Shown: one piece after another, positions 1 through 64,000 of the stretch
Position numbering within the stretch: the first letter of the stretch is position 1
Layout of the letters: each line of letters starts with the position of its first letter
DNA from: a virus
Reading direction: 5' to 3' (one strand)
DNA length: 64,000 bases
IMG/VR virus record: IMGVR_UViG_3300027754_000034
Location: 186,001-250,000 of that record
Translations under genes and position numbers: made by a program
The notes under the pieces: generated by a model
Told to the model about the DNA's origin: nothing
What the model saw: the letters and a program-made list of their open reading frames with translations, nothing else
The model's database searches: none

Positions 1-1
1 A

Positions 2-1183
2 GGGTTTTACAATTCAGCGAAGGAAATAAAGAAAAAGGATGGTACTACGGAGATCGTAGAATCAAAGAAAAAATGGTCAGGGAGTTTGCTTCCTGGCGAA
101 GAACATAATATGAATTTAGGAGGGGCATGGAAAGAAGCATGTCTGCTCGAAAATCCGACTTGGGTATCTTGGTATCAAGACAGACCTGGTCGGTTAACAA
201 AATTACGAGAAGTTCTCTTAGATAAGATTCAGAGCTATCTCGATAATAAATTACCTAAAGAAGATTACGAGGTATTGTACTCAACATGGAATACTTCTGG
301 TGGTAAGGTAATAGATAAAGATTTAGAAAGATTTCAATATGAAAGAGGTCGCTTAGAAAGGAAAAAACAAAAATTAGAGGAGAGTATAACGACCAGAGGT
401 CTTTCTCCTCAAGAGGAAGCAGAAATTGAGCGTTATAACGATAAATTCATTTTAGAAGATGAATATGGTAAACTAAAGTACTATGATGATATTAGGGAAT
501 TAACTCATAAAGAAGAACGGAGGTTAGAGGAACTGCCGTTACTTTTAAAGAAATATAATGTAAATCTTAATAGTATACCCAAGATTCCACCTAAGACGCC
601 GACACCAGTGGAACATCTAATGTGGCTTAATAAATTAGAAGACACAAGAGCGTTAACTCCTTCTTTAGATATTCTGATGGATAAGGTATATGATGAAGTG
701 TTGGATATGTTCGATGGGAAGGGGTCAATAGTCCGTTCCATAATTTCGGAAATGCCTTCTTCTTCGAATCTGTCTCTATTAAATTCGATGGCGAAGGGAT
801 TACAAAAAGTACGAGAAGAGAAAGTACGAATAAAGGATCTTCCTGCTCAGAAGGAAAAAGAATCCGAGAATGGATCAAGAGATTTTGAAGATTCAGAAGA
901 AGACTCGGTAAAGAAAGAATCCATTAAAAAAATTAAAGATATGCTTGCTCAAATCAAGCGAGCTGTTCCCCTAAAATATCTAGATCTCTTGAATGATGTA
1001 AAAGCATTTGCAGATGGAAACCCTCCATCTAGACTCCGAGATAAGAATTTTTGGAAGGATCTGGAGCCCAGTGACTTTCGAGATATTTTAAATGCAATAC
1101 CTGGAGCGAATCAATTATTAGAAGAATCTTTAGGTGTCAAAAAGGCGTCATACCTAGAACGGATTGCACTAAGTATCATGTAA
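2..1183 (+). CDS. Conserved-looking phage protein, 5' end outside the window
   Basis: The frame is open from base 2, so the true start lies upstream; the first in-window ATG is at 110. The visible part is about 393 residues, highly charged and mainly helical, with a Lys/Glu-rich stretch at about 130-180 and an acidic low-complexity linker (around 880-920). It ends in a basic-plus-Ala-Ser tail (VKKASYLERIALSIM). That tail resembles the C-termini of several virion-block proteins further downstream, which hints at a virion-associated role. I do not recognise a family. It is followed two bases later by the next gene on the same strand. Confidence 0.75.
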   Translation, partial: GFYNSAKEIKKKDGTTEIVESKKKWSGSLLPGEEHNMNLGGAWKEACLLENPTWVSWYQDRPGRLTKLREVLLDKIQSYLDNKLPKEDYEVLYSTWNTSGGKVIDKDLERFQYERGRLERKKQKLEESITTRGLSPQEEAEIERYNDKFILEDEYGKLKYYDDIRELTHKEERRLEELPLLLKKYNVNLNSIPKIPPKTPTPVEHLMWLNKLEDTRALTPSLDILMDKVYDEVLDMFDGKGSIVRSIISEMPSSSNLSLLNSMAKGLQKVREEKVRIKDLPAQKEKESENGSRDFEDSEEDSVKKESIKKIKDMLAQIKRAVPLKYLDLLNDVKAFADGNPPSRLRDKNFWKDLEPSDFRDILNAIPGANQLLEESLGVKKASYLERIALSIM

Positions 1184-1184
1184 A

Positions 1185-1514
1185 ATGGATGGAAGTTCAA
1201 AAAATAGTGTAGTAGATGGTGTTTTATTCAGACCCGTATCCTTGTCATATGCCCTATCTGAATTTCCTGTATTAATATATGACATGATTTGTAGAAGAGT
1301 TCATATAAACCCAATATCTACTGCAAATGGTTTATATGGAGTAAAGATATTTGGCCGCAATAATAAAATATGGACTCTGAGAACTGAAGATTATGATAAG
1401 TGTCTTAATATCACAAGAAAATTCAGTTCATCCGCTCTTTTTCCTTCTTCTATTGAATCTACTCTAGAAATTGTAAAAAGTTTCATCTCTGTTGAATTTG
1501 CAGGTAGAGTATGA
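1185..1514 (+). CDS. Hypothetical protein
   Basis: A 109-residue soluble protein with no motif I recognise. It begins with ATG one base after the stop of the preceding gene, and its TGA overlaps the region just ahead of the next start (ATG at 1516). It is part of the run of small genes leading into the clamp-loader genes. The sequence has mixed beta/alpha character and no membrane segment. Tight packing is the main evidence that it is real. Confidence 0.65.
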   Translation: MDGSSKNSVVDGVLFRPVSLSYALSEFPVLIYDMICRRVHINPISTANGLYGVKIFGRNNKIWTLRTEDYDKCLNITRKFSSSALFPSSIESTLEIVKSFISVEFAGRV

Positions 1515-1515
1515 C

Positions 1516-1701
1516 ATGAAGAATAAAGAAGAAGTATTTGTAGTTTGTAAGCGTGGTAAAGACAATGCTACTGCTGGTCAGCATTGTTCAAGCAACCTTG
1601 CATATAAGATGTCGGAGGATGGATCTCATTCAGTAATATTCAGGTGTGTAAAGTGTAGCTACCAATGGAGCACTCCTATTGGTGGTTCTGTTAGTTTATG
1701 A
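1516..1701 (+). CDS. Small zinc-ribbon-like protein
   Basis: A 61-residue protein starting at ATG 1516, two bases after the upstream stop. It contains paired cysteines (VCKRGKDN, QHCSS, RCVKCSYQW) that can form a four-cysteine zinc ribbon. The final CxxC is followed by an aromatic-rich strand ending GGSVSL. Small single-ribbon proteins of this kind are common in large phages, with no assigned role. An in-frame upstream TTG (1492) would add eight residues overlapping the previous gene; the ATG fits the spacing better. Confidence 0.7.
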   Translation: MKNKEEVFVVCKRGKDNATAGQHCSSNLAYKMSEDGSHSVIFRCVKCSYQWSTPIGGSVSL

Positions 1702-1880
1702 TATTTTTTTGCCCGGATTGTAACAGCAAACTAGATCAGTCTGCGTTTCCGGGTAAATTATACTGCAATCTTTGTGATTGTAATTTCTCATTGGAGATTA
1801 AATTTATAAAAGAAAATAATGAACACTCTTTATATAGGAAACAAACATGCGCAAGAATTGACGAGAAGAGTAATAGATGA
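1698..1880 (+). CDS. Small zinc-ribbon protein
   Basis: A 60-residue protein that opens almost immediately with CPDC and carries a second pair CNLCDC about 20 residues later, a classic two-knuckle zinc ribbon. Its ATG overlaps the TGA of the previous gene (ATGA). Its last 60 bases overlap the start of the clamp-loader delta' gene in another frame, a long overlap even for a phage, so the functional part is probably the first 40 residues. It is the second of two consecutive zinc-ribbon genes. Confidence 0.6.
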   Translation: MIFFCPDCNSKLDQSAFPGKLYCNLCDCNFSLEIKFIKENNEHSLYRKQTCARIDEKSNR

Positions 1881-2595
1881 TGGCTTAGGTCCAGTTTTAC
1901 TCCAAGGACCGGGAGGAATAGGAAAATGTTCTTTTATTAAAGAAATTCTTTTATCACAAGAGTATAAAGTTAGTATATTGAATAAAGAAAGTAAGATAGA
2001 AGAATTTAAAGAAGAAATTCGGGAAAGGAGATATTTAGGGAAAGATATAAAACAACACAAAATCATTATAAGAGATGCAGATTTATTGTCTGATACCTGT
2101 AAGGATTTTTTGCTATTACATACTGAAAGTGAAGAATATTCAAATATTTTGTATTTTACTGCAGAAGATTCGGGATTAATGGGAGACCCACTGTTGTCTA
2201 GAATGCGGTATGTAATTCCTTGGGAGTCTATTAGATGTGAAGATTTTCCTGACTGTAAAGATGAGTTTTATGCTAAAATCAGCTATGGATCATATGCGAT
2301 TTATGATACTGTAAATAAAGATGAAAAAATAAAGGAATTATTTAACATTTTAACCCAAGAGGACTGGCCAGAAATCGCTATTTGCAGTAAAATACCGATT
2401 GCCATAAACGAGTTTAAAAATTATTCTACTTTAAGGAAGAAAGCTTTATCTAATTTATTTTCTTATTCATCTAGGTATTCTAAGTACAGAAATTCACTTC
2501 TTAAGATTTCTGGTCTAATTAATAGATATCCTTCAATAAACTTAGTAAACCATTATGTTGCTATAGCATCTGAATGTTTATCAATTGTACACTAA
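1819..2595 (+). CDS. DNA polymerase III delta'-like clamp-loader subunit (AAA+ ATPase)
   Basis: A 258-residue AAA+ protein with a P-loop at about residues 29-36 (GPGGIGKCS) and a modified Walker B region (IIIRDADLLSD) where bacterial delta' and DnaX proteins read DEAH-like. A sensor-1-like stretch follows (NILYFTAED). This is the fold and size of the clamp-loader ATPase core, without the long DnaX C-terminus. The Walker B acid is replaced by Arg-Asp-Ala-Asp, which suggests weak or no ATPase activity, as in bacterial delta'. It is immediately followed by a delta-like gene, and a DnaX-type gene lies at 17,181, so together they could build a complete clamp loader. Confidence 0.75.
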   Translation: MNTLYIGNKHAQELTRRVIDDGLGPVLLQGPGGIGKCSFIKEILLSQEYKVSILNKESKIEEFKEEIRERRYLGKDIKQHKIIIRDADLLSDTCKDFLLLHTESEEYSNILYFTAEDSGLMGDPLLSRMRYVIPWESIRCEDFPDCKDEFYAKISYGSYAIYDTVNKDEKIKELFNILTQEDWPEIAICSKIPIAINEFKNYSTLRKKALSNLFSYSSRYSKYRNSLLKISGLINRYPSINLVNHYVAIASECLSIVH

Positions 2596-2598
2596 CAG

Positions 2599-3504
2599 GT
2601 GTCAGTTGTAGTCATTGGTGGTAAAGAGGAATTCTTAAAAGAAAGAGCTGCATATGAAGAATATGAATCGTCACTAATTAAAAATAAGGTTGTGTTAAAA
2701 TTTAATGAATTTATAAATATCATTTATGATTTGGATCCGTCAAGTCCTACTTGCTATATCGTAACAAATACTACAGAAATCCCAATGGACTTAGAATTCG
2801 GTGTTCATAAAGTAGTTTTTATTTTATCAGAAAAATATGAAGTACCAAAAAATATAAAAGTAGATAAAATATTGCAATTTAATAAATTGAAAATTCAAGA
2901 AAACGATAACGAGGTTATCAGATGGATAATGAAAGAAGGGGAAAGATTCAATATAGACTTAAGCAAGATTGCGGGTGCTCTTTTTGTGAACTCTGGTGAT
3001 AACCTTCGAAAACTAAATTCAGAAATAGAAAAGATCAGAACCTTAGTTTTAGAAGGTACAGTGGTAACACCAGAGATCGCAAAATCCATAATTTGCTTTT
3101 CAGCAGATTTAAATCCGAAAAGCATTATCGACTCAGTATCGAGCGGAAAAACCTTGGCAGCAATGGTCTATTATGATCGATTGCAAGAACAAGGTGAAGA
3201 AACTGGATGGATAACGGCTTTTCTTTTTAATTTCGTGATACAGATCTTAAGGTCTCAGCGTATGATTGAAAAAGGAATAAAGGATATACCTGCTGTTCTT
3301 TCTTTAAATATATTCATATATAACAACTATGTGTTAGGTAATATTAACAAGTGGTCTACATCAAGTCTCATGGAATCTGCTAGAAATTGTTCAATGATAG
3401 AACAGCTTCATAGACAAGGAAATGAGCATTCAAAATTTCTTCTTGAGCAAGAAATCATCAGACTGTCTGAAGAAGCATCTCTTAAAGTAAATCAGCGCTC
3501 GTGA
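2599..3504 (+). CDS. DNA polymerase III delta-like clamp-loader subunit (HolA-like)
   Basis: A 301-residue protein starting with GTG three bases after the delta' stop. The N-terminus (VVVIGGKEEFLKERA) matches the first strand and helix of HolA, where the clamp-opening element lies. The middle carries the family's characteristic helix (NSGDNLRKLNSEIEKI), equivalent to the stretch in which delta proteins read D-hydrophobic-RxLxNExEKL. The C-terminal half is helical, like the collar domain. There is no P-loop, as expected for delta, which opens the sliding clamp without hydrolysing ATP. Identity of the family is an inference from motif order and neighbour context. Confidence 0.7.
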   Translation: MSVVVIGGKEEFLKERAAYEEYESSLIKNKVVLKFNEFINIIYDLDPSSPTCYIVTNTTEIPMDLEFGVHKVVFILSEKYEVPKNIKVDKILQFNKLKIQENDNEVIRWIMKEGERFNIDLSKIAGALFVNSGDNLRKLNSEIEKIRTLVLEGTVVTPEIAKSIICFSADLNPKSIIDSVSSGKTLAAMVYYDRLQEQGEETGWITAFLFNFVIQILRSQRMIEKGIKDIPAVLSLNIFIYNNYVLGNINKWSTSSLMESARNCSMIEQLHRQGNEHSKFLLEQEIIRLSEEASLKVNQRS

Positions 3505-5807
3505 CTGCGGAGAACAGATCAATGATAAACAATGAACTCTCAAATGAAACCACCGTCTCTGAAATTAAAGTAAGAAAGCGTGACGGTGTCACCCTTCAGA
3601 ATTATGATATATTTAAGATTAAGAAAGCTGTGGTTCGGGCATGGAATGATTCTGGCCATCCCCTCGATGAAAAGTCCTTAAATAAAGTAATAAAATATGT
3701 ATTTGAAGCTACGAGAAATGATGTTATTGATGTAGAAACAGTCCAAAATGTGGTTGAAGTCTCTTTAATGAGGCATGGCTTGTTTGAAGTAGCGAAATCT
3801 TATATTTTATATCGCCACAAACGATCCGAAGCTAGACAAGCTCGTAAGGCTGTCCCCGATTTAAAAGCTATATCTGATTATATTCATGCAGGAAAATATG
3901 CGAAATATATTCCGGGTCTTTCTAGAAGAGAGATTTACGAAGAAACTGTTGCTAGAACTGAAGGCATGCACGTTCGTAAATTTCCTAATTTAGAAAAAGA
4001 AATAAAACTGGCTTTTGATTTAGTTAGGAATAAACGTCTTCTTCCTTCAATGCGCTCTATGCAGTTTGGAGGACCTGCCATTGAGGCCAATAACGCTCGT
4101 ATATTTAATTGTAGTTTTTCATTCATAGATAGACCTAGAGCATTTTCCGAGGCATTGTACCTTCTTTTGTCGGGGTGTGGGGTAGGATATTCAGTACAAT
4201 ATGACCATGTAGATAAATTACCAATAATTCCATATATTGATGGGAAGAAGGTCCGCCACCATGTGGTGGAAGATACTATAGAGGGATGGGCCGACGCTTT
4301 AGAAGCCTTAATTCAAAGTTACTTAGATGGGGTGTATTTAGAGGTATCTTTCCATAAGATACGTCTTGCTGGGACTCCCCTAATAACATCTGGGGGTAGA
4401 GCTCCGGGACATTTAAAATTAAAGGACCCTTTGGAAAAAATTCGAGGAGTTTTAAATGCTGTTCAAGGACGTAAACTACGTCCTATAGAATGTCATAGAA
4501 TAATGTGTCATGCTGCAGATGCTGTTTTATCTGGTGGCATTAGAAGATCTGCAATGATTTGTCTTTTCTCGTTAGATGATAGCGAGATGATGAATTGCAA
4601 AACAGGTAACTGGTGGCAGAATGACCCCTGGTTTTCTAATGCCAATAATTCGGTCGTCTTAAAAAGAGATGAAGTTAAGAAGAAACAGTTTAAGAGAATA
4701 TTCCAGATGACTCGCCAGTGGGGTGAACCTGGTTTTTATTTTACACATGATTATGACTATGGGACAAACCCATGTGGAGAAATCGGATTAAATCCAAAAT
4801 TAGTAATAGATGAGTCAGTGAAAGCTGTTTTAAAATCTAAGGGAATAGATTCTGAAACAGGAGCTGTTCATACGGGTTGGGCATTCTGCAATCTTTGTGA
4901 GATTAATGCCGCTAAACTAACCTCTTATGAGGAGTTTCAAGAAGTAGCTAAAGCAGCTACCTTAATCGGTACTATTCAGGCTACTTACACTAAACTTCCA
5001 TATCTTGGTTGGGTTTCCGAGCATGTAGCGGAAAGAGAGGCGCTGTTAGGTATCGGTCTGACAGGGATGCTGGATGCACCGCACATTTCATGCAATCCTG
5101 AATATCAAAGTAAAATAGCCAATGAAATCAAGGAATGGAATAAGGAGTATTCAACTCTTTTAGGGATTAACCCGGCGGCTAGAACTACATGCATTAAGCC
5201 TTCAGGAACTACCTCTCTAGAATTAGGGTGCGTGGGATCCGGGCATCATGCTCATCATGCTCGTAGATATATAAGAAGAGTCACGGCGGATGAACTAGAA
5301 CATATCTTTCAAGCTTTTAAGGCTGTTAATCCTCATATGTGTGTTCGTAAACCCGATGGGAAATATGTCATAGAGTTTCCAGTAGAAGCTCCTCAGGGAG
5401 CGATGATAAAGGATGATATTGGTGCTATAGAGTTCCTAGAGATGGTGAAATCTACTCAGCAAAATTGGGTTATGTCAGGAACTGCAAATGAATCAATATC
5501 TCCGGGGTTAACTCATAACGTATCTAATACGGTTAATGTTAGAACAGAAGAGTGGGATAAAGTATCCGAGTATTTATGGGAAAACCGCAACCATTTCACG
5601 GGAGTGTCTTTGCTTGCAGCCACGGGAGATAAAGATTATGCTTTTGCCCCTATGGAAGCAGTGGTTACGGAAGCAGATGAAGCTCGCTGGAACGCCATTA
5701 TTTCGGGTTATAAGCCAGTAGATTATACTGGAATAATCGAGATGACAGACGATACTACGTTAAATGCAGAAATGGCTTGTGTTGGCGGAGCTTGTGCTCT
5801 TGTATAG
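3501..5807 (+). CDS. nrdJ: Adenosylcobalamin-dependent ribonucleoside-triphosphate reductase (class II, monomeric)
   Basis: A 768-residue protein; the monomeric lactobacillar enzyme is about 740. It reduces ribonucleoside triphosphates to deoxyribonucleotides using B12. The N-terminus has an ATP-cone-like start (VRKRDG). Visible active-site landmarks are NCSFSF (first redox cysteine), NPCGEIGL (radical cysteine plus Asn and Glu), CNLCEINAAK, CIKPSGTTSLELG, and the C-terminal swinging pair CVGGACAL. There is no need for NrdB, NrdG or oxygen. The GTG start overlaps the delta stop (GTGA); ATG 3522 is an alternative start. Making dNTPs beside a phage-encoded clamp loader fits a phage that rebuilds its own replication supply. 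Confidence 0.95.
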   Translation: MTAENRSMINNELSNETTVSEIKVRKRDGVTLQNYDIFKIKKAVVRAWNDSGHPLDEKSLNKVIKYVFEATRNDVIDVETVQNVVEVSLMRHGLFEVAKSYILYRHKRSEARQARKAVPDLKAISDYIHAGKYAKYIPGLSRREIYEETVARTEGMHVRKFPNLEKEIKLAFDLVRNKRLLPSMRSMQFGGPAIEANNARIFNCSFSFIDRPRAFSEALYLLLSGCGVGYSVQYDHVDKLPIIPYIDGKKVRHHVVEDTIEGWADALEALIQSYLDGVYLEVSFHKIRLAGTPLITSGGRAPGHLKLKDPLEKIRGVLNAVQGRKLRPIECHRIMCHAADAVLSGGIRRSAMICLFSLDDSEMMNCKTGNWWQNDPWFSNANNSVVLKRDEVKKKQFKRIFQMTRQWGEPGFYFTHDYDYGTNPCGEIGLNPKLVIDESVKAVLKSKGIDSETGAVHTGWAFCNLCEINAAKLTSYEEFQEVAKAATLIGTIQATYTKLPYLGWVSEHVAEREALLGIGLTGMLDAPHISCNPEYQSKIANEIKEWNKEYSTLLGINPAARTTCIKPSGTTSLELGCVGSGHHAHHARRYIRRVTADELEHIFQAFKAVNPHMCVRKPDGKYVIEFPVEAPQGAMIKDDIGAIEFLEMVKSTQQNWVMSGTANESISPGLTHNVSNTVNVRTEEWDKVSEYLWENRNHFTGVSLLAATGDKDYAFAPMEAVVTEADEARWNAIISGYKPVDYTGIIEMTDDTTLNAEMACVGGACALV

Positions 5808-5813
5808 GAAAAT

Positions 5814-6062
5814 ATGGAATACGATAATAAAAGGGACCGTAACTTATATGGTTATGATGCCGGAAATATTTTAGACGGTGAAGTATTCTATGATGAAAAC
5901 CGCAAGGAGTACATTATAAAAGATGAGGATGGGATTGGCTTTTCTGTCCAGGATCTCCTCAGGGAACTAGAAGGGAAACGAATACGATTTACATGCATTT
6001 CCTTTGAATCTTTAGAGGAAATGAATAGCATGTTAGCTGCTATGGACCAGTCGAATAATTAG
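5814..6062 (+). CDS. Hypothetical small acidic protein downstream of the reductase
   Basis: An 82-residue acidic protein starting six bases after the reductase stop, so probably co-transcribed and possibly co-regulated with it. No cysteine pairs, no membrane segment, no recognised motif. The sequence alternates short strands (GEVFYDENRKEYIIKDED) with one helix, typical of small phage accessory proteins. Confidence 0.7.
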   Translation: MEYDNKRDRNLYGYDAGNILDGEVFYDENRKEYIIKDEDGIGFSVQDLLRELEGKRIRFTCISFESLEEMNSMLAAMDQSNN

Positions 6063-6189
6063 ATGTTCAAGGGTAGTCATACCTAAAAGATGGGGAGAAA
6101 TAGGGACAGAGTCGGAGCTAAGGAAAAATCAAGTGTTAAATAAAATATATGATTTAGGAAAGGTACGATGGGTATATACTATACAATAG
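6058..6189 (+). CDS. Possible 43-residue ORF lacking a canonical start
   Basis: Between the reductase accessory gene and the next gene one frame stays open for 43 codons, ending TAG at 6187. It reads like a real basic protein (VVIPKRWGEIGTESELRK, then KVRWVYTIQ). It has no ATG, GTG or TTG near its 5' end; the earliest options are ATA 6055 or ATT 6058. It may be a gene using a rare start, a decayed remnant, or chance. Included because it is the only sensible content of this 134-base gap. Confidence 0.25.
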   Translation: MRCSRVVIPKRWGEIGTESELRKNQVLNKIYDLGKVRWVYTIQ

Positions 6190-6196
6190 GTTTTTC

Positions 6197-6682
6197 ATGG
6201 CCTTTATGTCTAGAAGTATGAATGCCTTCAAAAAAGTCGCTCGTGAAGTATCTCGGAATATAAATTCACACTTAGCGGCTTCGGATAAGGATTCTGAGTG
6301 GCAGAGAGTAAATTCTTATATCGCGGACGTCTTAAAGGACGCTCACGTATTATATGCTAAACTAGCCCGATTGCAGGGTGACTTTGCTGGTACTAATTTA
6401 GAAGAATTAGAAAAGATATCAGAGAACGTTTTAGATATTGGTGGAAAGCTTTCTGCATTTTCCAAGGCGTTCTATGAAGGACGTGTAGAAATTGCTCGGG
6501 AAGGAATATATGGGGAGTCCCAACAACCATCTCGAAGGCAAGTACCCGAGTCTGCAGATCATTCTCAGCCTCAAGAGGAAGCTCCCTCGTCTGTTCCAAG
6601 TTCTCCCGAGCAGGAAGATGTTGACATAGAATTTGATTATGAGGCTCCCAAGCCCGACAGTAAAAATTCTAAGAAGAATTAA
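6197..6682 (+). CDS. Hypothetical helical protein with acidic Pro/Ser/Glu tail
   Basis: A 161-residue protein. The first ~105 residues are helical and charged; the last ~55 form an unstructured tail rich in Pro, Gln, Ser and Glu (PQEEAPSSVPSSPEQED), ending basic (KNSKKN). Such helical-domain-plus-acidic-tail layouts occur in ssDNA-binding accessory and recruitment proteins, but I see no OB-fold signature and do not assign that role. It lies upstream of the RecD-like helicase, separated by a 130-base AT-rich gap that may hold a promoter. Confidence 0.7.
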   Translation: MAFMSRSMNAFKKVAREVSRNINSHLAASDKDSEWQRVNSYIADVLKDAHVLYAKLARLQGDFAGTNLEELEKISENVLDIGGKLSAFSKAFYEGRVEIAREGIYGESQQPSRRQVPESADHSQPQEEAPSSVPSSPEQEDVDIEFDYEAPKPDSKNSKKN

Positions 6683-6812
6683 CTTTTCAGTAGAATTGAC
6701 TTAGAATAATAATCTGGGATGTAAAGTTTATGTGAATACTTTTGCTTTAGTATATATCTTATACTCTGGTGGTTTGCTTAGATTCAAAGGAAGAAGAATC
6801 TGAGTAAATATC

Positions 6813-9050
6813 ATGGAGAAATTAGAAGGAAAGATACAAGGAATTCTATTTAATAATAAAGTAAACGGGTTTTCTGTACTTAAAATTCGTGTAGGAGAAG
6901 ATATTAATAGGGTTTGTGGTGCTTTTCCCGGAATAGTATTAAGTGTTGGATTAAAGGTCAGATTCACAGGAAGTAGGGAAGTACATCAGACATATGGACC
7001 TCAGTTTACTGCTTCGACTTGCGAAGTAATTCCTGAATCCGGGAGGAATGGCATAATTAGTTTTATTACTAATAACATTAATTCCATAGGAATCGTCACC
7101 GCATCAAAGTTATATGATTTTTATGGGGATGAATTGGTCAATGTTCTGGATTACGAGCCAGAGAAATTAAAAGATTCCGGAATATTAACCGATAAACAAT
7201 ATGAGGTAATATTACAGGACTGGCAAAGCGTGAATGAGTCTAAAAATTCATCTATATACTTATCAAATTTGGGGTTAACAGGAAATCAGATTAAGGGGGT
7301 TCTCACTTTGTTTGGAGGAGACTCTCGTCGCATGATTTCAGAAAATCCATATTTATTATGTAAATGTTCAGGGATCGGATTTAGTGCAGCAGATCAGGCC
7401 GCTAGAATAGTGGGTATAGGAGTAGATGACTCTCGACGAGTAAAATCCATGATTTTATATATAGTTGAGGATTTATGTAATAGTGACGGTCATATGTATG
7501 TGACTTCCGGTGAAATTCTGAAGTATGGATCCGGAAGGTTTTTTAGAAGGCACAGTTTAGAACCCTTTTCGCATGGTGATAAGATAACTGATTCGCAATA
7601 TTACGGAGCATTAAATTCATTACTTGAATCTGGGGAATTGGTATCGATCAATGATAAGATATATACAAAGTGTAATTGGGAATATGAGCATAGTATAGCT
7701 AAATATTTATCTAGTGCTTTATTGTCTGATCCTTATGAATTTAAGAATTTAGATGTCTTTCTTAAGGAATTTCAGAAAAGAAATAAAATAAAATTATCAG
7801 AAGATCAAATAAGTGCTTTTAAACTGTTGGGTAAATCTAGAATAGTTTCCATATCGGGTTATCCGGGGACCGGGAAGACTACTCTCATATCATCCTTTGT
7901 GGAACTATTCAGTAATTATAATTTAGATTTTAGTCTGTTGTCGCCCACCGGTATTGCCGCCAAAAGACTATCTAAGGTTACCGGAAAAATGGCTTCTACC
8001 ATACACAGGGCTTTAGGATATAAAAAGGATGGGACTTGGGAATTTAATCACACTAATAAGTTTATAACCGATGCCATTATCGTGGATGAGATGTCTATGG
8101 TAGATTCAGCCTCATTTTATCATTTATTGGATGCCCTAAACCCCTCAACTATTCTTATACTGGTTGGTGATTCAGCTCAGTTGCCTTCTGTTGGCTCAGG
8201 TTATGTGTTCAATAATTTATTGAATTGCGAAAATGTAAGCAAGGTGTCCCTTACTCACATTTTTAGACAGGGTAAAACATCAGATATTATCACAGTTGCA
8301 CATAATATTTTAAATAATCATCATGTGGACACTTCATTGAATAAGGAATCGGAATTCATATTTTTCCCTATGAAAGATGATGAAATAGTGTCGCAGGTGT
8401 GTCAGTTGTCCTTTAAATTAAAGGAATTAAAAAGGAATTTCCAAGTAATTTCTCCTATGCATGATGGGGTATTGGGAGTAAATAACTTAAATCAAGAACT
8501 GCGTGATGTACTGAATCCTGATAGTCTGCTTAAGACCGTATCTTATGTTAAAAGTGGAGAAACTGGCCTTTACGAAGGTGACAGAGTAATGGTGGTAAAG
8601 AATAACTATGATAAAATGATATATAATGGAGATGTAGGAAAAATAACACAGATAAATATAAAAAATGATGAGGTGGAGGTAAAAATCTTTGACTGGTTTG
8701 ACCAGGAATCGTCATCTTCCAAATATGCTGATAAATTATTAACATTCACTGTAGAAGAAGCTCGTTCTATGCTGAAGGTGTCATATGCTTGTACTACCCA
8801 TAAAGTGCAAGGTCAGGAATTTGATTATATAATAATGCCGATGAGTTCTCAATATGGAATCATGTTATACCGTAATTTAGTATACACAGCAATTACTAGA
8901 GCTAAAAAGAAAGTATTTATTTTTGGAAGTACAATTGCATTTGAGAATGCTATCAATAATATTAAGGAAACTATTCGGAATAGTGATCTAGCGAATTTGA
9001 TTAAAGAATATTATAAATTAGAATGTGCTAATGCTGTTATGATATCCTGA
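6813..9050 (+). CDS. RecD-like superfamily 1B DNA helicase
   Basis: A 745-residue helicase translocating 5' to 3' on DNA, by family precedent. Residues 1-330 contain an N-terminal OB/HhH-type region similar in layout to RecD2 (GVLTLFGGDSRRMISENPY, then KCSGIGFSAADQ). The motor follows: Walker A SGYPGTGKTTL (~345-357), motif Ia SPTGIAAKRL, Walker B AIIVDEMSMVDS (~420), motif III LVGDSAQLPSVG, motif IV IFRQ, motif V TTHKVQGQEFDYIIMP and motif VI VYTAITRAKKKVFIFG (~688). All helicase motifs are intact. RecD2-type enzymes act in repair and recombination without RecBC. It sits among recombination nucleases, consistent with replication-coupled recombination. Confidence 0.92.
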   Translation: MEKLEGKIQGILFNNKVNGFSVLKIRVGEDINRVCGAFPGIVLSVGLKVRFTGSREVHQTYGPQFTASTCEVIPESGRNGIISFITNNINSIGIVTASKLYDFYGDELVNVLDYEPEKLKDSGILTDKQYEVILQDWQSVNESKNSSIYLSNLGLTGNQIKGVLTLFGGDSRRMISENPYLLCKCSGIGFSAADQAARIVGIGVDDSRRVKSMILYIVEDLCNSDGHMYVTSGEILKYGSGRFFRRHSLEPFSHGDKITDSQYYGALNSLLESGELVSINDKIYTKCNWEYEHSIAKYLSSALLSDPYEFKNLDVFLKEFQKRNKIKLSEDQISAFKLLGKSRIVSISGYPGTGKTTLISSFVELFSNYNLDFSLLSPTGIAAKRLSKVTGKMASTIHRALGYKKDGTWEFNHTNKFITDAIIVDEMSMVDSASFYHLLDALNPSTILILVGDSAQLPSVGSGYVFNNLLNCENVSKVSLTHIFRQGKTSDIITVAHNILNNHHVDTSLNKESEFIFFPMKDDEIVSQVCQLSFKLKELKRNFQVISPMHDGVLGVNNLNQELRDVLNPDSLLKTVSYVKSGETGLYEGDRVMVVKNNYDKMIYNGDVGKITQINIKNDEVEVKIFDWFDQESSSSKYADKLLTFTVEEARSMLKVSYACTTHKVQGQEFDYIIMPMSSQYGIMLYRNLVYTAITRAKKKVFIFGSTIAFENAINNIKETIRNSDLANLIKEYYKLECANAVMIS

Positions 9051-9098
9051 TCATAAATTGGGTTGTGTATCGTGTAGATTCAGTATGATTTTCCTGTT

Positions 9099-9122
9099 CA
9101 AATATTTTTACAAAATATTTTG
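9099..9122 (+). terminator. AT-only hairpin after the RecD-like gene
   Basis: The bases CAAATATTTT, a TAC loop, then AAAATATTTTG form a near-perfect inverted repeat about 50 bases after the helicase stop. The stem has almost no G-C pairs, so termination would be weak; it may simply reflect AT-rich intergenic sequence. Confidence 0.3.
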
Positions 9123-9131
9123 TTTATTTCA

Positions 9132-9174
9132 TTTAGAGTATAAAGTAAATGGTTATTTTTACGATGTTTATATA
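9132..9174 (+). pseudogene. 43-bp relic of the homing-endonuclease catalytic region
   Basis: This intergenic stretch matches 10,204-10,246 inside the following endonuclease gene at 42 of 43 positions. The single difference (A at 9147 versus T) is synonymous in the coding frame (GTA/GTT, Val). It would encode LEYKVNGYFYDVYI, the start of the VSR-like nuclease core, then diverges and hits a stop. It therefore looks like the remains of a previous, related endonuclease gene at the same site, or a partial duplication. Confidence 0.75.
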
Positions 9175-9232
9175 TTTATTCTGAATGTATGGTACCATTA
9201 GACTTGTGTAATTTTAATGGTCACCATTAGTT

Positions 9233-10966
9233 ATGAAAATAAAATCAGGTGAAAAATATGGGGGTTTATTATACGAAGGGCCTGATTATGAAGGAAAGAC
9301 AAGGGATGTAATCGAATTAAAATGTAACTGTGGTAGATTAAAAAAAGTACGTATATATAATCTATTAAATGGATCTACCAAAAGATGTGGATTGTGTAAT
9401 TCTATTACCCTTAAAAAGGGTGATGTATTTGGTAAATTATCCTACTTAGGTCCTACCATTGAATTACCAAAAGGGTCTAAGCGTAAAATTGAGGTTAAAT
9501 GTGATTGTGGTCGTCATAAAGATATTAAGCTAGTAAATTTAATAAATGGACTTAGTACCTCTTGTAATGAGTGTAATCACATTTTACTTAAATCGGGTGA
9601 AAATTATGGAAAGATTAAATATATTGGTTCGGACATTTACATAGGTCGGTCCAGTCATAAAAAGTTATCATTTGAGTGTGAGTGCGGTCGTCTCCATATT
9701 ACTGAACTTCAGTATTTAAATGACACCTCCTCATGCGGCAAGTGTGCTAATGTTATTTTAGAAAATGGTGAAAAGTACGTTAATTTTAAATACTTCGGAG
9801 AGCGTATAGAAATTTCTCCATATAGTAATAAGAAATTATCATTTGAATGTCGTTGCGGCACTATTAAGAATATATCGGTTCAATATATTACTAAAAATCA
9901 AAAGTCGTGCGGAAGTTGCCGAAATCAAGTCTTTGGTTGGTATCAAAATAACGCAGATTTATTGAAAAATGGTGTTCCTATTGATGGTATGTTACCGATT
10001 GGGGGACCAATTGTTTTAGAAAAAATAAAGAATGCGAGTGTTCCATTTTTGGCGCAATGTTGTGTATGTGGTAAGCAGTATAATCCGAGATATAAGGACA
10101 TTAAGCGTGGTCTTTCGTTAACGTGTGGTTGCACTCAAAACAAAACATCTTCATACAGTCTATTAATTTCGGATTACTTAAGTTCCCTAAACATAATTCA
10201 TTTTTTAGAGTATAAAGTTAATGGTTATTTTTACGATGTTTATATACCTTCGGCGAATTTGCTAATAGAAATAAATGGACTCTATTGGCATTCCTCAACT
10301 TTAGTATCTAACCTTGATGCACTTAAATATAAAACCGCATGTGAAGGTAATTATGATTTTATGATGATATATGAAGATGAAATCATAAATAAGTTTAATC
10401 TAGTAAAAGCATTGGTATTTAACCGCATTAAGTCTAAATCTTTCGTCTCTTTAAGACCCTCTCAGTGTGTAATGAAAAGGGTAGATAATCATGGATTAAA
10501 GGAATTACTAAACAACCATCACTATTTAGGTACCTGTACATTTAAGATAGGGTATGGGGTATTTTATGAAGGAATGCTTATAGCAGGCATTACTTTTTCT
10601 AGACCCACCAGGCAATCATCCTATGATTGGGAACTGACTAGGATGGTTAGTGACTCTAAGTATAAAGTACATGGAATATGGAGTAAACTCTGTGGTTTAT
10701 TCATCAGGGAAATAAACCCAAAATCAATGGTTTCATTTTCTGATAATAGACTATTTTCTGGTTTAGTGTATTCGAAGATTGGCTTTAAATATGATGGTAA
10801 TGTTCGCCCTGATTATTATTGGGTAAAAGGGAAAAACAGGTACCATAAATCAAGGCTCAGGAAGAAAAAAGGAGAAGTAGGAACTGAAAATGAGTTAAGA
10901 ATTTCCCAAGGTTATAGAAAAATAATGGACCTTGGCAAGAAGCGTTGGATATTAAATGTAACTTAG
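9233..10966 (+). CDS. Homing-type endonuclease: zinc-ribbon repeats + VSR-like nuclease + acetyltransferase-like C-terminus
   Basis: A 577-residue protein. Residues 1-~225 hold four repeats of ~55 residues, each beginning like GExYGxxxYxG and carrying CxCG plus CxxC (ECECGRLHIT... CGKC). A fifth, irregular cysteine cluster lies near 275-300. Then comes a VSR/PD-(D/E)xK-like nuclease core (EYKVNGYFYDVYIPS, LLIEINGLYWHS, residues ~325-355). The C-terminal ~170 residues (NNHHYLGTCTFKIGYG, WELTRMVSDSKYKVHG, SMVSFSDNR) resemble GNAT/Mom-like modules attached to phage endonucleases; that last assignment is an inference. Related C-termini occur at 44,391 and 56,423. It is a free-standing mobile gene wedged between the helicase and the SbcD-like nuclease. 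Confidence 0.82.
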   Translation: MKIKSGEKYGGLLYEGPDYEGKTRDVIELKCNCGRLKKVRIYNLLNGSTKRCGLCNSITLKKGDVFGKLSYLGPTIELPKGSKRKIEVKCDCGRHKDIKLVNLINGLSTSCNECNHILLKSGENYGKIKYIGSDIYIGRSSHKKLSFECECGRLHITELQYLNDTSSCGKCANVILENGEKYVNFKYFGERIEISPYSNKKLSFECRCGTIKNISVQYITKNQKSCGSCRNQVFGWYQNNADLLKNGVPIDGMLPIGGPIVLEKIKNASVPFLAQCCVCGKQYNPRYKDIKRGLSLTCGCTQNKTSSYSLLISDYLSSLNIIHFLEYKVNGYFYDVYIPSANLLIEINGLYWHSSTLVSNLDALKYKTACEGNYDFMMIYEDEIINKFNLVKALVFNRIKSKSFVSLRPSQCVMKRVDNHGLKELLNNHHYLGTCTFKIGYGVFYEGMLIAGITFSRPTRQSSYDWELTRMVSDSKYKVHGIWSKLCGLFIREINPKSMVSFSDNRLFSGLVYSKIGFKYDGNVRPDYYWVKGKNRYHKSRLRKKKGEVGTENELRISQGYRKIMDLGKKRWILNVT

Positions 10967-10968
10967 AT

Positions 10969-11952
10969 ATGTCTTGCATTCGTTTTATTACATCCTCTGA
11001 TGAGCATGTTGCTGATTTAGCACCGGGTTTTAGGAAGGATGACTATAAAGCCAGTATTTTAAAGAAATTAGAATGGCAGGGAGAATTAGCTAAAAGAGCA
11101 TCTTCAGATGCTATTCTACGTGGTGGCGACCTTTTTCATGTTAAGGCTGCTAATAAAAACACGCACGCCACCATGCAAAGGGTAGCCGAGATACATAGAA
11201 AATATCCGTGTCCTACTTATGCTTTGGCCGGTAATCATGATATGTCTAATAATGATCCTGATTCAATATTGCGTCAACAGCCCCTGGGTGTACTAATCAA
11301 AACCGGGACATTATATGATTTAAAGGAGGAAACCTTCGTGTCTGGTTCTATGAAGGTTAGAGTAGTGGGTATTGAATATACAACAGATTTGGGAGTGGAA
11401 ACCATTCATGATGCAGTTAGAAAAAATGATGATGACGTATATACTGTCGCCGTGATTCATGCTTTGGCGTCCATGGCTCCTTCTGAGAAGATTCAATCAT
11501 TTTTTAACGAAACGATTTTTGACTATAGAGATTTAGTATTTCCTGGATGTCCAGACGTATATGTTTTCGGACATTATCATAAGGATCAAGGAATACTAAA
11601 CCATTGCGGTATTAACTTCGTAAATTTGGGTGCAATATCTAGAGGAGCGTTAACTTTCGAGAATTTAGAAAGAAAGCCTAAGGTATCTATGCTTACGTTT
11701 GATTCATCGGGAGTTTCATGTGAGGAGATAATAGTTCCACACGAAGATGCGAAGGATATTTTCGACTTAGATCTAAAACGGAGATTAGACGTGGAAAGAA
11801 AGGATCTGGATGACTTCATAAGTCGTTTAAAAAAAGATTCGTCAGTTTCGCATTCCCTAAAGAAGGAGGAACTAGATAGTTTTCCGAGTGATTTAAAAAG
11901 TTTGGCCTTGGAAGTGTTAGAAGCTGCGGAATCCGGAGTATTAGAGGACTGA
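10969..11952 (+). CDS. sbcD: SbcD/Mre11-like metallophosphatase nuclease
   Basis: A 327-residue calcineurin-type phosphoesterase with the metal-binding motifs in order: SDEHV (D-x-H), GGDLFH, GNHDM, VIHA and GHYH. Mre11/SbcD (gp47 in T4) pairs with a Rad50/SbcC ATPase to process DNA ends and hairpins. ATG 10,969 is chosen, two bases after the endonuclease stop; an in-frame TTG at 10,945 would overlap that gene. It heads a tightly packed run with a Cas4/RecB-like nuclease, a small coiled-coil protein and a Rad50-like C-terminal half at 14,198. Confidence 0.9.
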   Translation: MSCIRFITSSDEHVADLAPGFRKDDYKASILKKLEWQGELAKRASSDAILRGGDLFHVKAANKNTHATMQRVAEIHRKYPCPTYALAGNHDMSNNDPDSILRQQPLGVLIKTGTLYDLKEETFVSGSMKVRVVGIEYTTDLGVETIHDAVRKNDDDVYTVAVIHALASMAPSEKIQSFFNETIFDYRDLVFPGCPDVYVFGHYHKDQGILNHCGINFVNLGAISRGALTFENLERKPKVSMLTFDSSGVSCEEIIVPHEDAKDIFDLDLKRRLDVERKDLDDFISRLKKDSSVSHSLKKEELDSFPSDLKSLALEVLEAAESGVLED

Positions 11953-11953
11953 T

Positions 11954-12814
11954 ATGTATTATGATTTGAGTTTAAGCTATTCGGGTCGTAAAATTTATTT
12001 AAAATGTCCGAAGCAATATCAATTTAAGTACATTTTAAAGGACTCTGCCGTATTTGATACTAAAAATACCTTATTCGGTTCTATAATCGGAAAGTTATTT
12101 GAGTGGTTTTATGAAAAGCAGGTCTGGAAGAGTAGCAATCCTTCAGACTTACTTCTCAGTATGAAGGCTGAAGCTATTGAATTAGTCTATTTAAAAAATG
12201 ACTATTTTAAGGGCAGTGATAGTTCCTTAGAATTGCGAATAGAAAGCGACCTGATTAAGTATGTGCCTCTCGGCGTTGAAACGATCAAGAATCAAGGGTT
12301 ACTTACTACTAATAGTAAGTCTGAATTAGATTTAACCATATTTTATAAAACCAAAGATGACCTAGTTTTAAAAATAGTCGGAATAGCCGACTTTGTGCAT
12401 TACAATAATGCATCTGATATTTGGATAATGGATGGTAAAGCTTATAAACAAAGAGAAAAATATGTGGATGCGGATCAATTGATGTGGTATGCTACTTTAC
12501 ATTATTTAAAATATGGAGTGGCTCCATCCCGGATAGGATTTATTTATTGGTTACATCCTGAAAATCCAATTAGTTATATATCGTATGATTCGGATTCTAT
12601 GCGTCTCCTTCTTCAAGATACCATAAATACCTGTAAGGACATATTGAATAAGAAATTCGATGCTAGACCTTCGGGTGAATGTCACCGATGTGCCTATAAA
12701 CCGAAATGTGAGGAGGGGCTCTGGCATATTGCTAAACGTCGACATGAATCTGGTGGGCACTTAGAAAATTCGATTTTTGATTTTGAAGATGTAACTTCTT
12801 CTAAAGGAGACTGA
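11954..12814 (+). CDS. Cas4/RecB-like PD-(D/E)xK nuclease with probable Fe-S cluster
   Basis: A 286-residue protein of the PD-(D/E)xK superfamily. Visible signatures are an N-terminal SYSGRKIYLKCPKQYQFKY segment typical of AddB/Cas4, GIADFV (first metal Asp), IMDGKAYK (D-x-K) and DADQLMWYA (motif QhxxY). One cysteine at ~18 and three near the C-terminus (CHRCAYKPKC) match the four-cysteine Fe-S arrangement of Cas4 and AddB nucleases. It starts one base after the SbcD-like stop. A role in end processing with SbcD and the RecD-like helicase is inferred from context; there is no CRISPR array in the window, so an adaptation role is not indicated. Confidence 0.82.
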   Translation: MYYDLSLSYSGRKIYLKCPKQYQFKYILKDSAVFDTKNTLFGSIIGKLFEWFYEKQVWKSSNPSDLLLSMKAEAIELVYLKNDYFKGSDSSLELRIESDLIKYVPLGVETIKNQGLLTTNSKSELDLTIFYKTKDDLVLKIVGIADFVHYNNASDIWIMDGKAYKQREKYVDADQLMWYATLHYLKYGVAPSRIGFIYWLHPENPISYISYDSDSMRLLLQDTINTCKDILNKKFDARPSGECHRCAYKPKCEEGLWHIAKRRHESGGHLENSIFDFEDVTSSKGD

Positions 12815-13092
12815 TGATTATGGAAGACATAGAGACCAGGTACAAGGAATATCTCTCGAAAAGAGAGAAGGTGATGCAGGCAAAGATTAAGATAGAGGCT
12901 GCTCTCGCAGAGCGGAAAAAGCAGCTTCGTGATACTATGGAGGAGTGTAAGAAATTAGGGCATAACCCCGATACTTTGTCTGAGGATTTAAAAAAGATGA
13001 AGGAAGTATTACTTACTAAATTAAGTATTTGTGAGTCGGATCTTGAAGCAGCTGAAGAGTCAATACTGCCGATGCTAAAAGAGATAGAATAA
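12814..13092 (+). CDS. Small coiled-coil protein between nuclease and clamp genes
   Basis: A 92-residue, almost entirely helical, highly charged protein with heptad-like Leu/Ile/Met spacing. It starts at TGATG (ATG 12,814; a second ATG lies at 12,820) overlapping the nuclease stop, and its own stop overlaps the next start. Its size and position raise the possibility that it supplies coiled-coil material to a split SbcC/Rad50 complex, but no zinc-hook CxxC is present. Function not recognised. Confidence 0.7.
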   Translation: MIMEDIETRYKEYLSKREKVMQAKIKIEAALAERKKQLRDTMEECKKLGHNPDTLSEDLKKMKEVLLTKLSICESDLEAAEESILPMLKEIE

Positions 13093-14201
13093 TGTCTATG
13101 TCTGCTAAATCTAAGGATTTAAAGTCCGGATTAAACTTAGCAAAAGTAGTAAAGCCTACTGATGGAGAATATAGAATTTCCATCTCAGGTGGTTCAATTG
13201 CTATCATCAGCAGTGACAAAAGAAGGTATCTATGTGCCTTTTTGACTACAAGGATGGGTGATGGGATTACTGAAGATTTCTTATTACCCCAGGACAGGTC
13301 TTCGATTTTCGAGGCAGACTTAGATGATGTTGATTTATCAATTAACGAAAAAGGACTTTCGCTAAAATATTCGGGAGGAGGCACTAAGAAGTCTGCAGTG
13401 ATAAAACGCAGATCTCCGTCGAAAAAGGGAGTGTTGGGAAAATCTATAATCATTGATGAAGAAGAATGGAGAATAGAATCTAATCTATTAGATGAACTTC
13501 TTACTGTAGCGTCGGCTTCTGCGTTAGTTCATGAAACTAAAACAGAAGAGGATATGAAAATGAATCAAATAATATTTGATTCGAAAAACAACTGTATCAT
13601 ATCGAATGCAAGATACTACGCAACTTTTGTTTTCCATCCGTCCATAAAGAAAGATATCTCAATTATCAGTGCTGATATACCAACAATCAGGGCATTCTGT
13701 AATAGATGTAAGGGTGATATATTAATATCCTGTGATAATGTAGGTTTATGTTTTAAACATCAAGAGACCGGGAGTTATCTTATTATCAATAAAATAAATA
13801 GTAAGCAGTCGAAAAATCCATCTGTTCCGGATGTTAGGGAATCTATCATAAATATTCAGTGTAGCACGGCACTTTTCAAAGATGCTATTAAATGGTCTGG
13901 CGTCACTTTAGAGGGAACGCAAAGAATTTCGATTCAGAGCGAAAATGATGGTGATTCGGAGGTCTTAAAGTTTTCTCAGTCTGATAGAGTGCTTACTTCG
14001 ATTCCGATTTTATCTAGTGGTAATACTTCTTTTTCTGCGGATTTACCCTTGAAGGTATTGGATAATATATCCTGTTATCTATTAGATGGAAATGTTGTTA
14101 TACGTCATGGATTAAAAGCATTTCCGGATGTTGTTATGTTCGAGCAGACTTTAGAAGACCTTAAGGTACAACATTTTGTAAGGAGTATGAGATCGAAATG
14201 A
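13092..14201 (+). CDS. Putative sliding clamp (DNA polymerase III beta-like)
   Basis: A 369-residue protein, the length of bacterial DnaN (about 366-378), composed mostly of alternating beta strands as expected for three clamp domains. Segments such as GSIAIISSDKRRYLCAFLTT, ISADIPTIRAF and CDNVGLCFKHQETGSYLI resemble the strand-turn pattern of clamp domains, and the last domain has a DGNVVIRHG turn. Identity is low, so the call leans on length, pattern and the presence of delta, delta' and DnaX-type loader genes in the same block. A structure prediction showing a three-domain head-to-tail ring subunit would settle it. Confidence 0.6.
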   Translation: MSMSAKSKDLKSGLNLAKVVKPTDGEYRISISGGSIAIISSDKRRYLCAFLTTRMGDGITEDFLLPQDRSSIFEADLDDVDLSINEKGLSLKYSGGGTKKSAVIKRRSPSKKGVLGKSIIIDEEEWRIESNLLDELLTVASASALVHETKTEEDMKMNQIIFDSKNNCIISNARYYATFVFHPSIKKDISIISADIPTIRAFCNRCKGDILISCDNVGLCFKHQETGSYLIINKINSKQSKNPSVPDVRESIINIQCSTALFKDAIKWSGVTLEGTQRISIQSENDGDSEVLKFSQSDRVLTSIPILSSGNTSFSADLPLKVLDNISCYLLDGNVVIRHGLKAFPDVVMFEQTLEDLKVQHFVRSMRSK

Positions 14202-14833
14202 ATGCGGTATCAGTGCTTGAATCCAAATTTCACAATATTTCACGAAAATTGGATAAGTTAAATGCTTATCAGAGTTTACTCAGTAATAGGCTCGCGAAAG
14301 CTAGTATTGAGTCTCAGGATCATAAATATAAATCCGAGTTATATCTAAAATGTTCGACAATATTTAAGAGATGGTTAGAGGATTCAATTGAAAGAAATGT
14401 AGAATCTATTTCAGAATTAACGACTACTGGATTGAATTACATCATACACGACCAGCCCTTAAAATTCTTAATTAAGCAAGAGCAAAAAAATAATCGTATA
14501 TCCATGAAATTCGCCTTAGAACAGGATGGGTTCGAGGGAGACCCTCTTTGTTCATACGGCGGAGGGGCTGCAGTGGTAATATCATTAATTTTACGTTTAT
14601 CTATAATGCAAAGATTGGGACTTGGCAACTTATTAATATTGGATGAATCGATGGTGGCATTAGCGAACACATATGTACCGAATGCTGCATCATTCATTAG
14701 ACAACTATCGGAAAAGACGGGCGTAAATATATTGATGGTCACTCATAATCCTGAGTTTTTAAATGGTGCCCACACAGCCTATGAGGGTTTTAAGTCAGAT
14801 TCATTGCACCTGAAATGTATAGTTAATACATAA
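14198..14833 (+). CDS. Rad50/SbcC-like C-terminal ATPase half (no Walker A)
   Basis: A 211-residue protein that reads as the C-terminal half of an SMC/Rad50 ATPase. It has a helical N-terminus, an ABC signature-like stretch (SYGGGAAVVISLILRLS), Walker B LLILDESMVAL and an H-loop THNPEF. No P-loop occurs anywhere in it, and no N-terminal Rad50 half is visible in the window. It overlaps the clamp-like gene by four bases (ATGA). It could pair with a separately encoded Walker A subunit elsewhere, or be a regulatory non-hydrolytic subunit for the SbcD-like nuclease at 10,969. Confidence 0.8.
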   Translation: MNAVSVLESKFHNISRKLDKLNAYQSLLSNRLAKASIESQDHKYKSELYLKCSTIFKRWLEDSIERNVESISELTTTGLNYIIHDQPLKFLIKQEQKNNRISMKFALEQDGFEGDPLCSYGGGAAVVISLILRLSIMQRLGLGNLLILDESMVALANTYVPNAASFIRQLSEKTGVNILMVTHNPEFLNGAHTAYEGFKSDSLHLKCIVNT

Positions 14834-14834
14834 A

Positions 14835-15326
14835 GTGAAAACGCAAATAGAAATAGAACGCCGATTGATTAAACTAACTAATCGGCATAAGAAAAGACAT
14901 TTGGGCGCAAATTTGTCTAAATTACCAGAAAACTGTAAATATAATTACTTACATGAACCAAACACGTTAGAGTACAATTCTTCTTTAGATGATTCCGATG
15001 TCGTAAAAATTTCTGAAGATAAACCCGTACGGATTTGCATGTATGGATCCGAAAATCCGGCAAAATGGAATGGTGATATATGTGATACTAAAGAGGTATC
15101 ATCGGGGTGTGGATATTTTTGCCCGAAAAAGAGCGCAGATCAATTGTCTGCTGAATTTAATGAAATGATTACGGATGATGGGTATACTATTGAAAATTAT
15201 TCAGATGTGGCTGCTTTGCAATGGGTGGTGAATGATAGAACCGTAAATTTGAAAAATCACTCTTTCTTCGTATATTATGTGTTATTAGTGTATTCTAAAT
15301 TATGTATGTTTTTTAAAAGTGTTTAA
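14835..15326 (+). CDS. Hypothetical protein with cysteine cluster
   Basis: A 163-residue protein beginning with GTG one base after the preceding stop. The N-terminal 40 residues are basic (IERRLIKLTNRHKKRH). The centre has a four-cysteine group spread over ~30 residues (RICMYGSENPAKWNGDIC, then SGCGYFCPKK) likely to bind metal. The C-terminal ~25 residues are hydrophobic (FFVYYVLLVYSKLCMFF), which could be a membrane or packing helix. No family recognised; lies within the replication block. Confidence 0.65.
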   Translation: MKTQIEIERRLIKLTNRHKKRHLGANLSKLPENCKYNYLHEPNTLEYNSSLDDSDVVKISEDKPVRICMYGSENPAKWNGDICDTKEVSSGCGYFCPKKSADQLSAEFNEMITDDGYTIENYSDVAALQWVVNDRTVNLKNHSFFVYYVLLVYSKLCMFFKSV

Positions 15327-15328
15327 CT

Positions 15329-15916
15329 ATGTCATGGTTACATAAAATATTGGATCATGACCTTCATAAAACGAAGGTGGGCATGAACTCCAGGGTCCTT
15401 CTCATAGAGACCCCGGGAAAAAAAGAATTTCTTCCATGTGTTGTTAGCACTGCGGATAAAGGAAGATTTCTAATTAATAATTCTATTACCAAGGAAGGTC
15501 GAATTAGGTCTGGAGTATTCGAAGGAGCTGAAGAGTCGTTGGATGTAATTATTCCTCCTTTGTTTACGAAGGCATATGAATTATCTATCCAGAAGGAATA
15601 TTCGAATATTTTTAGTGATTCCCAGAGTTGTCTGTCTTATATAAAGGATAAGAGTGGGTTTAAAAAGGTCCCCGGTATGTGTTTTATTCCATTCTCATGG
15701 TCAGATGTGAATCTTAAAAGGGTTTTTCCGGGGTTATCGTTAGAAGACGGGATGATTAACGGTTATTGTAAATTCTTAAAAATTGAAATGGAATTTGCTG
15801 TGTTTTTATCTAGACCTGATTTTGTGGGCCTATACACTAGACTACCGAATAATCAGAATAGTGTAATTCTACATAATGTTGAATTTGGTCTCGCGTTTTT
15901 AACACTTAATGTCTGA
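15329..15916 (+). CDS. Hypothetical protein upstream of primase
   Basis: A 195-residue soluble protein with mixed strand and helix pattern and no motif I recognise. It begins two bases after the preceding stop and overlaps the primase start by eight bases, so it is translationally linked to the primase-like gene. An early basic segment (HKTKVGMNSRVLLIE) is followed by beta-rich sequence. Confidence 0.65.
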   Translation: MSWLHKILDHDLHKTKVGMNSRVLLIETPGKKEFLPCVVSTADKGRFLINNSITKEGRIRSGVFEGAEESLDVIIPPLFTKAYELSIQKEYSNIFSDSQSCLSYIKDKSGFKKVPGMCFIPFSWSDVNLKRVFPGLSLEDGMINGYCKFLKIEMEFAVFLSRPDFVGLYTRLPNNQNSVILHNVEFGLAFLTLNV

Positions 15917-16715
15917 TTTTTTAAATAATTTCGTTGAATGGTCAAATGATCAGCTATTTTGCTCAGAAGTAGCAGTGGATTTCCTTCATGGTAGAGGTTC
16001 ATCGGAATACCAATGGCGAAAGCACAGTATCGGTTTTGTTTCTAATACTTATGTTCCAGATTCAGATTTAGATAGTGGTCATGGTGAATATTGTTATGAA
16101 GAAGCAGATAAAAATCGGGTCTGTGATACTTGTCGATTTAAAAAGTGGTCCACTTTATATTCAAAAGATGATCCTGTCGTTGGTGGGAAATTAATTAATA
16201 ATATAGTATACCCTCTTACTACATACTCTGGTCAGATACTTGGGGTTCAAGTCCGGTCTATTCGAGAAAAAAGATATGATACTTTCATGAGAAAGTATCG
16301 ACCCGAACCATATTTTTTTGGTACTAAGGGGTCTATTGATAAAATATGGTTAAGGAAAAAGGTAATTTTAGTAGAAGGTCCATCGGATATGTTGACTGTT
16401 GAGAGGTTTTGCGATTTACCTGTGTTGGCTTTAACCACAAATTCCACTAATGAATCTCAAACCAGATTTCTAAAGTTATTTGTTCAGAATATACTACTAT
16501 GTCTAGACAATGATATAGCCGGAAGAGAAGGCACCAATAAAATTTATAACAAATTACAAGAATATTTGACCGTTTCGATTGTAGATTATAAAAAATCAGG
16601 ATTGAAGGCCAAGGATTTAAATGAGATGTGGCAAGTTCTTAAGGATGAGAACTTCGCATCACATTTAAAAAGTGTTTTAACAGAATTGGAAGGAACCAAA
16701 AATGAGCGAGAATGA
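15909..16715 (+). CDS. TOPRIM-domain DNA primase-like protein
   Basis: A 268-residue protein. The N-terminal ~80 residues contain two cysteines as CDTCRF, possibly part of a zinc motif. Next comes the segment typical of phage primases before TOPRIM (NIVYPLTTYSGQILGVQVRS). The TOPRIM core has VILVEGPSDMLTVERF (~150, catalytic Glu) and LLCLDNDIAGREG (~197, DxD). It is shorter than bacterial DnaG and has no helicase domain, so a separate replicative helicase is expected outside the window. It would make RNA primers for the lagging strand. Confidence 0.82.
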   Translation: MSDFLNNFVEWSNDQLFCSEVAVDFLHGRGSSEYQWRKHSIGFVSNTYVPDSDLDSGHGEYCYEEADKNRVCDTCRFKKWSTLYSKDDPVVGGKLINNIVYPLTTYSGQILGVQVRSIREKRYDTFMRKYRPEPYFFGTKGSIDKIWLRKKVILVEGPSDMLTVERFCDLPVLALTTNSTNESQTRFLKLFVQNILLCLDNDIAGREGTNKIYNKLQEYLTVSIVDYKKSGLKAKDLNEMWQVLKDENFASHLKSVLTELEGTKNERE

Positions 16716-17181
16716 CGCAGTTCGTAACAAAAAAGAAAAAACCGCAGCCATCCCATTACTTTTCGGAGATTTTGAGGCCGCTGAGGTTATTTCCCATAAC
16801 TTGATAGCAAAGCACCATCACGAACTTAGTAGTGCAAAATTTAGGTTTCTTTGCCGCAACAGGTCAACAATGGCGGGCGGAGAAAAAGTACCTGGAAACA
16901 TTAAGAAAGCATCCCCCATGGAAAAACATGTCTGTGGGGGAGAAGTCGATTTTATAATGGTTGTGTCTTTGGATGTTTGGAATGACCTTTCGGTGATGCA
17001 AAGAATAGCTCTTGTAGATCACCTTTTGACGCGTTGTGTTATGCTGGAAGATCCTAAGACTGGAGAACCGAAGTATAAGATACGACCACCTCAAGTCCAA
17101 GAGTTTCCAGAAATAGCTGAGAGGTATGGAACCTGGAATGATGGTTTGGTAGAATTGAACGCATGTCTGAAAGATAAGTGA
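16702..17181 (+). CDS. Phage metallopeptidase-like protein with degenerate zinc motif
   Basis: A 159-residue protein resembling the putative phage metallopeptidase family. It shows the expected HHELSSAKFRFLCRN opening, a GGEVDFIMVVSLDVW strand, and QRIALVDHLLTRC where active members have a helix reading roughly DHELxH. Here the HExxH-type Glu and second His are replaced (DHLLTR), so zinc catalysis is doubtful. It overlaps both neighbours and lies between primase and clamp-loader ATPase, which suggests a structural or regulatory role. Family identity is an inference from pattern. Confidence 0.6.
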   Translation: MSENDAVRNKKEKTAAIPLLFGDFEAAEVISHNLIAKHHHELSSAKFRFLCRNRSTMAGGEKVPGNIKKASPMEKHVCGGEVDFIMVVSLDVWNDLSVMQRIALVDHLLTRCVMLEDPKTGEPKYKIRPPQVQEFPEIAERYGTWNDGLVELNACLKDK

Positions 17182-18563
17182 TGTTAGATCTAAAGTATAG
17201 ACCTTTGAAATTTGCCGATGTAATCGGTAATGTAGGTCCTGTTACTGTTCTAAAAAGAAGAAGTAACGACGGTACTTTGCTTCAAAGGTCTATACTTTTA
17301 GGTGGCCCAAAAGGATGTGGGAAGACTACGCTAGCCCGTATAATATCTAGAGCATGCATATGTAAAAATAAGGATGAAGGCGAACCGTGTAATGAATGTT
17401 ATGACTGTCGTTCTATTATGGATGGTTCATCCTCATCAGTATTTGAATTCGATGCTGCTGCTCATGGGACAGTAGATAACATTCGGAACATAGTTGATAA
17501 CTTAGACTATGTAAACTTCGATGGTAATCCTACTATTCTAACTCTAGATGAGGCACATCGTTTAAGCCCAGCATCCCAAGATGCAATGCTTAAATCGATG
17601 GAAGACAGAAGTCTTTTTGCGATTCTTTGTACTACTGAACCAAATAAAATACGTTCAGCAGTAAGGGATCGGGTAGATGAATACTCTATTCGTCAACCTG
17701 ATAAGGATTCATTAGTTAGTCATTTATCTACTATATGTGATAAAGAAGGAATATTGTACGAAGATAAAGCCATATCAATAATTGTGGATTTTAATGATAA
17801 TTCCCCAAGGTCTAGTATAAATGCGATAACATCGTTATCATATATCGGGGGATTAAGCGAAAAAAGTGTCGGAGAATATTATAAATTTAGTAGTATTGAT
17901 GTGTTAAAAAGAGGTCTTTCGTATTTGGCTGAAAACCCTTCCTTCGCTATAGGAGAAATTTATGAAGTACTAGATAAAGAGCCTGCTTCATGGGTAAAGG
18001 ATACGATTTTAAAGCTAATAAATAACTCCATAAGACATGCTCATTCCATTAAAACGAATTTTTCATATTTTTTCATACAAAAATCAGATATTGTGAAGTA
18101 TGTTGGTATTAGCAATGTACTATCTAATATATTGAAGCCTACCAATGTGGATATAGAACTTGCTTTGCTTTCTGTTCTTAGTAAAACGAGGGAGTCTGCT
18201 CCTGTCGAGCATAGGAGTCATTCCAATAGTGTCCATAAATCATCTTTTGATCAGTCTGTTCCTCATACCGAATCAATAAAACCAGAGGCTGAGTTAAGGA
18301 GCGTTCTCGTAAGAAGTGACTTAACGCGGTACGCGGAATTTTCATCAACGAAGAGTCGTATTCTTGAAGTAGACGGGGTAAAATTTACTTCTGAAGAATC
18401 TCTCACTTCAGTGGACATGAAAATGGGTCCAGGACGTAAACCAGATATTATGAAAGAGGAGACGATTTTATCAGATATTGATAATAGTAAAGTACCTATA
18501 TCAGATCAGGAGTTCAGTCGTGTCTTCACTGAAAAATTCTCAAGGCGATTCATCAACAACTAA
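17181..18563 (+). CDS. dnaX: DnaX-type clamp-loader ATPase (DNA polymerase III gamma/tau-like)
   Basis: A 460-residue AAA+ protein. It opens with the DnaX-like LDLKYRPLKFADVIGN, then Walker A LLGGPKGCGKTTLARI (~39-52), the four-cysteine zinc module typical of DnaX (CICKNKDEGEPCNECYDC), Walker B ILTLDEAHRLSP and sensor 1 CTTEPNKI. The C-terminal ~130 residues are low in conservation and Ser-rich, possibly a tau-like tether. ATG 17,181 overlaps the previous stop (TGATG); GTG 17,178 is also in frame. With the delta and delta' genes at 1,819-3,504 it completes a bacterial-style clamp loader. Confidence 0.9.
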   Translation: MLDLKYRPLKFADVIGNVGPVTVLKRRSNDGTLLQRSILLGGPKGCGKTTLARIISRACICKNKDEGEPCNECYDCRSIMDGSSSSVFEFDAAAHGTVDNIRNIVDNLDYVNFDGNPTILTLDEAHRLSPASQDAMLKSMEDRSLFAILCTTEPNKIRSAVRDRVDEYSIRQPDKDSLVSHLSTICDKEGILYEDKAISIIVDFNDNSPRSSINAITSLSYIGGLSEKSVGEYYKFSSIDVLKRGLSYLAENPSFAIGEIYEVLDKEPASWVKDTILKLINNSIRHAHSIKTNFSYFFIQKSDIVKYVGISNVLSNILKPTNVDIELALLSVLSKTRESAPVEHRSHSNSVHKSSFDQSVPHTESIKPEAELRSVLVRSDLTRYAEFSSTKSRILEVDGVKFTSEESLTSVDMKMGPGRKPDIMKEETILSDIDNSKVPISDQEFSRVFTEKFSRRFINN

Positions 18564-19065
18564 CACTTCCAAGAAATGGGTGGTAGTGCAATTATCTTCC
18601 ACAGGAGAAAAAGAGAAAAATATTAATCTCTTTCAGAGATCTGTAAAGCGTTATCTCGGAAAGGATCTTTCCGTATTTGTTCCAGCTGCAAATTTATCGG
18701 CTAGAGAAGATAACCATGTTATGTATTACATGGATGGATATATTTTTATCGAACATGCTGCAAATATACAATATAATAAATTAAATGAAACCGCGTATTT
18801 TATGAGGGTCTTAACTCACCCGAAAACGGGTGTATGCCTAATTAATGACTCGGAAATCGAGGTCATGAGAAAGGGTATGGAAAAAATGAAGAAAGGTATC
18901 TTCGATAAGAATGATGAAGTGAAGGTAATTCGTGGTTCATTTAAAAATCTTACAGGGAAGATATCAGAGGTATATGATGGTGGAGAATTCGTTCAGATTG
19001 ATGTGGGATTGTTGAGTAAGCCCTTGCTAATAGATTACCCGGCAAATTATTTGATGAAGTTATGA
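18520..19065 (+). CDS. NusG-like transcription factor with KOW motif
   Basis: A 181-residue protein. The N-terminal region (KKWVVVQLSSTGEKEKN, then YYMDGYIFIEH) fits a NusG NGN domain. A ~40-residue segment beginning NDEVKVIRGSFKNLTGKI is a clear KOW motif. NusG proteins bind RNA polymerase and control pausing, termination or antitermination. GTG 18,520 is chosen because AGGAG lies seven bases upstream; the frame stays open upstream to a TTG at 18,478. It overlaps the clamp-loader ATPase by 44 bases. It may act as a phage antiterminator for the long downstream operons. Confidence 0.75.
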   Translation: MSSLKNSQGDSSTTNTSKKWVVVQLSSTGEKEKNINLFQRSVKRYLGKDLSVFVPAANLSAREDNHVMYYMDGYIFIEHAANIQYNKLNETAYFMRVLTHPKTGVCLINDSEIEVMRKGMEKMKKGIFDKNDEVKVIRGSFKNLTGKISEVYDGGEFVQIDVGLLSKPLLIDYPANYLMKL

Positions 19066-20009
19066 ATCGCAGAATCGGTGGATCCAATATAAAAAAGCAT
19101 GTTTTGATTGATATTAGTAATATCATACATAAGTCTATCTATATACTAAAGAAAGAGAGTAAATCTGGTTTAGGGAATCTATCTTTAAAGGTTTTTAGTT
19201 TAGTGCTTTCTGCTTTGGATAAAATTAGCACATTTGATGATGTTCGAATATTTTTTGACGGTAAGTCCACAAGACGAAATACTTTATATCCAGCGTACAA
19301 GGGGAATAGAGCAAAACCCAAAGAAAATGACACTGTTGGAGAGTTGTTAATATCACATGAGATTTATTATGATATCAATGATGTTTTAAAGTTTCTTTTT
19401 AAAAAGGCTGGTTTTTATTGTTATCATTCAAAAACTGATGAGGCTGACGACTGTATCGGATCTTTTTGTAGGTTATATGATTCAAGCATTAAAATAATCG
19501 TGTCGGATGATAAAGACTTCTTTTTCCTCCTTAAGGATCCTCGAACAGTAATATTCAAGTATTCTTTGTCATCGTATATAGATGCTGATTCATCAAAGAG
19601 TATGTGGGGGAAAAATATACTTCTAAATCCTCAGGATGTCTTATTATTTAAATCTTTGTATGGGGATGCTTCAGATAATATAAAAGGAATTCCAAGATTA
19701 CCGAAATCATTTGTGAACATGCTTAGTGACATCGCTGATGTTGATGACCTTTTTACCAGTCGTAAAATACCTATTGATGTTTCACGAAAGATAAATGAAA
19801 ATAAGGAGTTAGTTGAACTAAATCATAAGATAGTGAGTTTAAATCTATATGTAGATTTAAACGCTTCTGAAGTCTTACCGAATAAGAATATCCCTGAACT
19901 TAGAAATATCCTTAAGGATGATCTTAAGGATGATCTATCTTTAGGAGTTTTATTTAGAAATGAAAGCTTTCACGCCGATTCTCTCCCGGATTGGTATGTG
20001 TCTTTATAA
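19062..20009 (+). CDS. FEN-type 5'-3' exonuclease / flap endonuclease
   Basis: A 315-residue protein with the acidic metal-site motifs of the PIN/FEN family in order: VLIDISN, VRIFFDGKSTRRN, YPAYKGNR, KTDEADDCIG, IIVSDDKDFFFLL and the helix-hairpin-helix-like YGDASDNIKGIP. It corresponds to T4 RNase H or the Pol I 5' nuclease domain without a polymerase, and would remove RNA primers and flaps. ATG overlaps the NusG-like stop (ATGA). Near the C-terminus a 15-base unit is tandemly duplicated (LKDDLKDDL, about 19,910-19,940). Confidence 0.88.
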   Translation: MNRRIGGSNIKKHVLIDISNIIHKSIYILKKESKSGLGNLSLKVFSLVLSALDKISTFDDVRIFFDGKSTRRNTLYPAYKGNRAKPKENDTVGELLISHEIYYDINDVLKFLFKKAGFYCYHSKTDEADDCIGSFCRLYDSSIKIIVSDDKDFFFLLKDPRTVIFKYSLSSYIDADSSKSMWGKNILLNPQDVLLFKSLYGDASDNIKGIPRLPKSFVNMLSDIADVDDLFTSRKIPIDVSRKINENKELVELNHKIVSLNLYVDLNASEVLPNKNIPELRNILKDDLKDDLSLGVLFRNESFHADSLPDWYVSL

Positions 20010-20070
20010 ACGAGTTAATTGGTATGGTAGTGAGCATCCTTTTGATGTAGACCAAGACCTGATACAATAA
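19996..20070 (+). CDS. Possible 24-residue micro-ORF
   Basis: An ATG inside the end of the flap-endonuclease gene opens a 24-codon frame ending TAA 20,068, with protein-like content (KRVNWYGSEHPFDVDQD). No Shine-Dalgarno is visible upstream. It would end at the edge of the hairpin preceding the sigma-like gene, so it could be a leader peptide, but chance is just as likely. Confidence 0.2.
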   Translation: MCLYKRVNWYGSEHPFDVDQDLIQ

Positions 20071-20091
20071 AGCGAATTACTTATTTCGCTT
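20070..20091 (+). promoter_or_regulatory. Leader hairpin before the sigma-like gene
   Basis: AAGCGAA (20,070-20,076) pairs with TTCGCTT (20,085-20,091) across an eight-base loop. The GGAG ribosome site lies three bases after the stem and the ATG at 20,102. No T-run follows, so it looks like a translational or RNA-stability element rather than a terminator. Confidence 0.4.
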
Positions 20092-20101
20092 ACGGAGAAA
20101 A

Positions 20102-20917
20102 ATGTCACATATTGTCATTCAGGACCCAAACACTATTTCCATGAGATTTAGTAATAGAAGTGGGTTTAGTCATGGTTATGATAACATTGAAGATTTTATC
20201 GATAGACAATTCGGACCTGAGGCTGAGCAAGACCTTTCTTCTTTGGTGGATGCGGGCCCTAGTTCATTAGACTATGGTCTCTTAGAAAGATACCTTTACA
20301 GAATACCAATTCGAGAGGCAGATTTAATTAGATTATACTATAAAGATAAAATGAAACAAGAACAGATAGCTAAATTATTTAGAATTACACAGGCAGCAGT
20401 AAGTTATAGACTTCACCGAGGTATCAAGAGGATACAATTTTTGCGAACGATACCTGAATTAGAAAAGAAGGATTTTGACATAGAGTTAGCCCCTAAATTT
20501 TCAGAGCAGGATAGGGAAATATTATGGAGAATGTATGAGACTACCTGCCAATCAGAAATTGCCAAGCAAATGAGTCTTACTCAGGGAAGAGTGCGACACC
20601 GGTTTTTTAGGGCTTTGGGAAAGATAAAGGAATTGATAGCTAGTGAGATAAATGAAAATTATATCAGAATGATGATGCTTCAAAAGCACGGTATAAAAGA
20701 AGACTTCGAAAGTGATCCATCGGAAATACTAAAGGAAGCACTAAAGGATTTGGAAAGTGCTGAAACCGATCTTTCAATTGCGGTTCAAGCTTCAAAATAC
20801 GGTAAATATTTTACCGTATTTTATGCCATAAGTGACAAGCATTTCAATATACTTCACGAGGTCTCGCTTCCACAGTTTAAAGACCGTGGAGACGCACAGA
20901 TTTTACCGATAGAATGA
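20102..20917 (+). CDS. Sigma-factor-like regulator with two region-4-type helix-turn-helix domains
   Basis: A 271-residue protein with two sigma-70 region-4-like modules. The first (~65-112) reads READLIRLYYKDKMKQEQIA, then ITQAAVSYRLHRGIKRI. The second (~128-178) reads SEQDREILWRMYETTCQSEI, then LTQGRVRHRFFRALGKI. No region 2 (-10 recognition and core-binding helix) is visible, so it is not a standard sigma factor. A C-terminal ~60-residue beta-rich domain follows an acidic linker. It lies at the junction of replication and virion blocks, the natural site for a late-gene transcription switch. GGAG precedes the ATG. Confidence 0.8.
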   Translation: MSHIVIQDPNTISMRFSNRSGFSHGYDNIEDFIDRQFGPEAEQDLSSLVDAGPSSLDYGLLERYLYRIPIREADLIRLYYKDKMKQEQIAKLFRITQAAVSYRLHRGIKRIQFLRTIPELEKKDFDIELAPKFSEQDREILWRMYETTCQSEIAKQMSLTQGRVRHRFFRALGKIKELIASEINENYIRMMMLQKHGIKEDFESDPSEILKEALKDLESAETDLSIAVQASKYGKYFTVFYAISDKHFNILHEVSLPQFKDRGDAQILPIE

Positions 20918-20935
20918 GTCCGCAAATTTAGGTCT

Positions 20936-20974
20936 CTGATAGAGGGTTTATCAGTGCCTCTTAATAACTGATAA
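20936..20974 (+). promoter_or_regulatory. Three-part competing-hairpin leader before the collagen-like gene
   Basis: CTGATA (20,936-20,941), TTATCAG (20,948-20,954) and CTGATAA (20,968-20,974) are mutually complementary, so the middle segment can pair with either outer one. The third segment touches the purine-rich AAGG that could serve as ribosome site for GTG 20,981. Such a switch could expose or hide the start. Confidence 0.35.
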
Positions 20975-20980
20975 GGTAAT

Positions 20981-21721
20981 GTGGGTACTACCTTTACATC
21001 CTACAGAACGGGAGGAACAGGGGAAATAGTAGATGCTACTATTAACTTGTCATCGGATTCCCCTATTCAAAATCCTACCGTAAGTATATACGGAAACCTC
21101 AATAAGATTTATGGGGATTTAGGGTTAAAGACTAATTACACCTTAGATTATGTTCTCTACATAAAGGGCACGAATCCTCGCCCGAATTTATATGTATATA
21201 CTTTTGTTCTTAGGGCGACTAATAAGAATTCGCCAAGTTCCTCTTATAATGCATTTCGTGGTCCCCCTGGGTCTCCTGGTCCCGAAGGTCCATTTGGTCC
21301 CATCGGTCCTACAGGATCTATTGGTCCACCGGGACCAGCTGGTCCAGGTGGAAATAGTAGATTTCAGGCACAATTAGTACCAGGAATAGCAATTGGAACA
21401 TGTGTTTCTGTAGCCTCAAGTTCTGGAATAAGTATAGTAGTCGATAAAGCAGATATTTTCGATGTGTCTCGAATGCCTTCTGTTGGTATACTTATATCTA
21501 AGTCGAGTGATACTCTGGGGACCATTATATACTCTGGAACGTATACTGTTCTCGGTTTAAGCAAGGGTATTAAATACTTTGTAGGGACCAATGGTGTTTT
21601 AACTGATGTAGCTCCTATTGCTACAGTTTCTTCTGTGTTTGTACAGTCTGTTGGTGTTGCTTTAAGTGATAATTCACTTTTAATCTCAATGCCAAATGAT
21701 TTTGTAGAGAGGGTACCATGA
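20981..21721 (+). CDS. Collagen-like fibre protein
   Basis: A 246-residue virion protein with a central Gly-X-Y run of about 11 triplets (GPPGSPGPEGPFGPIGPTGS, residues ~89-122), flanked by beta-rich N- and C-terminal domains. Collagen-like triplets form trimeric rods in phage fibres. The GTG start is supported by the overlap of its end with the next gene (ATGA). It is the first gene of the virion block after the sigma-like regulator. Which fibre it belongs to is not evident. Confidence 0.82.
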   Translation: MGTTFTSYRTGGTGEIVDATINLSSDSPIQNPTVSIYGNLNKIYGDLGLKTNYTLDYVLYIKGTNPRPNLYVYTFVLRATNKNSPSSSYNAFRGPPGSPGPEGPFGPIGPTGSIGPPGPAGPGGNSRFQAQLVPGIAIGTCVSVASSSGISIVVDKADIFDVSRMPSVGILISKSSDTLGTIIYSGTYTVLGLSKGIKYFVGTNGVLTDVAPIATVSSVFVQSVGVALSDNSLLISMPNDFVERVP

Positions 21722-22191
21722 AAGACGAAGACACTAAGCCATCAGAACCCATTAAACCCAGTAAGTCATTAAAAAAGGCATCTTCAAAGAAGTCTTCCTC
21801 GATTGATTTGTCATCGGAGATAAAAATTCCGAGTTCAATGCCTTTAGAAGAAGAGATGCAAAGGACTAGTGATGGTAATAAGATTTTTAATAAAGATGAT
21901 TTATTAAGATATAGACTTTCAGAAGCTCAATTCCAAAATGCTCAGACTAATCTAGCACTAAAAAATACTGAATTTGAGTCTCAAAAGGCTCAATTCGAGC
22001 TGAAACTTAGAGATTTAATTGAGAATGTGAAGCAAAGTCGCTCACAGTATGAAGAAAAACTTCGGGCTTTGAGCATACTCAGATCAGAACTAGAGGGAAA
22101 GTATTCGATCAATTTTGATTCGATGTCCTTCCATGAACTCACTGGCGTGATTTTCGAGCACGTAAAATCCGCAGATCCCCAAAAGGAATAA
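21718..22191 (+). CDS. Coiled-coil protein, probable fibre or assembly accessory
   Basis: A 157-residue protein: a disordered Lys/Ser/Pro N-terminus (KPSKSLKKASSKKSSS), then a long coiled coil of about 70 residues (~60-130). It overlaps the collagen-like gene by four bases and precedes the repeat-rich fibre gene by five, so it is probably made with them as an assembly, chaperone or connector protein. Family not recognised. Confidence 0.7.
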   Translation: MKDEDTKPSEPIKPSKSLKKASSKKSSSIDLSSEIKIPSSMPLEEEMQRTSDGNKIFNKDDLLRYRLSEAQFQNAQTNLALKNTEFESQKAQFELKLRDLIENVKQSRSQYEEKLRALSILRSELEGKYSINFDSMSFHELTGVIFEHVKSADPQKE

Positions 22192-22196
22192 AAAAT

Positions 22197-24668
22197 ATGT
22201 CTCTTTCTAGTCTACGTAAGCCCTTAGCTATTTCAGAATCGGGCTACAGTCAAGAATTAAATGATTCTGCCAATATTCAGGTTGGTGGTCTTAGCGCCTC
22301 CACCTTGGAGATTACAGGAAACGTTGATGCAGCTAACCTTCTGGTTAGTGGTTTATCAACTTTGTCAGGAAACGTCGCCGCGTTATCGAATCTTAGCGTC
22401 GCCAGTTCTATTACCGCTGCCAGCGCGACTCTTTCGGGCGCTCTTTCTGCAGCAACCGGTGCATTCTCCGGAAACGTTTCTGTAGGAAACATTTCTTCAG
22501 GCATCATCACTGGTTCTAGTGCCGCTCTTTCGGGCGCTCTTTCTGCAGCAACCGGTAGCATATCTGGGAACGTTTCTGTCGGAAACATTTCCTCTAACAT
22601 CATCACTGGTTCTAGTGCCGCTCTTTCGGGTGCTCTTTCTGCAGCAACCGGTGCATTTTCTGGGAACGTTTCTGTAGGAAACATTTCTTCAGGCATCATC
22701 ACTGGTTCTAGTGCCGCTCTTTCGGGCGCTCTTTCTGCAGCAACCGGTGCATTCTCCGGAAACGTTTCTGTCGGAAACATTTCTTCAGGCATCATCACTG
22801 GTTCTAGTGCCGCTCTTTCGGGTGCTCTTTCTGCAGCATCTGGTAGCTTCTCTGGAACCGTTTCTGCAGGAAACCTTTCCACGACGGGATCTTTAACGTC
22901 TAACGTATTAGCCGTTTCGGGTCAAGTTACTTTATCTGGCAACGTCACCGTTGGTAACCTTTCGACTACTCTGGGTGCCCTCAGTGCCAAGACAATAACT
23001 GCCAGTGCGAATATTTCAGCAGGCAATTTATTAGCCAGTGGTCTGCTGAGTGCAGCAACCGGTAGCTTCTCTGGGAACGTTTCTGTAGGAAACATTTCCT
23101 CAGGCGCGGTTTCCGGCACCAGTGCGTCTTTTACCAGCGCAACTCTTTCGGGTTCGCTTTCTGGTACAACCGGTAGCTTCTCTGGGAACGTTTCTGTAGG
23201 AAACATTTCTTCTAACGTGGTTTCCGGCACCAGTGCGTCTTTTACTAGTGCCGCTCTCTCGGGCGCTCTTACTGCAGAAACTGGTGCATTCTCTGGGAAC
23301 GTTTCTGTAGGAAACATTTCCTCTAACATCATCACTGGTTCTAGTGCCGCTCTTTCGGGCGCTCTTTCTGCAGCAACCGGTAGCTTCTCTGGGAACGTTT
23401 CTGTAGGAAACATTTCCTCTAACGTGATTTCAGGAACTGTAGGTGCTTTCAGCACGAGTGTTACAGTTAATGGCATCGTTGTAGGCACGGACGGTAAGAT
23501 CAGTAATTTGACTGATCCGACAGCAGACCAAGACGCTGCCACCAAAAAGTATGTTGATGGTGTTGCTGCTGGCCTTGACATTAAGCCATCTGTCAAGACC
23601 ATATCTTCCTCTTTAATCACACTGAGCGGTACACAAACGGTAAACGGAGTTGCGTTAACCGCTGGTATGAGAATCCTCGTTGCCGGTCAGGGCGGCGGGG
23701 TAACGACTCCAGATACAGCAAACGGTATATATATCGTTGCAGCTGGTGCTTGGAGTCGTTCATCTGACATGGCAGCGGGTTCAGATGCAGCCGGTGCCTT
23801 TACATTCGTAGAGCAAGGAACACTATACGCAGACGCCGGATGGGTTTGCGTTACTGACACAGCAGTCGTTGGTACCAATGCTCTCCGATTTACCCAATTC
23901 TCGTCAGCAGGCGTCATAGAAGCGGGTGCCGGTCTGTTAAAGACAGGTAACACTATTGATGTTATCGTAGATGATGGTATCAAGATTGACGGTAGCAACA
24001 AGGTTGCAGTAAACCTCGCATCTTCCTCTGGCCTAGAGTTTAGCTCCAAGGCTCTGATTATAAAACTTGCTGATAACTCCCTGCAACTTGGTGCAGGTGG
24101 TTTAAGTGTGAAGCTTAGCGGCTCAACACTCGATGAGACGGCGAGCGGTCTTGAAGTTCTTGGTGTTCCCACTCTGTTCACCGTGGCGGGAACCGCCACT
24201 GCCGCTCATGTTACTGCAGCTAACTTGGGTGTTTATTCAAGTGGTGTTGCATCTGTTGGTGGTGATGCTTCAGCACTTCACTTCCACAACATGGTCGAAT
24301 CTATGGACTTCTCAGCCCATAGTAGTGGATTGACCAAGGGAGATCCTGTCTACGTTTCATCTAGTTTTGAGGCCAAGAAGGCAACAGCGGCTGTAGCAGA
24401 TGGAGACGGCATGGTCTTCGGTGTTGCTGTAGCGAACGTTGCTGGTGGTAACACTTCTAGAGTCATTTGTTCCGGCGTAGCACTTGGAGTGCTTACTGGG
24501 CTGAGCGGAACCGGTGCTGGTTTTAAGGTATATCTTGGCGATTCAGGTGGACTAACCACTAACATTGCCACAATATCGGCAGGAAAGCGCTTAATCCTTA
24601 TGGGTGTGTGCATAAACTCGAACGACTTGTTCGTTCAGGTTCGTGATTACGGTCAGAAGGCTAGCTGA
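22197..24668 (+). CDS. Large repetitive tail fibre protein
   Basis: An 823-residue fibre. After a short N-terminal domain, residues ~80-425 consist of imperfect 32-residue repeats (core SGALSAATGAFSGNVSVGNI), each spelling several beta turns, consistent with a trimeric beta-helical shaft. Next comes TDPTADQDAATKKYVDG (~435-450), a hallmark of phage tail-fibre shafts, then a Gly/Ala/Ser-rich receptor-binding-type C-terminal part. The DNA is visibly GC-richer than neighbouring genes. The perfect palindrome 30 bases downstream ends the unit. It probably mediates host recognition. Confidence 0.88.
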   Translation: MSLSSLRKPLAISESGYSQELNDSANIQVGGLSASTLEITGNVDAANLLVSGLSTLSGNVAALSNLSVASSITAASATLSGALSAATGAFSGNVSVGNISSGIITGSSAALSGALSAATGSISGNVSVGNISSNIITGSSAALSGALSAATGAFSGNVSVGNISSGIITGSSAALSGALSAATGAFSGNVSVGNISSGIITGSSAALSGALSAASGSFSGTVSAGNLSTTGSLTSNVLAVSGQVTLSGNVTVGNLSTTLGALSAKTITASANISAGNLLASGLLSAATGSFSGNVSVGNISSGAVSGTSASFTSATLSGSLSGTTGSFSGNVSVGNISSNVVSGTSASFTSAALSGALTAETGAFSGNVSVGNISSNIITGSSAALSGALSAATGSFSGNVSVGNISSNVISGTVGAFSTSVTVNGIVVGTDGKISNLTDPTADQDAATKKYVDGVAAGLDIKPSVKTISSSLITLSGTQTVNGVALTAGMRILVAGQGGGVTTPDTANGIYIVAAGAWSRSSDMAAGSDAAGAFTFVEQGTLYADAGWVCVTDTAVVGTNALRFTQFSSAGVIEAGAGLLKTGNTIDVIVDDGIKIDGSNKVAVNLASSSGLEFSSKALIIKLADNSLQLGAGGLSVKLSGSTLDETASGLEVLGVPTLFTVAGTATAAHVTAANLGVYSSGVASVGGDASALHFHNMVESMDFSAHSSGLTKGDPVYVSSSFEAKKATAAVADGDGMVFGVAVANVAGGNTSRVICSGVALGVLTGLSGTGAGFKVYLGDSGGLTTNIATISAGKRLILMGVCINSNDLFVQVRDYGQKAS
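22437..23440 (+). repeat. 96-bp imperfect coding repeats in the fibre gene
   Basis: Successive copies start 96 bases apart in the first part (GGCGCTCTTTCTGCAGCAAC at 22,437 and 22,533), matching a 32-residue protein period. Some units are nearly identical, others diverged or shortened, so recent duplication and recombination between units is likely. The unit contains a PstI-type CTGCAG in most copies. Confidence 0.85.
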
Positions 24669-24698
24669 TAACGTACTTTATACATAAACCTAGATAAT

Positions 24699-24736
24699 CA
24701 TCGGCCCCATAATCCTTAAGGATTATGGGGCCGATG
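24699..24736. terminator. Perfect 38-bp palindrome, likely bidirectional terminator
   Basis: CATCGGCCCCATAATCC and its exact complement meet at CCTTAAGG, giving an uninterrupted 19-bp arm on each side. It lies between the fibre stop and the next gene. The right side is followed by TGTATATGCTTCTT, only weakly T-rich. Being perfectly symmetric it can act on both strands, or be a protein-binding site. Confidence 0.75.
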
Positions 24737-24765
24737 TGTATATGCTTCTTATTAATTGTTCGGTT

Positions 24766-25665
24766 ATGAGTACCGTCATCACGGGGGGTGGTTTTTATTA
24801 CTCCCTTATATCAGTAGGTGGTAAATGGACATGGAAAGTAATCACAAATAATGTGGTGAATTCTGGTCAGTATTATTATGTAGATGATATAAATAGTCCT
24901 TTCGGTCCACTAAGTGTTGTAAATAGCCCGATTCCTGCGGATGTTGTGTCTTCAATGGCAGACTCTCTTAGTGTATTTCAGCAGCAGTTATTACCTAATT
25001 TATATTTAGCTTCAGGAAGTACTTTATCGATAACAGTAACGGAAGGAGACCCCGTTACCGAAGTAGGGTTAATTTCCTTTGTGAATACGGGTGCGTTAGG
25101 GTCATTCTTATCCGTAGGTTGTTCGCCATCAGAGATTTGGACTATCATTAATCCTACAAGTGTTCTGGGGTTAAACAAGAATCAGGCCGGTTCTACGTCT
25201 GTCAAAATAGACCCTTCAGACCTTTTAAGCACGGATTCTCCGTATTCCAGTGTAACTACTCTTTCCAATCTTTCCGTCCCTTTAAACTCTGTGTCGGTTA
25301 CTTTAAATGTAGAGGTTTTACCACGTCCAGAGTTGTCTTTAAGTGTGTCTACTATAGAGTTTACATATAATATTGCAAGCAATACTTCTAGTGGTCCTAT
25401 TGATGTTGATATTACCAATAGTGGTCCGCTAACTTCTATTCTTGAGTGTTATTTGAGTAAAATCCAGAACAGAAGTCCTTGGTTAAGTTTCATCCCCACT
25501 TCCTTAGGTCCCGTAGATAGTGGTGATAGTGAAACTGTTACTTTTACCCTTTCGGTATCGGGTATTACCAAAATATCGGGAACATATACTGAGACTGTAT
25601 CTGTATACTCAAATAACGCTTCAAATTCTCCTGCAATTTTAACTATAGAGCTTATTGTTACATAA
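24766..25665 (+). CDS. Virion protein with tandem Ig/BACON-like domains
   Basis: About 299 residues from ATG 24,766. The frame is open upstream into the palindrome, but that extension is unlikely to be translated. The N-terminal ~85 residues are beta-rich. Two consecutive domains follow, each resembling Ig-like/BACON domains; the last has the typical WLSFIPTSLGPVDSGDSETV and GTYTETVSVYSNNASNSP pattern. Such domains decorate phage capsids and fibres and bind carbohydrate. Placed just after the main fibre gene, it is probably a surface-exposed virion component. Confidence 0.75.
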   Translation: MSTVITGGGFYYSLISVGGKWTWKVITNNVVNSGQYYYVDDINSPFGPLSVVNSPIPADVVSSMADSLSVFQQQLLPNLYLASGSTLSITVTEGDPVTEVGLISFVNTGALGSFLSVGCSPSEIWTIINPTSVLGLNKNQAGSTSVKIDPSDLLSTDSPYSSVTTLSNLSVPLNSVSVTLNVEVLPRPELSLSVSTIEFTYNIASNTSSGPIDVDITNSGPLTSILECYLSKIQNRSPWLSFIPTSLGPVDSGDSETVTFTLSVSGITKISGTYTETVSVYSNNASNSPAILTIELIVT

Positions 25666-25685
25666 TATTAAATTGTTCATTAAAT

Positions 25686-25700
25686 CCTCTATTTTAGAGG
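25686..25700 (+). promoter_or_regulatory. Hairpin holding the ribosome site of the next gene
   Basis: CCTCTA and TAGAGG pair across a TTT loop immediately before the ATGs at 25,701 and 25,707. The second arm contains the Shine-Dalgarno AGAGG, so folding would hide it. Six-base spacing favours ATG 25,707 as the true start. Confidence 0.4.
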
Positions 25701-25706
25701 ATGAGT

Positions 25707-25967
25707 ATGTTAAAAATAGATGATTTCAGCTTTGGATTTTCTTCGTCCATAGATGACTTTTATTCGCCACCTAAGTCGATATCGTTAAATACTAATAGAA
25801 TTAAAATATCTAAATCTGCTGATTTAAGTGGGTTTGTGAGAATAGCTTCGGATAGATTGGTTCGAATTTCTCAAAATGACTTTTGGAAACTAGCCAAAGA
25901 TGAAGATACGGGCGAGTTTTTTATAGAACGTTTAACTGATGATATTGATGGTCCGGTAAAGGGATGA
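25707..25967 (+). CDS. Hypothetical small virion-block protein
   Basis: An 86-residue protein from ATG 25,707, chosen for spacing from the AGAGG ribosome site. The second half has a compact pattern (SGFVRIASDRLVRISQNDFW, then GEFFIERLTDD) ending GPVKG. No known function. Its stop overlaps the following start, so the two are translationally coupled. Confidence 0.7.
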   Translation: MLKIDDFSFGFSSSIDDFYSPPKSISLNTNRIKISKSADLSGFVRIASDRLVRISQNDFWKLAKDEDTGEFFIERLTDDIDGPVKG

Positions 25968-27046
25968 TTATGGATCATAACGAGATCTGCCGCATAGCAT
26001 CTAAGATATCTGCATCCTCAAACGTTAGGACTGCGGGAAAAATAGAATTTATACGAGATCAAGGTCCTCTACGGCGAGATGTTCGGGCGAACGACTTTGA
26101 ATGGTCTTCTGACTCTTTAAAAAATTTAGCCAAAATATTATGGGCTGCGCAAAGAGCTCATAGTTATTCGGTGTCTGCTTTAAGATTATTTTCTAAAATG
26201 CCTTCTAGTCAGTTTAGCCCGGATGGGTTGCTGGGCGGAAGGGGTTATATTCAACCTATTAAGGAATTAAGAAAATCTTTATCTCAGGCTTCAGAGGTTT
26301 TGTCCTCATTTACCGATACCCTTTACGATGAAATCAACGCTAGCCATTGGTCTGATTCAGAGACTGAAGATAGTAAAAATTTACTGAAGAATACTGAAGA
26401 AGTAAAAGATAACCCTGAAGCATTCGTCGAAGAGGAATATGAGGCGGAAGGAGAAACGGATTTTCATGAAACTAGTCCTTCGTCTTTAAATCCGTCGCCA
26501 GAAGATTTTCAGGATGAAATCGAACAACCAGACGAAGAATCTGATGCAGAAGATTCCGGGGGGTTTAGTCAACAAGCTTCGTTTGATCAGTACCCTTCCT
26601 TTTTTAAAAATACGCTTGCAAAGCAAAATGGAAGAGTACTAATGGGTACTAGTTCGTTACCTGTTAGCACTCTTCCTGGTCCCAGAGTGGAACATATCGG
26701 GCCTGGAGAATCAGTATATGGCTGGGTGAATGGTCCCGATGCGGTTCCCTCTGATGATCCCTCCTTAGAGGGATTTATTACTGATCAGCCAATATATGAA
26801 GATGTGTGTGCTGATGGTGTTTCTGGATATGAAAACCCAACAGACGGAGATAATACTTATCTTAAAAAAGCTTCATACTCTTTGTTACCTGGTTCTGAGA
26901 ATTTGAAAATAATGCCTTTTTATGATCGTAATCTGACTAAAGCTGATGTAGAATGGCTTATGGCGAACTCAAGACCAGATGTCCCAAAGTTATCTACAGG
27001 AGAAGTTACAGACAGTGACACATCATGGTTATGGAAGGACATTTGA
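25964..27046 (+). CDS. Hypothetical virion-associated protein with acidic middle
   Basis: A 360-residue protein. The N-terminus (ICRIASKISASSNVRTAGK) is a basic helix of the type recurring in this block. Residues ~135-205 are an acidic, Pro/Ser-rich linker. A LKKASYS motif (~305) precedes the C-terminal ~55 residues, which include TKADVEWLMANSRPD. The layout of domain, acidic linker and KKAS tail suggests a processed or inner-virion protein. Function unknown. Confidence 0.7.
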   Translation: MIMDHNEICRIASKISASSNVRTAGKIEFIRDQGPLRRDVRANDFEWSSDSLKNLAKILWAAQRAHSYSVSALRLFSKMPSSQFSPDGLLGGRGYIQPIKELRKSLSQASEVLSSFTDTLYDEINASHWSDSETEDSKNLLKNTEEVKDNPEAFVEEEYEAEGETDFHETSPSSLNPSPEDFQDEIEQPDEESDAEDSGGFSQQASFDQYPSFFKNTLAKQNGRVLMGTSSLPVSTLPGPRVEHIGPGESVYGWVNGPDAVPSDDPSLEGFITDQPIYEDVCADGVSGYENPTDGDNTYLKKASYSLLPGSENLKIMPFYDRNLTKADVEWLMANSRPDVPKLSTGEVTDSDTSWLWKDI

Positions 27047-28030
27047 ATGCCTTCTACATTGCCTTCTGAGTCCTGCTTGGATAAGACTGTAGATACTTTC
27101 GGTCTTGGTACTTATGATTACTCTCAATGGGGGTTTGATCATGGCGAGGATAGTAACAAGAAAAAATCAGAAAGAACTCTGCCTGATGATGGGGGACCTT
27201 TGGACCCTTTTGGACCTGATAGACTATTAAGTTATCCTACTATGATTTCCACTTCCCTCGTGCCTGGGGATTCTAGTAGACCGCCTTCCCAAAAAACTCC
27301 CCCTCCTTCATATTTAGACTCGGTAGTCCATTCAGTTTCTCAATCGAAACTTCCTCCGGAAGATCCTACTGTCGCTAGGTCAGATTATTATGATTATATG
27401 ACAACTAGCACCAAAGTAAATTCTTTTGATGACATGTTTTCTAATAGCGGCGATGATACATATACTAGTTCGGATGAAGATTCATTGCCTTCATTGCCTA
27501 AAAATGAGCAGGAATTCGATAACAACTTGCAGTCATTGGGTAACTACTGGTCGGGAATGGTGATTCAAGATCAATCTGGACCAGCAGGTTTTCCATCCAC
27601 TGAATTTGAGGATCCTCAAAGATACCAAAAAACTAATGCCTCGGAGAAAAATATGAAAAGAATGGCTACCGATATAGAATTGGTTAGGGGTTTGACAAAG
27701 TCCTTTCTTAAGGACTTTGGGAAATCAGAGTTAACTAGACGTCACGTAATGGCATTCCTACAGAAGAATAACCGTAATATGTATTTTGCGTCTGATGTAA
27801 TCAGATGCTTAAAATTAGACCATGATATTATAGTAAAGGATGTTTTGGACGAATTTCCAGTAAAGAAAGAAGCATCTACAAGCCGATTATCTTCAATACG
27901 AGACATATTGATTAGTTACGAAGTACCTAATGGGAAAAATCCTGAGGTTGCTTCCGAATGTCGACTAGCTGCTGCTAACATAAGCCATGTGTTGGCTTTA
28001 TTAGAAAGATATGGAGTTAAAAATGTCTGA
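27047..28030 (+). CDS. Hypothetical virion-associated protein with helical C-terminus
   Basis: A 327-residue protein. Residues 1-~190 are low-complexity, rich in Pro, Ser, Asp and Gly (PDDGGPLDPFGPDRLLS), probably disordered. From ~200 the sequence becomes helical (ELVRGLTKSFLKDFGKSELT), with a VKKEASTS motif at ~273 and a helical end. It starts directly after the preceding stop and overlaps the next gene. Function not recognised. Confidence 0.7.
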   Translation: MPSTLPSESCLDKTVDTFGLGTYDYSQWGFDHGEDSNKKKSERTLPDDGGPLDPFGPDRLLSYPTMISTSLVPGDSSRPPSQKTPPPSYLDSVVHSVSQSKLPPEDPTVARSDYYDYMTTSTKVNSFDDMFSNSGDDTYTSSDEDSLPSLPKNEQEFDNNLQSLGNYWSGMVIQDQSGPAGFPSTEFEDPQRYQKTNASEKNMKRMATDIELVRGLTKSFLKDFGKSELTRRHVMAFLQKNNRNMYFASDVIRCLKLDHDIIVKDVLDEFPVKKEASTSRLSSIRDILISYEVPNGKNPEVASECRLAAANISHVLALLERYGVKNV

Positions 28031-29933
28031 AAAGAAATTGGATTTTGAAGACGGACTGGGCGACATCGACTCCATACTCCATAATCAAAGTATTTCAGAT
28101 TTATCCTGGTTAGCTGTGGATGAAGAGGTATATAGAGCTTCGGAAGCGTTACCTAAGCAAAATCTGGATATGATCCCAGAATTGACTCAAGCATTGACAT
28201 ATTCTTCTGAAGAAGATATCCCTCACGCGATACCCCTTAAACCCCATGTAATGGTAAATCGGAACCCTTTAGATGCTCACGAAGCTTCTAAACGGGACTT
28301 ATCTACCCCTATTAGAAATAGAGTGGCCAAATATGTGATGGAGGGGATAAATAACTCCGAAATACATAAAAAATTATTATTAGAATATTCTCCTGTAGAT
28401 ATACGGAATGCTAGTGCATTAATATCAGAGGTATTAAGTGAGTCTGGGTTATTGGGGAATGTTTACATAAATGCAAGCCATTTTCCGAGATGTGCTCAAG
28501 AGGATGTTAAGGATAGAAAGTTTCTAACAGCTTGCGCTAAAGCGTCTTCATATATCCTTAAGAAGGGTGAATGTAATGGATGCGTAAAGAATATTAATGG
28601 TCGATGTGCATCTTTAAAAAGAGATCTGGTAGATGAAGTTCCATATGGGTCTAAATTAGCGGCTCATTATGCGCCTCAGCTTGCGGCTGAGAAAAGAGTA
28701 GCCAGTTTCAACGATGATACAAAATCGTGGAAAGAAAAAATGAGGATAGCATTCCTATCTTCGCCTACTACTTCTAATCCTGATGGGGTGAAGCATGTAG
28801 CGTATCAAGCAAAGTTATCACTTACTCCTGTAAGTGATTCTGAGATCAGTGATTATGTAGATCGGCAAGCGTCATCAAAGCGTAATTTCATACTATCTTC
28901 AGATTATAGAAAATTCGCCACTAGGATGATGGAAGGATATAACGATATCTCTACCATGCGAAGTGCTAGTAGCTCTGAACTGGATAGTTTATCTAAGGAG
29001 TATGGGCTATTGGGCCATACCTACTTAGATATGGACGTTTTAGGGGGATGTAAAAAAACTCTATTTTTTATAAAAGCCAATAAGCTTTCACCTAAATATA
29101 TTATAAGAAGAAATGCATCTTGCGGATTATGTAAGAATCTTCCTGATGGAGGTTGCGCAGAACTGTGTGGGTCTCACAATATTTTGGGTTCAATACCAGA
29201 ATTTTCTAGGAATGATCTTATTCATGCCTTAGAATCCGCTCTAAAAACTAATCGCATATCATCTAAGGATATGCAGAATGCGATTTCTAGAGTATCAGCA
29301 AATGCTGATTTCAAGTTCTTGATATCAGCCATTAACCTTCATACGCCAAAGATCCAATCTAACTCCTACTCTAGCACAAAGTATAAGGGATTTTATGGTG
29401 GAGACTCTGGAAAAATTCAAATAGAGGAAGATGAGGTAAGAAGATTCATATCACACTTGATGAACACTGGATTGAAGGGTACTGATCTAAATAATGCTGT
29501 ATTGAGTAGATATGCGAAATCAGATATTTCACACTTAAAATCTTTGGGATCAAGATTAGCTGCTGAAGAAAGTGTTCAGGGCACACATTATATCGACCCT
29601 ACTGCATATTTAGACTATGGTCATGGATGTTCTGAGGGTTCCTCTATTTTTAAAAATAGGAGTCCCAAAAATATAATGGCTAGCGCAAAATGCACCGGAT
29701 GCACTTTGCAGCTTTCTTCTGGGTGGTGTTCTAGATATGCCAAGAATCTTATAAGGTCGGTACCGGAGGACGTCCGAGAGGCAGCGAAGAGGGTTTCTTT
29801 GCCTATCTACAGGGAAGCGGCAGAAAATCCTGTAGAAAAATACGAACTCGCTACAGAGGTTATGGTGGATTTAAATGGATCAAAGGCGAGTCGTCTTCCA
29901 ATATCATTTGATGATTTTGGATTTGATGAGTAG
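28023..29933 (+). CDS. Triple-module cysteine-cluster protein
   Basis: 636 residues from ATG 28,023; GGAG at 28,013-28,016 supports it over in-frame ATG 28,011. It contains three related modules of ~190 residues. Each has a helical bundle (VAKYVMEGINNSEIHKKLL; FATRMMEGYNDISTM; FISHLMNTGLKGTDLN), a turn GLLGxxYID-like, and a four-or-more-cysteine cluster of form C...CxxC...C (CNGCVKNINGRC; CGLCKNLPDGGC; CTGCTLQLSSGWC). The clusters probably bind zinc or Fe-S. The protein ends with a KAS tail (SKASRLPISFDDFGFDE). It lies upstream of the terminase genes; no family recognised. Confidence 0.8.
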   Translation: MSEKKLDFEDGLGDIDSILHNQSISDLSWLAVDEEVYRASEALPKQNLDMIPELTQALTYSSEEDIPHAIPLKPHVMVNRNPLDAHEASKRDLSTPIRNRVAKYVMEGINNSEIHKKLLLEYSPVDIRNASALISEVLSESGLLGNVYINASHFPRCAQEDVKDRKFLTACAKASSYILKKGECNGCVKNINGRCASLKRDLVDEVPYGSKLAAHYAPQLAAEKRVASFNDDTKSWKEKMRIAFLSSPTTSNPDGVKHVAYQAKLSLTPVSDSEISDYVDRQASSKRNFILSSDYRKFATRMMEGYNDISTMRSASSSELDSLSKEYGLLGHTYLDMDVLGGCKKTLFFIKANKLSPKYIIRRNASCGLCKNLPDGGCAELCGSHNILGSIPEFSRNDLIHALESALKTNRISSKDMQNAISRVSANADFKFLISAINLHTPKIQSNSYSSTKYKGFYGGDSGKIQIEEDEVRRFISHLMNTGLKGTDLNNAVLSRYAKSDISHLKSLGSRLAAEESVQGTHYIDPTAYLDYGHGCSEGSSIFKNRSPKNIMASAKCTGCTLQLSSGWCSRYAKNLIRSVPEDVREAAKRVSLPIYREAAENPVEKYELATEVMVDLNGSKASRLPISFDDFGFDE

Positions 29934-29945
29934 TATAGTTGATTG

Positions 29946-30521
29946 ATGGATAAAGATGACTCTGGTCCCCATAAGGGGAAAATACTAACGTTCCCCTCTG
30001 GGGAGTCCATAAACCCAGATGATTTAGGAGCAGATTACGTTCTGGCTCAAGGAACGCATATAACTACTGCTGAATTAGTAAATCCTCAAGATATTTCTAA
30101 AGATTTTAGAGAAAGAGAAGAATATGTCGCAAAGTCAGAATTATTAGTAAAAGTAAATGAAAAATATTCTGCTGTAGATCTTGTTGAACAAGTAATTAAA
30201 GAAATTACTGAAGAATTAGCGCATTTAAAATATGAAAGAAGGAAAGCGGCAAAGGAAGGAAAGAACACTGTAAACTACACTATTTCCAGGATATCTTCAT
30301 TAAGACAATTGGCAGATGTCTTAATGAAGAGAATAGAAAATGCAAGAGCAGAGCAGTTAGATCTAAAAAGTCCACGGTTTAGAGAAGTCTTAAAATTATG
30401 GATGGAATTCATCTATGATTCTATGGTAAAGGTCGAGGTCTCTGAACAAGTAATAGACTTGGTATTTAGACAAATAGAAGCAGATATTAAAGACTGGGAA
30501 CAAAAAGTCATAAATATATAG
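29946..30521 (+). CDS. Putative small terminase or terminase-linked protein
   Basis: A 191-residue protein from ATG 29,946 (an in-frame TTG precedes it). The N-terminal ~50 residues are flexible (HKGKILTFPSGESINPDD) and the rest is strongly helical and coiled-coil-like (ISRISSLRQLADVLMKRIEN). It ends three bases before the large terminase gene, the usual position of the small subunit. No DNA-binding helix-turn-helix is obvious, so the assignment is by position and size only. Confidence 0.5.
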   Translation: MDKDDSGPHKGKILTFPSGESINPDDLGADYVLAQGTHITTAELVNPQDISKDFREREEYVAKSELLVKVNEKYSAVDLVEQVIKEITEELAHLKYERRKAAKEGKNTVNYTISRISSLRQLADVLMKRIENARAEQLDLKSPRFREVLKLWMEFIYDSMVKVEVSEQVIDLVFRQIEADIKDWEQKVINI

Positions 30522-30523
30522 TC

Positions 30524-32461
30524 ATGCCTATCAAAGAAGTTACTTATAAAAGTGCCCTGGTGGGTGAGGTCTCAAGTTTCATAGAGAAAAAGCGTAAGTC
30601 CAAATCTGGGGGTGAGGATGGTGATGTAGAATTTCTTCCGGTGATAGATTTTATAGAAAAATTTAAACTGTTACCTTATGGTCTTTACCCTGTACAAAAA
30701 TTGATTGTTAAAGCTTATTATAACGTTCCGTTAGATGATAAAAATAAATTAATAAAAATATCGGATAAGTTTAATGAAAGAATAATATATAATTTCACAG
30801 AAACTGAATATCTAAAATATCTTTATGATCAGGGTAGATGCAACATTCAAACACAAGATGGTATAGAAAGAAGAGAACTTTTGTTAGTGGTAGGCCGACG
30901 AAGTGGTAAAAGCGCTTTAAGTGCCATATTTGCGGCGTATGAAATATATAAACTATTAAAGAGAGGTAACCCTCAAGCATACTACGGTATGCCCGGAGGT
31001 TCAGAGATCAGAGTTCTTTGCGTAGCTAATGATAAAGATCAGGCATCTATCGTATATGGGGATGTTCAATCTCACGTAGAATCGGTAGATTACTTTAAAA
31101 GTTCCGTAGCTAATGCTACCCAGACATTCATGAAGTTTAGAACTCAGAATGATAGAGAACGATTTGCAGATTCCAATAAAGCCAGTATAGCGGCGTCCTT
31201 TAAAAGTTCAATAGCAAAAGGTCTTCGTGGTCGCGGTGTCATTTGTGCTATATTGGATGAGATAGCATTCTTTCAAGATACCGGATTTAGTAGTGGAGAA
31301 CAAATTTATAGGGCTTTAACTCCTGCATTAGCTCAATTCTCACCAAGAGACTCGCAGGACAAATTAAAACCTATCGGTCCTTCTGAAGGACGCATGATAC
31401 TAATATCATCGCCTGATGCAAAAGAGGGATTTTTCTATAGATTATATCAGACAGCCATGTCTAACAGCAAAGGCTCGTCTGATATGTTGCTCATTCAAGC
31501 TCCGACTTGGGAAGTGAATCCCACTTTGGATAGAAGTTATTACGAAAAGGAATATTATAAGAATTCAAAAGCATTCATGACAGAGCACGGGGCTGAGTTT
31601 TCAGACCGTGTTAGGGGGTGGATTGAAGATTCCAGAGATCTTTTGGAATGCGTGGATCCAAAGTTAAAACCTGTTGCTAAGGGTGTCGCAAGAGAAGTAC
31701 ATTTTGCTGGAATAGATGTTGGTCTGGTGAACGATGGTACAAGTATTGCCATTACAAAAATAAATAATGGTAAAATAGAGTTAGTTTACCATGAAACATG
31801 GTATGCCAAGAGGAAATGGAGTGATATAAATCCGCATTTAAAGGATCCTCTTACGTCTTATGCTCGCACACTTCAGGATCAAGAGAGAATAAGTATGTCT
31901 GAAATAGCCTCATGGTTTAAAGCTCTTTCAAACAGATTTTATATTCATAAAGCAATATTCGATCAGTGGAGCGGAATCGTATTTGAACAAGAATTACATA
32001 AAAACGGATTACGTCAATTTGAAATGAGAAATTTCTTTACTTCTGATTCCTCACAAATGTATCAATCTCTAAAAATGTTCATGTATAATAGGCAGCTTAG
32101 TATTTATGATTATCCATTACCAGAGTTGGAACCCGGGATGACGACGGGAAGACACTCACCTTTAATTTCTGAATTATTAGAATTACAAGCTACATCAGCA
32201 GGTAAAAATCTTATTTCTGTAGAGGCCCCAAAAGCCCCTGGAAAACACGATGATATGTCCGATGCTTTGGCACGTTCGGTATTATTAGCTTCGGAATATA
32301 TTAAAGAAAACCCAGGAATTCTAGATAAGAAGATAATCGGAACCGGTGTAGATCATTTATTGCCGGGTAGAATCCCTACGTATTCATCATTCCACAAATC
32401 AAGAATGAAATTACATGGTGCAAACACACAAAGAATAGTGCCGAAAAATAGATTGCGTTGA
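30524..32461 (+). CDS. terL: Terminase large subunit (DNA-packaging ATPase/nuclease)
   Basis: A 645-residue packaging motor. Walker A VVGRRSGKSALSA (~122), Walker B VICAILDEIAFF (~240) and the coupling region LISSPDAKEGF are present. The RNase-H-fold nuclease shows AGIDVGLVNDGTSI (first Asp, ~395) and KHDDMSDALARS (last Asp pair, ~575). It pumps DNA into proheads and cuts the concatemer. Portal and prohead genes follow in conventional order. Intact throughout, with no intein or intron. Confidence 0.95.
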   Translation: MPIKEVTYKSALVGEVSSFIEKKRKSKSGGEDGDVEFLPVIDFIEKFKLLPYGLYPVQKLIVKAYYNVPLDDKNKLIKISDKFNERIIYNFTETEYLKYLYDQGRCNIQTQDGIERRELLLVVGRRSGKSALSAIFAAYEIYKLLKRGNPQAYYGMPGGSEIRVLCVANDKDQASIVYGDVQSHVESVDYFKSSVANATQTFMKFRTQNDRERFADSNKASIAASFKSSIAKGLRGRGVICAILDEIAFFQDTGFSSGEQIYRALTPALAQFSPRDSQDKLKPIGPSEGRMILISSPDAKEGFFYRLYQTAMSNSKGSSDMLLIQAPTWEVNPTLDRSYYEKEYYKNSKAFMTEHGAEFSDRVRGWIEDSRDLLECVDPKLKPVAKGVAREVHFAGIDVGLVNDGTSIAITKINNGKIELVYHETWYAKRKWSDINPHLKDPLTSYARTLQDQERISMSEIASWFKALSNRFYIHKAIFDQWSGIVFEQELHKNGLRQFEMRNFFTSDSSQMYQSLKMFMYNRQLSIYDYPLPELEPGMTTGRHSPLISELLELQATSAGKNLISVEAPKAPGKHDDMSDALARSVLLASEYIKENPGILDKKIIGTGVDHLLPGRIPTYSSFHKSRMKLHGANTQRIVPKNRLR

Positions 32462-32484
32462 CCTATTTTTAAAATATAAAAATT

Positions 32485-32730
32485 ATGGATGAGATAGGTG
32501 TAAAAGATACGATAGCATTTAGAATATCAGACCAGATCATGAGTCATATTTATCCTGATCAAAAATTTTCAGAATATGATTTTCTCAATGTATTCCATGT
32601 GTTTTTAAAAAGAGATGGTAACTGGGAGGATTTAATAAATGGTGACCCAAAGCAAATAGAGTTACTCATGGACTCGCTTAAAAGCATGATGAAGATAAAG
32701 AATAATCCTGAGAAGTATGGTATTGGGTGA
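32485..32730 (+). CDS. Hypothetical small helical protein
   Basis: An 81-residue helical, acidic protein between terminase and portal (ISDQIMSHIYPDQKFSEYDF). It overlaps the next gene by four bases. No recognised motif; small genes here often encode packaging accessories, but nothing in the sequence shows this. Confidence 0.65.
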   Translation: MDEIGVKDTIAFRISDQIMSHIYPDQKFSEYDFLNVFHVFLKRDGNWEDLINGDPKQIELLMDSLKSMMKIKNNPEKYGIG

Positions 32731-33047
32731 ATAACAAGATTAGTCACGATTCACATGTAAATACCATCAATGCCCGCTTTAATGAATTCATATCCAAAAG
32801 CGAAAAAATATCGAGAGAGTTAGAAATGTTATTAAAGGATTTGGAATCGTTTGATCATACCTTCTGTAGGACTTCTTTAGGTAAAGAGCTGAATGTAAAG
32901 GGTAATCTAAAACTTGATAATTTTAAGAACATTTTAGGGTCTTCTTGCGCTAATATTAAGAAGTTCGCTTTAGGTAAGCGAAAGATTTCGTTGGCTTTTG
33001 ATAATAGGGATGATTTATCCGATTCACGCAAGACAGGGCATTCATGA
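32727..33047 (+). CDS. Hypothetical small helical protein
   Basis: A 106-residue protein starting with GTG that overlaps the previous stop (GTGA), and overlapping the portal gene at its end (ATGA). Helical N-terminal half (ISRELEMLLKDLESF), basic centre, no known motif. Translationally linked to the portal gene. Confidence 0.65.
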   Translation: MNNKISHDSHVNTINARFNEFISKSEKISRELEMLLKDLESFDHTFCRTSLGKELNVKGNLKLDNFKNILGSSCANIKKFALGKRKISLAFDNRDDLSDSRKTGHS

Positions 33048-34840
33048 CTAAGCGCAAGAGTAACTCCTCAAATATTAACAAAAATGGTATGCCTGTAGTG
33101 AAAGTGGAAGATCAGATATCTTCTAAGCAGAAATTAACTAAACTGGAACGCATAGCTCGTCGCGAAATGCGTCAATCCATAAGAGTAGCTGCTTATAGTG
33201 GTGACTATGGAAATATGAACGGTGGTAATATCAAGTCCGGAGATTCTTCTTTTTATTCACCTCAGTTATCCACAGACTTTTTAGAGCTTCCGCAGTCTGA
33301 GAGAGAAAAGCGGGAGTTATTTAGATTTTGGTACAATACCCACCCTATTGTTGGTGCGGCCATAGATTTCCATACCGATGTCCCTATGAGCAAACTTCGT
33401 TTAAGTTTGCCGAAGGGTAAGGATCTAAAAAGAAATAAACAGATTCTTCATTTTTATCAGGAGATGTGTAGCAGAATACAGTTGTTCCAAACTTTATATG
33501 ACACGACACATGAATATTGGTTAAATGGAAATGTTTATTTGTTTTGCGAAGACCACGATCTTACAAATGAAATACCCGATGATCTGTTGTCCGAGGAAGA
33601 ACATGAAGAAGTCGGAGAAATAGATTATGCAGGCAGGACCACCACTAAGGAAACTACTAAGCGGGTTTTAAAACCCGAGGCAGTAAGATCCGATAATATT
33701 AGAGAATTCATCAAAGAGCACTATATGGGATGGCAAAGGATACAGATCCTCCCTCCTGAACAAATAAAATTAGAGGTGTTCCAATATACGAATAAAGCTC
33801 GTATGGAGCTAATCCCTTCTGAAAAGGATCGTTTATTAGTGTTAAGGGCTTCAGAAGGCAGTGACCCTGAATCCAATAAAATAGCTGATGATATTCCAGA
33901 ACAGATTCGAGAAAATCTGTTAAGTGGACAGCCTATTCCTCTAAATACTTCTCCATATGATGACTTCTTATGTTCATCATTTTGTTATCATTTGTCTCAC
34001 AAGAAGGCGGCTTATGATACCAGAGGAATCTCGTTATTGGAACGATGCTTACGTACTCTCATTTATCAGGATAAACTACGCCAGGCCCAGACTAGCATTG
34101 CTTCTAGAGCGATGACGCCTAAACGCATTGTTTGGGCAGATAAAATGTCGGAGCCCGATACTGACTCTTTAAGGGATCAAATAGACCAAGCCATAGTTGA
34201 CCCTGACTTCACCATAGTGACTAACTTTGAAGTACACTGGGATGAAATAGGATCTCGTGATAGATTATTAGACTTAAGCACAGAGTATGAAATCACGAAT
34301 AAAATGCTTTATATAGGTTTGCGTGTAACTGAAAGTATGTTAACTGGAGAGTCCTCCTACTCGGGTGAGAAAATTCATTTAGATGTAATGAATACTATGT
34401 ACTTGTTATACCGGGAAAGAATGTCGGAATTCGTTGAACAATGGTTATTTAAACCGGTAGCCGAGAAAAAAGGATTTTTTGAAGAAGATGAATATGGAAA
34501 CAAAAAGTTACTCTACCCTCAATTACAATTTACACGATTAGCATTGCGGGATAATTCTGAGTTGCAGGATTTCATGTTTAATTTATATCAAAAGGGTTCT
34601 CTCCCCGTATCATTCATATTGGAGCTACTTAATATAGATTCTGATGATGCTTTAGAGCAGTTAAAGAAGGATATGTTTACTCCAAATGATTCTACTTTTA
34701 ACGAATTCTTAAAGGGAGTTTTAACCAGGGCTGGTGAAGAAGCAATAGAAAAGACTGACGCCCTGGATAGGATCATCAAAAATGCTGGATTAAATCGAGT
34801 GGATAAAAAATCAGATAGATTCGGAAAGGAAGAATCATAG
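33044..34840 (+). CDS. Portal protein
   Basis: A 598-residue portal, the twelvefold ring through which DNA enters. Typical signatures: FRFWYNTHPIVGAAIDFHTD near the N-terminus, LYDTTHEYWLNGNVYLFCED, GISLLERCLRTLIYQDKLRQ and LTGESSYSGEKIHLDVMNT (stem and crown region). The acidic and charged C-terminus (KNAGLNRVDKKSDRFGKEES) is usual. Position directly after the terminase supports the call. There is no fusion with a head-morphogenesis domain. Confidence 0.88.
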   Translation: MTKRKSNSSNINKNGMPVVKVEDQISSKQKLTKLERIARREMRQSIRVAAYSGDYGNMNGGNIKSGDSSFYSPQLSTDFLELPQSEREKRELFRFWYNTHPIVGAAIDFHTDVPMSKLRLSLPKGKDLKRNKQILHFYQEMCSRIQLFQTLYDTTHEYWLNGNVYLFCEDHDLTNEIPDDLLSEEEHEEVGEIDYAGRTTTKETTKRVLKPEAVRSDNIREFIKEHYMGWQRIQILPPEQIKLEVFQYTNKARMELIPSEKDRLLVLRASEGSDPESNKIADDIPEQIRENLLSGQPIPLNTSPYDDFLCSSFCYHLSHKKAAYDTRGISLLERCLRTLIYQDKLRQAQTSIASRAMTPKRIVWADKMSEPDTDSLRDQIDQAIVDPDFTIVTNFEVHWDEIGSRDRLLDLSTEYEITNKMLYIGLRVTESMLTGESSYSGEKIHLDVMNTMYLLYRERMSEFVEQWLFKPVAEKKGFFEEDEYGNKKLLYPQLQFTRLALRDNSELQDFMFNLYQKGSLPVSFILELLNIDSDDALEQLKKDMFTPNDSTFNEFLKGVLTRAGEEAIEKTDALDRIIKNAGLNRVDKKSDRFGKEES

Positions 34841-34865
34841 AATTCTTCTGAATAGTATATATGGG

Positions 34866-36638
34866 ATGACCATATACAAAACATCGGATAGTTCCCTCTC
34901 AGGTTATGAGAGGGAAGATAAAGAAGTACGCCGAAATAGTCCCACAGGTCGAAAACCACACAGGAAAAAGAAACATACTACGAGTCGCCGTTCACCACGA
35001 CCTGACCAACGTCGCACAAGGATTCAGGAAAAAGACCCCGATTTAAAGAAGGGTGTGGAGGCAGACCCTGATTTATCATTGAATTATAAGCACTCATCTT
35101 TACGATCGTTTTCAAGAATAGCTTTCCGTATTTCTATAGGGGCTGTCCCCCCAGAAGTGATGTCTCAGTACTTTTCCTCTATTCCCGTTTTAAAAGATTT
35201 CTTAGTAATATTAAAAGGTATTAGTGAGAAGTTAAAAAATGAATACTTAATATTCCTAGAAAGTAAATATGGATTCTCGGGTTTTAAACAGGTTTATGAT
35301 GATGTAAATGATGAACATGGGCCACCGTTAATGGAAATTGGTGATTACCCTGATTCTCAGCGCGAGGAGATTGAAACAATAAACACGGGTGTCTTGAATG
35401 AAGTAAAAAAAGGAAAGTTAGAACAAAAAAAGAAGTATAAGATAACGGATTTTAATAACATAAAAAAACTTTTGAACAAGATATCTAAAGATTATGAATC
35501 TTCTACACCTATTTTTAAAGCAGGTATTAGAGAGACCATAAAAAGTGCCTTAGAGAAAGAGTATGATTATCCAAAGCCATTCATAGATTTTCATATAGCG
35601 AATCCTGACTCGCTGGAAGACCTATCTCAAAATTTGACCAATTTAGAAAACACCGGGCAGATTAGTATTCCTGATGTTTCGGATAAACAAAAGTTATTAG
35701 CATTTCTCGCTTTAGCTTCGCTTCATAAATCATTAGAAGAAAACCCAGTTAATCCGGATTGGACAAAAATGTCAGCTAAAATACAGGAATTAGTAAATAA
35801 TGTAGTCAATGAGTTTGAGTACATGGAGTCTTTAAATATGTTAATGAAACAATATGATGCGAATTCTAAAAGATTAATGGCGGATATTGAAAAAGATATT
35901 GAAGATGATTTAGATGATGATGATGTAGATGTACAGCTCCCCGAAAATTCAGGTTTATTTAGTTTCTTGCAGAACTGGGAAAAAGAGACAGATGACGTTT
36001 TAGAAGGGTTTGATGAATGGATAGGGGAAGTGAAAGATTTTGAATCTGAATTAAATGATATCTCAAAAGAGATCTCTAAAAATAGACCCCATTTTTGGAC
36101 AGAGTTGTCAAAAGCATACTTAAAATACTTTGAGAAAAACCATCCGGAGAAGGTCCCTGCTATTTTAAGGCTGAGCACCGGCTCACAGTCTTCTAATGAC
36201 AAGAGTATTTTGAAAATGCGTAAGACAGCTGAATATCATGGTACTAAAATACAGGGAAACCCAGATGGTGTTACCAACACTGGGTGGAAATCTATAGATA
36301 AAAGGTATATTGGTAGTATTCATCACAAGTCAATTCTTGATACTGCTCGTTCCATGCTTAAGGATGGTCCTTGGTTTGAATATTCTTGGCGTGGTGGTAG
36401 TGTAGATGCTCCTGTGAGAGCTGCTTTAGATATCGCCATAGCTACTGCCGATGAAAGTATATATCAAAGTAAAATAGATGCTCCTACTTATGAGTATTTA
36501 TTAAACAAATTAGCCTCTTGGGAATACGACTTATTTTCTGATACATCATTGAATATGCCTAAATCTCCTAATAAGCGCAAGGCTTCTAACGTCAGTATTT
36601 ACGACGAAATGGTCGAATTCGCTTCATTTATAAAATGA
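34866..36638 (+). CDS. Hypothetical portal-adjacent virion protein
   Basis: A 590-residue protein. The N-terminal ~70 residues are Arg/Lys-rich and disordered (RKPHRKKKHTTSRRSPRPDQ). The centre is helical with an acidic stretch (DIEDDLDDDDVD, ~348). A compact domain near 450-550 carries GNPDGVTNTGWKSIDKRYI and EYSWRGGSVDAPVRAALDIA. The end has a KRKASNVSIYDE tail. Large size and place behind the portal suggest an inner-virion or head-completion protein; no family recognised. Confidence 0.7.
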   Translation: MTIYKTSDSSLSGYEREDKEVRRNSPTGRKPHRKKKHTTSRRSPRPDQRRTRIQEKDPDLKKGVEADPDLSLNYKHSSLRSFSRIAFRISIGAVPPEVMSQYFSSIPVLKDFLVILKGISEKLKNEYLIFLESKYGFSGFKQVYDDVNDEHGPPLMEIGDYPDSQREEIETINTGVLNEVKKGKLEQKKKYKITDFNNIKKLLNKISKDYESSTPIFKAGIRETIKSALEKEYDYPKPFIDFHIANPDSLEDLSQNLTNLENTGQISIPDVSDKQKLLAFLALASLHKSLEENPVNPDWTKMSAKIQELVNNVVNEFEYMESLNMLMKQYDANSKRLMADIEKDIEDDLDDDDVDVQLPENSGLFSFLQNWEKETDDVLEGFDEWIGEVKDFESELNDISKEISKNRPHFWTELSKAYLKYFEKNHPEKVPAILRLSTGSQSSNDKSILKMRKTAEYHGTKIQGNPDGVTNTGWKSIDKRYIGSIHHKSILDTARSMLKDGPWFEYSWRGGSVDAPVRAALDIAIATADESIYQSKIDAPTYEYLLNKLASWEYDLFSDTSLNMPKSPNKRKASNVSIYDEMVEFASFIK

Positions 36639-36925
36639 ATTATAAATATCATTATTCAACGGATTATCTACATAAATTAGTGGACCATGAGTACGTAGGA
36701 CAAGTAGTAAATGATAAAGATAAGAAACCCCTTTCTATCCTAATAGGAGTATTAGGAGCCATAGAAAAGGGTGGAAAAACAGTTGACTCAGATGAGTCTT
36801 CAGTAGGTATTGCTCAACATTATAGCAGGATTCTTCTGTCACCTCGTAATGTGCTGTTGGAAAACAAAGACTTTAAAAAGATTAGTGAATTGATAAAAAA
36901 GTTTAATAATAGTCATAAGAAATGA
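36635..36925 (+). CDS. Hypothetical small protein
   Basis: A 96-residue basic protein overlapping the previous stop (ATGA). It opens with aromatic-rich sequence (NYKYHYSTDYLHKLVD) and ends in Lys/Asn-rich helix. No recognised motif. Confidence 0.65.
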   Translation: MNYKYHYSTDYLHKLVDHEYVGQVVNDKDKKPLSILIGVLGAIEKGGKTVDSDESSVGIAQHYSRILLSPRNVLLENKDFKKISELIKKFNNSHKK

Positions 36926-36932
36926 AATTCTT

Positions 36933-37067
36933 ATGAATGATTTTGTTTGTGAGCATGCTGTCTTTTTATCAACCCCATCATTCGGGCATGCATTAATGGG
37001 AAATTTAGGTATGATTCTCGAATCAAACTATTCATCTCTCACTGAAACTAGTAAGAGATATAACTAG
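36933..37067 (+). CDS. Small ORF filling the gap before the H1-like gene
   Basis: A 44-residue ATG-to-TAG frame occupies most of the 151-base gap: EHAVFLSTPSFGHALMGNLG in the centre and a polar end. It starts seven bases after the previous stop, in keeping with local packing, but the ribosome site is weak. It may be genuine; the stretch would otherwise be leader sequence for the highly expressed-looking gene that follows. Confidence 0.4.
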   Translation: MNDFVCEHAVFLSTPSFGHALMGNLGMILESNYSSLTETSKRYN

Positions 37068-37076
37068 AGGACTAAG

Positions 37077-37379
37077 ATGTCAGTAGACCACAACCAAAGA
37101 ATCGCTGCGGAAATTAAGGAATTAACTCACGTGGCTTATGAGAACCCCGAAGCTCGTGAAGTTCTCTTGCCAATAATTGCAGCTAAGATGAAGATGCTAA
37201 AGAAGCCTAAGGAAGCTCCTAAGAAAGCTCCTAAGAAAGCTTCACCTAAGGAAGCCCCTAAGAAAGTTTCACCCATGGAAGCTCCTAAGAAAGCTCCTAA
37301 GAAAGCTCCCAAGAAAGGTTCACCCAAGAAGAAGCGTAAGGCTTCTGTCGATATCACCCTTTCCGATTCTCGGTGGTGA
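37077..37379 (+). CDS. Histone-H1-like Lys/Pro/Ala repeat protein
   Basis: A 100-residue protein. Residues 1-~40 form a helical domain (RIAAEIKELTHVAYENPEAR). From ~41 to ~88 the sequence is built of APKKAPKK and SPKEAPKK-type repeats, as in the C-terminal tails of eukaryotic H1 and bacterial H1-like proteins, which bind and condense DNA. It ends KRKASVDITLSDSRW. A strong AGAGGA ribosome site precedes ATG. Lying among head genes, it may enter the head with DNA. DNA binding is inferred from composition. Confidence 0.8.
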   Translation: MSVDHNQRIAAEIKELTHVAYENPEAREVLLPIIAAKMKMLKKPKEAPKKAPKKASPKEAPKKVSPMEAPKKAPKKAPKKGSPKKKRKASVDITLSDSRW

Positions 37380-37424
37380 TATTTACATTTTTCATGCTTT
37401 TTTTAAAGCAGTCTGGAGTAAAAA

Positions 37425-37916
37425 ATGATTCCGAAGAGCGTTGCGAACAAAGTATTGAGTAATTTAGATTCAGCGGCTTCTCGCATTGAGTCCCTAGTGA
37501 ATGAGGGAAAAATCGGTGCAAGAGTGGCTTCGACATTAGTGCGTGATTTAGACTCCTTTGCAGACCGTTTCGAGGTGGCTGCATTTGGTAAGGAAAATCT
37601 TAGTCGTCGCATATCTACCCTTATGAAGGGAGATAAGGATGAGGAGCATTACATGAAGTCTTTCGATAATGTGAACGCTCCTTTGAAGGTTCAGGCGGAT
37701 GAGTCTTACATGCATGAGTCTGGTGACTCTGCTCGTTGGGATAGTATTCCAACATTTGATCAAGATAACTCTTCAGCGGTCATGAATCGCCCTGAATATG
37801 CAGTTGTAGACCAGAGTAAATGGTCAAACGACGGAAAAAGCGTCGCCCAACCGTCATTAATATCAGGGCCTCTTAAGAAGCATAAAGCTTCAGGTCCTAA
37901 GACCTGGGCTGACTGA
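37425..37916 (+). CDS. Hypothetical virion-block protein
   Basis: A 163-residue protein with a helical N-terminal half (DSAASRIESLVNEGKIGARV) and a flexible C-terminal half (SARWDSIPTFDQDNSSA), ending KHKASGPKTWAD. It is preceded by a GGAG ribosome site. The N-terminal helix and the KAS tail are shared features of this block. No function recognised. Confidence 0.7.
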   Translation: MIPKSVANKVLSNLDSAASRIESLVNEGKIGARVASTLVRDLDSFADRFEVAAFGKENLSRRISTLMKGDKDEEHYMKSFDNVNAPLKVQADESYMHESGDSARWDSIPTFDQDNSSAVMNRPEYAVVDQSKWSNDGKSVAQPSLISGPLKKHKASGPKTWAD

Positions 37917-37942
37917 TCTTTCGTCATGCTTACAGGTATAAG

Positions 37943-38647
37943 ATGAACACGAGATTCGCCTTCGTAGATGAAGTATTATATTCCAAGGAATTTAATACTG
38001 GTGATTGTGTACGCAAGACTGGACTTCGTGATTTCGTTTTAACTCCGTATGCCGGGCGTGTGCTTTATAGTGATACTGATACCGGGGTGGTAGTTGTTCA
38101 GTGGCCTTGGGGAGCCGAGAACAACTATCCCTCGGAATTGGTAATCGATAAATCGGGTGATTTTGGGACTCCGAACATGGATCAGTCTTATTCTACTTGG
38201 GAATCCACTAGATATAAAGATGATCCCGATACATTAAAGAATGATGTAAAGTGGCGAAAAAGTTTAGCTTCTGATATTTCTGAGGAATTTAGTCGATTAA
38301 CCCTTCCAATATACAAATCTGCTTGTAAGGCTTGGTATCAAGAGTTACCAGAAATGGAAGTTCTGGTAACTCTCTCTAGTATTTATTCACCGAAATATGG
38401 TTTTGAACCAGTACGAAAATCAGTAGATGATGTGTATAGTTCTGGTCGTCGGATCGCTATTTATTGGGGAAGCAGTAATAGAAAGTATAGAGTAACTCAA
38501 TCAGAGATGGTAACTGGGAAGTACAAATGTCCTCGTTGTGGTAATGGTCTAAAGCCTAGAACCTTCAGACATTTAAAAAGATTAATGTCATGTGGAGGAC
38601 CTTCAGGATGTGGTTTTTCAATACATAATAAGGATTTATTAAAATGA
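37943..38647 (+). CDS. Hypothetical protein with SH3-like N-terminus and C-terminal zinc ribbon
   Basis: A 234-residue protein. The first ~75 residues look like a small beta barrel (GDCVRKTGLRDFVLTPYAGR, then GVVVVQWPWGAEN). The C-terminal ~45 residues carry a zinc ribbon (YKCPRCGNGLKPRTF, then SCGGPSGCGF). A middle helical part has no motif. It overlaps the following start (ATGA). Role unknown. Confidence 0.7.
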   Translation: MNTRFAFVDEVLYSKEFNTGDCVRKTGLRDFVLTPYAGRVLYSDTDTGVVVVQWPWGAENNYPSELVIDKSGDFGTPNMDQSYSTWESTRYKDDPDTLKNDVKWRKSLASDISEEFSRLTLPIYKSACKAWYQELPEMEVLVTLSSIYSPKYGFEPVRKSVDDVYSSGRRIAIYWGSSNRKYRVTQSEMVTGKYKCPRCGNGLKPRTFRHLKRLMSCGGPSGCGFSIHNKDLLK

Positions 38648-39696
38648 ATTCAATCTCCAAGATTCTAAAAATTAGTGGCTCTATTTCGAATACTCGCTTT
38701 AATGGCTTGAGATTGTCTGATGACTCGTCTTATTGGGGGACTCAGAAAACAAACGGGTTCTTTTACTCGTCTTTAGGGTATCTTGTAACTGAGGCTAAAG
38801 ACGTACTCATAGATTTAAAAAATAAGATTCGAAAGTTATTGTCTGATTCTAAAAATGCTAGAGAATTTGCTGAATCCTTAGATAAGGAAAAGGGAAAAAA
38901 GATAATCGATTTAGAGTCGATACTTAAGGCTCACAAGTTGTGGGAGGATAAGTTAAAGAAACAAGCTTCTTCTCGCCTAGCCATTTTTGGGCTTAAAAGT
39001 CCATTACAAACAATTCTTGATACAAAAGATGATGCTCTTGATACGCCACCAAGTGTAATCGAGCAGCAGTTTAAGTATAATAAGAAATTTTTTAACTTGG
39101 TTAAAAAGATTCAAGATGAATATGAAGTATTAATACAGAATCCTTCAGAAGATTCAGAAGATAATGCAGAAAAGCTGCTTCGGGATATAGATGAAGCGTT
39201 AGACATGTCATCAGGAATCCTATCTAAAATTTACCATGAACCGTCGTCCAAGGCTGTTCCTAAAAAGCCTCTTCCACCCAAACGGAAGCCTGAATATACA
39301 GAATTAACGGATGAACAATTAGAATTTATAGAGCCGGAGCAGGAATATGCGGAAGTAACTGATGGACAGTTACAATTTGTAAAGGATCCACCTCAAACAA
39401 AGTTTAAAAGTCGTCGTAATATAAATCGTGACAAAAAGGAAGAAGAAAAAGCCATAAAGAATCTTCCTGAAATGCGTTCTTATTTTGCAAGGTTACTGAG
39501 AATGAAACCAGAATCTGCGGCATATAAGAGTTCGCTTAAGAAGTTATTTAGTCTGTTAAAAGATAACTTTGGCGAAGAAGCAGATTTGAATACTGTCTTA
39601 ACGGCATCGTCTCACATATCATCATTAATACGTGATAATCAGAGAGTGAGAAATGATGTAGTGGTTTATTTATCAACTTTATGGGGAACTTTATAA
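38644..39696 (+). CDS. Hypothetical helical virion-block protein
   Basis: A 350-residue, highly charged helical protein: short basic N-terminal helix (ISKILKISGSIS), a KKQASSRLAIFG motif at ~104, an acidic/Pro linker with repeated ELTDEQLEFIEPEQE-like units (~220-240) and a helical C-terminal domain of ~90 residues. Just upstream of the putative prohead protease. Possible substrate of that protease; this is an inference from motif and place. Confidence 0.65.
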   Translation: MNSISKILKISGSISNTRFNGLRLSDDSSYWGTQKTNGFFYSSLGYLVTEAKDVLIDLKNKIRKLLSDSKNAREFAESLDKEKGKKIIDLESILKAHKLWEDKLKKQASSRLAIFGLKSPLQTILDTKDDALDTPPSVIEQQFKYNKKFFNLVKKIQDEYEVLIQNPSEDSEDNAEKLLRDIDEALDMSSGILSKIYHEPSSKAVPKKPLPPKRKPEYTELTDEQLEFIEPEQEYAEVTDGQLQFVKDPPQTKFKSRRNINRDKKEEEKAIKNLPEMRSYFARLLRMKPESAAYKSSLKKLFSLLKDNFGEEADLNTVLTASSHISSLIRDNQRVRNDVVVYLSTLWGTL

Positions 39697-39726
39697 TTTC
39701 TATAAATTTTATAGTTAAGGAATTTT

Positions 39727-41238
39727 ATGCCTCGTAAGCATTATGCAAATGCAATAATTTCTCGACAAAACGTTCCATTTGATGAGTGGATGGACGTATT
39801 GAGAGGACAGAACGAGGGGGCTGTTCCTAAGGATCATATTAATCGGGTAGCAAAAACCGTCTTGCGGAAGTGCGACCCGAATCAGTATTTATTATCCCAT
39901 TCCACTATAGTAGCATCTGTTGATACGATTGAACCCAAGGGAACCAAGACCGGACGGTTAATGAACCGTGGAGTACAGATCGATGTTAGATATCCGGATT
40001 TTAGGATAAAGTCCGGTTGTTTACCGATAATTAACAATAATGGAGACGCTTGGTCTCGTTCATTGTTACTTTCTTCTTATCGTACATTTATAGGTTCTCC
40101 GAATTACTTAGAACATGTCCAGATACCTGAATTATCGAAAGGTTTCATAGTTGATGCTGTGGCCCGTGACTTGGGCGACTCTTGTTATGTCGACATTCTA
40201 GTGGCAACGGACCGAAAGCACGGTCAACTGGTAAATGATATTCTTACCGGGGACATTACTGGAATGTCAATGGGCTGTATTAGTCTATTTACTATATGTA
40301 CTAAGTGTGGAAATGTTGCTTCAGACGATTCTCAGTTATGTCCTTGCATACAATATGAGGGTAAGCATACCGAATTTATTGATGAACAAGGTAATAAACA
40401 GAAAATTGCAGAATTAATTGGGCATGTAATGGTGCCAAACAGTAACCAATTTATTGAAGCAAGTTGGGTGAAGAATCCAGCTTTTACTGGTGCCGTAAGA
40501 AGAAATTTCTTAAATCAAAATATGATTCAAACAGCAGCAAAGATCAATGACGCTGCTGAAGTTTATGAAATCAAGCGATCTATGCCTGATTTAGATGGTA
40601 TGAAGAGAGCTGCTTTTACTTATAGAAAATCGGATGATGACGAGACACAGGATATCGGAGACGGTCAGGAGCCTTCTCAATCACAGAATGGTCCTTCCTC
40701 AGATTCCGAACGACCGGTCAAGAGTGACCAGCTGAATTCTCTTATTGATAAAGTTCAGGAGCAACTCCTGAGCTTAATAATGGAGAATCTCTCTGATCGG
40801 CTAAAACCGAAGCCTGAGGATGTGGGAACCGTAGTTTCTGCTCCAGTAGATCTAACTGCCGGAAACGATAATATCATTCATAGTTCGGCAGATTTCGAGC
40901 GCCATGTAAAGCGCAAATTCGCTAGTTCTACATCATTAGCGGACTGGGCAATTAAAACCCATAAGATTGTTCATGAAGGAGGAGTTAAATCTATAAAAGC
41001 GGCACGTCTAAAACCGCAAGATTTAATAATCCTTTCATGGGTTGTTGATAATGTTAATGGCAGGAGATACGCTTCTGACCTTTATCAATTGTCAATTAAA
41101 ATTGGGCCTTTGAGCAACTATCCAAACGAGATATCCTTTTTAACAGCGTGTTCTATCAAATTTGGTCGCGATTTAACGGCCAAAGAGGAGAGATTCTTAG
41201 TCTGGAAGGGTAAAATCGCGAGTATTGCGTGCTTTTAG
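39727..41238 (+). CDS. Putative prohead maturation protease with zinc-ribbon insert
   Basis: A 503-residue protein. Residues ~120-185 fit the head-protease core: FIGSPNYLEHVQIPELSKGF, VDAVARDLGDSCYVDILVAT and the Ser-containing GDITGMSMGCIS. A cysteine knuckle follows (CTKCGNVASDDSQLCPC), as in other large-phage proteases, then EASWVKNPAFTGA, the segment that carries the last strand. The C-terminal ~200 residues are a separate, partly acidic region that may act as scaffold. Just upstream of scaffold-, decoration- and capsid-like genes. Catalytic residues are inferred by pattern only. Confidence 0.65.
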   Translation: MPRKHYANAIISRQNVPFDEWMDVLRGQNEGAVPKDHINRVAKTVLRKCDPNQYLLSHSTIVASVDTIEPKGTKTGRLMNRGVQIDVRYPDFRIKSGCLPIINNNGDAWSRSLLLSSYRTFIGSPNYLEHVQIPELSKGFIVDAVARDLGDSCYVDILVATDRKHGQLVNDILTGDITGMSMGCISLFTICTKCGNVASDDSQLCPCIQYEGKHTEFIDEQGNKQKIAELIGHVMVPNSNQFIEASWVKNPAFTGAVRRNFLNQNMIQTAAKINDAAEVYEIKRSMPDLDGMKRAAFTYRKSDDDETQDIGDGQEPSQSQNGPSSDSERPVKSDQLNSLIDKVQEQLLSLIMENLSDRLKPKPEDVGTVVSAPVDLTAGNDNIIHSSADFERHVKRKFASSTSLADWAIKTHKIVHEGGVKSIKAARLKPQDLIILSWVVDNVNGRRYASDLYQLSIKIGPLSNYPNEISFLTACSIKFGRDLTAKEERFLVWKGKIASIACF

Positions 41239-41278
41239 GGCCTTGATAAGTTATTGATTAACAGGAGACAGATTTAAT

Positions 41279-42514
41279 ATGCGTACACGTACCACCTGGC
41301 AGGGCAAGGGAAGCGAAACCGCGCGTCAGGCGACAACGGTCCGCCGTGCGGATATCTATGACATGAACTTTGGAGGACCACGTCCCCAACCTGCTCCGGA
41401 CCAATATATGGCTCCGGATGCAGGTCCAGATAAGTGGGCGGAGACTCCAGCGTCATATGACCGTATTTCTGAAGAGTATGATTCAAAGGGTCATGTTCTT
41501 CGCAACGAAAACGGTATGGCGGAGTTCCGGAAAAATACTTTTGATCGTCCTTCATGGGGTGACGAGAAGAAATATGACAACCGTACAGCTTCAGAACGCA
41601 AGGCAGTTGCCGCTCACAGACTTGCTTCATATTTATTAAAGACAACTGACCGTGGCCTTGTTCGCAAGGTCGCTCTCGGATTCATGTCAATGCCCGATGC
41701 AGCTGTTAGTACAGCTCTTCGTGCAGTTGATCAGATTTCTCCCAAGTCTCTCCCAGATGAATCTCGGTTCAAGCGTGCCTTTGCTTGTACTAAGTTAGCA
41801 GCTGGAATGCTTGGCGATGGTTCTACAGAGGAGTCAGTCGAACGTCTCGCTCGTTCGATCTACGAGGTCGACGACCCTACTCTTCGTTCCATTGTGAAGT
41901 CTGTTGCTATGGCGAAGATCGCCCAGCAGCAAGAGGAAGAGGAAGAGGAAGAGGAAGAGGAAGAGGAAGAGGAAGAGAAAGATGCCTCTTCTATGAAGCC
42001 TGAGCATCCTGCTAAGCAAGCTCAGGAAGAGGAAGAGAAAGATGCCTCTTCTATGAAGCCTGAGCATCCTGCTAAGCAAGCTCAGGAAGAGGAAGAGGAA
42101 GAGGACTCCTGTGGTTCTGATTCCATGATGGGTGGCATGCATGCTCAGGCAGAAGAGGAAGAGGAAGAGGAAGAGGAGGATGAATCCGGCGTCCCAGTTG
42201 ATGTCCAGATTATGCTCGAGCAAATGAAGCTTCCTGCCATGAGCGGTCTTCCTGCCATGTCAGAGTCTCCTGCAGCTCCTGCAGCTCCTGCAGCTCCTGC
42301 AGCTCCTGCAGCTTCGGTTGCAGCTTCTTTAGAGGCTCTTTTTTCTGATGATCCTGAGGTTCAGGCTCACCGCGAAATCATGGCAGCTTCAAACCCTGGC
42401 TTTAAGTCAGGACGAGTTGCCTCGACCAGTGGTGCTAAGAAGCTCGGTAAAGTCCAAGCTTCCGATCAGAAGAACGCAACTTCTTCTTTAGAAGCATTGT
42501 GGGATCGTTCCTGA
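41279..42514 (+). CDS. Acidic low-complexity protein, possible scaffold
   Basis: A 411-residue protein. A folded N-terminal ~205 residues is followed by Glu tracts (up to 16 Glu in a row), two copies of a 20-residue EEEKDASSMKPEHPAKQ-type unit, another Glu tract, a Pro-Ala run (SPAAPAAPAAPAAPA) and a C-terminal KVQASDQ tail. Extreme acidity upstream of the capsid gene is typical of scaffolding or internal head proteins. Codons are visibly GC-richer than upstream genes, suggesting high expression. A terminator follows. Confidence 0.75.
   Translation: MRTRTTWQGKGSETARQATTVRRADIYDMNFGGPRPQPAPDQYMAPDAGPDKWAETPASYDRISEEYDSKGHVLRNENGMAEFRKNTFDRPSWGDEKKYDNRTASERKAVAAHRLASYLLKTTDRGLVRKVALGFMSMPDAAVSTALRAVDQISPKSLPDESRFKRAFACTKLAAGMLGDGSTEESVERLARSIYEVDDPTLRSIVKSVAMAKIAQQQEEEEEEEEEEEEEEEKDASSMKPEHPAKQAQEEEEKDASSMKPEHPAKQAQEEEEEEDSCGSDSMMGGMHAQAEEEEEEEEEDESGVPVDVQIMLEQMKLPAMSGLPAMSESPAAPAAPAAPAAPAASVAASLEALFSDDPEVQAHREIMAASNPGFKSGRVASTSGAKKLGKVQASDQKNATSSLEALWDRS
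41971..42090 (+). repeat. Perfect 60-bp tandem duplication
   Basis: Two adjacent identical 60-base units (41,971-42,030 and 42,031-42,090) sit inside the Glu-rich gene, flanked by GAGGAA simple repeats. Perfect identity implies a recent duplication by slippage or unequal recombination; the copy number may vary among isolates. Confidence 0.9.
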
Positions 42515-42523
42515 AATAAAATT

Positions 42524-42564
42524 TTAACCCCAGATGGAGACTAAGGTTTTCATCTGGGGTTTTA
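42524..42564 (+). terminator. Rho-independent terminator
   Basis: AACCCCAGATG (42,526-42,536) pairs with CATCTGGGGTT (42,551-42,561), followed by TTTTAG. It ends the transcript of the acidic gene and separates it from the decoration and capsid unit. Confidence 0.85.
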
Positions 42565-42720
42565 GATAAAGAAACGCAGACTTTTACAGAACCTAGGGAA
42601 GTTTTTAGGGAAATATAAACAACAATTTGGACGGATTCGCGGAATAGGCCGGACTGAATTCACAGATTGTAAAAATTCATTGTTTACCCGAAAAGCTGAC
42701 TGAAGGACTGGAGTAATAAA
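42565..42720 (+). promoter_or_regulatory. Leader/promoter region of the capsid unit
   Basis: A 156-base gap between a strong terminator and the decoration-like gene, the likeliest place for the promoter of the most expressed virion genes. AT-rich blocks GGGAAATATAAACAAC and GATTGTAAAAATTC could hold a -10 element, but no consensus pair is convincing. A GGAG ribosome site lies eight bases before ATG 42,721. Confidence 0.45.
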
Positions 42721-43371
42721 ATGGGAATCGGCGGACAAGCATCAGGCGATTTTAAGCTTGACAATAGTGCGCTGCGTATCCTCTACTCGCTTATCAAGGA
42801 TACTATTCCTTCTTTAGCGAGCGATGGATTTACGCAGAATAATCCTTCTGTCGTAGTGGCAGCTGCGAACGCTTCAACAACCTTTCCTGTGGACGTCAAG
42901 AAGGGCGTTCTTGGTGGTTCTTGTGCGTTCCTTCGTCCCGACGTGGGTTCTAACGTAGTTGGCGGTGCCGTAGTCGATGGCATGGGCGACTATTACGTTG
43001 GTACGCGTCCAGTAGGTCTTTTCATCAATGACGCCAAGGGTGGCGCATATGAGAACACACCTTCGGTGGCTTCGGGCAAATGCCCGTTCCTTCGTGGTGG
43101 TTCCGTTGGTGTTAAGATTTATGAGACCCAGAAGCAGATTGGTGCTGATGATGACCTCACCTACTTGGTTGGTGATTTCCTCTACGCCTCAGTCAATGGC
43201 CTTCTGACCAAGAACTGGGAAGACTCGTACGAGAAGCAGTGGATTGACACTGCTACTACGGGCAGCGGCGCGGGTGGCGTTGCAATTGAACCGGATGTCA
43301 CCCGTATGGGTGTTGTCCTTTCACCCCCAGATGCAAACTCATCGGAGCTGTTCCTCGCGCTCTTCTTCTGA
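42721..43371 (+). CDS. Putative head decoration or minor capsid protein
   Basis: A 216-residue, Gly/Ala/Val-rich protein with beta pattern (GGSCAFLRPDVGSNVVGGAV, then GDYYVGTRPVGLFINDAKGG). It lies between a terminator and the capsid gene, with a strong ribosome site and the same GC-rich codon choice as the capsid gene, both signs of abundant expression. Place and size match head decoration or cement proteins; no sequence hallmark proves it. Confidence 0.65.
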   Translation: MGIGGQASGDFKLDNSALRILYSLIKDTIPSLASDGFTQNNPSVVVAAANASTTFPVDVKKGVLGGSCAFLRPDVGSNVVGGAVVDGMGDYYVGTRPVGLFINDAKGGAYENTPSVASGKCPFLRGGSVGVKIYETQKQIGADDDLTYLVGDFLYASVNGLLTKNWEDSYEKQWIDTATTGSGAGGVAIEPDVTRMGVVLSPPDANSSELFLALFF

Positions 43372-43398
43372 GCCTAGGACAGAGAAAGGACTATTATT

Positions 43399-44286
43399 AT
43401 GGCATACGGAGTACAGGTGGTTGATAACGCCATCAAAGAGCAGATTGTTGACAAGTTCATTGGAACGAGCGCTGGTCGTCGCCACTTAGCGGCTTCTATG
43501 ATTCAGCCTCTTCGCGAGCGTCGCGATTATTCGTCCGTTGGCCGCAAGACGTTCCTCGTCGAGCAGCTACCGGACGGAGCGCTTCCCATCTACGACAAGG
43601 ACCCCGACGTCGTTGCTTACGTCATCGGGGAAGAAGGCGAGTCGATCACGGCGGTTTCTAAGCCCCGCCGTGTTATCTTCCCGCTCTTCGAGATCGCGGC
43701 CCTCCCCAAGGCTCCTCTTACGCAGATCAAGGAGCGTCGTTACGACCTCCTCAAGCGTATGCAGGACCTTGGTAAGGCTCAGATCCAGGCTGCTGAGGAC
43801 GATCGCGTGTTCAGCATCCTCGATGCTATCGCGGTTAATGGCTTCGACAGCCTTCCTGGTGGTACGAACCCGGATATTCCGGTCGTTGCTCCCATCTCGC
43901 CTGCCATCCTTGCGGATGCGTTTGCCGAGATCGAGCGCCACGACCTGCGTGTTGCTCGCGTTTATATGAACGCGACCGATTACGCAGACGTTCGTAAGTT
44001 CGGACGCGACGTTCTCGATATCGAGAGCCAAGCGACGCTCTGGAAGACCGGTATGATGGCAACGGGCTGGAACGCCCAGTTCATCGTCTCGCGTCTCGTT
44101 CCCGCAGGCGTTGTTTACGTCTGCTGCGAGCCCGAGATGTTTGGTCGCATCCCGGTTCGTACTGAGCTGACCGTATTGAGCGCGGATAATCCCGAAGAGC
44201 GCACAATCGGGTTCAGCATGTTTGAGAATCTTGGTATTGGCGCATACAATCCACGCGGATTAGTGCGCCTCATCGTCCAACGCTGA
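43399..44286 (+). CDS. Major capsid protein
   Basis: A 295-residue protein consistent with an HK97-fold capsid subunit. It has an N-terminal helical arm (DNAIKEQIVDKFIGTSAGRR), an E-loop-like DYSSVGRKTFLVEQLPDG, a spine helix with ERRYDLLKRMQDLGKAQIQA, a P-domain (RVARVYMNATDYADVRKFG), and a C-terminal NLGIGAYNPRGLVRLIVQR strand typical of large-phage capsids. Codon choice is the most GC-rich in the window. AAGGA precedes ATG and a strong terminator follows. The order protease, scaffold-like, decoration-like, capsid supports the call. Confidence 0.85.
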   Translation: MAYGVQVVDNAIKEQIVDKFIGTSAGRRHLAASMIQPLRERRDYSSVGRKTFLVEQLPDGALPIYDKDPDVVAYVIGEEGESITAVSKPRRVIFPLFEIAALPKAPLTQIKERRYDLLKRMQDLGKAQIQAAEDDRVFSILDAIAVNGFDSLPGGTNPDIPVVAPISPAILADAFAEIERHDLRVARVYMNATDYADVRKFGRDVLDIESQATLWKTGMMATGWNAQFIVSRLVPAGVVYVCCEPEMFGRIPVRTELTVLSADNPEERTIGFSMFENLGIGAYNPRGLVRLIVQR

Positions 44287-44307
44287 TTTTCGGAATTCCG
44301 GAAATCA

Positions 44308-44349
44308 TTAAGCCCCGGTCCTTGATTGGATCGGGGCTTAATTGTTTTA
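44308..44349 (+). terminator. Rho-independent terminator after the capsid gene
   Basis: TTAAGCCCCGGTCC pairs with GGATCGGGGCTTAA around a short loop, followed by TTGTTTT. An imperfect palindrome around CGGAATTCCG (44,287-44,308) lies directly upstream. Strong stop for capsid transcription. Confidence 0.88.
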
Positions 44350-44390
44350 TATCCCAGTACAGAGGCTTATAACCAAATGTAAAATTTTAT

Positions 44391-45893
44391 ATGATGTGCA
44401 GAATATGCAATGCTGTTAGCCAGCACGATCTTTGCAATGTATGTCGTCAGGATACTAACTACTTAGTAAAATACCCAGTATTAAAGAATATCCTTACAGA
44501 TTCAGCCTTAGAGGTCTTGGATTTTAATCCCTCGCGCTCTGACTTTCAACGAGTAGACGTTATATGTGGTGAATGCAAGAGTACTAATAATATAGATTTA
44601 GTTAGCATCCTTAAATATATAAGACGTCATCTAAAAAAGAATCCCTATAACATATATAAGTGTCATTCATGTTCTAAAAGAGGGGAATCTCTCATTAGTC
44701 TCAAAGAGGTGATGCCGATCATAGATATGAAACTCACACAGGAAAAACATGGTGGAATAGGTAAAAATGTAAAAAAGTCCCTTGTTGTGGTCAAATGCGA
44801 GGATTGTTATGAACTATCAGACATTAAGTTAAGTAGTTTACTGCATGGGGCTAGAAGGCATCAGAAGCTAGGTCGAAAGTGTATTTACAAGTGTTTTAAG
44901 TGTGGTGTTCTATTGCCGGATGCCATAAAGAAGTCCAATGATGCCAGAGCTAAGCAGTTAGCTGTAGGAGCCCGTTCTCATATCGAAGTCGCTTTAGCCA
45001 ATAGATTAAAGGCTTTGAATATAGAATATGAGGAGTAGTTTCGTACCGATATGTATGTTTGGGACTTTTACCTCCCTAAGTATTTATTATTAATAGATGT
45101 AAATGGAGAATACTGGTATGGACTATCTCGGAATAAATCAAAAGATAAGTCTAAACTGACTTATGTAGAAAATTATCTACCTGAATATAAAACCCTAATC
45201 ATAGAGGAAAAGCGTTTTCTAAACCCCTTGATGGTAGATAAAATAATTAAGGACGCCATAGGAGAATCTAAGAAGATTACGGTAGAAGAGTTTAGCTTAT
45301 TGGATGTGATCATTAATCAGTCCTCAAAGGTATCTAAGTCCAAAAGGTCTACGGAATCTGATTTTTTAAACTCTTATCATTACTCAGGATTTGGTCGGAA
45401 CGGGAAATTAGTAATTACGGCACATCTTAATGAATCATTGGTGGCACTTTGTAAATTTAGTGGTACGACTCGACAAGGCACTGCTAAGTCTTTGGGTTAT
45501 AAATGTTATGAAGTCCTGGAACTTGACAGATTCTGCATACATCCTTCTTATCATAAAAAGAACTTCGCTTCTTGGTTTTTGTCACGATGTATGAAATTAG
45601 TATTTGAATCGAATAAACTTATGCAATGTTTGGTATCATTCGCAGATCCCACATATGGTCATACCGGCACTATTTATAAAGCCACAAATTGGGAAATGAA
45701 AGGCAAAACCAATCCAAGTTACCATTATATGGATCACTTAGGGGTTCCAGTCAATAAGAAGAGGATTTATGACTTTGCACAAAAACTTCGGATGAAGGAA
45801 GCTGAATATGTTGAACTTCATGGACTACAGAAGTTCTCTGAATTACCCAAGATTAAATATGTTTACAAGCGTTTTTCATCCGGGTCTAGATAG
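44391..45893 (+). pseudogene. VSR-like homing endonuclease gene split by an in-frame amber codon
   Basis: Two same-frame segments (44,391-45,038, 215 residues; 45,051-45,893, 280 residues) are separated only by TAG at 45,036 and four codons. The first half has several CxxC pairs (CRICNAVSQHDLCNVC; ICGECKS; KCHSCSK; KCEDCYE; KCFKCG). The second begins the VSR-like core (MYVWDFYLPKYLLLIDVNGE) and ends with the acetyltransferase-like module (HYSGFGRNGKLVITAHLN, LDRFCIHPSYHKKNFASWFL). Aligned with the intact relative at 56,423, the TAG falls on a Gln codon (YKEQY versus YEE*F), a single C-to-T change. The core Asp/Glu lie after the stop. ATG 45,051 could restart a nuclease without the DNA-binding half. 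Confidence 0.85.
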
Positions 45894-46040
45894 TTCTGTT
45901 GGTATCATGTTCCAAATGGGTGATGGGGATCATTACCTTTTCATTAGTATGAATTTACTGTGTTGATGTTCGTTCATATTTGTGCTTCGCTATTTATTAG
46001 AACATACTTATCCTTTAATTTTTTATGTCACACATAAAAT

Positions 46041-46541
46041 ATGAATCGTAGTGCTATTTCTCCTTCGCGAATCTCAACGTCTCTGCGTCGCATAGCTTCC
46101 GCTATCGAGAATTCGGAGAATCCCTCACGTGAGTTGGTAGCAAGGGAGTTACAACGTCTAGTAAGAAAAATAGCTGGTAACGAAGACGGAATTTCAGTAC
46201 TTGGTCAAACGGTAAATGTTGAGGTTCCCGGTTTGGGTCTCGTACCTGTAATACTTACTAAAGTCGAATTCTTTGATGAGAAGAATACTCGAAATGTGGT
46301 AGGAACTATAAATGGTTTTATGGTCAAGACTAGTACATACAGTAGATCTTATAAGGTAGATCCTACTGATATCCTTCCTGTGGAGTTAAAGCAATATTTC
46401 GATCCTGAAGGATTCCGACCTGTCGACGCTTTTGCCATCGCAATAGACAAAATTCTTAAGAATTATGGGATAGAGGACGAGTACCCAATTATAGAAAATG
46501 GTATATATTTTTCTAGTGAGCAGGATGACGACTCAATATAA
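46041..46541 (+). CDS. Hypothetical virion-block protein
   Basis: A 166-residue protein. The N-terminal ~45 residues are a basic amphipathic helix pair (SRISTSLRRIASAIENSE, then LQRLVRKIAG) and the rest is beta-rich with an acidic end. It is the first gene after the endonuclease insertion and may originally have followed the capsid gene. No function recognised. Confidence 0.7.
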   Translation: MNRSAISPSRISTSLRRIASAIENSENPSRELVARELQRLVRKIAGNEDGISVLGQTVNVEVPGLGLVPVILTKVEFFDEKNTRNVVGTINGFMVKTSTYSRSYKVDPTDILPVELKQYFDPEGFRPVDAFAIAIDKILKNYGIEDEYPIIENGIYFSSEQDDDSI

Positions 46542-46558
46542 CGATAAAGAATAGTAGA

Positions 46559-46587
46559 CTACAGGATTCCTCATCGAAATCCTGTAG
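46559..46587 (+). terminator. Hairpin without T-run
   Basis: CTACAGGATT pairs with AATCCTGTAG around a nine-base loop, 17 bases after the preceding stop. No uridine tract follows, so it may be a weak terminator or an RNA-stability element. Confidence 0.5.
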
Positions 46588-46820
46588 AGTGCTCTACACG
46601 CATTTAATTTATAAAATGTGTTAAGTATATAGGGAAATAAAGTGGAGAAGTATTCATCCTCCCTGGGTCTAAAGTTAGTAAGTACATAACAATGTGATTA
46701 AAGAAACTCGGGATATTGAAGTTCAGTATAAACCCGGCCCACATGACGACGTTAGAACATGTGGTTCCTTTATATAATAAAAACCAGGAATAACTAATGA
46801 TTTTTTTAGTATAGTATTCT
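46588..46820. other. Non-coding gap with no supported gene
   Basis: All frames are broken. The best + strand candidate is a 27-codon GTG frame near 46,693 with no ribosome site. A short inverted repeat CCACATG/CATGTGG occurs around 46,740-46,765. No tRNA cloverleaf or T-arm is visible. Confidence 0.4.
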
Positions 46821-47054
46821 GTGATACAGATAAAATTTTCTAAATTTGATGGTGGTAACATAGTATCAGCTGGCGGAGATTTAGTAGAAGTCACTGATAA
46901 ATATGTAATAGTTAAACATCAAGATGTCAGTTACTCCTTCCGAAGGACTCCCGGTTCTAAATCGGGATATGGTATTGGGGCGGCAAAAAATTGGAGGCTG
47001 GGGTTAGAAGAAAGAAACCAGCATGTTCACCCTGAAAATCTGAAGAAAAGATAA
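46821..47054 (+). CDS. Hypothetical small protein
   Basis: A 77-residue basic protein starting with GTG. A beta-rich first half (GGNIVSAGGDLVEVTDKYVI) is followed by a Gly/Ser/Arg-rich stretch (SFRRTPGSKSGYGIGAAKNW). No recognised motif. It sits alone between a non-coding gap and a terminator, so it is probably transcribed as a single gene. Confidence 0.6.
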   Translation: MIQIKFSKFDGGNIVSAGGDLVEVTDKYVIVKHQDVSYSFRRTPGSKSGYGIGAAKNWRLGLEERNQHVHPENLKKR

Positions 47055-47093
47055 TTTAACCATCAATATATAAGCTATTGATGGTTAAATTTT
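47054..47093 (+). terminator. Rho-independent terminator
   Basis: TTTAACCATCAATA (47,055-47,068) pairs perfectly with TATTGATGGTTAAA (47,076-47,089), followed by TTTT. Begins at the stop codon of the small gene. Confidence 0.82.
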
Positions 47094-47119
47094 GTGTAAC
47101 TTCCTAACGGAGAATTTCT

Positions 47120-47380
47120 ATGAAAATGCTTAACGTTGTTTCAGTTTTGATTCTAGCTCTCGTGTCTTGTGGTAAGGACGAAAGTAAGCCTGTTGATGCC
47201 GCTTCTTCGGCTTCCGTGGGCTCTGGTGGCTCCGGTGGTGCCAAAATGGTTAGTGGTTCAGGAGGCGCAGACGGAGACGGAGGAACGGGCGGAGCGGTTG
47301 CATCCTCGGTTTCCGGTTCTGGTGGAGCCGGTATGGGTGGTTCTGGTGGAGCCGGAATGGGTGGTTCTGGCGGCAAGTGA
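47120..47380 (+). CDS. Small Gly-rich lipoprotein
   Basis: An 86-residue secreted lipoprotein: a positively charged start (MKMLNVVSVLILALVSCGK) with a lipobox LVSC, so Cys17 would be lipidated and the signal removed. The mature part is nearly all Gly, Ser and Ala, with GGSGGAGMGGSGG-type repeats, unstructured and uncharged. A GGAG ribosome site and flanking terminators make it a monocistronic unit. A phage lipoprotein in the host envelope could mediate superinfection exclusion or receptor masking; that is inference from type and setting. Confidence 0.85.
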   Translation: MKMLNVVSVLILALVSCGKDESKPVDAASSASVGSGGSGGAKMVSGSGGADGDGGTGGAVASSVSGSGGAGMGGSGGAGMGGSGGK

Positions 47381-47401
47381 CTATCTAGCATATAATGTCC
47401 A

Positions 47402-47445
47402 AGGGGAAACGACCGATATCAGTCGTTTCCCCTCATTAGTTTTTT
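47402..47445 (+). terminator. Rho-independent terminator after the lipoprotein gene
   Basis: AGGGGAAACGAC pairs with GTCGTTTCCCCT around an eight-base loop, followed after CATTAG by six Ts. Strong, and with the terminator at 47,054 it isolates the lipoprotein gene. Confidence 0.88.
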
Positions 47446-47535
47446 CATATTGATTTGGTTTGTGGACCAGAAGATTTTTTCTTCTTCCATTTCTTACATT
47501 GTGCTACTTCTAAATAATCGGAAAGATTGACAGTT

Positions 47536-48072
47536 ATGGATCATTTCTATCAAAGTGTTTCTGGTTGGTTTGAATCTTTGGATTTATTTAGTTTCGTTGT
47601 AAATAAATATGATCAAGCTCACTTCGTTGAAGTAGGTTCTTGGAAGGGTCGCAGCTCCTGCTGTATGGCAGTAGAAATCATAAATTCGAAGAAATCTATC
47701 AAATTTGACTGTGTAGACTTATGGGAATACTCTGATTCCCAAAATGATATTTCTTCTAATGAATTTGAAGGAGTATACGGGGAGTTTATTTCCAACATAT
47801 CTAAAGTTGCCCATTATATAAATCCTGTAAAATCTACTTCAGTAGAAGCATCTAAACTATATTTAGATGCTTCTTTAGATTTCGTCTTTATAGATGCAGC
47901 ACATGATTATGAGAATGTGAAAAAAGATATAGAAGCTTGGTTACCTAAGATGAAGTCCGGTGGTATTATCTCTGGTCATGACTATTTCTTTTCTCAAGGG
48001 GTGAGACGTGCTGTACATGAAATACTCGGTGAAGTGCATACTACTTCAGAATCTTGGTATAAAGAAGTTTAA
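47536..48072 (+). CDS. Class I SAM-dependent methyltransferase
   Basis: A 178-residue protein from ATG 47,536 (TTG 47,527 is in frame). It has the AdoMet-binding GxG-type motif (HFVEVGSWKGRSSCCMA), a second-strand acid (KFDCVDLWEYS), motif IV (LDFVFIDAAHDYENVKKDI) and motif VI-like (MKSGGIISGHDYF), the pattern of methyltransferases that act on small molecules or sugars. No DNA-methylase NPPY/DPPY motif. It lies between two lipoprotein genes, so a role in envelope or glycan modification is possible; the substrate is unknown. Confidence 0.85.
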   Translation: MDHFYQSVSGWFESLDLFSFVVNKYDQAHFVEVGSWKGRSSCCMAVEIINSKKSIKFDCVDLWEYSDSQNDISSNEFEGVYGEFISNISKVAHYINPVKSTSVEASKLYLDASLDFVFIDAAHDYENVKKDIEAWLPKMKSGGIISGHDYFFSQGVRRAVHEILGEVHTTSESWYKEV

Positions 48073-48102
48073 TAAACTCATTATGATCCATGGAGTCGAA
48101 TC

Positions 48103-49086
48103 ATGAATAAATCATACCTAATGGGGATTGTAACTTGGATATCGGCTGTTTGCTTGGCTGGCTGCCCGTCAGATTTGACTCAAAAGAAAAATGAGCAGGT
48201 TTCCAGATTAAGAATAGTTAATGGTTGCAGTGACCCGATGTGGATTTTCTGGTATAATTCTGAGGGTGGTGGGGACTCGGGTACCCCCAAAAAATTCATA
48301 CTTGATGCTGGCAAACCCTATCTGGATGTGCAAATCCCAGACGCTGGATTTGCTGGTTCACGTTTTTGGCCGGGATATAACTGCGATCCTGAAGGAAACG
48401 GTTGTCAGATAGGACAGAGTGGTGGTCCCGCTAAGTACGGGTTCACTTGTCCTCCTGAGGGTTGTGCTCCACCAGTTGATAGTAAATTCGAGGGTACATT
48501 CGGTTGTTTATCAACTGTCGACCCTTCTTTATGTCAAATAAACCCTTCTGGGGCTCCCGGTCAGCGTTTACCTACCGCTGATTCTTGGGACACTAGTATG
48601 GTGGATGGATATACTCTTCCATATAAAGTTAGGGTGCTAGACGATTGCATTGGTGGTCCTAATAACAACGCGATTGACTGTTCTAATCTTTCGATGTCTT
48701 CTTGTCCCGATAATGAGGATCTTTCTTCTGGCGGTATTCATCCAGAATATTCTAGTATGGAACTAAACGTTAGTAACCCATCGACTGGAAAGAAAGCTGG
48801 ATGTTTTTCTGATTGTGGAAGACTTACTTATAACAATTGGAAGTATGAACCGGGGTTAAATCCGTCAGATTTACCGGCTGTTGATTATTGTTGTCCTGTA
48901 TCGGAGATTAGTCCAGAATCTTGCCGAAAGGGGCCAGTAGCTAACACGAGTTATGTCGATCTTATACATCAACAATGTCCTCAAGTATATGCATACTCCT
49001 ATGATGAAACAAATCCGAGCGGAGCATTGTGGTCCTGCCCAGCCGGGACCAGATATGAAGTGACGTTTTACTGCCCCAATTTTTGA
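48103..49086 (+). CDS. Thaumatin-like secreted lipoprotein
   Basis: A 327-residue protein. The signal peptide ends in a lipobox LAGC (Cys21). The mature part reads as a thaumatin-family protein: VNGCSDPMWIFW at the start, FAGSRFWPGYNC, KFEGTFGC, TSMVDGYTLPYKVRV (the family's SxVDGxNxP motif), GCFSDCGRL, YCCPVSE, SCRKGP, and QCPQVYAYSYDE, then GTRYEVTFYCPN (the classic ending). About 20 cysteines support the disulphide-rich fold. Thaumatin-like proteins bind or hydrolyse beta-glucans in plants and fungi and occur in some bacteria. In a phage it would be an outer-membrane lipoprotein made during infection. Confidence 0.85.
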   Translation: MNKSYLMGIVTWISAVCLAGCPSDLTQKKNEQVSRLRIVNGCSDPMWIFWYNSEGGGDSGTPKKFILDAGKPYLDVQIPDAGFAGSRFWPGYNCDPEGNGCQIGQSGGPAKYGFTCPPEGCAPPVDSKFEGTFGCLSTVDPSLCQINPSGAPGQRLPTADSWDTSMVDGYTLPYKVRVLDDCIGGPNNNAIDCSNLSMSSCPDNEDLSSGGIHPEYSSMELNVSNPSTGKKAGCFSDCGRLTYNNWKYEPGLNPSDLPAVDYCCPVSEISPESCRKGPVANTSYVDLIHQQCPQVYAYSYDETNPSGALWSCPAGTRYEVTFYCPNF

Positions 49087-49250
49087 TAGCTGATTTCAAG
49101 TCCCTTTTCCATAAAATCTATTGTGGCTGCATTTCTAGATATGGAGAAGTCATATGTTACATTATTTATGTTATTGCCAGTTTGTTCCTCGTTGAAATTC
49201 CAACTATTTTGCCAAGATATTTGAGAAAATTCATTTGTGGAAAATCCCAT
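49068..49250 (-). CDS. Hypothetical small minus-strand protein
   Basis: A 60-residue polar protein (NNINNVTYDFSISRNAATID) that ends 19 bases inside the thaumatin-like gene. It is preferred over the plus-strand frame at 49,083 because its composition is more protein-like and it continues the minus-strand run begun by the FmdB-like gene. No good ribosome site is visible, so it remains uncertain. Confidence 0.4.
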   Translation of the reverse strand: MGFSTNEFSQISWQNSWNFNEEQTGNNINNVTYDFSISRNAATIDFMEKGLEISYQKLGQ

Positions 49251-49310
49251 CAGTCCAAAAACGCTTATTCATTAAGTAATGACTAGTGTTGACAGAGATT
49301 CCGAATATCT

Positions 49311-49379
49311 TCACATCTTTCTTGCTTTGTATGATAGTTGTAACCCTTCTTTCTTCGGCTGTGCACTTTCCTGGAACAT
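49311..49379 (-). CDS. Possible 22-residue minus-strand micro-ORF
   Basis: ATG at 49,379 follows the FmdB-like stop by one base and is preceded by GGAGG eight bases upstream. It encodes MFQESAQPKKEGLQLSYKAR plus two residues. The ribosome site also encodes the conserved Ser-Gly-Gly end of the upstream gene, so it may be coincidental. Confidence 0.3.
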   Translation of the reverse strand: MFQESAQPKKEGLQLSYKARKM

Positions 49380-49380
49380 A

Positions 49381-49563
49381 TTAATATCCTCCGGATTTAT
49401 ACCATCCCGATCCTATTAGTAAAAAAGCGCCCTGTTTTGATATTATCCTTTTAAAGGTGTTTTCTTTACATTCGGGACATTGTTTTAGTGGTTCCTCTTT
49501 AATGGATTGAAAGACTTCAATTATTTTTTGACACTTGTCGCATTCATATTCGTAATTGGGCAT
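49381..49563 (-). CDS. FmdB-type zinc-ribbon protein
   Basis: A 60-residue protein with the complete family pattern: MPNYEYECDKC at the start, EVFQSIKEEPLKQCPEC, then KRIISKQGAFLLIGSGWYKS. The four cysteines (CDKC, CPEC) bind zinc. Family members are small regulators of unknown mechanism. A second, longer FmdB-like protein is encoded on the plus strand at 59,049. It is divergent from the holin-like gene, with a 55-base AT-rich intergenic gap. Confidence 0.85.
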   Translation of the reverse strand: MPNYEYECDKCQKIIEVFQSIKEEPLKQCPECKENTFKRIISKQGAFLLIGSGWYKSGGY

Positions 49564-49618
49564 ATTTAATTATACAGCTTTATAGATCTAGATAACATCT
49601 TAATGCCTAGCGATCATT

Positions 49619-50047
49619 ATGAATGATTTTCTTTCTTTTCTGGATAAACATGGTTATTTTTTAACAGCTTCAATTGTCTGGCCTGTCTTTTCCGGCATAA
49701 TCAATTATTTTTTTCATAAAAAATCACCTGAGGCATGGGTGGCATGGTCAGAAAAGAACCCGAAGCTTTCTGTAGTAAATAAAATTCTTAGGGCAGCTGG
49801 TTTTGATCCTGTGAAATTTTTGGAAGCTATGAAACAATTTATAGAATTGTATGCGAAGCAAATTGAAAAGAAAGAAGAAATTGTATCGCACGAGTCGAAC
49901 CAAGATTCGGAGGTTCCTGCTGTCGTGATTATTGTAGATGATGTAAAGCCGGAGTCTACTTCCGAACCTATTAAGAAGGCATTGAAGGTTCCTAAGAGTA
50001 TTAAGAAAAAGACTCCGCCAAAACCTCTGAAAAGTCGTAAAAATTAG
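49619..50047 (+). CDS. Small membrane protein, holin-like
   Basis: A 142-residue protein with one N-terminal hydrophobic segment (FLTASIVWPVFSGIINYFF, ~14-32), a central helical part, and a long Lys/Pro-rich C-terminal tail (KKKTPPKPLKSRKN). It lies two genes upstream of the lysozyme, and small one-TM proteins there often act as holins or spanin-like partners. The call rests on topology and position. Confidence 0.6.
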   Translation: MNDFLSFLDKHGYFLTASIVWPVFSGIINYFFHKKSPEAWVAWSEKNPKLSVVNKILRAAGFDPVKFLEAMKQFIELYAKQIEKKEEIVSHESNQDSEVPAVVIIVDDVKPESTSEPIKKALKVPKSIKKKTPPKPLKSRKN

Positions 50048-50061
50048 ATGTACATTTTCCC

Positions 50062-50277
50062 ATGAACGGATTTGGGAGAAGGAACAAAGTCGGTAGTCTA
50101 AGGTTAGAAGAAAGAAGGCACTTAATTATTATAGGGATTCAGGAGTCCCGAAGAATATATGGATTTAGTAATTCGACTTATCGGGCTATGACTGACTCCC
50201 ACGGAGTGGTTAGTGTTAACACTATAAACCGATTCCGCAATATTTATGACAAGTTATTTATGGAGTCTTCTCTATAA
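50062..50277 (+). CDS. Hypothetical small basic protein
   Basis: A 71-residue basic protein between the holin-like and lysozyme genes, ending three bases before the lysozyme start. Helical, Arg-rich (RLEERRHLIIIGIQESRR), without known motif. Possibly a lysis accessory by position only. Confidence 0.6.
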   Translation: MNGFGRRNKVGSLRLEERRHLIIIGIQESRRIYGFSNSTYRAMTDSHGVVSVNTINRFRNIYDKLFMESSL

Positions 50278-50280
50278 ATC

Positions 50281-50982
50281 ATGCAAATTAATGATGACCT
50301 ACGTATTTCGAGTAATGGTGTAAAATTTATAACTAAGTGGGAGGGATTAAAACTTTCTAAATATTTATGTCCCGCTGGTAAATGGACTATTGGTGTGGGT
50401 CATGTTATACTTCCACATGAGAACATATCGGATACTATTACAAAGGAGCGGGCTGAATCAATTCTGCGTTCCGATTTAGTGAGATTTGAAAAAGCAATCA
50501 AGAAGTTTATAACTGTACGTCTAAATCAAAATCAATTTGATGCCCTGGTAAGTTTCATATTTAACACTGGTGAGGGTGGTATTAGAAATACTTCTGTACA
50601 ATCGACGGTAAATGAGCAGAAGTTTTCAGAAGTACCTGAAAAACTCCAGATGTGGAGTAAAATGAGACAAAATGGAAAGTTGGTGGTTAGTCAGGGACTT
50701 TTAAGACGAAGAATGAGTGAGTCAGAATTATTCATGCTTTCTGTTCCTGAACCACCTTCAATGATTTTTCATTTATGGACTAAAGAATCATTGAAGGTGG
50801 TTCAGGCGGTTCTCACCGAATTGAATTTCTATGATAAATCCATAGATGGAATATACGGTCCTGGTACTGCCATGGGTCTTAAGAAATACTGTATGTCAAT
50901 TAATTTTTTGGATGGTCAATATGATGACAATGGGATTGCTAAATCTTTATATGATTCGATCGTGATCAAGAATCTAGGTTAA
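50281..50982 (+). CDS. GH24 phage lysozyme (endolysin) with peptidoglycan-binding-like tail
   Basis: A 233-residue endolysin. The catalytic triad spacing of GH24 is intact: Glu21 (KWEGLKLSKY), Cys30 in the Asp/Cys position, Thr36 (KWTIGVGH). NQNQFDALVSFIFNTG and LLRRRMSESELF are family hallmarks. The C-terminal ~70 residues (SLKVVQAVLTELNFYDKSID, then GIYGPGTAMGLKKY) match a peptidoglycan-binding PGBD1-like domain. No signal peptide or SAR segment, so a holin is required to reach the wall. Confidence 0.92.
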   Translation: MQINDDLRISSNGVKFITKWEGLKLSKYLCPAGKWTIGVGHVILPHENISDTITKERAESILRSDLVRFEKAIKKFITVRLNQNQFDALVSFIFNTGEGGIRNTSVQSTVNEQKFSEVPEKLQMWSKMRQNGKLVVSQGLLRRRMSESELFMLSVPEPPSMIFHLWTKESLKVVQAVLTELNFYDKSIDGIYGPGTAMGLKKYCMSINFLDGQYDDNGIAKSLYDSIVIKNLG

Positions 50983-51236
50983 CCTACGATTCTGGCTTTA
51001 TGCGTTTTCTCCCTGGTCTTGCCTAAGTATTTATTGATATTATTTCTTAAATGTTCGAGGTTCTCATGTACAGGGTGAATAAATTCAATTATTTTCCCAT
51101 TCACATCAACATATAAAATATAATTAGGTAGTTCGATCTTATAATCAACTAGTTTATGCTCTGTAAAAGGGACCCAAGCGAATTCCTTCTTATCAACTAC
51201 TCCGCAAAGTTGGTATAGAGAGTCGTGTACTTTCAT
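50979..51236 (-). CDS. Hypothetical minus-strand protein
   Basis: An 85-residue protein convergent with the lysozyme gene, overlapping its stop by four bases. Beta-rich centre (NYILYVDVNGKIIEFIHPVH) and basic end. No family recognised. Confidence 0.6.
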   Translation of the reverse strand: MKVHDSLYQLCGVVDKKEFAWVPFTEHKLVDYKIELPNYILYVDVNGKIIEFIHPVHENLEHLRNNINKYLGKTREKTHKARIVG

Positions 51237-51280
51237 GGATTCGATTACCTTTAATTTTAAAAATTCGAGAATGGGGAGAG

Positions 51281-51328
51281 TCTAGACACCTAGAATTTTA
51301 TAAGATGTGATAATTCCAGACGTCTAGA
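51281..51328. terminator. Imperfect inverted repeat between minus-strand genes
   Basis: TCTAGAC (51,281) pairs with GTCTAGA (51,322), with an inner GAATT/AATTC pair, in the 96-base gap between two minus-strand genes. No clear T-run; it may be a weak terminator. Confidence 0.35.
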
Positions 51329-51332
51329 TAAG

Positions 51333-51908
51333 TTACATTACCAATTCAGAAATTTTCTCTATACTGGTATGATCGGGAATCGCTAATCCTCGTTCTAAGT
51401 AATTTTTGATTCCTTCTAATGAATATTCTATCTTATGATCATCATACCACTCTGGTTTTTTAGTGCCTTTATTCCACTTGGCAAATAATTTTTCTCCTTT
51501 ATAATAAGACCGATATGCTACGATTGTGCCTTCATTCCGGTATATAAGAGGCATTACTTGTGGTGGTTTAGTGAATGATGATTCTCCCCATTGAATTCTA
51601 CTCATGTCATTTGATACCCTGTTTAACACAGATAAGCAGGCATGTGTTTTATGGAATCTTTTCGTATACTCTCTTGATATTTCATAGGCATGGGTTAATA
51701 ACCAAGAAAAGTTCCCTTCAGATTTCACTGTCCACCTAGAGCATGGGTGATTTTTCATCAGCAATCTATAAGGCGGGTCTGTTAATTTAAATATGTGATA
51801 TGCATTAGAAAGCATTTGGGCTGATTCTAGCAGCATCTTTGGAATATGTTTATCACATAAATTCTGAGCTGCAATATTTGGATCAAAATCAGTAAAGAAT
51901 ACGTTCAT
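51333..51908 (-). CDS. Conserved phage protein of unknown function (His/Cys pattern)
   Basis: A 191-residue protein with a pattern I recall from many large phages: NVFFTDFDPNIAAQNLCDKH, KMLLESAQMLSNAYHIF, NHPCSRWTVKSEGNFSWLL and AYRSYYKGEKLFAKW near the end. Conserved His, Cys, Asp and Trp suggest an enzyme or a metal site, but no function is established to my knowledge. First of four consecutive minus-strand genes of the accessory island. Confidence 0.7.
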   Translation of the reverse strand: MNVFFTDFDPNIAAQNLCDKHIPKMLLESAQMLSNAYHIFKLTDPPYRLLMKNHPCSRWTVKSEGNFSWLLTHAYEISREYTKRFHKTHACLSVLNRVSNDMSRIQWGESSFTKPPQVMPLIYRNEGTIVAYRSYYKGEKLFAKWNKGTKKPEWYDDHKIEYSLEGIKNYLERGLAIPDHTSIEKISELVM

Positions 51909-51927
51909 TTAAAATATTACATTTTTG

Positions 51928-52464
51928 TTATCTTTTAACGTTTTTAGGAAGTTCCACTAGGTTCTTCCTCCTAAAGGGTAATACCCTATTCCCATCAATT
52001 TCTGTGGGATTTTCCAGTTCCTCCAATTTAGATTGTAAATCCATAGATAGTGTTCTATAATATATAATATATGATATTAATACTAATCCGAGAGATGTGA
52101 TAGCTGCTATCATTAATCGTTCATCTGTAATTCTCGGGAATAAATGTGGATGCTTTTCGGGATTTAATTCGTTTAATAGTCCCTTAGTTAATAGGATTCC
52201 CAACCCTATTCCGGATAAAGAATTGGTTAAAAACGAAATGGCCTTATTCAATGCTTTTTGATTCTTTGATGCAGCTTTCGGGATTGGAATTCCTTTATCA
52301 ACCAAACCTTTATATATTGTAGACGGAGAACTGGATAACTCTATGTTTTTTACGATAAATTCATCCAGTGTAGTAAGTGCTTTATCATTCAATGAATTTA
52401 ATAAATTATCTGCAATATTTTTTACATCAGAGTCATTAATATAGAGAGTCACTAACTTATCCAT
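51928..52464 (-). CDS. Predicted inner-membrane protein with two transmembrane helices
   Basis: A 178-residue protein: a helical cytoplasmic N-terminal half, then hydrophobic segments near residues 83-103 (AISFLTNSLSGIGLGILLTK) and 122-142 (MIAAITSLGLVLISYIIYY), and a basic C-terminal tail (PFRRKNLVELPKNVKR). No signal peptide. It sits between the SOD-like gene and the conserved gene downstream, in the same minus-strand run. Role unknown. Confidence 0.65.
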   Translation of the reverse strand: MDKLVTLYINDSDVKNIADNLLNSLNDKALTTLDEFIVKNIELSSSPSTIYKGLVDKGIPIPKAASKNQKALNKAISFLTNSLSGIGLGILLTKGLLNELNPEKHPHLFPRITDERLMIAAITSLGLVLISYIIYYRTLSMDLQSKLEELENPTEIDGNRVLPFRRKNLVELPKNVKR

Positions 52465-52491
52465 AATCGAATTAATTATTACAAGGTTATT

Positions 52492-53049
52492 TCATGAGAA
52501 TCTACTTGACACCATTCCCCAATCTATATATGGTTTTAAGGCAGTTAAATAACCATTCTTGTCGGTTCCCCAATCCATCCAGTATGCATGTTCCCAAACA
52601 TCAATGACACACAAAGGATTATATCCAAATGCTGCTCCTTCATCATGAGAATTCATGGCGAAAATGCGGAGATTTTTCGAGCCTGGATCTTGTGCTAAAA
52701 CGGCCCATCCCCGACAAGATAGACCCGTCGATTTCATTTGTTCATACAAATTATCCAGAGACCCCCAATGTTCTAGTACATGTTCTACAAACGCACTTTC
52801 GGGCGGTTTTGGTTCCAGAGACAGATTGCTAAAATAAAGAGAATGGAGGTCTGCTCCTCCTACAGCATATCCATGATTACGCAATGACTTGGCTATGTTC
52901 CCGTCTAGGGCATTTTTATTTAGTGAATGTATTGATTTTAGCTCTAAATCTGCTTTCTCAAGCATCTTAATGTAACCATCAAATAACTTTAAATGTTCGC
53001 TTAAAGCTCTCGAAGATGTGGCTCCCGGAAGTTCCGAATATCCTATCAT
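52492..53049 (-). CDS. Fe/Mn superoxide dismutase
   Basis: A 185-residue protein with the Fe/Mn-SOD layout and all four metal ligands: His19 (SEHLKLFDGYIKM), His69 (ADLHSLYFSNL), Asp150 and His154 (VIDVWEHAYWMDWG). The second-domain pattern (CRGWAVLAQDPGSKNLRIFA, then INWxxVxxRF-like YIDWGMVSSRF) is also present. It converts superoxide to peroxide and oxygen. No signal peptide, so it is cytoplasmic. Encoded with a membrane protein and a peptidoglycan glycosyltransferase, it looks like host-derived metabolic cargo that could protect the infected cell or a B12/iron enzyme during replication. Confidence 0.85.
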   Translation of the reverse strand: MIGYSELPGATSSRALSEHLKLFDGYIKMLEKADLELKSIHSLNKNALDGNIAKSLRNHGYAVGGADLHSLYFSNLSLEPKPPESAFVEHVLEHWGSLDNLYEQMKSTGLSCRGWAVLAQDPGSKNLRIFAMNSHDEGAAFGYNPLCVIDVWEHAYWMDWGTDKNGYLTALKPYIDWGMVSSRFS

Positions 53050-53072
53050 ATATTTATTGCATCATTAACCGT

Positions 53073-54989
53073 TCATTCTTGTAGTTCTGGATTTGGTACT
53101 TCAGGTTCATCGATTAAATCGGGTTCTGATTGGCCTATTACTACCCATTCATTCAACCCGTTTTTTTCTTCTTCCTCTGTGATGAATTTTAACTTTTTCA
53201 GATTATTCATTACTAAATGGATGAACTTCATTTTAGAATCGGTGACTCTTCCGATTTTATCCCATGATACTGATTTAGGATTTGGAAGCAAAGAAGCCAG
53301 AAGTATGCATTGCGTGAGAGATAAACTGGCCGGGTTCGTATTGAAATATTTCTTGGCTGCGTTCCCGATTCCATATTCACCGGGAGAAAACTCTACTATG
53401 TTTAGATATGTTTCCATAATTTCGTTCTTGGATAATATCTGTTCCAAATGAACAGTAAAAAATGCCTCTTGAATTTTACGTGCCATGGTTTTCTTTCTAT
53501 TCAGCCACAAGTTTTTCGCAGTCTGCATTGAAATCGTGCTACCTCCTCTAATGAATTTATGGGCTTTGATATTTTCAACCATTGAATTCTCGATTGCATT
53601 AATCAGTATGCCTTTATGCTTCATGAATGCTGAATCCTCGGTTCCCATAACAGAAATCGGCATATATTGTGAAATGTTAGAAAGACTAACCCAGTTTGGT
53701 GTTTGTGGACCTGTGACTTCTTCTATTTCTTCTCCTTTACTGTTTATTACTATTCGAGAATACTTGGACATTAGTACATTTCGTGAGTATTTTTTGGGAG
53801 AGCTCACCGAATGGCAGTTATGATTTAGTTTTATACTAACTTGGGGATTTTTGGTTAGTAACGATGTACTGCCAGATATTTGTCCAGCGAATATGAATTC
53901 ATCTAAATTGTCCTTCATGCTGTCTGGCAAGGCTTCTATCAGTGCTTGACATTCGGTTGTATCAAGCACTGTTTTGATTTCAAGGTCTTCACCATTCTTC
54001 TTTAGAATTCCGGAAATGTGGACTTCCCCAATCTTTAGATCGTAATCAAAAGTATCATCTATTTTAGATAGAAATATTTCAACACCGCGTATTTTTATAT
54101 TTGACTTACTTAACTTCTCATTAGACCCATAGATGTAGCTAGATTTAAGAAACATCTTATTGTTCTTTATTTCTATGTTAACGCCTTCCATGTTCGTAAT
54201 TTCTTCTTGATGCTGACTGATTTGAATTGATTCGCAATTCATTGTATGCGACTTATAGTCGCCACTGATGGCATTTATGGAATAACTGTTATATTTAGCT
54301 TTAATCGATTTAAAAGAAAAAGATGGTACTGATTCTAACTGGTTATATATTTTGAGAATGTAGGACTCCATATCTGCTTCCTTTTTATTTTTAGAGTCTC
54401 GGGGTTCGATCTTCCTATCATCCTGATGCTTCAGCTCAAATGATATGTTTCCTAGTGATATCCTTCCGTCTTCATATGCTCCTTTGTCTATTGTAAACGC
54501 ATTATCTCCCTTTACCAAAGACGCATTTGTAAATTTCACATATTTCTCTCCATTCATGTATGATGCCTCTGCAATATCTAACCTAACGTCATACCCGTGG
54601 GATTTAATGTTGGTTCTAATATTATTTAGGTGTAATTCATAAACGCTTCTATGGCTGTCGTATGAATTCTTATTATCCTGGATATGTGTATAGTTTACAT
54701 ACCCATCATTTGCTTTTATTATGTACTGTTCCGGATATACGTAATTAATGTTCAGTGACCGGAAGTTTATGTCTTGGTTTTCCTTAAATATGTGTACCTC
54801 ATGACAGTCAGCACCCATCCACCTCATGCTGCATTCTTGTACTTGAACTGAGTACCCTTTAGATTCTAACTTTTCTATAATTTTGTTTTTTACATATGTT
54901 GGTAAGTATGTAATCGTTGCTGAAAGAATCAAAAATACCATAAAGGAGATTTTGAATTTTAGGTTTTTTATAATTGGAAAAGCATTCAT
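53073..54989 (-). CDS. Peptidoglycan glycosyltransferase (GT51) with long AsmA-like N-terminus
   Basis: 638 residues from ATG 54,989; an in-frame upstream ATG (55,109) is rejected because it would run through the divergent gene. An N-terminal membrane anchor (ISFMVFLILSATITYLPTYV) is followed by ~370 residues of beta-rich, AsmA-like periplasmic sequence. The C-terminal ~220 residues are a GT51 domain: MGTEDSAFMKHKGI (catalytic Glu), RGGSTISMQTAKNLWL, RKIQEAFFTVHLEQ, KNEIMETYLNIVEFSPGEYG and AAKKYF. It polymerises lipid II into glycan strands. There is no transpeptidase domain, so no cross-linking activity is expected. Confidence 0.88.
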   Translation of the reverse strand: MNAFPIIKNLKFKISFMVFLILSATITYLPTYVKNKIIEKLESKGYSVQVQECSMRWMGADCHEVHIFKENQDINFRSLNINYVYPEQYIIKANDGYVNYTHIQDNKNSYDSHRSVYELHLNNIRTNIKSHGYDVRLDIAEASYMNGEKYVKFTNASLVKGDNAFTIDKGAYEDGRISLGNISFELKHQDDRKIEPRDSKNKKEADMESYILKIYNQLESVPSFSFKSIKAKYNSYSINAISGDYKSHTMNCESIQISQHQEEITNMEGVNIEIKNNKMFLKSSYIYGSNEKLSKSNIKIRGVEIFLSKIDDTFDYDLKIGEVHISGILKKNGEDLEIKTVLDTTECQALIEALPDSMKDNLDEFIFAGQISGSTSLLTKNPQVSIKLNHNCHSVSSPKKYSRNVLMSKYSRIVINSKGEEIEEVTGPQTPNWVSLSNISQYMPISVMGTEDSAFMKHKGILINAIENSMVENIKAHKFIRGGSTISMQTAKNLWLNRKKTMARKIQEAFFTVHLEQILSKNEIMETYLNIVEFSPGEYGIGNAAKKYFNTNPASLSLTQCILLASLLPNPKSVSWDKIGRVTDSKMKFIHLVMNNLKKLKFITEEEEKNGLNEWVVIGQSEPDLIDEPEVPNPELQE

Positions 54990-55016
54990 GTCGTAGTGTT
55001 TTCTGGAGGTTTTGAA

Positions 55017-56003
55017 ATGAGCACTATGTCTTGGAAACGGGGAAATTACATCAAATTCTTTGCTAAGATGAAAATCCGGGTGGGTGGCGGGACCCCGATA
55101 GATATTCAAAGTGGTGATGAATTTGATTATGATGGTTCGATTTTAAGGTACTCAGGTATGGATATCCCATCACCTCAATTAAGAGGGGCAGTAGAAAACG
55201 GTTGGGTAGTACCCGCCAGTTTAGAAGAATCTGGTGACAGGATAGATACCATACGACCCAATCGTAACATAGCAAAAGCCCAAACTGTAAACAAGGACTT
55301 GAGCCGCGTTCAGCGAGCGTCTGGTGCACAATTAACCACTACTACTTTAGACGAAGATGAGGTTCTCAAAGTAGAAGATAGAGGATCCTCCAATAAAAAG
55401 AATCCTAAAGTATTGGTAGGTACAGATAACCGTAAATCCAGGGGAATGGCCGTGTCTAGTGATACGACTGATGCTCAGGAAGCTGTATCAATTGGCAGGG
55501 TTCGCACTAGTGCCAAGGCTGTTTTTAATGACGTTTCGCGTCCTGACTCAATAAAAATAATGCAAGAATTGGAAAATATGAGCGGCGTTAAAGCCGACTT
55601 ATTTAAAGATTCGGTAATTCAAAGAGAAGGGATTACCATTACCACCAATTTAGGTAAAATGAACTCTGTTAGAGAAGCTGATGATGAATCTGGGACAGTG
55701 ATTGCTCAGGTCAGAAATTCTTCCAAGGGATCTTTTGAAGGCATTTCTGTTAAGGACACTAGTGGTATTAGGAATAAGAAGCCCGGCGCTCCTAAGATTT
55801 CTGACCCTCGCTTAAGGGTAGCTCGCGCCATTGATCCTAGCTTCCCCATGGATTGGGCTTTTACTGGTAAGCTCGCTGAACGTTTAGAAAACATTAAGCG
55901 TCATGGGGCTACCGCAGAATTTTTGGAAGCTCTGTATGCGGCAGAGGGTGATCAGATGAGAAAGACGTTGGTCAAGGAATTCCCTGATCAATTTGAAGGA
56001 TGA
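55017..56003 (+). CDS. Hypothetical virion-block protein
   Basis: 328 residues from ATG 55,017, with GGAGG eight bases upstream (in-frame GTG 54,996 rejected). The N-terminal ~70 residues form a compact beta domain (YIKFFAKMKIRVGGGTPIDI, then GDEFDYDGSILRYSG). The centre is flexible, and the C-terminus is helical (RLENIKRHGATAEFLEALYA). Similar small beta N-termini occur in large-phage structural proteins, but I cannot assign a role. Ends at a hairpin terminator. Confidence 0.72.
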   Translation: MSTMSWKRGNYIKFFAKMKIRVGGGTPIDIQSGDEFDYDGSILRYSGMDIPSPQLRGAVENGWVVPASLEESGDRIDTIRPNRNIAKAQTVNKDLSRVQRASGAQLTTTTLDEDEVLKVEDRGSSNKKNPKVLVGTDNRKSRGMAVSSDTTDAQEAVSIGRVRTSAKAVFNDVSRPDSIKIMQELENMSGVKADLFKDSVIQREGITITTNLGKMNSVREADDESGTVIAQVRNSSKGSFEGISVKDTSGIRNKKPGAPKISDPRLRVARAIDPSFPMDWAFTGKLAERLENIKRHGATAEFLEALYAAEGDQMRKTLVKEFPDQFEG

Positions 56004-56016
56004 CTTGACTTGATCG

Positions 56017-56066
56017 AATAAGAATCATGGAGAAGCCCTTAATGGTTACTCCCTGATTCTTATTTG
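56017..56066 (+). terminator. Hairpin terminator
   Basis: AATAAGAATCA pairs with TGATTCTTATT, with an inner GGAG/CTCC extension, directly after the preceding gene. A short T-rich run follows the right arm. Confidence 0.7.
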
Positions 56067-56091
56067 AGGTTATAATTAGAAATATTAATAT

Positions 56092-56421
56092 ATGTCGGCT
56101 ACTATTTACATACAAGAAGAATTGTCTGACGCTAGATTACGTTGTAATGAGTTAAAAAATTATATAGTTAAAGTATTTGACTTAGTTAATGCAAGCGAAA
56201 AGAAGGATCACTTCTACGCAGTAGCTGGCGATTTGATAGAGTCAATACCGAGTACACTTTTGAAATTAGAAAAATCTCTAGACGCCACAGCATTAGCAGT
56301 TAATAAGATAGATTATGAAGAGCTGCGCATGACTCTGCGCCCTGAGAAAGTAGATGAATTAGAAAGAGTACTTGAGGATGTAAGATTGAGAATTCCTCGA
56401 AGGACTGGCCGATTATTTTGA
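56092..56421 (+). CDS. Hypothetical helical protein
   Basis: A 109-residue helical protein (IYIQEELSDARLRCNELKNY) rich in Leu, Glu and Arg, ending basic (RIPRRTGRLF). No recognised motif. The homing endonuclease gene begins two bases after its stop, so the mobile gene is inserted just behind it. Confidence 0.65.
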   Translation: MSATIYIQEELSDARLRCNELKNYIVKVFDLVNASEKKDHFYAVAGDLIESIPSTLLKLEKSLDATALAVNKIDYEELRMTLRPEKVDELERVLEDVRLRIPRRTGRLF

Positions 56422-56422
56422 A

Positions 56423-57853
56423 ATGAATGGAGAAAAACTAGCTAAATATTTAGCTACGTTAGAGCCTGGGTATACGAATAAATCCAGAATAACTTATACT
56501 TGTGAGATGTGTGGTATTCAAAATCACATTATTTTAAAATGCTTTAAAGAAAAAATATCTAAGGGCTCGTTATATTGTAAGAAGTGTTCACTGAAGCAGA
56601 AATGGCAAGATGAAGAATATCGATCTAAAATAAAGAAAAGTCAAGAAATAATATGGAATGAAACTGATACGAAAAATAAAATATCGGAAAAAAGCAAGAA
56701 ATTGTGGCAAGATCCCGAATACAAATCTGCTCAGTTAAAAATTCACTCCGACCCCGAATATCTAAAATCAGCTAGAGAACATTCAATAGACAATTGGAAG
56801 AGTGTAGAATTCAGAGAAAACCAACTGAAAACTCGAAATACTCCTGATTTTAAAGCAAAACAGTCACAATCAATGCGTGATTTATGGAATTCTAACAAAT
56901 ATGTAGAAAAAACCCTTCTGTCCTTATCAAAAAAATTCAGTAGTGACTTTAAATCATCGTTAGAGATCATAACATCTAATATTTTAACTGCTCTTAGTAT
57001 TTCATATAAAGAGCAGTATGTAGTAGGACCCTATATTTTTGATTTTTATCTTCCCGATTTTAAAGTATATATTGAATGTCAAGGAGAGTATTGGCATTCA
57101 TTAGAATCTGCTGTTAAGCGTGATGCGAGTAAATCTACTTATCTAAGGAAGGCTCATTCTGATAGTAAGTTTTTGTACTTAAATGAGGTAGATTTCTGCA
57201 ATCCTACTTTAATCAAGCAAAAAATTATTAGTATTTGTGGTTCGACTGCCATAACACAGGTTAAGTCGTTCGAATTAAAAAGTGTAGATATTAAGTTAAT
57301 TAAAAAGGATGATCGGGATTTTAATTTAGCACATAACTTGTTAACTAGTTTTCATTATGCGGGTTTTGGTAGAGCTGCTAAGGTAATATTTGGAGCATAT
57401 AAGGATAAGGAGCTCATAGCCGTATGTAAGTTTTCACCGCCAATAAGACAGGAAGTGGCCACCTCTTTAGGCATTAGTCCTAAAAATATGCTTGAGCTTG
57501 ATAGGTTCTGTATAAAACCAGATAGGCAAATAAAGAATTTTGCTAGTTGGTTTTTATCGAGAGCAGCTAAACTCATTTTTAGTATAGATTCTTCAAAATC
57601 TCACTTGGTGTCTTTTGCTGATAGCACTTACAATCACTTAGGAACTATTTATAAAGCAGCCAATTGGGCGTATGTTGGTGTTGTTTCCCCTGATTATTAC
57701 TACGTTAATGGTCAGGGCTGGATATTACACAAAAAGACATTATATAATCAAGCTGTAAGAAATAAAATGAGGGAGTCTGATTATGCTGAAAAGCATCATT
57801 ATGTAAAAATATACGGAAAAGAAAAATATAAATTTATTCTTGCTAAGTCTTGA
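56423..57853 (+). CDS. Homing-type endonuclease: NUMOD3-like repeats + VSR-like nuclease + acetyltransferase-like C-terminus
   Basis: An intact 476-residue protein. It starts with a zinc knuckle (YTCEMCGIQNHIILKC, then CKKC). Residues ~60-160 are Trp/Asp/Pro-punctuated helical repeats like NUMOD3 DNA-binding modules (SEKSKKLWQDPEYKSAQLK). The VSR-like core follows (YKEQYVVGPYIFDFYLPDF, then KVYIECQGEYWHS). The C-terminal ~190 residues are shared with 45,051-45,893 (FHYAGFGRAAKVIFGAYKD; ELDRFCIKP; FASWFLSRAAKLIF; VSFADSTYNHLGTIYKAANW). It is a free-standing mobile gene and the reference for reading the broken copy. Confidence 0.85.
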   Translation: MNGEKLAKYLATLEPGYTNKSRITYTCEMCGIQNHIILKCFKEKISKGSLYCKKCSLKQKWQDEEYRSKIKKSQEIIWNETDTKNKISEKSKKLWQDPEYKSAQLKIHSDPEYLKSAREHSIDNWKSVEFRENQLKTRNTPDFKAKQSQSMRDLWNSNKYVEKTLLSLSKKFSSDFKSSLEIITSNILTALSISYKEQYVVGPYIFDFYLPDFKVYIECQGEYWHSLESAVKRDASKSTYLRKAHSDSKFLYLNEVDFCNPTLIKQKIISICGSTAITQVKSFELKSVDIKLIKKDDRDFNLAHNLLTSFHYAGFGRAAKVIFGAYKDKELIAVCKFSPPIRQEVATSLGISPKNMLELDRFCIKPDRQIKNFASWFLSRAAKLIFSIDSSKSHLVSFADSTYNHLGTIYKAANWAYVGVVSPDYYYVNGQGWILHKKTLYNQAVRNKMRESDYAEKHHYVKIYGKEKYKFILAKS

Positions 57854-57891
57854 CATTGTTATTTAGCTTTTGATTATAATATGGTTTTGTA

Positions 57892-59025
57892 ATGGATAGT
57901 CATGGGTTTGTATTAACAGAAGCTGCTCAATATGCATTTAAATGTCAGGATGTTTATCCTGACATTTTGTCTTTTGCTGCTGCAATCCCAGAACATCTCA
58001 AGCCGATATTTCTTTTACCCGTTAAGATGGAAGCTATTGTGGCTTCTGAATCTAACTATTTGATAGCTACTCGAATAGCAGCGTGTGCTATGGATGGATC
58101 CACCCCTGAGGGTGATCTTTTTAGTTATCAATCATTCTTATATAATGATATAGAACCTACTATTCCTAATTCATCTCCGGGATCTATTTTCGATATAAGT
58201 GACGCCGATAGTCTTACCCATCATCAAGAGTATAATTTCGATCAAAATATTCAAGTTCCGACTGATACGAGTTATATGTCTGATGTTGATATGACTCAAT
58301 ATTTCAGTTATCCATATAGAACGGTAGAACAGCCCGTAAGAAAATCCTCACTGAACTCCCATCATGTTGCTTTAATCAGATTAGCACTAAATCCGGATTA
58401 TTTGGAAACGAAAACTCCCAGAAAAATAAAGAAAAATGCTGATGAATGCACTGTAATTTTGATAGATTATGATCGGAAGACACGAACTTTTACATTTAAT
58501 GTGGTTTGTGGTAGCGATAAAAAAGTAGTAAAAGCCGCTTTATCTGATGTAAGAAATGTTGTACTGGTTTGCAATTGCGAATTCTGGAGATACAATGGTC
58601 CTGATTACAATGCGAAAACCAACAAATTTTTATTAGGTCCCCCCGTTGGTCGTGCTACTCCCCCAAATATAAGAGATCCTAAGCGACAATATTGGCTTTG
58701 TAAGCATACGTATGCTGTCATAGTTAGATTAGACGATTTCTTGAAGGACATTTCTTCGGAAAATCTAGAACTTGACGAAAAGTCCTTGTTAAATGTAGTA
58801 GATAGGGAGTATGATAGGTTAGCAGAGAAGACTCTAGTTCCTCTTGAAGATGTCGAGCAGGACGTGGAAGTAGATTGGGAGGGATTTGATGGGCAACAAC
58901 AAATCCCTGTTTATTTTGATGAAGATGAGCAGCAACAAACTCCTGTCGATATGGAACAGGATCAACAAGATGTAATCCAACTCACTCAGGATGACGTCCA
59001 ATTTTTACAGCAACAGCAAAAATAA
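57892..59025 (+). CDS. Protein with SWIM-type zinc motif and Gln-rich tail
   Basis: A 377-residue protein. An N-terminal ~150-residue region of unknown fold precedes a beta-rich domain containing VLVCNCEFWRYNGPDYN and YWLCKHTYAVIVRL, the CxC...CxH arrangement of SWIM zinc fingers. Phage structural proteins with this motif are known from large phages. The C-terminal ~50 residues are acidic and Gln-rich (FDEDEQQQTPVDMEQDQQDV), ending in a Gln run. Starts 38 bases after the endonuclease gene. Confidence 0.78.
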   Translation: MDSHGFVLTEAAQYAFKCQDVYPDILSFAAAIPEHLKPIFLLPVKMEAIVASESNYLIATRIAACAMDGSTPEGDLFSYQSFLYNDIEPTIPNSSPGSIFDISDADSLTHHQEYNFDQNIQVPTDTSYMSDVDMTQYFSYPYRTVEQPVRKSSLNSHHVALIRLALNPDYLETKTPRKIKKNADECTVILIDYDRKTRTFTFNVVCGSDKKVVKAALSDVRNVVLVCNCEFWRYNGPDYNAKTNKFLLGPPVGRATPPNIRDPKRQYWLCKHTYAVIVRLDDFLKDISSENLELDEKSLLNVVDREYDRLAEKTLVPLEDVEQDVEVDWEGFDGQQQIPVYFDEDEQQQTPVDMEQDQQDVIQLTQDDVQFLQQQQK

Positions 59026-59048
59026 CTCACTACTTTGTAAAGTAGTAT

Positions 59049-59453
59049 ATGCCTACATATAGTTATAAGTGCACTTCTGATTCATGTGAAAATGTTCAGG
59101 AGTGTGTAGCTTCCATGAAAGAATATAATGTAATCACTCCAGCATGTAAAGAGTGTGGTAGTTTATGTAATTATTTCTATGTGCCTTCGGTTCCCTTGGT
59201 TTCATTTTTGGACGGTCCTTCGGGCAGTTGGCCATCAAAGGGAAATCGGTTCAAAAAGCACCGAGAAAAGTCTGCTGAAGCCGCTAGCCTAAGGCAAAGA
59301 GATAGATATGGTGCAGTGGGCGGGGCTGTCCCGAATTTTCAAGGTAAAGATACGGGTACTTGGGCAGAAGCTCAATTTCAGGCTATGAAAGAAAAAGGTG
59401 TGGAAAGTGCTGCTACATATAATGATAAGGTAAAATCCGAAAAGACGAAGTAA
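59049..59453 (+). CDS. FmdB-like zinc-ribbon protein with extended C-terminus
   Basis: A 134-residue protein. It starts like FmdB (MPTYSYKCTSDSCENVQECV) with a second pair CKECGSLC, then a longer flexible C-terminal half (FKKHREKSAEAASLRQRDRY). It is about twice the length of the minus-strand paralogue at 49,381, and the Gly-Ser-Gly-Trp-Tyr ending of the short family form is absent. Adjacent to virion-like genes; function unknown. Confidence 0.72.
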   Translation: MPTYSYKCTSDSCENVQECVASMKEYNVITPACKECGSLCNYFYVPSVPLVSFLDGPSGSWPSKGNRFKKHREKSAEAASLRQRDRYGAVGGAVPNFQGKDTGTWAEAQFQAMKEKGVESAATYNDKVKSEKTK

Positions 59454-59486
59454 CTATTGGTCTTTTATTCAGTCGTCTACATTAAG

Positions 59487-60128
59487 ATGCCGAGAGTATT
59501 TTCTTTAAATCGTCGCAGGAAAAATCTTTTAGATATAGTCATTTCTTCAAAATCTGACGTCGGATCATATCAATTCGCGGTATCAGATAATTTTGATGGA
59601 ATGTTTTCGGATTTTCAAGTAGTGCCCAAGGCGGGATACCGTTCTAAAGGTGTAGTAGAAGGATCTCAGTCTTATTCGGGGTTTAGAGGGTTAACCAGAT
59701 TCCTTCTAAATCCAGAAGACTACGTGATGTCTTTCCCGGACCTGGATGATACAAAGCCTTTTTGGATTACTGTATCCGAAATTCCTTATGGAGGAGCTGC
59801 TGGCGCTCCTAGTGCACCCCATTTGGTGTTGCCATATAACACCACCCCTAATCTAGGCTTTAATATTTCGGGAAGCGTTTCTGCTACGGTTACTGAAATA
59901 CAATTACCACAATTAGTTTCTAATATTGTAATAGATGTAGTGGGTCCAGATGGTTTAAATTTGGCCTATGAGGAAAATGGAACCGTATTTACTATCCCAC
60001 TAAATGCGGGTCTTGACGTTGAGTATTGGTCAACATTCCACACAACCGGACAGTTATTCTTGTCTAGTACTGGAATGGACACAGAATTCAGTGCTGCTTT
60101 CCGACTGATGAACAGTTTAGCCTTATAA
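59487..60128 (+). CDS. Hypothetical beta-rich virion protein
   Basis: 213 residues from ATG 59,487 (in-frame TTG 59,457 rejected). A basic N-terminus (MPRVFSLNRRRKNLLDIVIS) precedes a beta-sandwich-like body with a GGAAGAPSAPHLVLPYN hinge. First of a run of virion-like genes with small, Gly/Thr/Val-rich beta proteins. No family recognised. Confidence 0.68.
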   Translation: MPRVFSLNRRRKNLLDIVISSKSDVGSYQFAVSDNFDGMFSDFQVVPKAGYRSKGVVEGSQSYSGFRGLTRFLLNPEDYVMSFPDLDDTKPFWITVSEIPYGGAAGAPSAPHLVLPYNTTPNLGFNISGSVSATVTEIQLPQLVSNIVIDVVGPDGLNLAYEENGTVFTIPLNAGLDVEYWSTFHTTGQLFLSSTGMDTEFSAAFRLMNSLAL

Positions 60129-60157
60129 TACTTTACCAAAATTGGTAGGAGATTTCA

Positions 60158-60712
60158 ATGCCCCTGATTTACATAAGAGTTGTTAATGAACAAGTCATTG
60201 ACCGGTCACTTTTAATAGATAAAATTGACAAGAGCCAGGGGAACTTTGAAGGTTATGCTCAGCGTGCAAAACAGGCTGTTTATATCCCTTACGTAAATCC
60301 GGATGATACTTCTGTAAAGGGGTATTTAAATCTGGTACCTACGGATGAAGTCCTGTTGGCGGCAAATAATGGATCTATAAAGGGTCTTTCAGACGCTAAC
60401 TACATTACTTTCTCTCCTGTAGACGCTTTAGCGATTGCGAAAAGCGTGGTTGTGGCTGCGGCCAACGACGTCATGAACAACTGGACTGACGTGGATGGCT
60501 TGACTTTTACATCTGTTTACCCAGATGACACTCGTCTCCAATTGAAGAATATGGGTGGAACGGTCCAGACAATTACTTCAGGGGACTTTGCAGTGTTTAC
60601 CGGTATAGCTATCCGTGTGTTGGATGCAGTAGTAACTATTGGCGTTCCAGCAGCAGGGTGGCAAGTGAGAGTCCAGGCTAATTCGCTATTTAGCGAGTGG
60701 TTCACTCTCTGA
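60158..60712 (+). CDS. Hypothetical virion protein
   Basis: A 184-residue protein with an N-terminal beta segment, a central helical part and a beta C-terminus (VTIGVPAAGWQVRVQANSLF). It lies between two other virion-like genes with normal spacing, and its codon choice shifts toward the GC-richer style near its end. Function not recognised. Confidence 0.68.
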   Translation: MPLIYIRVVNEQVIDRSLLIDKIDKSQGNFEGYAQRAKQAVYIPYVNPDDTSVKGYLNLVPTDEVLLAANNGSIKGLSDANYITFSPVDALAIAKSVVVAAANDVMNNWTDVDGLTFTSVYPDDTRLQLKNMGGTVQTITSGDFAVFTGIAIRVLDAVVTIGVPAAGWQVRVQANSLFSEWFTL

Positions 60713-60742
60713 TAAGACTTTAGAATAAAGAGGAGCAAACAA

Positions 60743-61543
60743 ATGCGAGTCGGTGCTATCAGAACGGACATTCAAAAGGTTTACTTAGCGGACATTGAGA
60801 ATCGCGCTCAGCGTTGCTTCTCTAGCGAGCCGCCAGGGCAGTCTCGTTATCTCGAAAAGCCGTCAGATGACGACTTTAAGAGCGTGTTAGATACGTACGC
60901 GTTTTTGTCGCTGTACGGGTCTAACAATGCGGCTACGGTCAACACGACTGGTGGAAATAACGTTTTTAAGGTTCGCGTTTCAGCGACAGCTGCCTACACG
61001 ACCATTAACGTTACCTCGAATGCTGCTTTAGCTAAAGCTACGATCCGTAATGAGTTGAATGCAGGATTTGAATCTGCCAGCCTTCCGCTAGTTGCTCGTT
61101 TAGTGGGCAATCGCATCATCGTAGATTCAAATGGATCAAATTCCGGTCCGGCTGCTTACATTGGGGTTGATGTTGGTGGCAATTCAACACTCAATCCGAT
61201 AGTGGGCTTCACGGCTGGTGCACTCTCTGGGTTATCAGTTACTGCTCTTAAAGCGGCAGTATATGCTGGTGGTACAGTAGATGTTTCGAGCGCCACTATT
61301 TTGGCTCTTTCTACTTTTACCCGTTTGCTTGCTGCAGCTCAGGATGCACTAGTCGGCGGTATAGCAGACTTGGCAGCACCAAGTCTCATTGAGACCGGTC
61401 CCGTTCTCTTGTCCTTCGTTTATGGTAATCTCTCTAAGTACAACTCGGCTGATTTCCAGCCGGGTGGAGACAGAGCAGGTTTAACTGCTGGTGCGGCTGT
61501 TGTCTGCTTAGAAGACGACGGTTCTACTCTTTTCTCAGTCTGA
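60743..61543 (+). CDS. Hypothetical abundant-type virion protein
   Basis: A 266-residue protein rich in Ala, Gly, Thr and Val with repeated beta strands (GGNNVFKVRVSATAAYTTIN; GNRIIVDSNGSNSGPAAYIG). Like the capsid and fibre genes its codons are visibly GC-richer than its neighbours, suggesting high copy number, and it is followed by a hairpin. A tube, decoration or tail-surface role is possible, but no hallmark decides it. Confidence 0.7.
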   Translation: MRVGAIRTDIQKVYLADIENRAQRCFSSEPPGQSRYLEKPSDDDFKSVLDTYAFLSLYGSNNAATVNTTGGNNVFKVRVSATAAYTTINVTSNAALAKATIRNELNAGFESASLPLVARLVGNRIIVDSNGSNSGPAAYIGVDVGGNSTLNPIVGFTAGALSGLSVTALKAAVYAGGTVDVSSATILALSTFTRLLAAAQDALVGGIADLAAPSLIETGPVLLSFVYGNLSKYNSADFQPGGDRAGLTAGAAVVCLEDDGSTLFSV

Positions 61544-61558
61544 GAGAGCGTAGTATTT

Positions 61559-61595
61559 TATGCCTACCCAGGGTGTGAATCCCCGGGTAGGCATA
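61559..61595. terminator. Strong GC-rich hairpin after the virion gene
   Basis: TATGCCTACCCAGGG pairs with CCCGGGTAGGCATA (one bulge) around an eight-base loop, 15 bases after the stop. No clear T-run follows; a terminator or stability hairpin. Confidence 0.65.
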
Positions 61596-61640
61596 ATCGT
61601 ATTAGTGGTTCGATGAGTATTGTGTGTTGGAAAATTTAAA

Positions 61641-61874
61641 ATGGAACAAGAAGAATTAGAAACTCATGACATTTATTTGGCGGCTTATCTTAGCATCGCG
61701 GGTTGTGCGCTTAAACGCAGATATCGAACTGGTCCCAGGGTTTATTTTGTATTTGTAAATCCTGCAGGTTCTATAAATGAACTACGTGAATCGTATTATG
61801 CTGGTAGCGCGACTGTAAAAGCCCATGACTTCTCACAAAAAGTGATCGGGATGAAGAATCTTTGCTTTGAATGA
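61641..61874 (+). CDS. Small conserved phage protein (DUF5659-like)
   Basis: 77 residues from ATG 61,641 (in-frame TTG 61,620 rejected). The pattern THDIYLAAYLSIAGCALKRR and RVYFVFVNPAGSINELRESY matches the small DUF5659-type family found in phages. Function unknown. Followed by a convergent minus-strand gene. Confidence 0.65.
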   Translation: MEQEELETHDIYLAAYLSIAGCALKRRYRTGPRVYFVFVNPAGSINELRESYYAGSATVKAHDFSQKVIGMKNLCFE

Positions 61875-61878
61875 GTGA

Positions 61879-62172
61879 TTATTGACTTGCTATTTGCCGC
61901 AATTTTTTTGGTTTAGATTCGAATATTCCACTATCTAGGTGGGTGGATTCAGCTTTTCCCTGCATCTCGTCTTTTTTGTCACGTATCATATTTGCTAAAT
62001 AACCGAGGTTTTCCGTTATTTCAAGTTCTTTAGGTGCAGTCAGTACTCTATGAATTTTATCTAATATTTCGATTAAGTTCTCAGAATACCAAAATTCTTT
62101 ATTCTTAGGTATTCCTGACCAATTGAGTTCCTCGATGCCAGCTATTCTGAAGGAGATTTTTCTCAGATTCAT
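61879..62172 (-). CDS. Hypothetical minus-strand protein, paralogue of the frameshifted gene at 63.3-63.7 kb
   Basis: 97 residues from ATG 62,172 (ATG 62,190 in frame adds six residues). It begins MNLRKISFRIAGIEELNWSG and contains IPKNKEFWYSENLIE, matching the minus-strand gene at 63,651 in start and PKNxxFW core. The two form a small paralogous family scattered among plus-strand virion genes. No known function. Confidence 0.65.
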   Translation of the reverse strand: MNLRKISFRIAGIEELNWSGIPKNKEFWYSENLIEILDKIHRVLTAPKELEITENLGYLANMIRDKKDEMQGKAESTHLDSGIFESKPKKLRQIASQ

Positions 62173-62225
62173 AATTCTTGCTCTATTCAAGAGCCTTTAT
62201 TAGATTACTAATAATTAATTCAATT

Positions 62226-62609
62226 ATGAGCCGTTTAGTGTCTAGTGGTGTTATAATATACGATCAGATAGTAATAGTTGATCCTCTGAATTCTCAGGAT
62301 AGAGTACTGGATGTCTTAGTCGGTGATTTATCTTTAAATCTTTTTGTTAACAATGTGAAATATAACTGGGATATCTTAGATGGATCATCAGTATTAGATT
62401 CAAATATCTCTCCTGGGAGTATTTATTTTAATGAAATTAGTGGATCCCCGGGTTTTTATTCTGTAAGATTCTATCCTGATAAAACTGGCTATTGGTATAC
62501 ATCTTACGTATATAGTGTAAACTCGCTTGAAATTGTTAGGGATTATGATTTAGTACCAAGAAATTTCTTCGGGTCTTCTTCTTCTGGCATAGTCGCCAGC
62601 TTTACTTGA
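62226..62609 (+). CDS. Hypothetical beta-rich virion protein
   Basis: 127 residues from ATG 62,226; the frame extends upstream to a TTG, but that would overlap the minus-strand gene. Beta-sandwich pattern (SSGVIIYDQIVIVDPLNSQD, then GFYSVRFYPDKTGYWYTS) typical of Ig-like phage domains. It ends one base before the next gene, with which it probably forms a pair. Confidence 0.68.
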   Translation: MSRLVSSGVIIYDQIVIVDPLNSQDRVLDVLVGDLSLNLFVNNVKYNWDILDGSSVLDSNISPGSIYFNEISGSPGFYSVRFYPDKTGYWYTSYVYSVNSLEIVRDYDLVPRNFFGSSSSGIVASFT

Positions 62610-62610
62610 T

Positions 62611-63294
62611 ATGACCGTAGTTTATAAGAATCAGCAGCTTAGTGTAGGCGAGATAAGCTTGCAGCTACAGAATGCTGAAGGGCAAATCATTAATGTCAAT
62701 TCCGTCACATACTCTATTTATGCGTTAGATGGGAAATTAGTTTCGGGAAAATCTTTACCAGCCATTTTGGCTGTTGATGGAAAATACTATATTCCTTGGG
62801 AATCCAATATACCAAATGGTACTTATAAAATTTTGTGGGAAATCAATACAAATGGCATCCAGATAGAAATCAAAGAATCATATATTTTTGTGTTAGATAA
62901 GGCGGCTTATCCTAAATCTCCTTCAAGTGTCTGTTGTATTCTGCCTTCTAGTATACCTAATCCATTATCAAAAGTCTTTATATCAGGAACAACATTAGGT
63001 CCTGAAGATTTAAATATGTACTTGAACGATTCAATAACAGGTCTTTTCATCGACCCTTATTCAATATATTGGACGATATTTAACTGTCGCGGTTGTATCG
63101 AAACCCGGAAAACTGTTGGGTCTAAATACGCTGTTGGTAAATTTTACGCCCCGTACACCGTAATGGGTCCGACTGCTGAATATGATATAGTATGGGAATT
63201 TAAAGAGAATGTGAATTCACCTCTGATGTCAAAAACTCAGAGATTCTCAGTGTTAAATACTACAAACCTAAAATTTAAAGAGTGTGACTGTTAA
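62611..63294 (+). CDS. Hypothetical virion protein with Ig-like pattern
   Basis: A 227-residue protein of two beta domains (SVGEISLQLQNAEGQIINVN; IPNGTYKILWEINTNGIQIE; then a second copy around 130-210 with SIYWTIFNCRGCIETRK and AEYDIVWEFKENVN). Cysteine pairs at ~108 and ~170 and a C-terminal CDC are notable for a virion protein. The stop overlaps the end of the convergent minus-strand gene. Confidence 0.68.
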   Translation: MTVVYKNQQLSVGEISLQLQNAEGQIINVNSVTYSIYALDGKLVSGKSLPAILAVDGKYYIPWESNIPNGTYKILWEINTNGIQIEIKESYIFVLDKAAYPKSPSSVCCILPSSIPNPLSKVFISGTTLGPEDLNMYLNDSITGLFIDPYSIYWTIFNCRGCIETRKTVGSKYAVGKFYAPYTVMGPTAEYDIVWEFKENVNSPLMSKTQRFSVLNTTNLKFKECDC

Positions 63295-63651
63295 CGTTTA
63301 TCAAACAGTTTCTTGGTCTTTCTGGTCTCTCTGTCTACTGTAGTGTTTCTATCGAGATCTGCTTCCTCGGAGAGGAGGTTAGCCATGTCCTCGGCTTCAT
63401 TTTCATCATCATCATCAGTTTCAGGTGCTGGTTTTTCATACTCTCTAAAGAAATAATCTAATCTTTTATCTAGTATGGTAAGGTTATCAACCTATTGTTT
63501 CCGGGTCTTTACCTGATAAAGCACCCGACATACCCCAAGCCACGAGATTAGAAGTCTCTGTTTTCCAAAAATCAGGATTTTTAGGTAAGTTATCGAATTT
63601 AGGTATTAAATCTAATGATGCGATCCGAGTAGCTATCCTTTTAAGATTCAT
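63291..63651 (-). pseudogene. Minus-strand gene interrupted by a frameshift
   Basis: ATG 63,651 opens 54 codons (MNLKRIATRIASLDLIPKFD, NLPKNPDFWKTETSNLVAWG) ending TGA at 63,489-63,487. The +1 frame is open from exactly this point for 66 more codons (VDNLTILDKRLDYFFREYEK, then an acidic stretch) to TAA 63,293. No start codon serves the second part, which is preceded by TAG in its own frame, so the two pieces read as one ~120-residue protein broken at GGT TGA. It could be a real frameshift mutation, a sequencing error, or programmed +1 shifting. A paralogue at 62,172 shares the N-terminus. Confidence 0.75.
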
Positions 63652-63685
63652 AAATAATCATTAAAATTTCGGATTAAAACCACAA

Positions 63686-64000
63686 TTATCGCAAGTTCAT
63701 GAATTTTCTAATTCTTGGAGCTTCTGTATGATCTAGTAACGAATCAAAATTATCACGCTTTATGTATGTGTCTATGATATCATATATGAAACCTTCCTTA
63801 GACCGTGTCTTCCTAAAATCGTAAGATTCAAAGAAAGAGTAGAGGCACACTACTTTTTCTGATATTATGCGACTGAGTATTAATGCTTCCAGATTGATTG
63901 ATTCTCCCTCGCTATAACTTCCATATACTGGGCCTCTGAATACCGGAACTGATTTCTTGATGGAGTCGAAAAACTCTATCATTAATGGTTCTGGGTGTCG
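63686..64000 (-). CDS. Hypothetical minus-strand protein, 5' end outside the window
   Basis: The frame is open to the window edge, so the true start may lie beyond 64,000; ATG 63,982 would give 98 residues. Acidic, helical C-terminal part (IISEKVVCLYSFFESYDFRK). No recognised motif. It continues the minus-strand run that includes the frameshifted gene. Confidence 0.6.
   Translation of the reverse strand, partial: RHPEPLMIEFFDSIKKSVPVFRGPVYGSYSEGESINLEALILSRIISEKVVCLYSFFESYDFRKTRSKEGFIYDIIDTYIKRDNFDSLLDHTEAPRIRKFMNLR

Follow-up and report, generated by a model that had tools for sequence, protein, structure and literature searches.

Thaumatin is a sweet and defense protein of plants. Plant and fungal PR-5 proteins (thaumatin, osmotin, Pru av 2, and Puccinia 7p23) are secreted without a lipid anchor and are about 20 to 26 kDa in size. 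A putative thaumatin/PR5-like protein (B5LW99) is annotated in Feldmannia species virus, a virus of brown algae. Soil-dwelling myxobacteria of the genus Nannocystis encode thaumatin-family lipoproteins on their chromosomes, in which a long Ser/Thr-rich linker follows the lipid Cys. Some plant thaumatin-like proteins permeabilize membranes, some inhibit xylanase, amylase or trypsin, and the number of cysteines also varies by one or two among eukaryotic members of the family (PMC3048497). In the lytic phage T5, the disulfide-bonded lipoprotein Llp is used for superinfection exclusion (PMC9586334).

We found that the accessory cargo of a huge tailed phage includes a protein that combines a thaumatin domain with a lipoprotein signal. 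The window, the whole 64,000-nucleotide stretch analyzed, belongs to an IMG/VR virus record of 257,205 bp (G000) and contains genes for terminase, portal, head protease, capsid and endolysin; a second contig, which may be from the same sample, is 100% identical to it over 17 kb. The thaumatin-like lipoprotein gene (positions 48103 to 49086, plus strand) encodes 327 aa, starts with ATG and is preceded by a Shine-Dalgarno-like GGAG (48092 to 48095, plus strand). Residues 1 to 20 and the predicted lipid-accepting Cys21 form the lipoprotein signal (48103 to 48165, plus strand), which ends in the lipobox LAGC (residues 18 to 21; 48154 to 48165). When the whole 64 kb was screened for bacterial lipoproteins, defined by a signal peptide and the pattern [LVI][ASTVI][GAS]C, two ORFs passed, this one and a near neighbor at 47120. 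The residue at +2 after the lipobox Cys is Pro and not Asp; an Asp at +2 results in inner-membrane retention of lipoproteins in E. coli. Export, lipid anchoring and outer-membrane placement of the protein would follow from its signal. The lipobox and all five family motifs quoted in a first-pass annotation of this DNA are present in the ORF, and its estimate of about 20 cysteines agrees with a count of 20 (C17, C21 of the lipobox, and 18 within the mature protein).

A profile search, the check on which the same annotation had been prepared to give up its family assignment, bore the assignment out. Pfam Thaumatin (PF00314) matches the protein at E=4e-15 with 56.5 bits, twice the curated cut-off of 27.4, and is the sole Pfam family found on the ORF; residues 40 to 322 (48220 to 49068, plus strand) cover positions 1 to 207 of the 209 in the profile. 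PDB sequence searches led to plant and fungal thaumatin-like proteins, with the Puccinia protein 7p23 as the best match (E=4e-8). As a control for chance, a profile from which the window protein had been left out scored that protein at 445 bits, compared with at most 5.5 bits for a reversed copy and 200 shuffled copies, which argues that the assignment is real.

In an alignment to thaumatin I, 15 of the 16 canonical cysteines match and the remaining one is replaced; the phage protein has three additional cysteines. The 18 mature cysteines could form nine disulfides, paired by homology as 42-324, 94-101, 116-121, 135-144, 182-312, 193-292, 201-234, 238-263 and 264-274. Seven of these pairs follow the disulfides of thaumatin; 116-121 and 135-144 are guesses. 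Both C42 and C324, which correspond to the ends of the C9-C204 pair in thaumatin, are absent in three phage homologs, as expected if these two residues bond. In the same alignment, R87, D163, D168 and D301 of the candidate acidic cleft (REDDD) are in register and the glutamate, E130, is one column off, so that glucan binding by the thaumatin domain is possible.

A first AlphaFold model was poor (pLDDT 41), with PDB matches that were already thaumatin-like. The second, which was confined to the mature domain and used nine sequences, is also of low confidence (pLDDT 53, pTM 0.59), but each of the 17 PDB entries that it matches at E<=1e-3 is a thaumatin-like structure, the highest TM score being 0.66, on osmotin. 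Structure prediction, proposed in the first-pass annotation as a check, gave a low-confidence model whose matches suggest a thaumatin fold. Since Foldseek also uses sequence, the fold matches are not fully independent of the sequence evidence. Overall, the phage protein shares with the PR-5 proteins the Pfam family, 15 of 16 cysteines and four in-register residues of the candidate acidic cleft, and its model matches their structures; it differs from them in extra loops and cysteines, and the structurally aligned residues are about 20% identical. The Feldmannia protein is likewise virus encoded, but its structural match is weak (E=0.15) and its virus is not a phage.

The thaumatin gene lies 3.8 kb downstream of the major capsid gene (43399 to 44286, plus strand; phrog_2522, E=2.7e-46), whose product is 77% identical to the capsid protein of a 485-kb uncultured phage and 38% identical to that of Bacillus phage G. 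The GC3 of the capsid gene is 0.65, compared with a mean of 0.33 for the window ORFs (z=4.7). A scan for related capsids found 436 viral stretches, 80 of which were kept for neighborhood comparison; in these, gene content is shared up to and including the capsid gene and mostly differs beyond it. A conserved phage ORF (54996 to 56003, plus strand) has homologs after the capsid gene in 11 relatives, at a spacing of 0.2 to 7.8 kb (the shortest being a weak match), compared with 10.7 kb here. The 10.7-kb stretch between these two borders is a hypervariable cargo interval, which encodes a Mom-like protein, a second lipoprotein, a methyltransferase, the thaumatin protein, a lysozyme, a superoxide dismutase and a peptidoglycan transglycosylase. 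The gene is therefore phage cargo, as first proposed: it is part of a 257-kb virus record, in a variable stretch bounded by conserved phage genes. Contamination or misassembly was rejected because conserved phage genes flank the thaumatin gene and its GC3 is typical of the phage (z=0.2).

The second lipoprotein is small and Gly/Ser rich, with the lipobox LVSC (47120 to 47380, plus strand). A terminator-like hairpin (47402 to 47433, plus strand), a consensus match only, of a kind found 4 times compared with 2.9 expected, stands between it and the methyltransferase/thaumatin unit. The methyltransferase gene (Methyltransf_24, 47527 to 48072, plus strand; PF13578, E=7e-20) lies 30 bp upstream of the thaumatin gene, and from this spacing the two are likely co-transcribed. 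A one-TM ORF separates the thaumatin gene from the phage lysozyme (endolysin) gene 1.2 kb downstream (50281 to 50982, plus strand; PF00959, E=1.4e-36). The minus strand encodes an iron/manganese superoxide dismutase C-terminal domain (52492 to 53049; PF02777, E=1.8e-20) and the peptidoglycan transglycosylase domain (53073 to 55109; PF00912, E=8.8e-48), to whose ORF a piece of the related contig L072 is 38% identical. The zinc-finger/Mom-like gene (44391 to 45893, plus strand) consists of two same-frame ORFs split by a single in-frame TAG and is one uninterrupted ORF in L036 and L084; other window ORFs also end at TAG. Many proteins of these phages that otherwise differ have in common a short helical-looking N-terminal motif (RSKLIRLAHxNPELRxxLLPLL or LRRIASKIDASKNPSRxLV), found at 37425 and 46041 of the window, at 6870, 7294 and 10819 of L013, at 9996 of L039 and at 14963 of L084, which may be a sorting or packaging tag. 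A defense-system reading of the thaumatin locus was rejected, as PADLOC gave no match.

Thaumatin, of which the first-pass annotation was not aware as phage cargo, was looked for in the reference collections and the literature: a thaumatin-like gene was found in none of the 50,697 phage records of INPHARED, neither NCBIfam nor PHROGs gave a match for the lipoprotein, and the openly accessible papers searched gave nothing relevant on thaumatin with phage or myxobacteria. Plasmids gave one match, in Comamonas (35%). Further large phages do carry the gene, however. Among the IMG/VR records compared, most of which may be fragments, the same subfamily occurs in a 298-kb record (G002), a 199-kb record (G003) and a 19-kb contig, as well as in a 5.9-kb fragment close to the latter; a wider profile search of IMG/VR found no further copies. 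The G003 capsid is of the same family as that of the window, and genes for portal, scaffold and capsid proteins are present on the 19-kb contig. G002 has no capsid of this family, and its phage status comes from the IMG/VR call and a few phage-like genes, that of G419 from the IMG/VR call; a search with the phrog_2 terminase profile gave no match in G002, G004 or G419.

Two of 19 large capsid-related records, G003 and the 619-kb G415, contain a thaumatin domain. The G415 copy was missed by the first collection scans, which look for exact peptide patterns and may overlook distant copies, and was found only by profile search. It belongs to a second, canonical subfamily, has a lipobox, and is 69% identical to the copy in a 147-kb contig (L138); in both, the gene lies between tRNA arrays. 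All six distinct phage-borne copies that were read have a signal-like start and a lipobox-like Cys, although the FPSC of L003 is atypical. In L014, the thaumatin gene overlaps an ORF for a 72-aa lipoprotein-like protein and two very small ORFs, one of them hydrophobic, just before the capsid gene. In G002, the thaumatin gene and a DUF4160 gene occupy a stretch of ~2 kb that is missing from the related contig L032. Directly upstream of the G002 copy, a gene at 9070 to 9879 of L012 encodes a 269-aa protein (P0005) with a C-terminal hydrophobic stretch; its assignment as a wall hydrolase was dropped, being a by-eye likeness with no database match. Of the many related phages, few have the thaumatin gene, and those that do have it at different, unrelated sites, which is the pattern of an accessory gene.

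The nearest cellular matches are lipoproteins of three Nannocystis species (Myxococcota), with 56 to 57% identity, whose genes sit among other lipoprotein genes. They have in common with the phage protein the subfamily, the lipoprotein signal and cysteines, and outside virus contigs the window subfamily was seen here in Nannocystis only. Among 379 Myxococcota genomes sampled, 14 have any PF00314 match and five a match to the subfamily profile. A 13-row tree, which is silent on the direction of gene transfer, places the phage and Nannocystis proteins in one group (support 96/100). Thus, the plant and fungal framing of the first-pass annotation gives way to a bacterial one, and a plant or fungal origin was rejected. 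A myxobacterium-like host is the probable source of the gene, and its codon composition would since have drifted to that of the phage. In two other Myxococcota lipoproteins, L024 and L025 (genomes G382 and G340), ricin-type lectin repeats are joined to the thaumatin domain, which points to sugar binding.

An envelope role of the phage protein is likely, because the cargo stretch also encodes a second lipoprotein, a lysozyme, a peptidoglycan transglycosylase and a superoxide dismutase. As judged from the family, the thaumatin domain and its acidic cleft suggest carbohydrate or protein binding (PMC3048497). The protein probably coats or alters the surface of the infected cell. During infection, export, lipidation and sorting would bring it to the outer membrane, where the disulfide-locked domain could bind a host envelope polysaccharide via the acidic cleft, or a surface protein, and so change the cell surface. 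The most likely benefit would be shielding of the infected cell from further phages, as by T5 Llp, or stabilization of the envelope during a long infection. We tentatively favor a surface-shielding or superinfection-exclusion lipoprotein over a lysis accessory. The lipoprotein signal, the binding role suggested by the family, the envelope-gene neighbors and the T5 precedent rank this function first. T5 Llp and Cor are likewise phage-encoded lipoproteins, a functional comparison only, since they are much smaller, lack a thaumatin domain and are encoded beside the receptor-binding protein gene. Among the thaumatin-gene neighbors scanned (43.4 to 56 kb), there was no tail-fiber or receptor-binding match, and this lack of an adjoining receptor-binding gene weakens the case for shielding, as does the position of E130. 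As G000 has no integrase match, a function during the infection itself is more probable than lysogenic conversion.

The lysozyme gene downstream, with the one-TM ORF before it, fits a lysis role as well as shielding. A lipid-anchored thaumatin domain made late could weaken the outer membrane or polysaccharide coat and aid the lysozyme in virion release, much like an outer-membrane spanin. The overlap with small ORFs in L014 and the membrane permeabilization by some plant family members (PMC3048497) are consistent with such an accessory, which we nevertheless consider rather unlikely. An outer-membrane spanin is a small lipoprotein with an inner-membrane partner gene; the window protein has 327 aa and a folded domain, and no spanin-like partner was recognized in the window. 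A lysozyme of the window's family is absent from G002, G003 and G004, no lysis gene was recognized near the G003 copy, L032 has the G002 neighborhood without the thaumatin gene, and the second subfamily is flanked by tRNA arrays. A lysis cassette as a general rule was thus not upheld in G003, G415 or L138.

The mostly kept acidic cleft would also suit a secreted antifungal or anti-competitor protein, acting by glucan binding or as a beta-1,3-glucanase, through which the infected bacterium would hold its own against competitors during phage multiplication. Such a benefit to the host is unlikely, as a membrane anchor fits a diffusible antifungal poorly and a lytic infection leaves little time for gain. 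Still less probable is a passenger gene, recently captured from host DNA and with no role in infection. The distribution is rare and patchy, as a passenger would have it, but the gene is intact in six distinct virus contigs, its GC3 is already phage-like, and the window subfamily is 50 to 60% identical across loci with GC of 0.39 to 0.70. In the most improbable reading, the domain inhibits a glycosidase or protease directed against the infected cell or virion; some family members act as inhibitors (PMC3048497), but the neighborhood gives no pointer to such a role.

It is conceivable, if doubtful, that one capsid lineage of huge phages repeatedly took lipid-anchored thaumatin-like proteins of two subfamilies from myxobacterium-like hosts as surface shields, which would be a new class of phage envelope effectors. 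With this gene, a fold mainly known from plant and fungal defense is added to the known phage cargo, in the form of lipoproteins of two subfamilies. The finding also suggests that some of these huge phages infect myxobacteria-like bacteria. If the shielding role is true, it would tie the role of bacterial thaumatin-like proteins to a testable phage phenotype.
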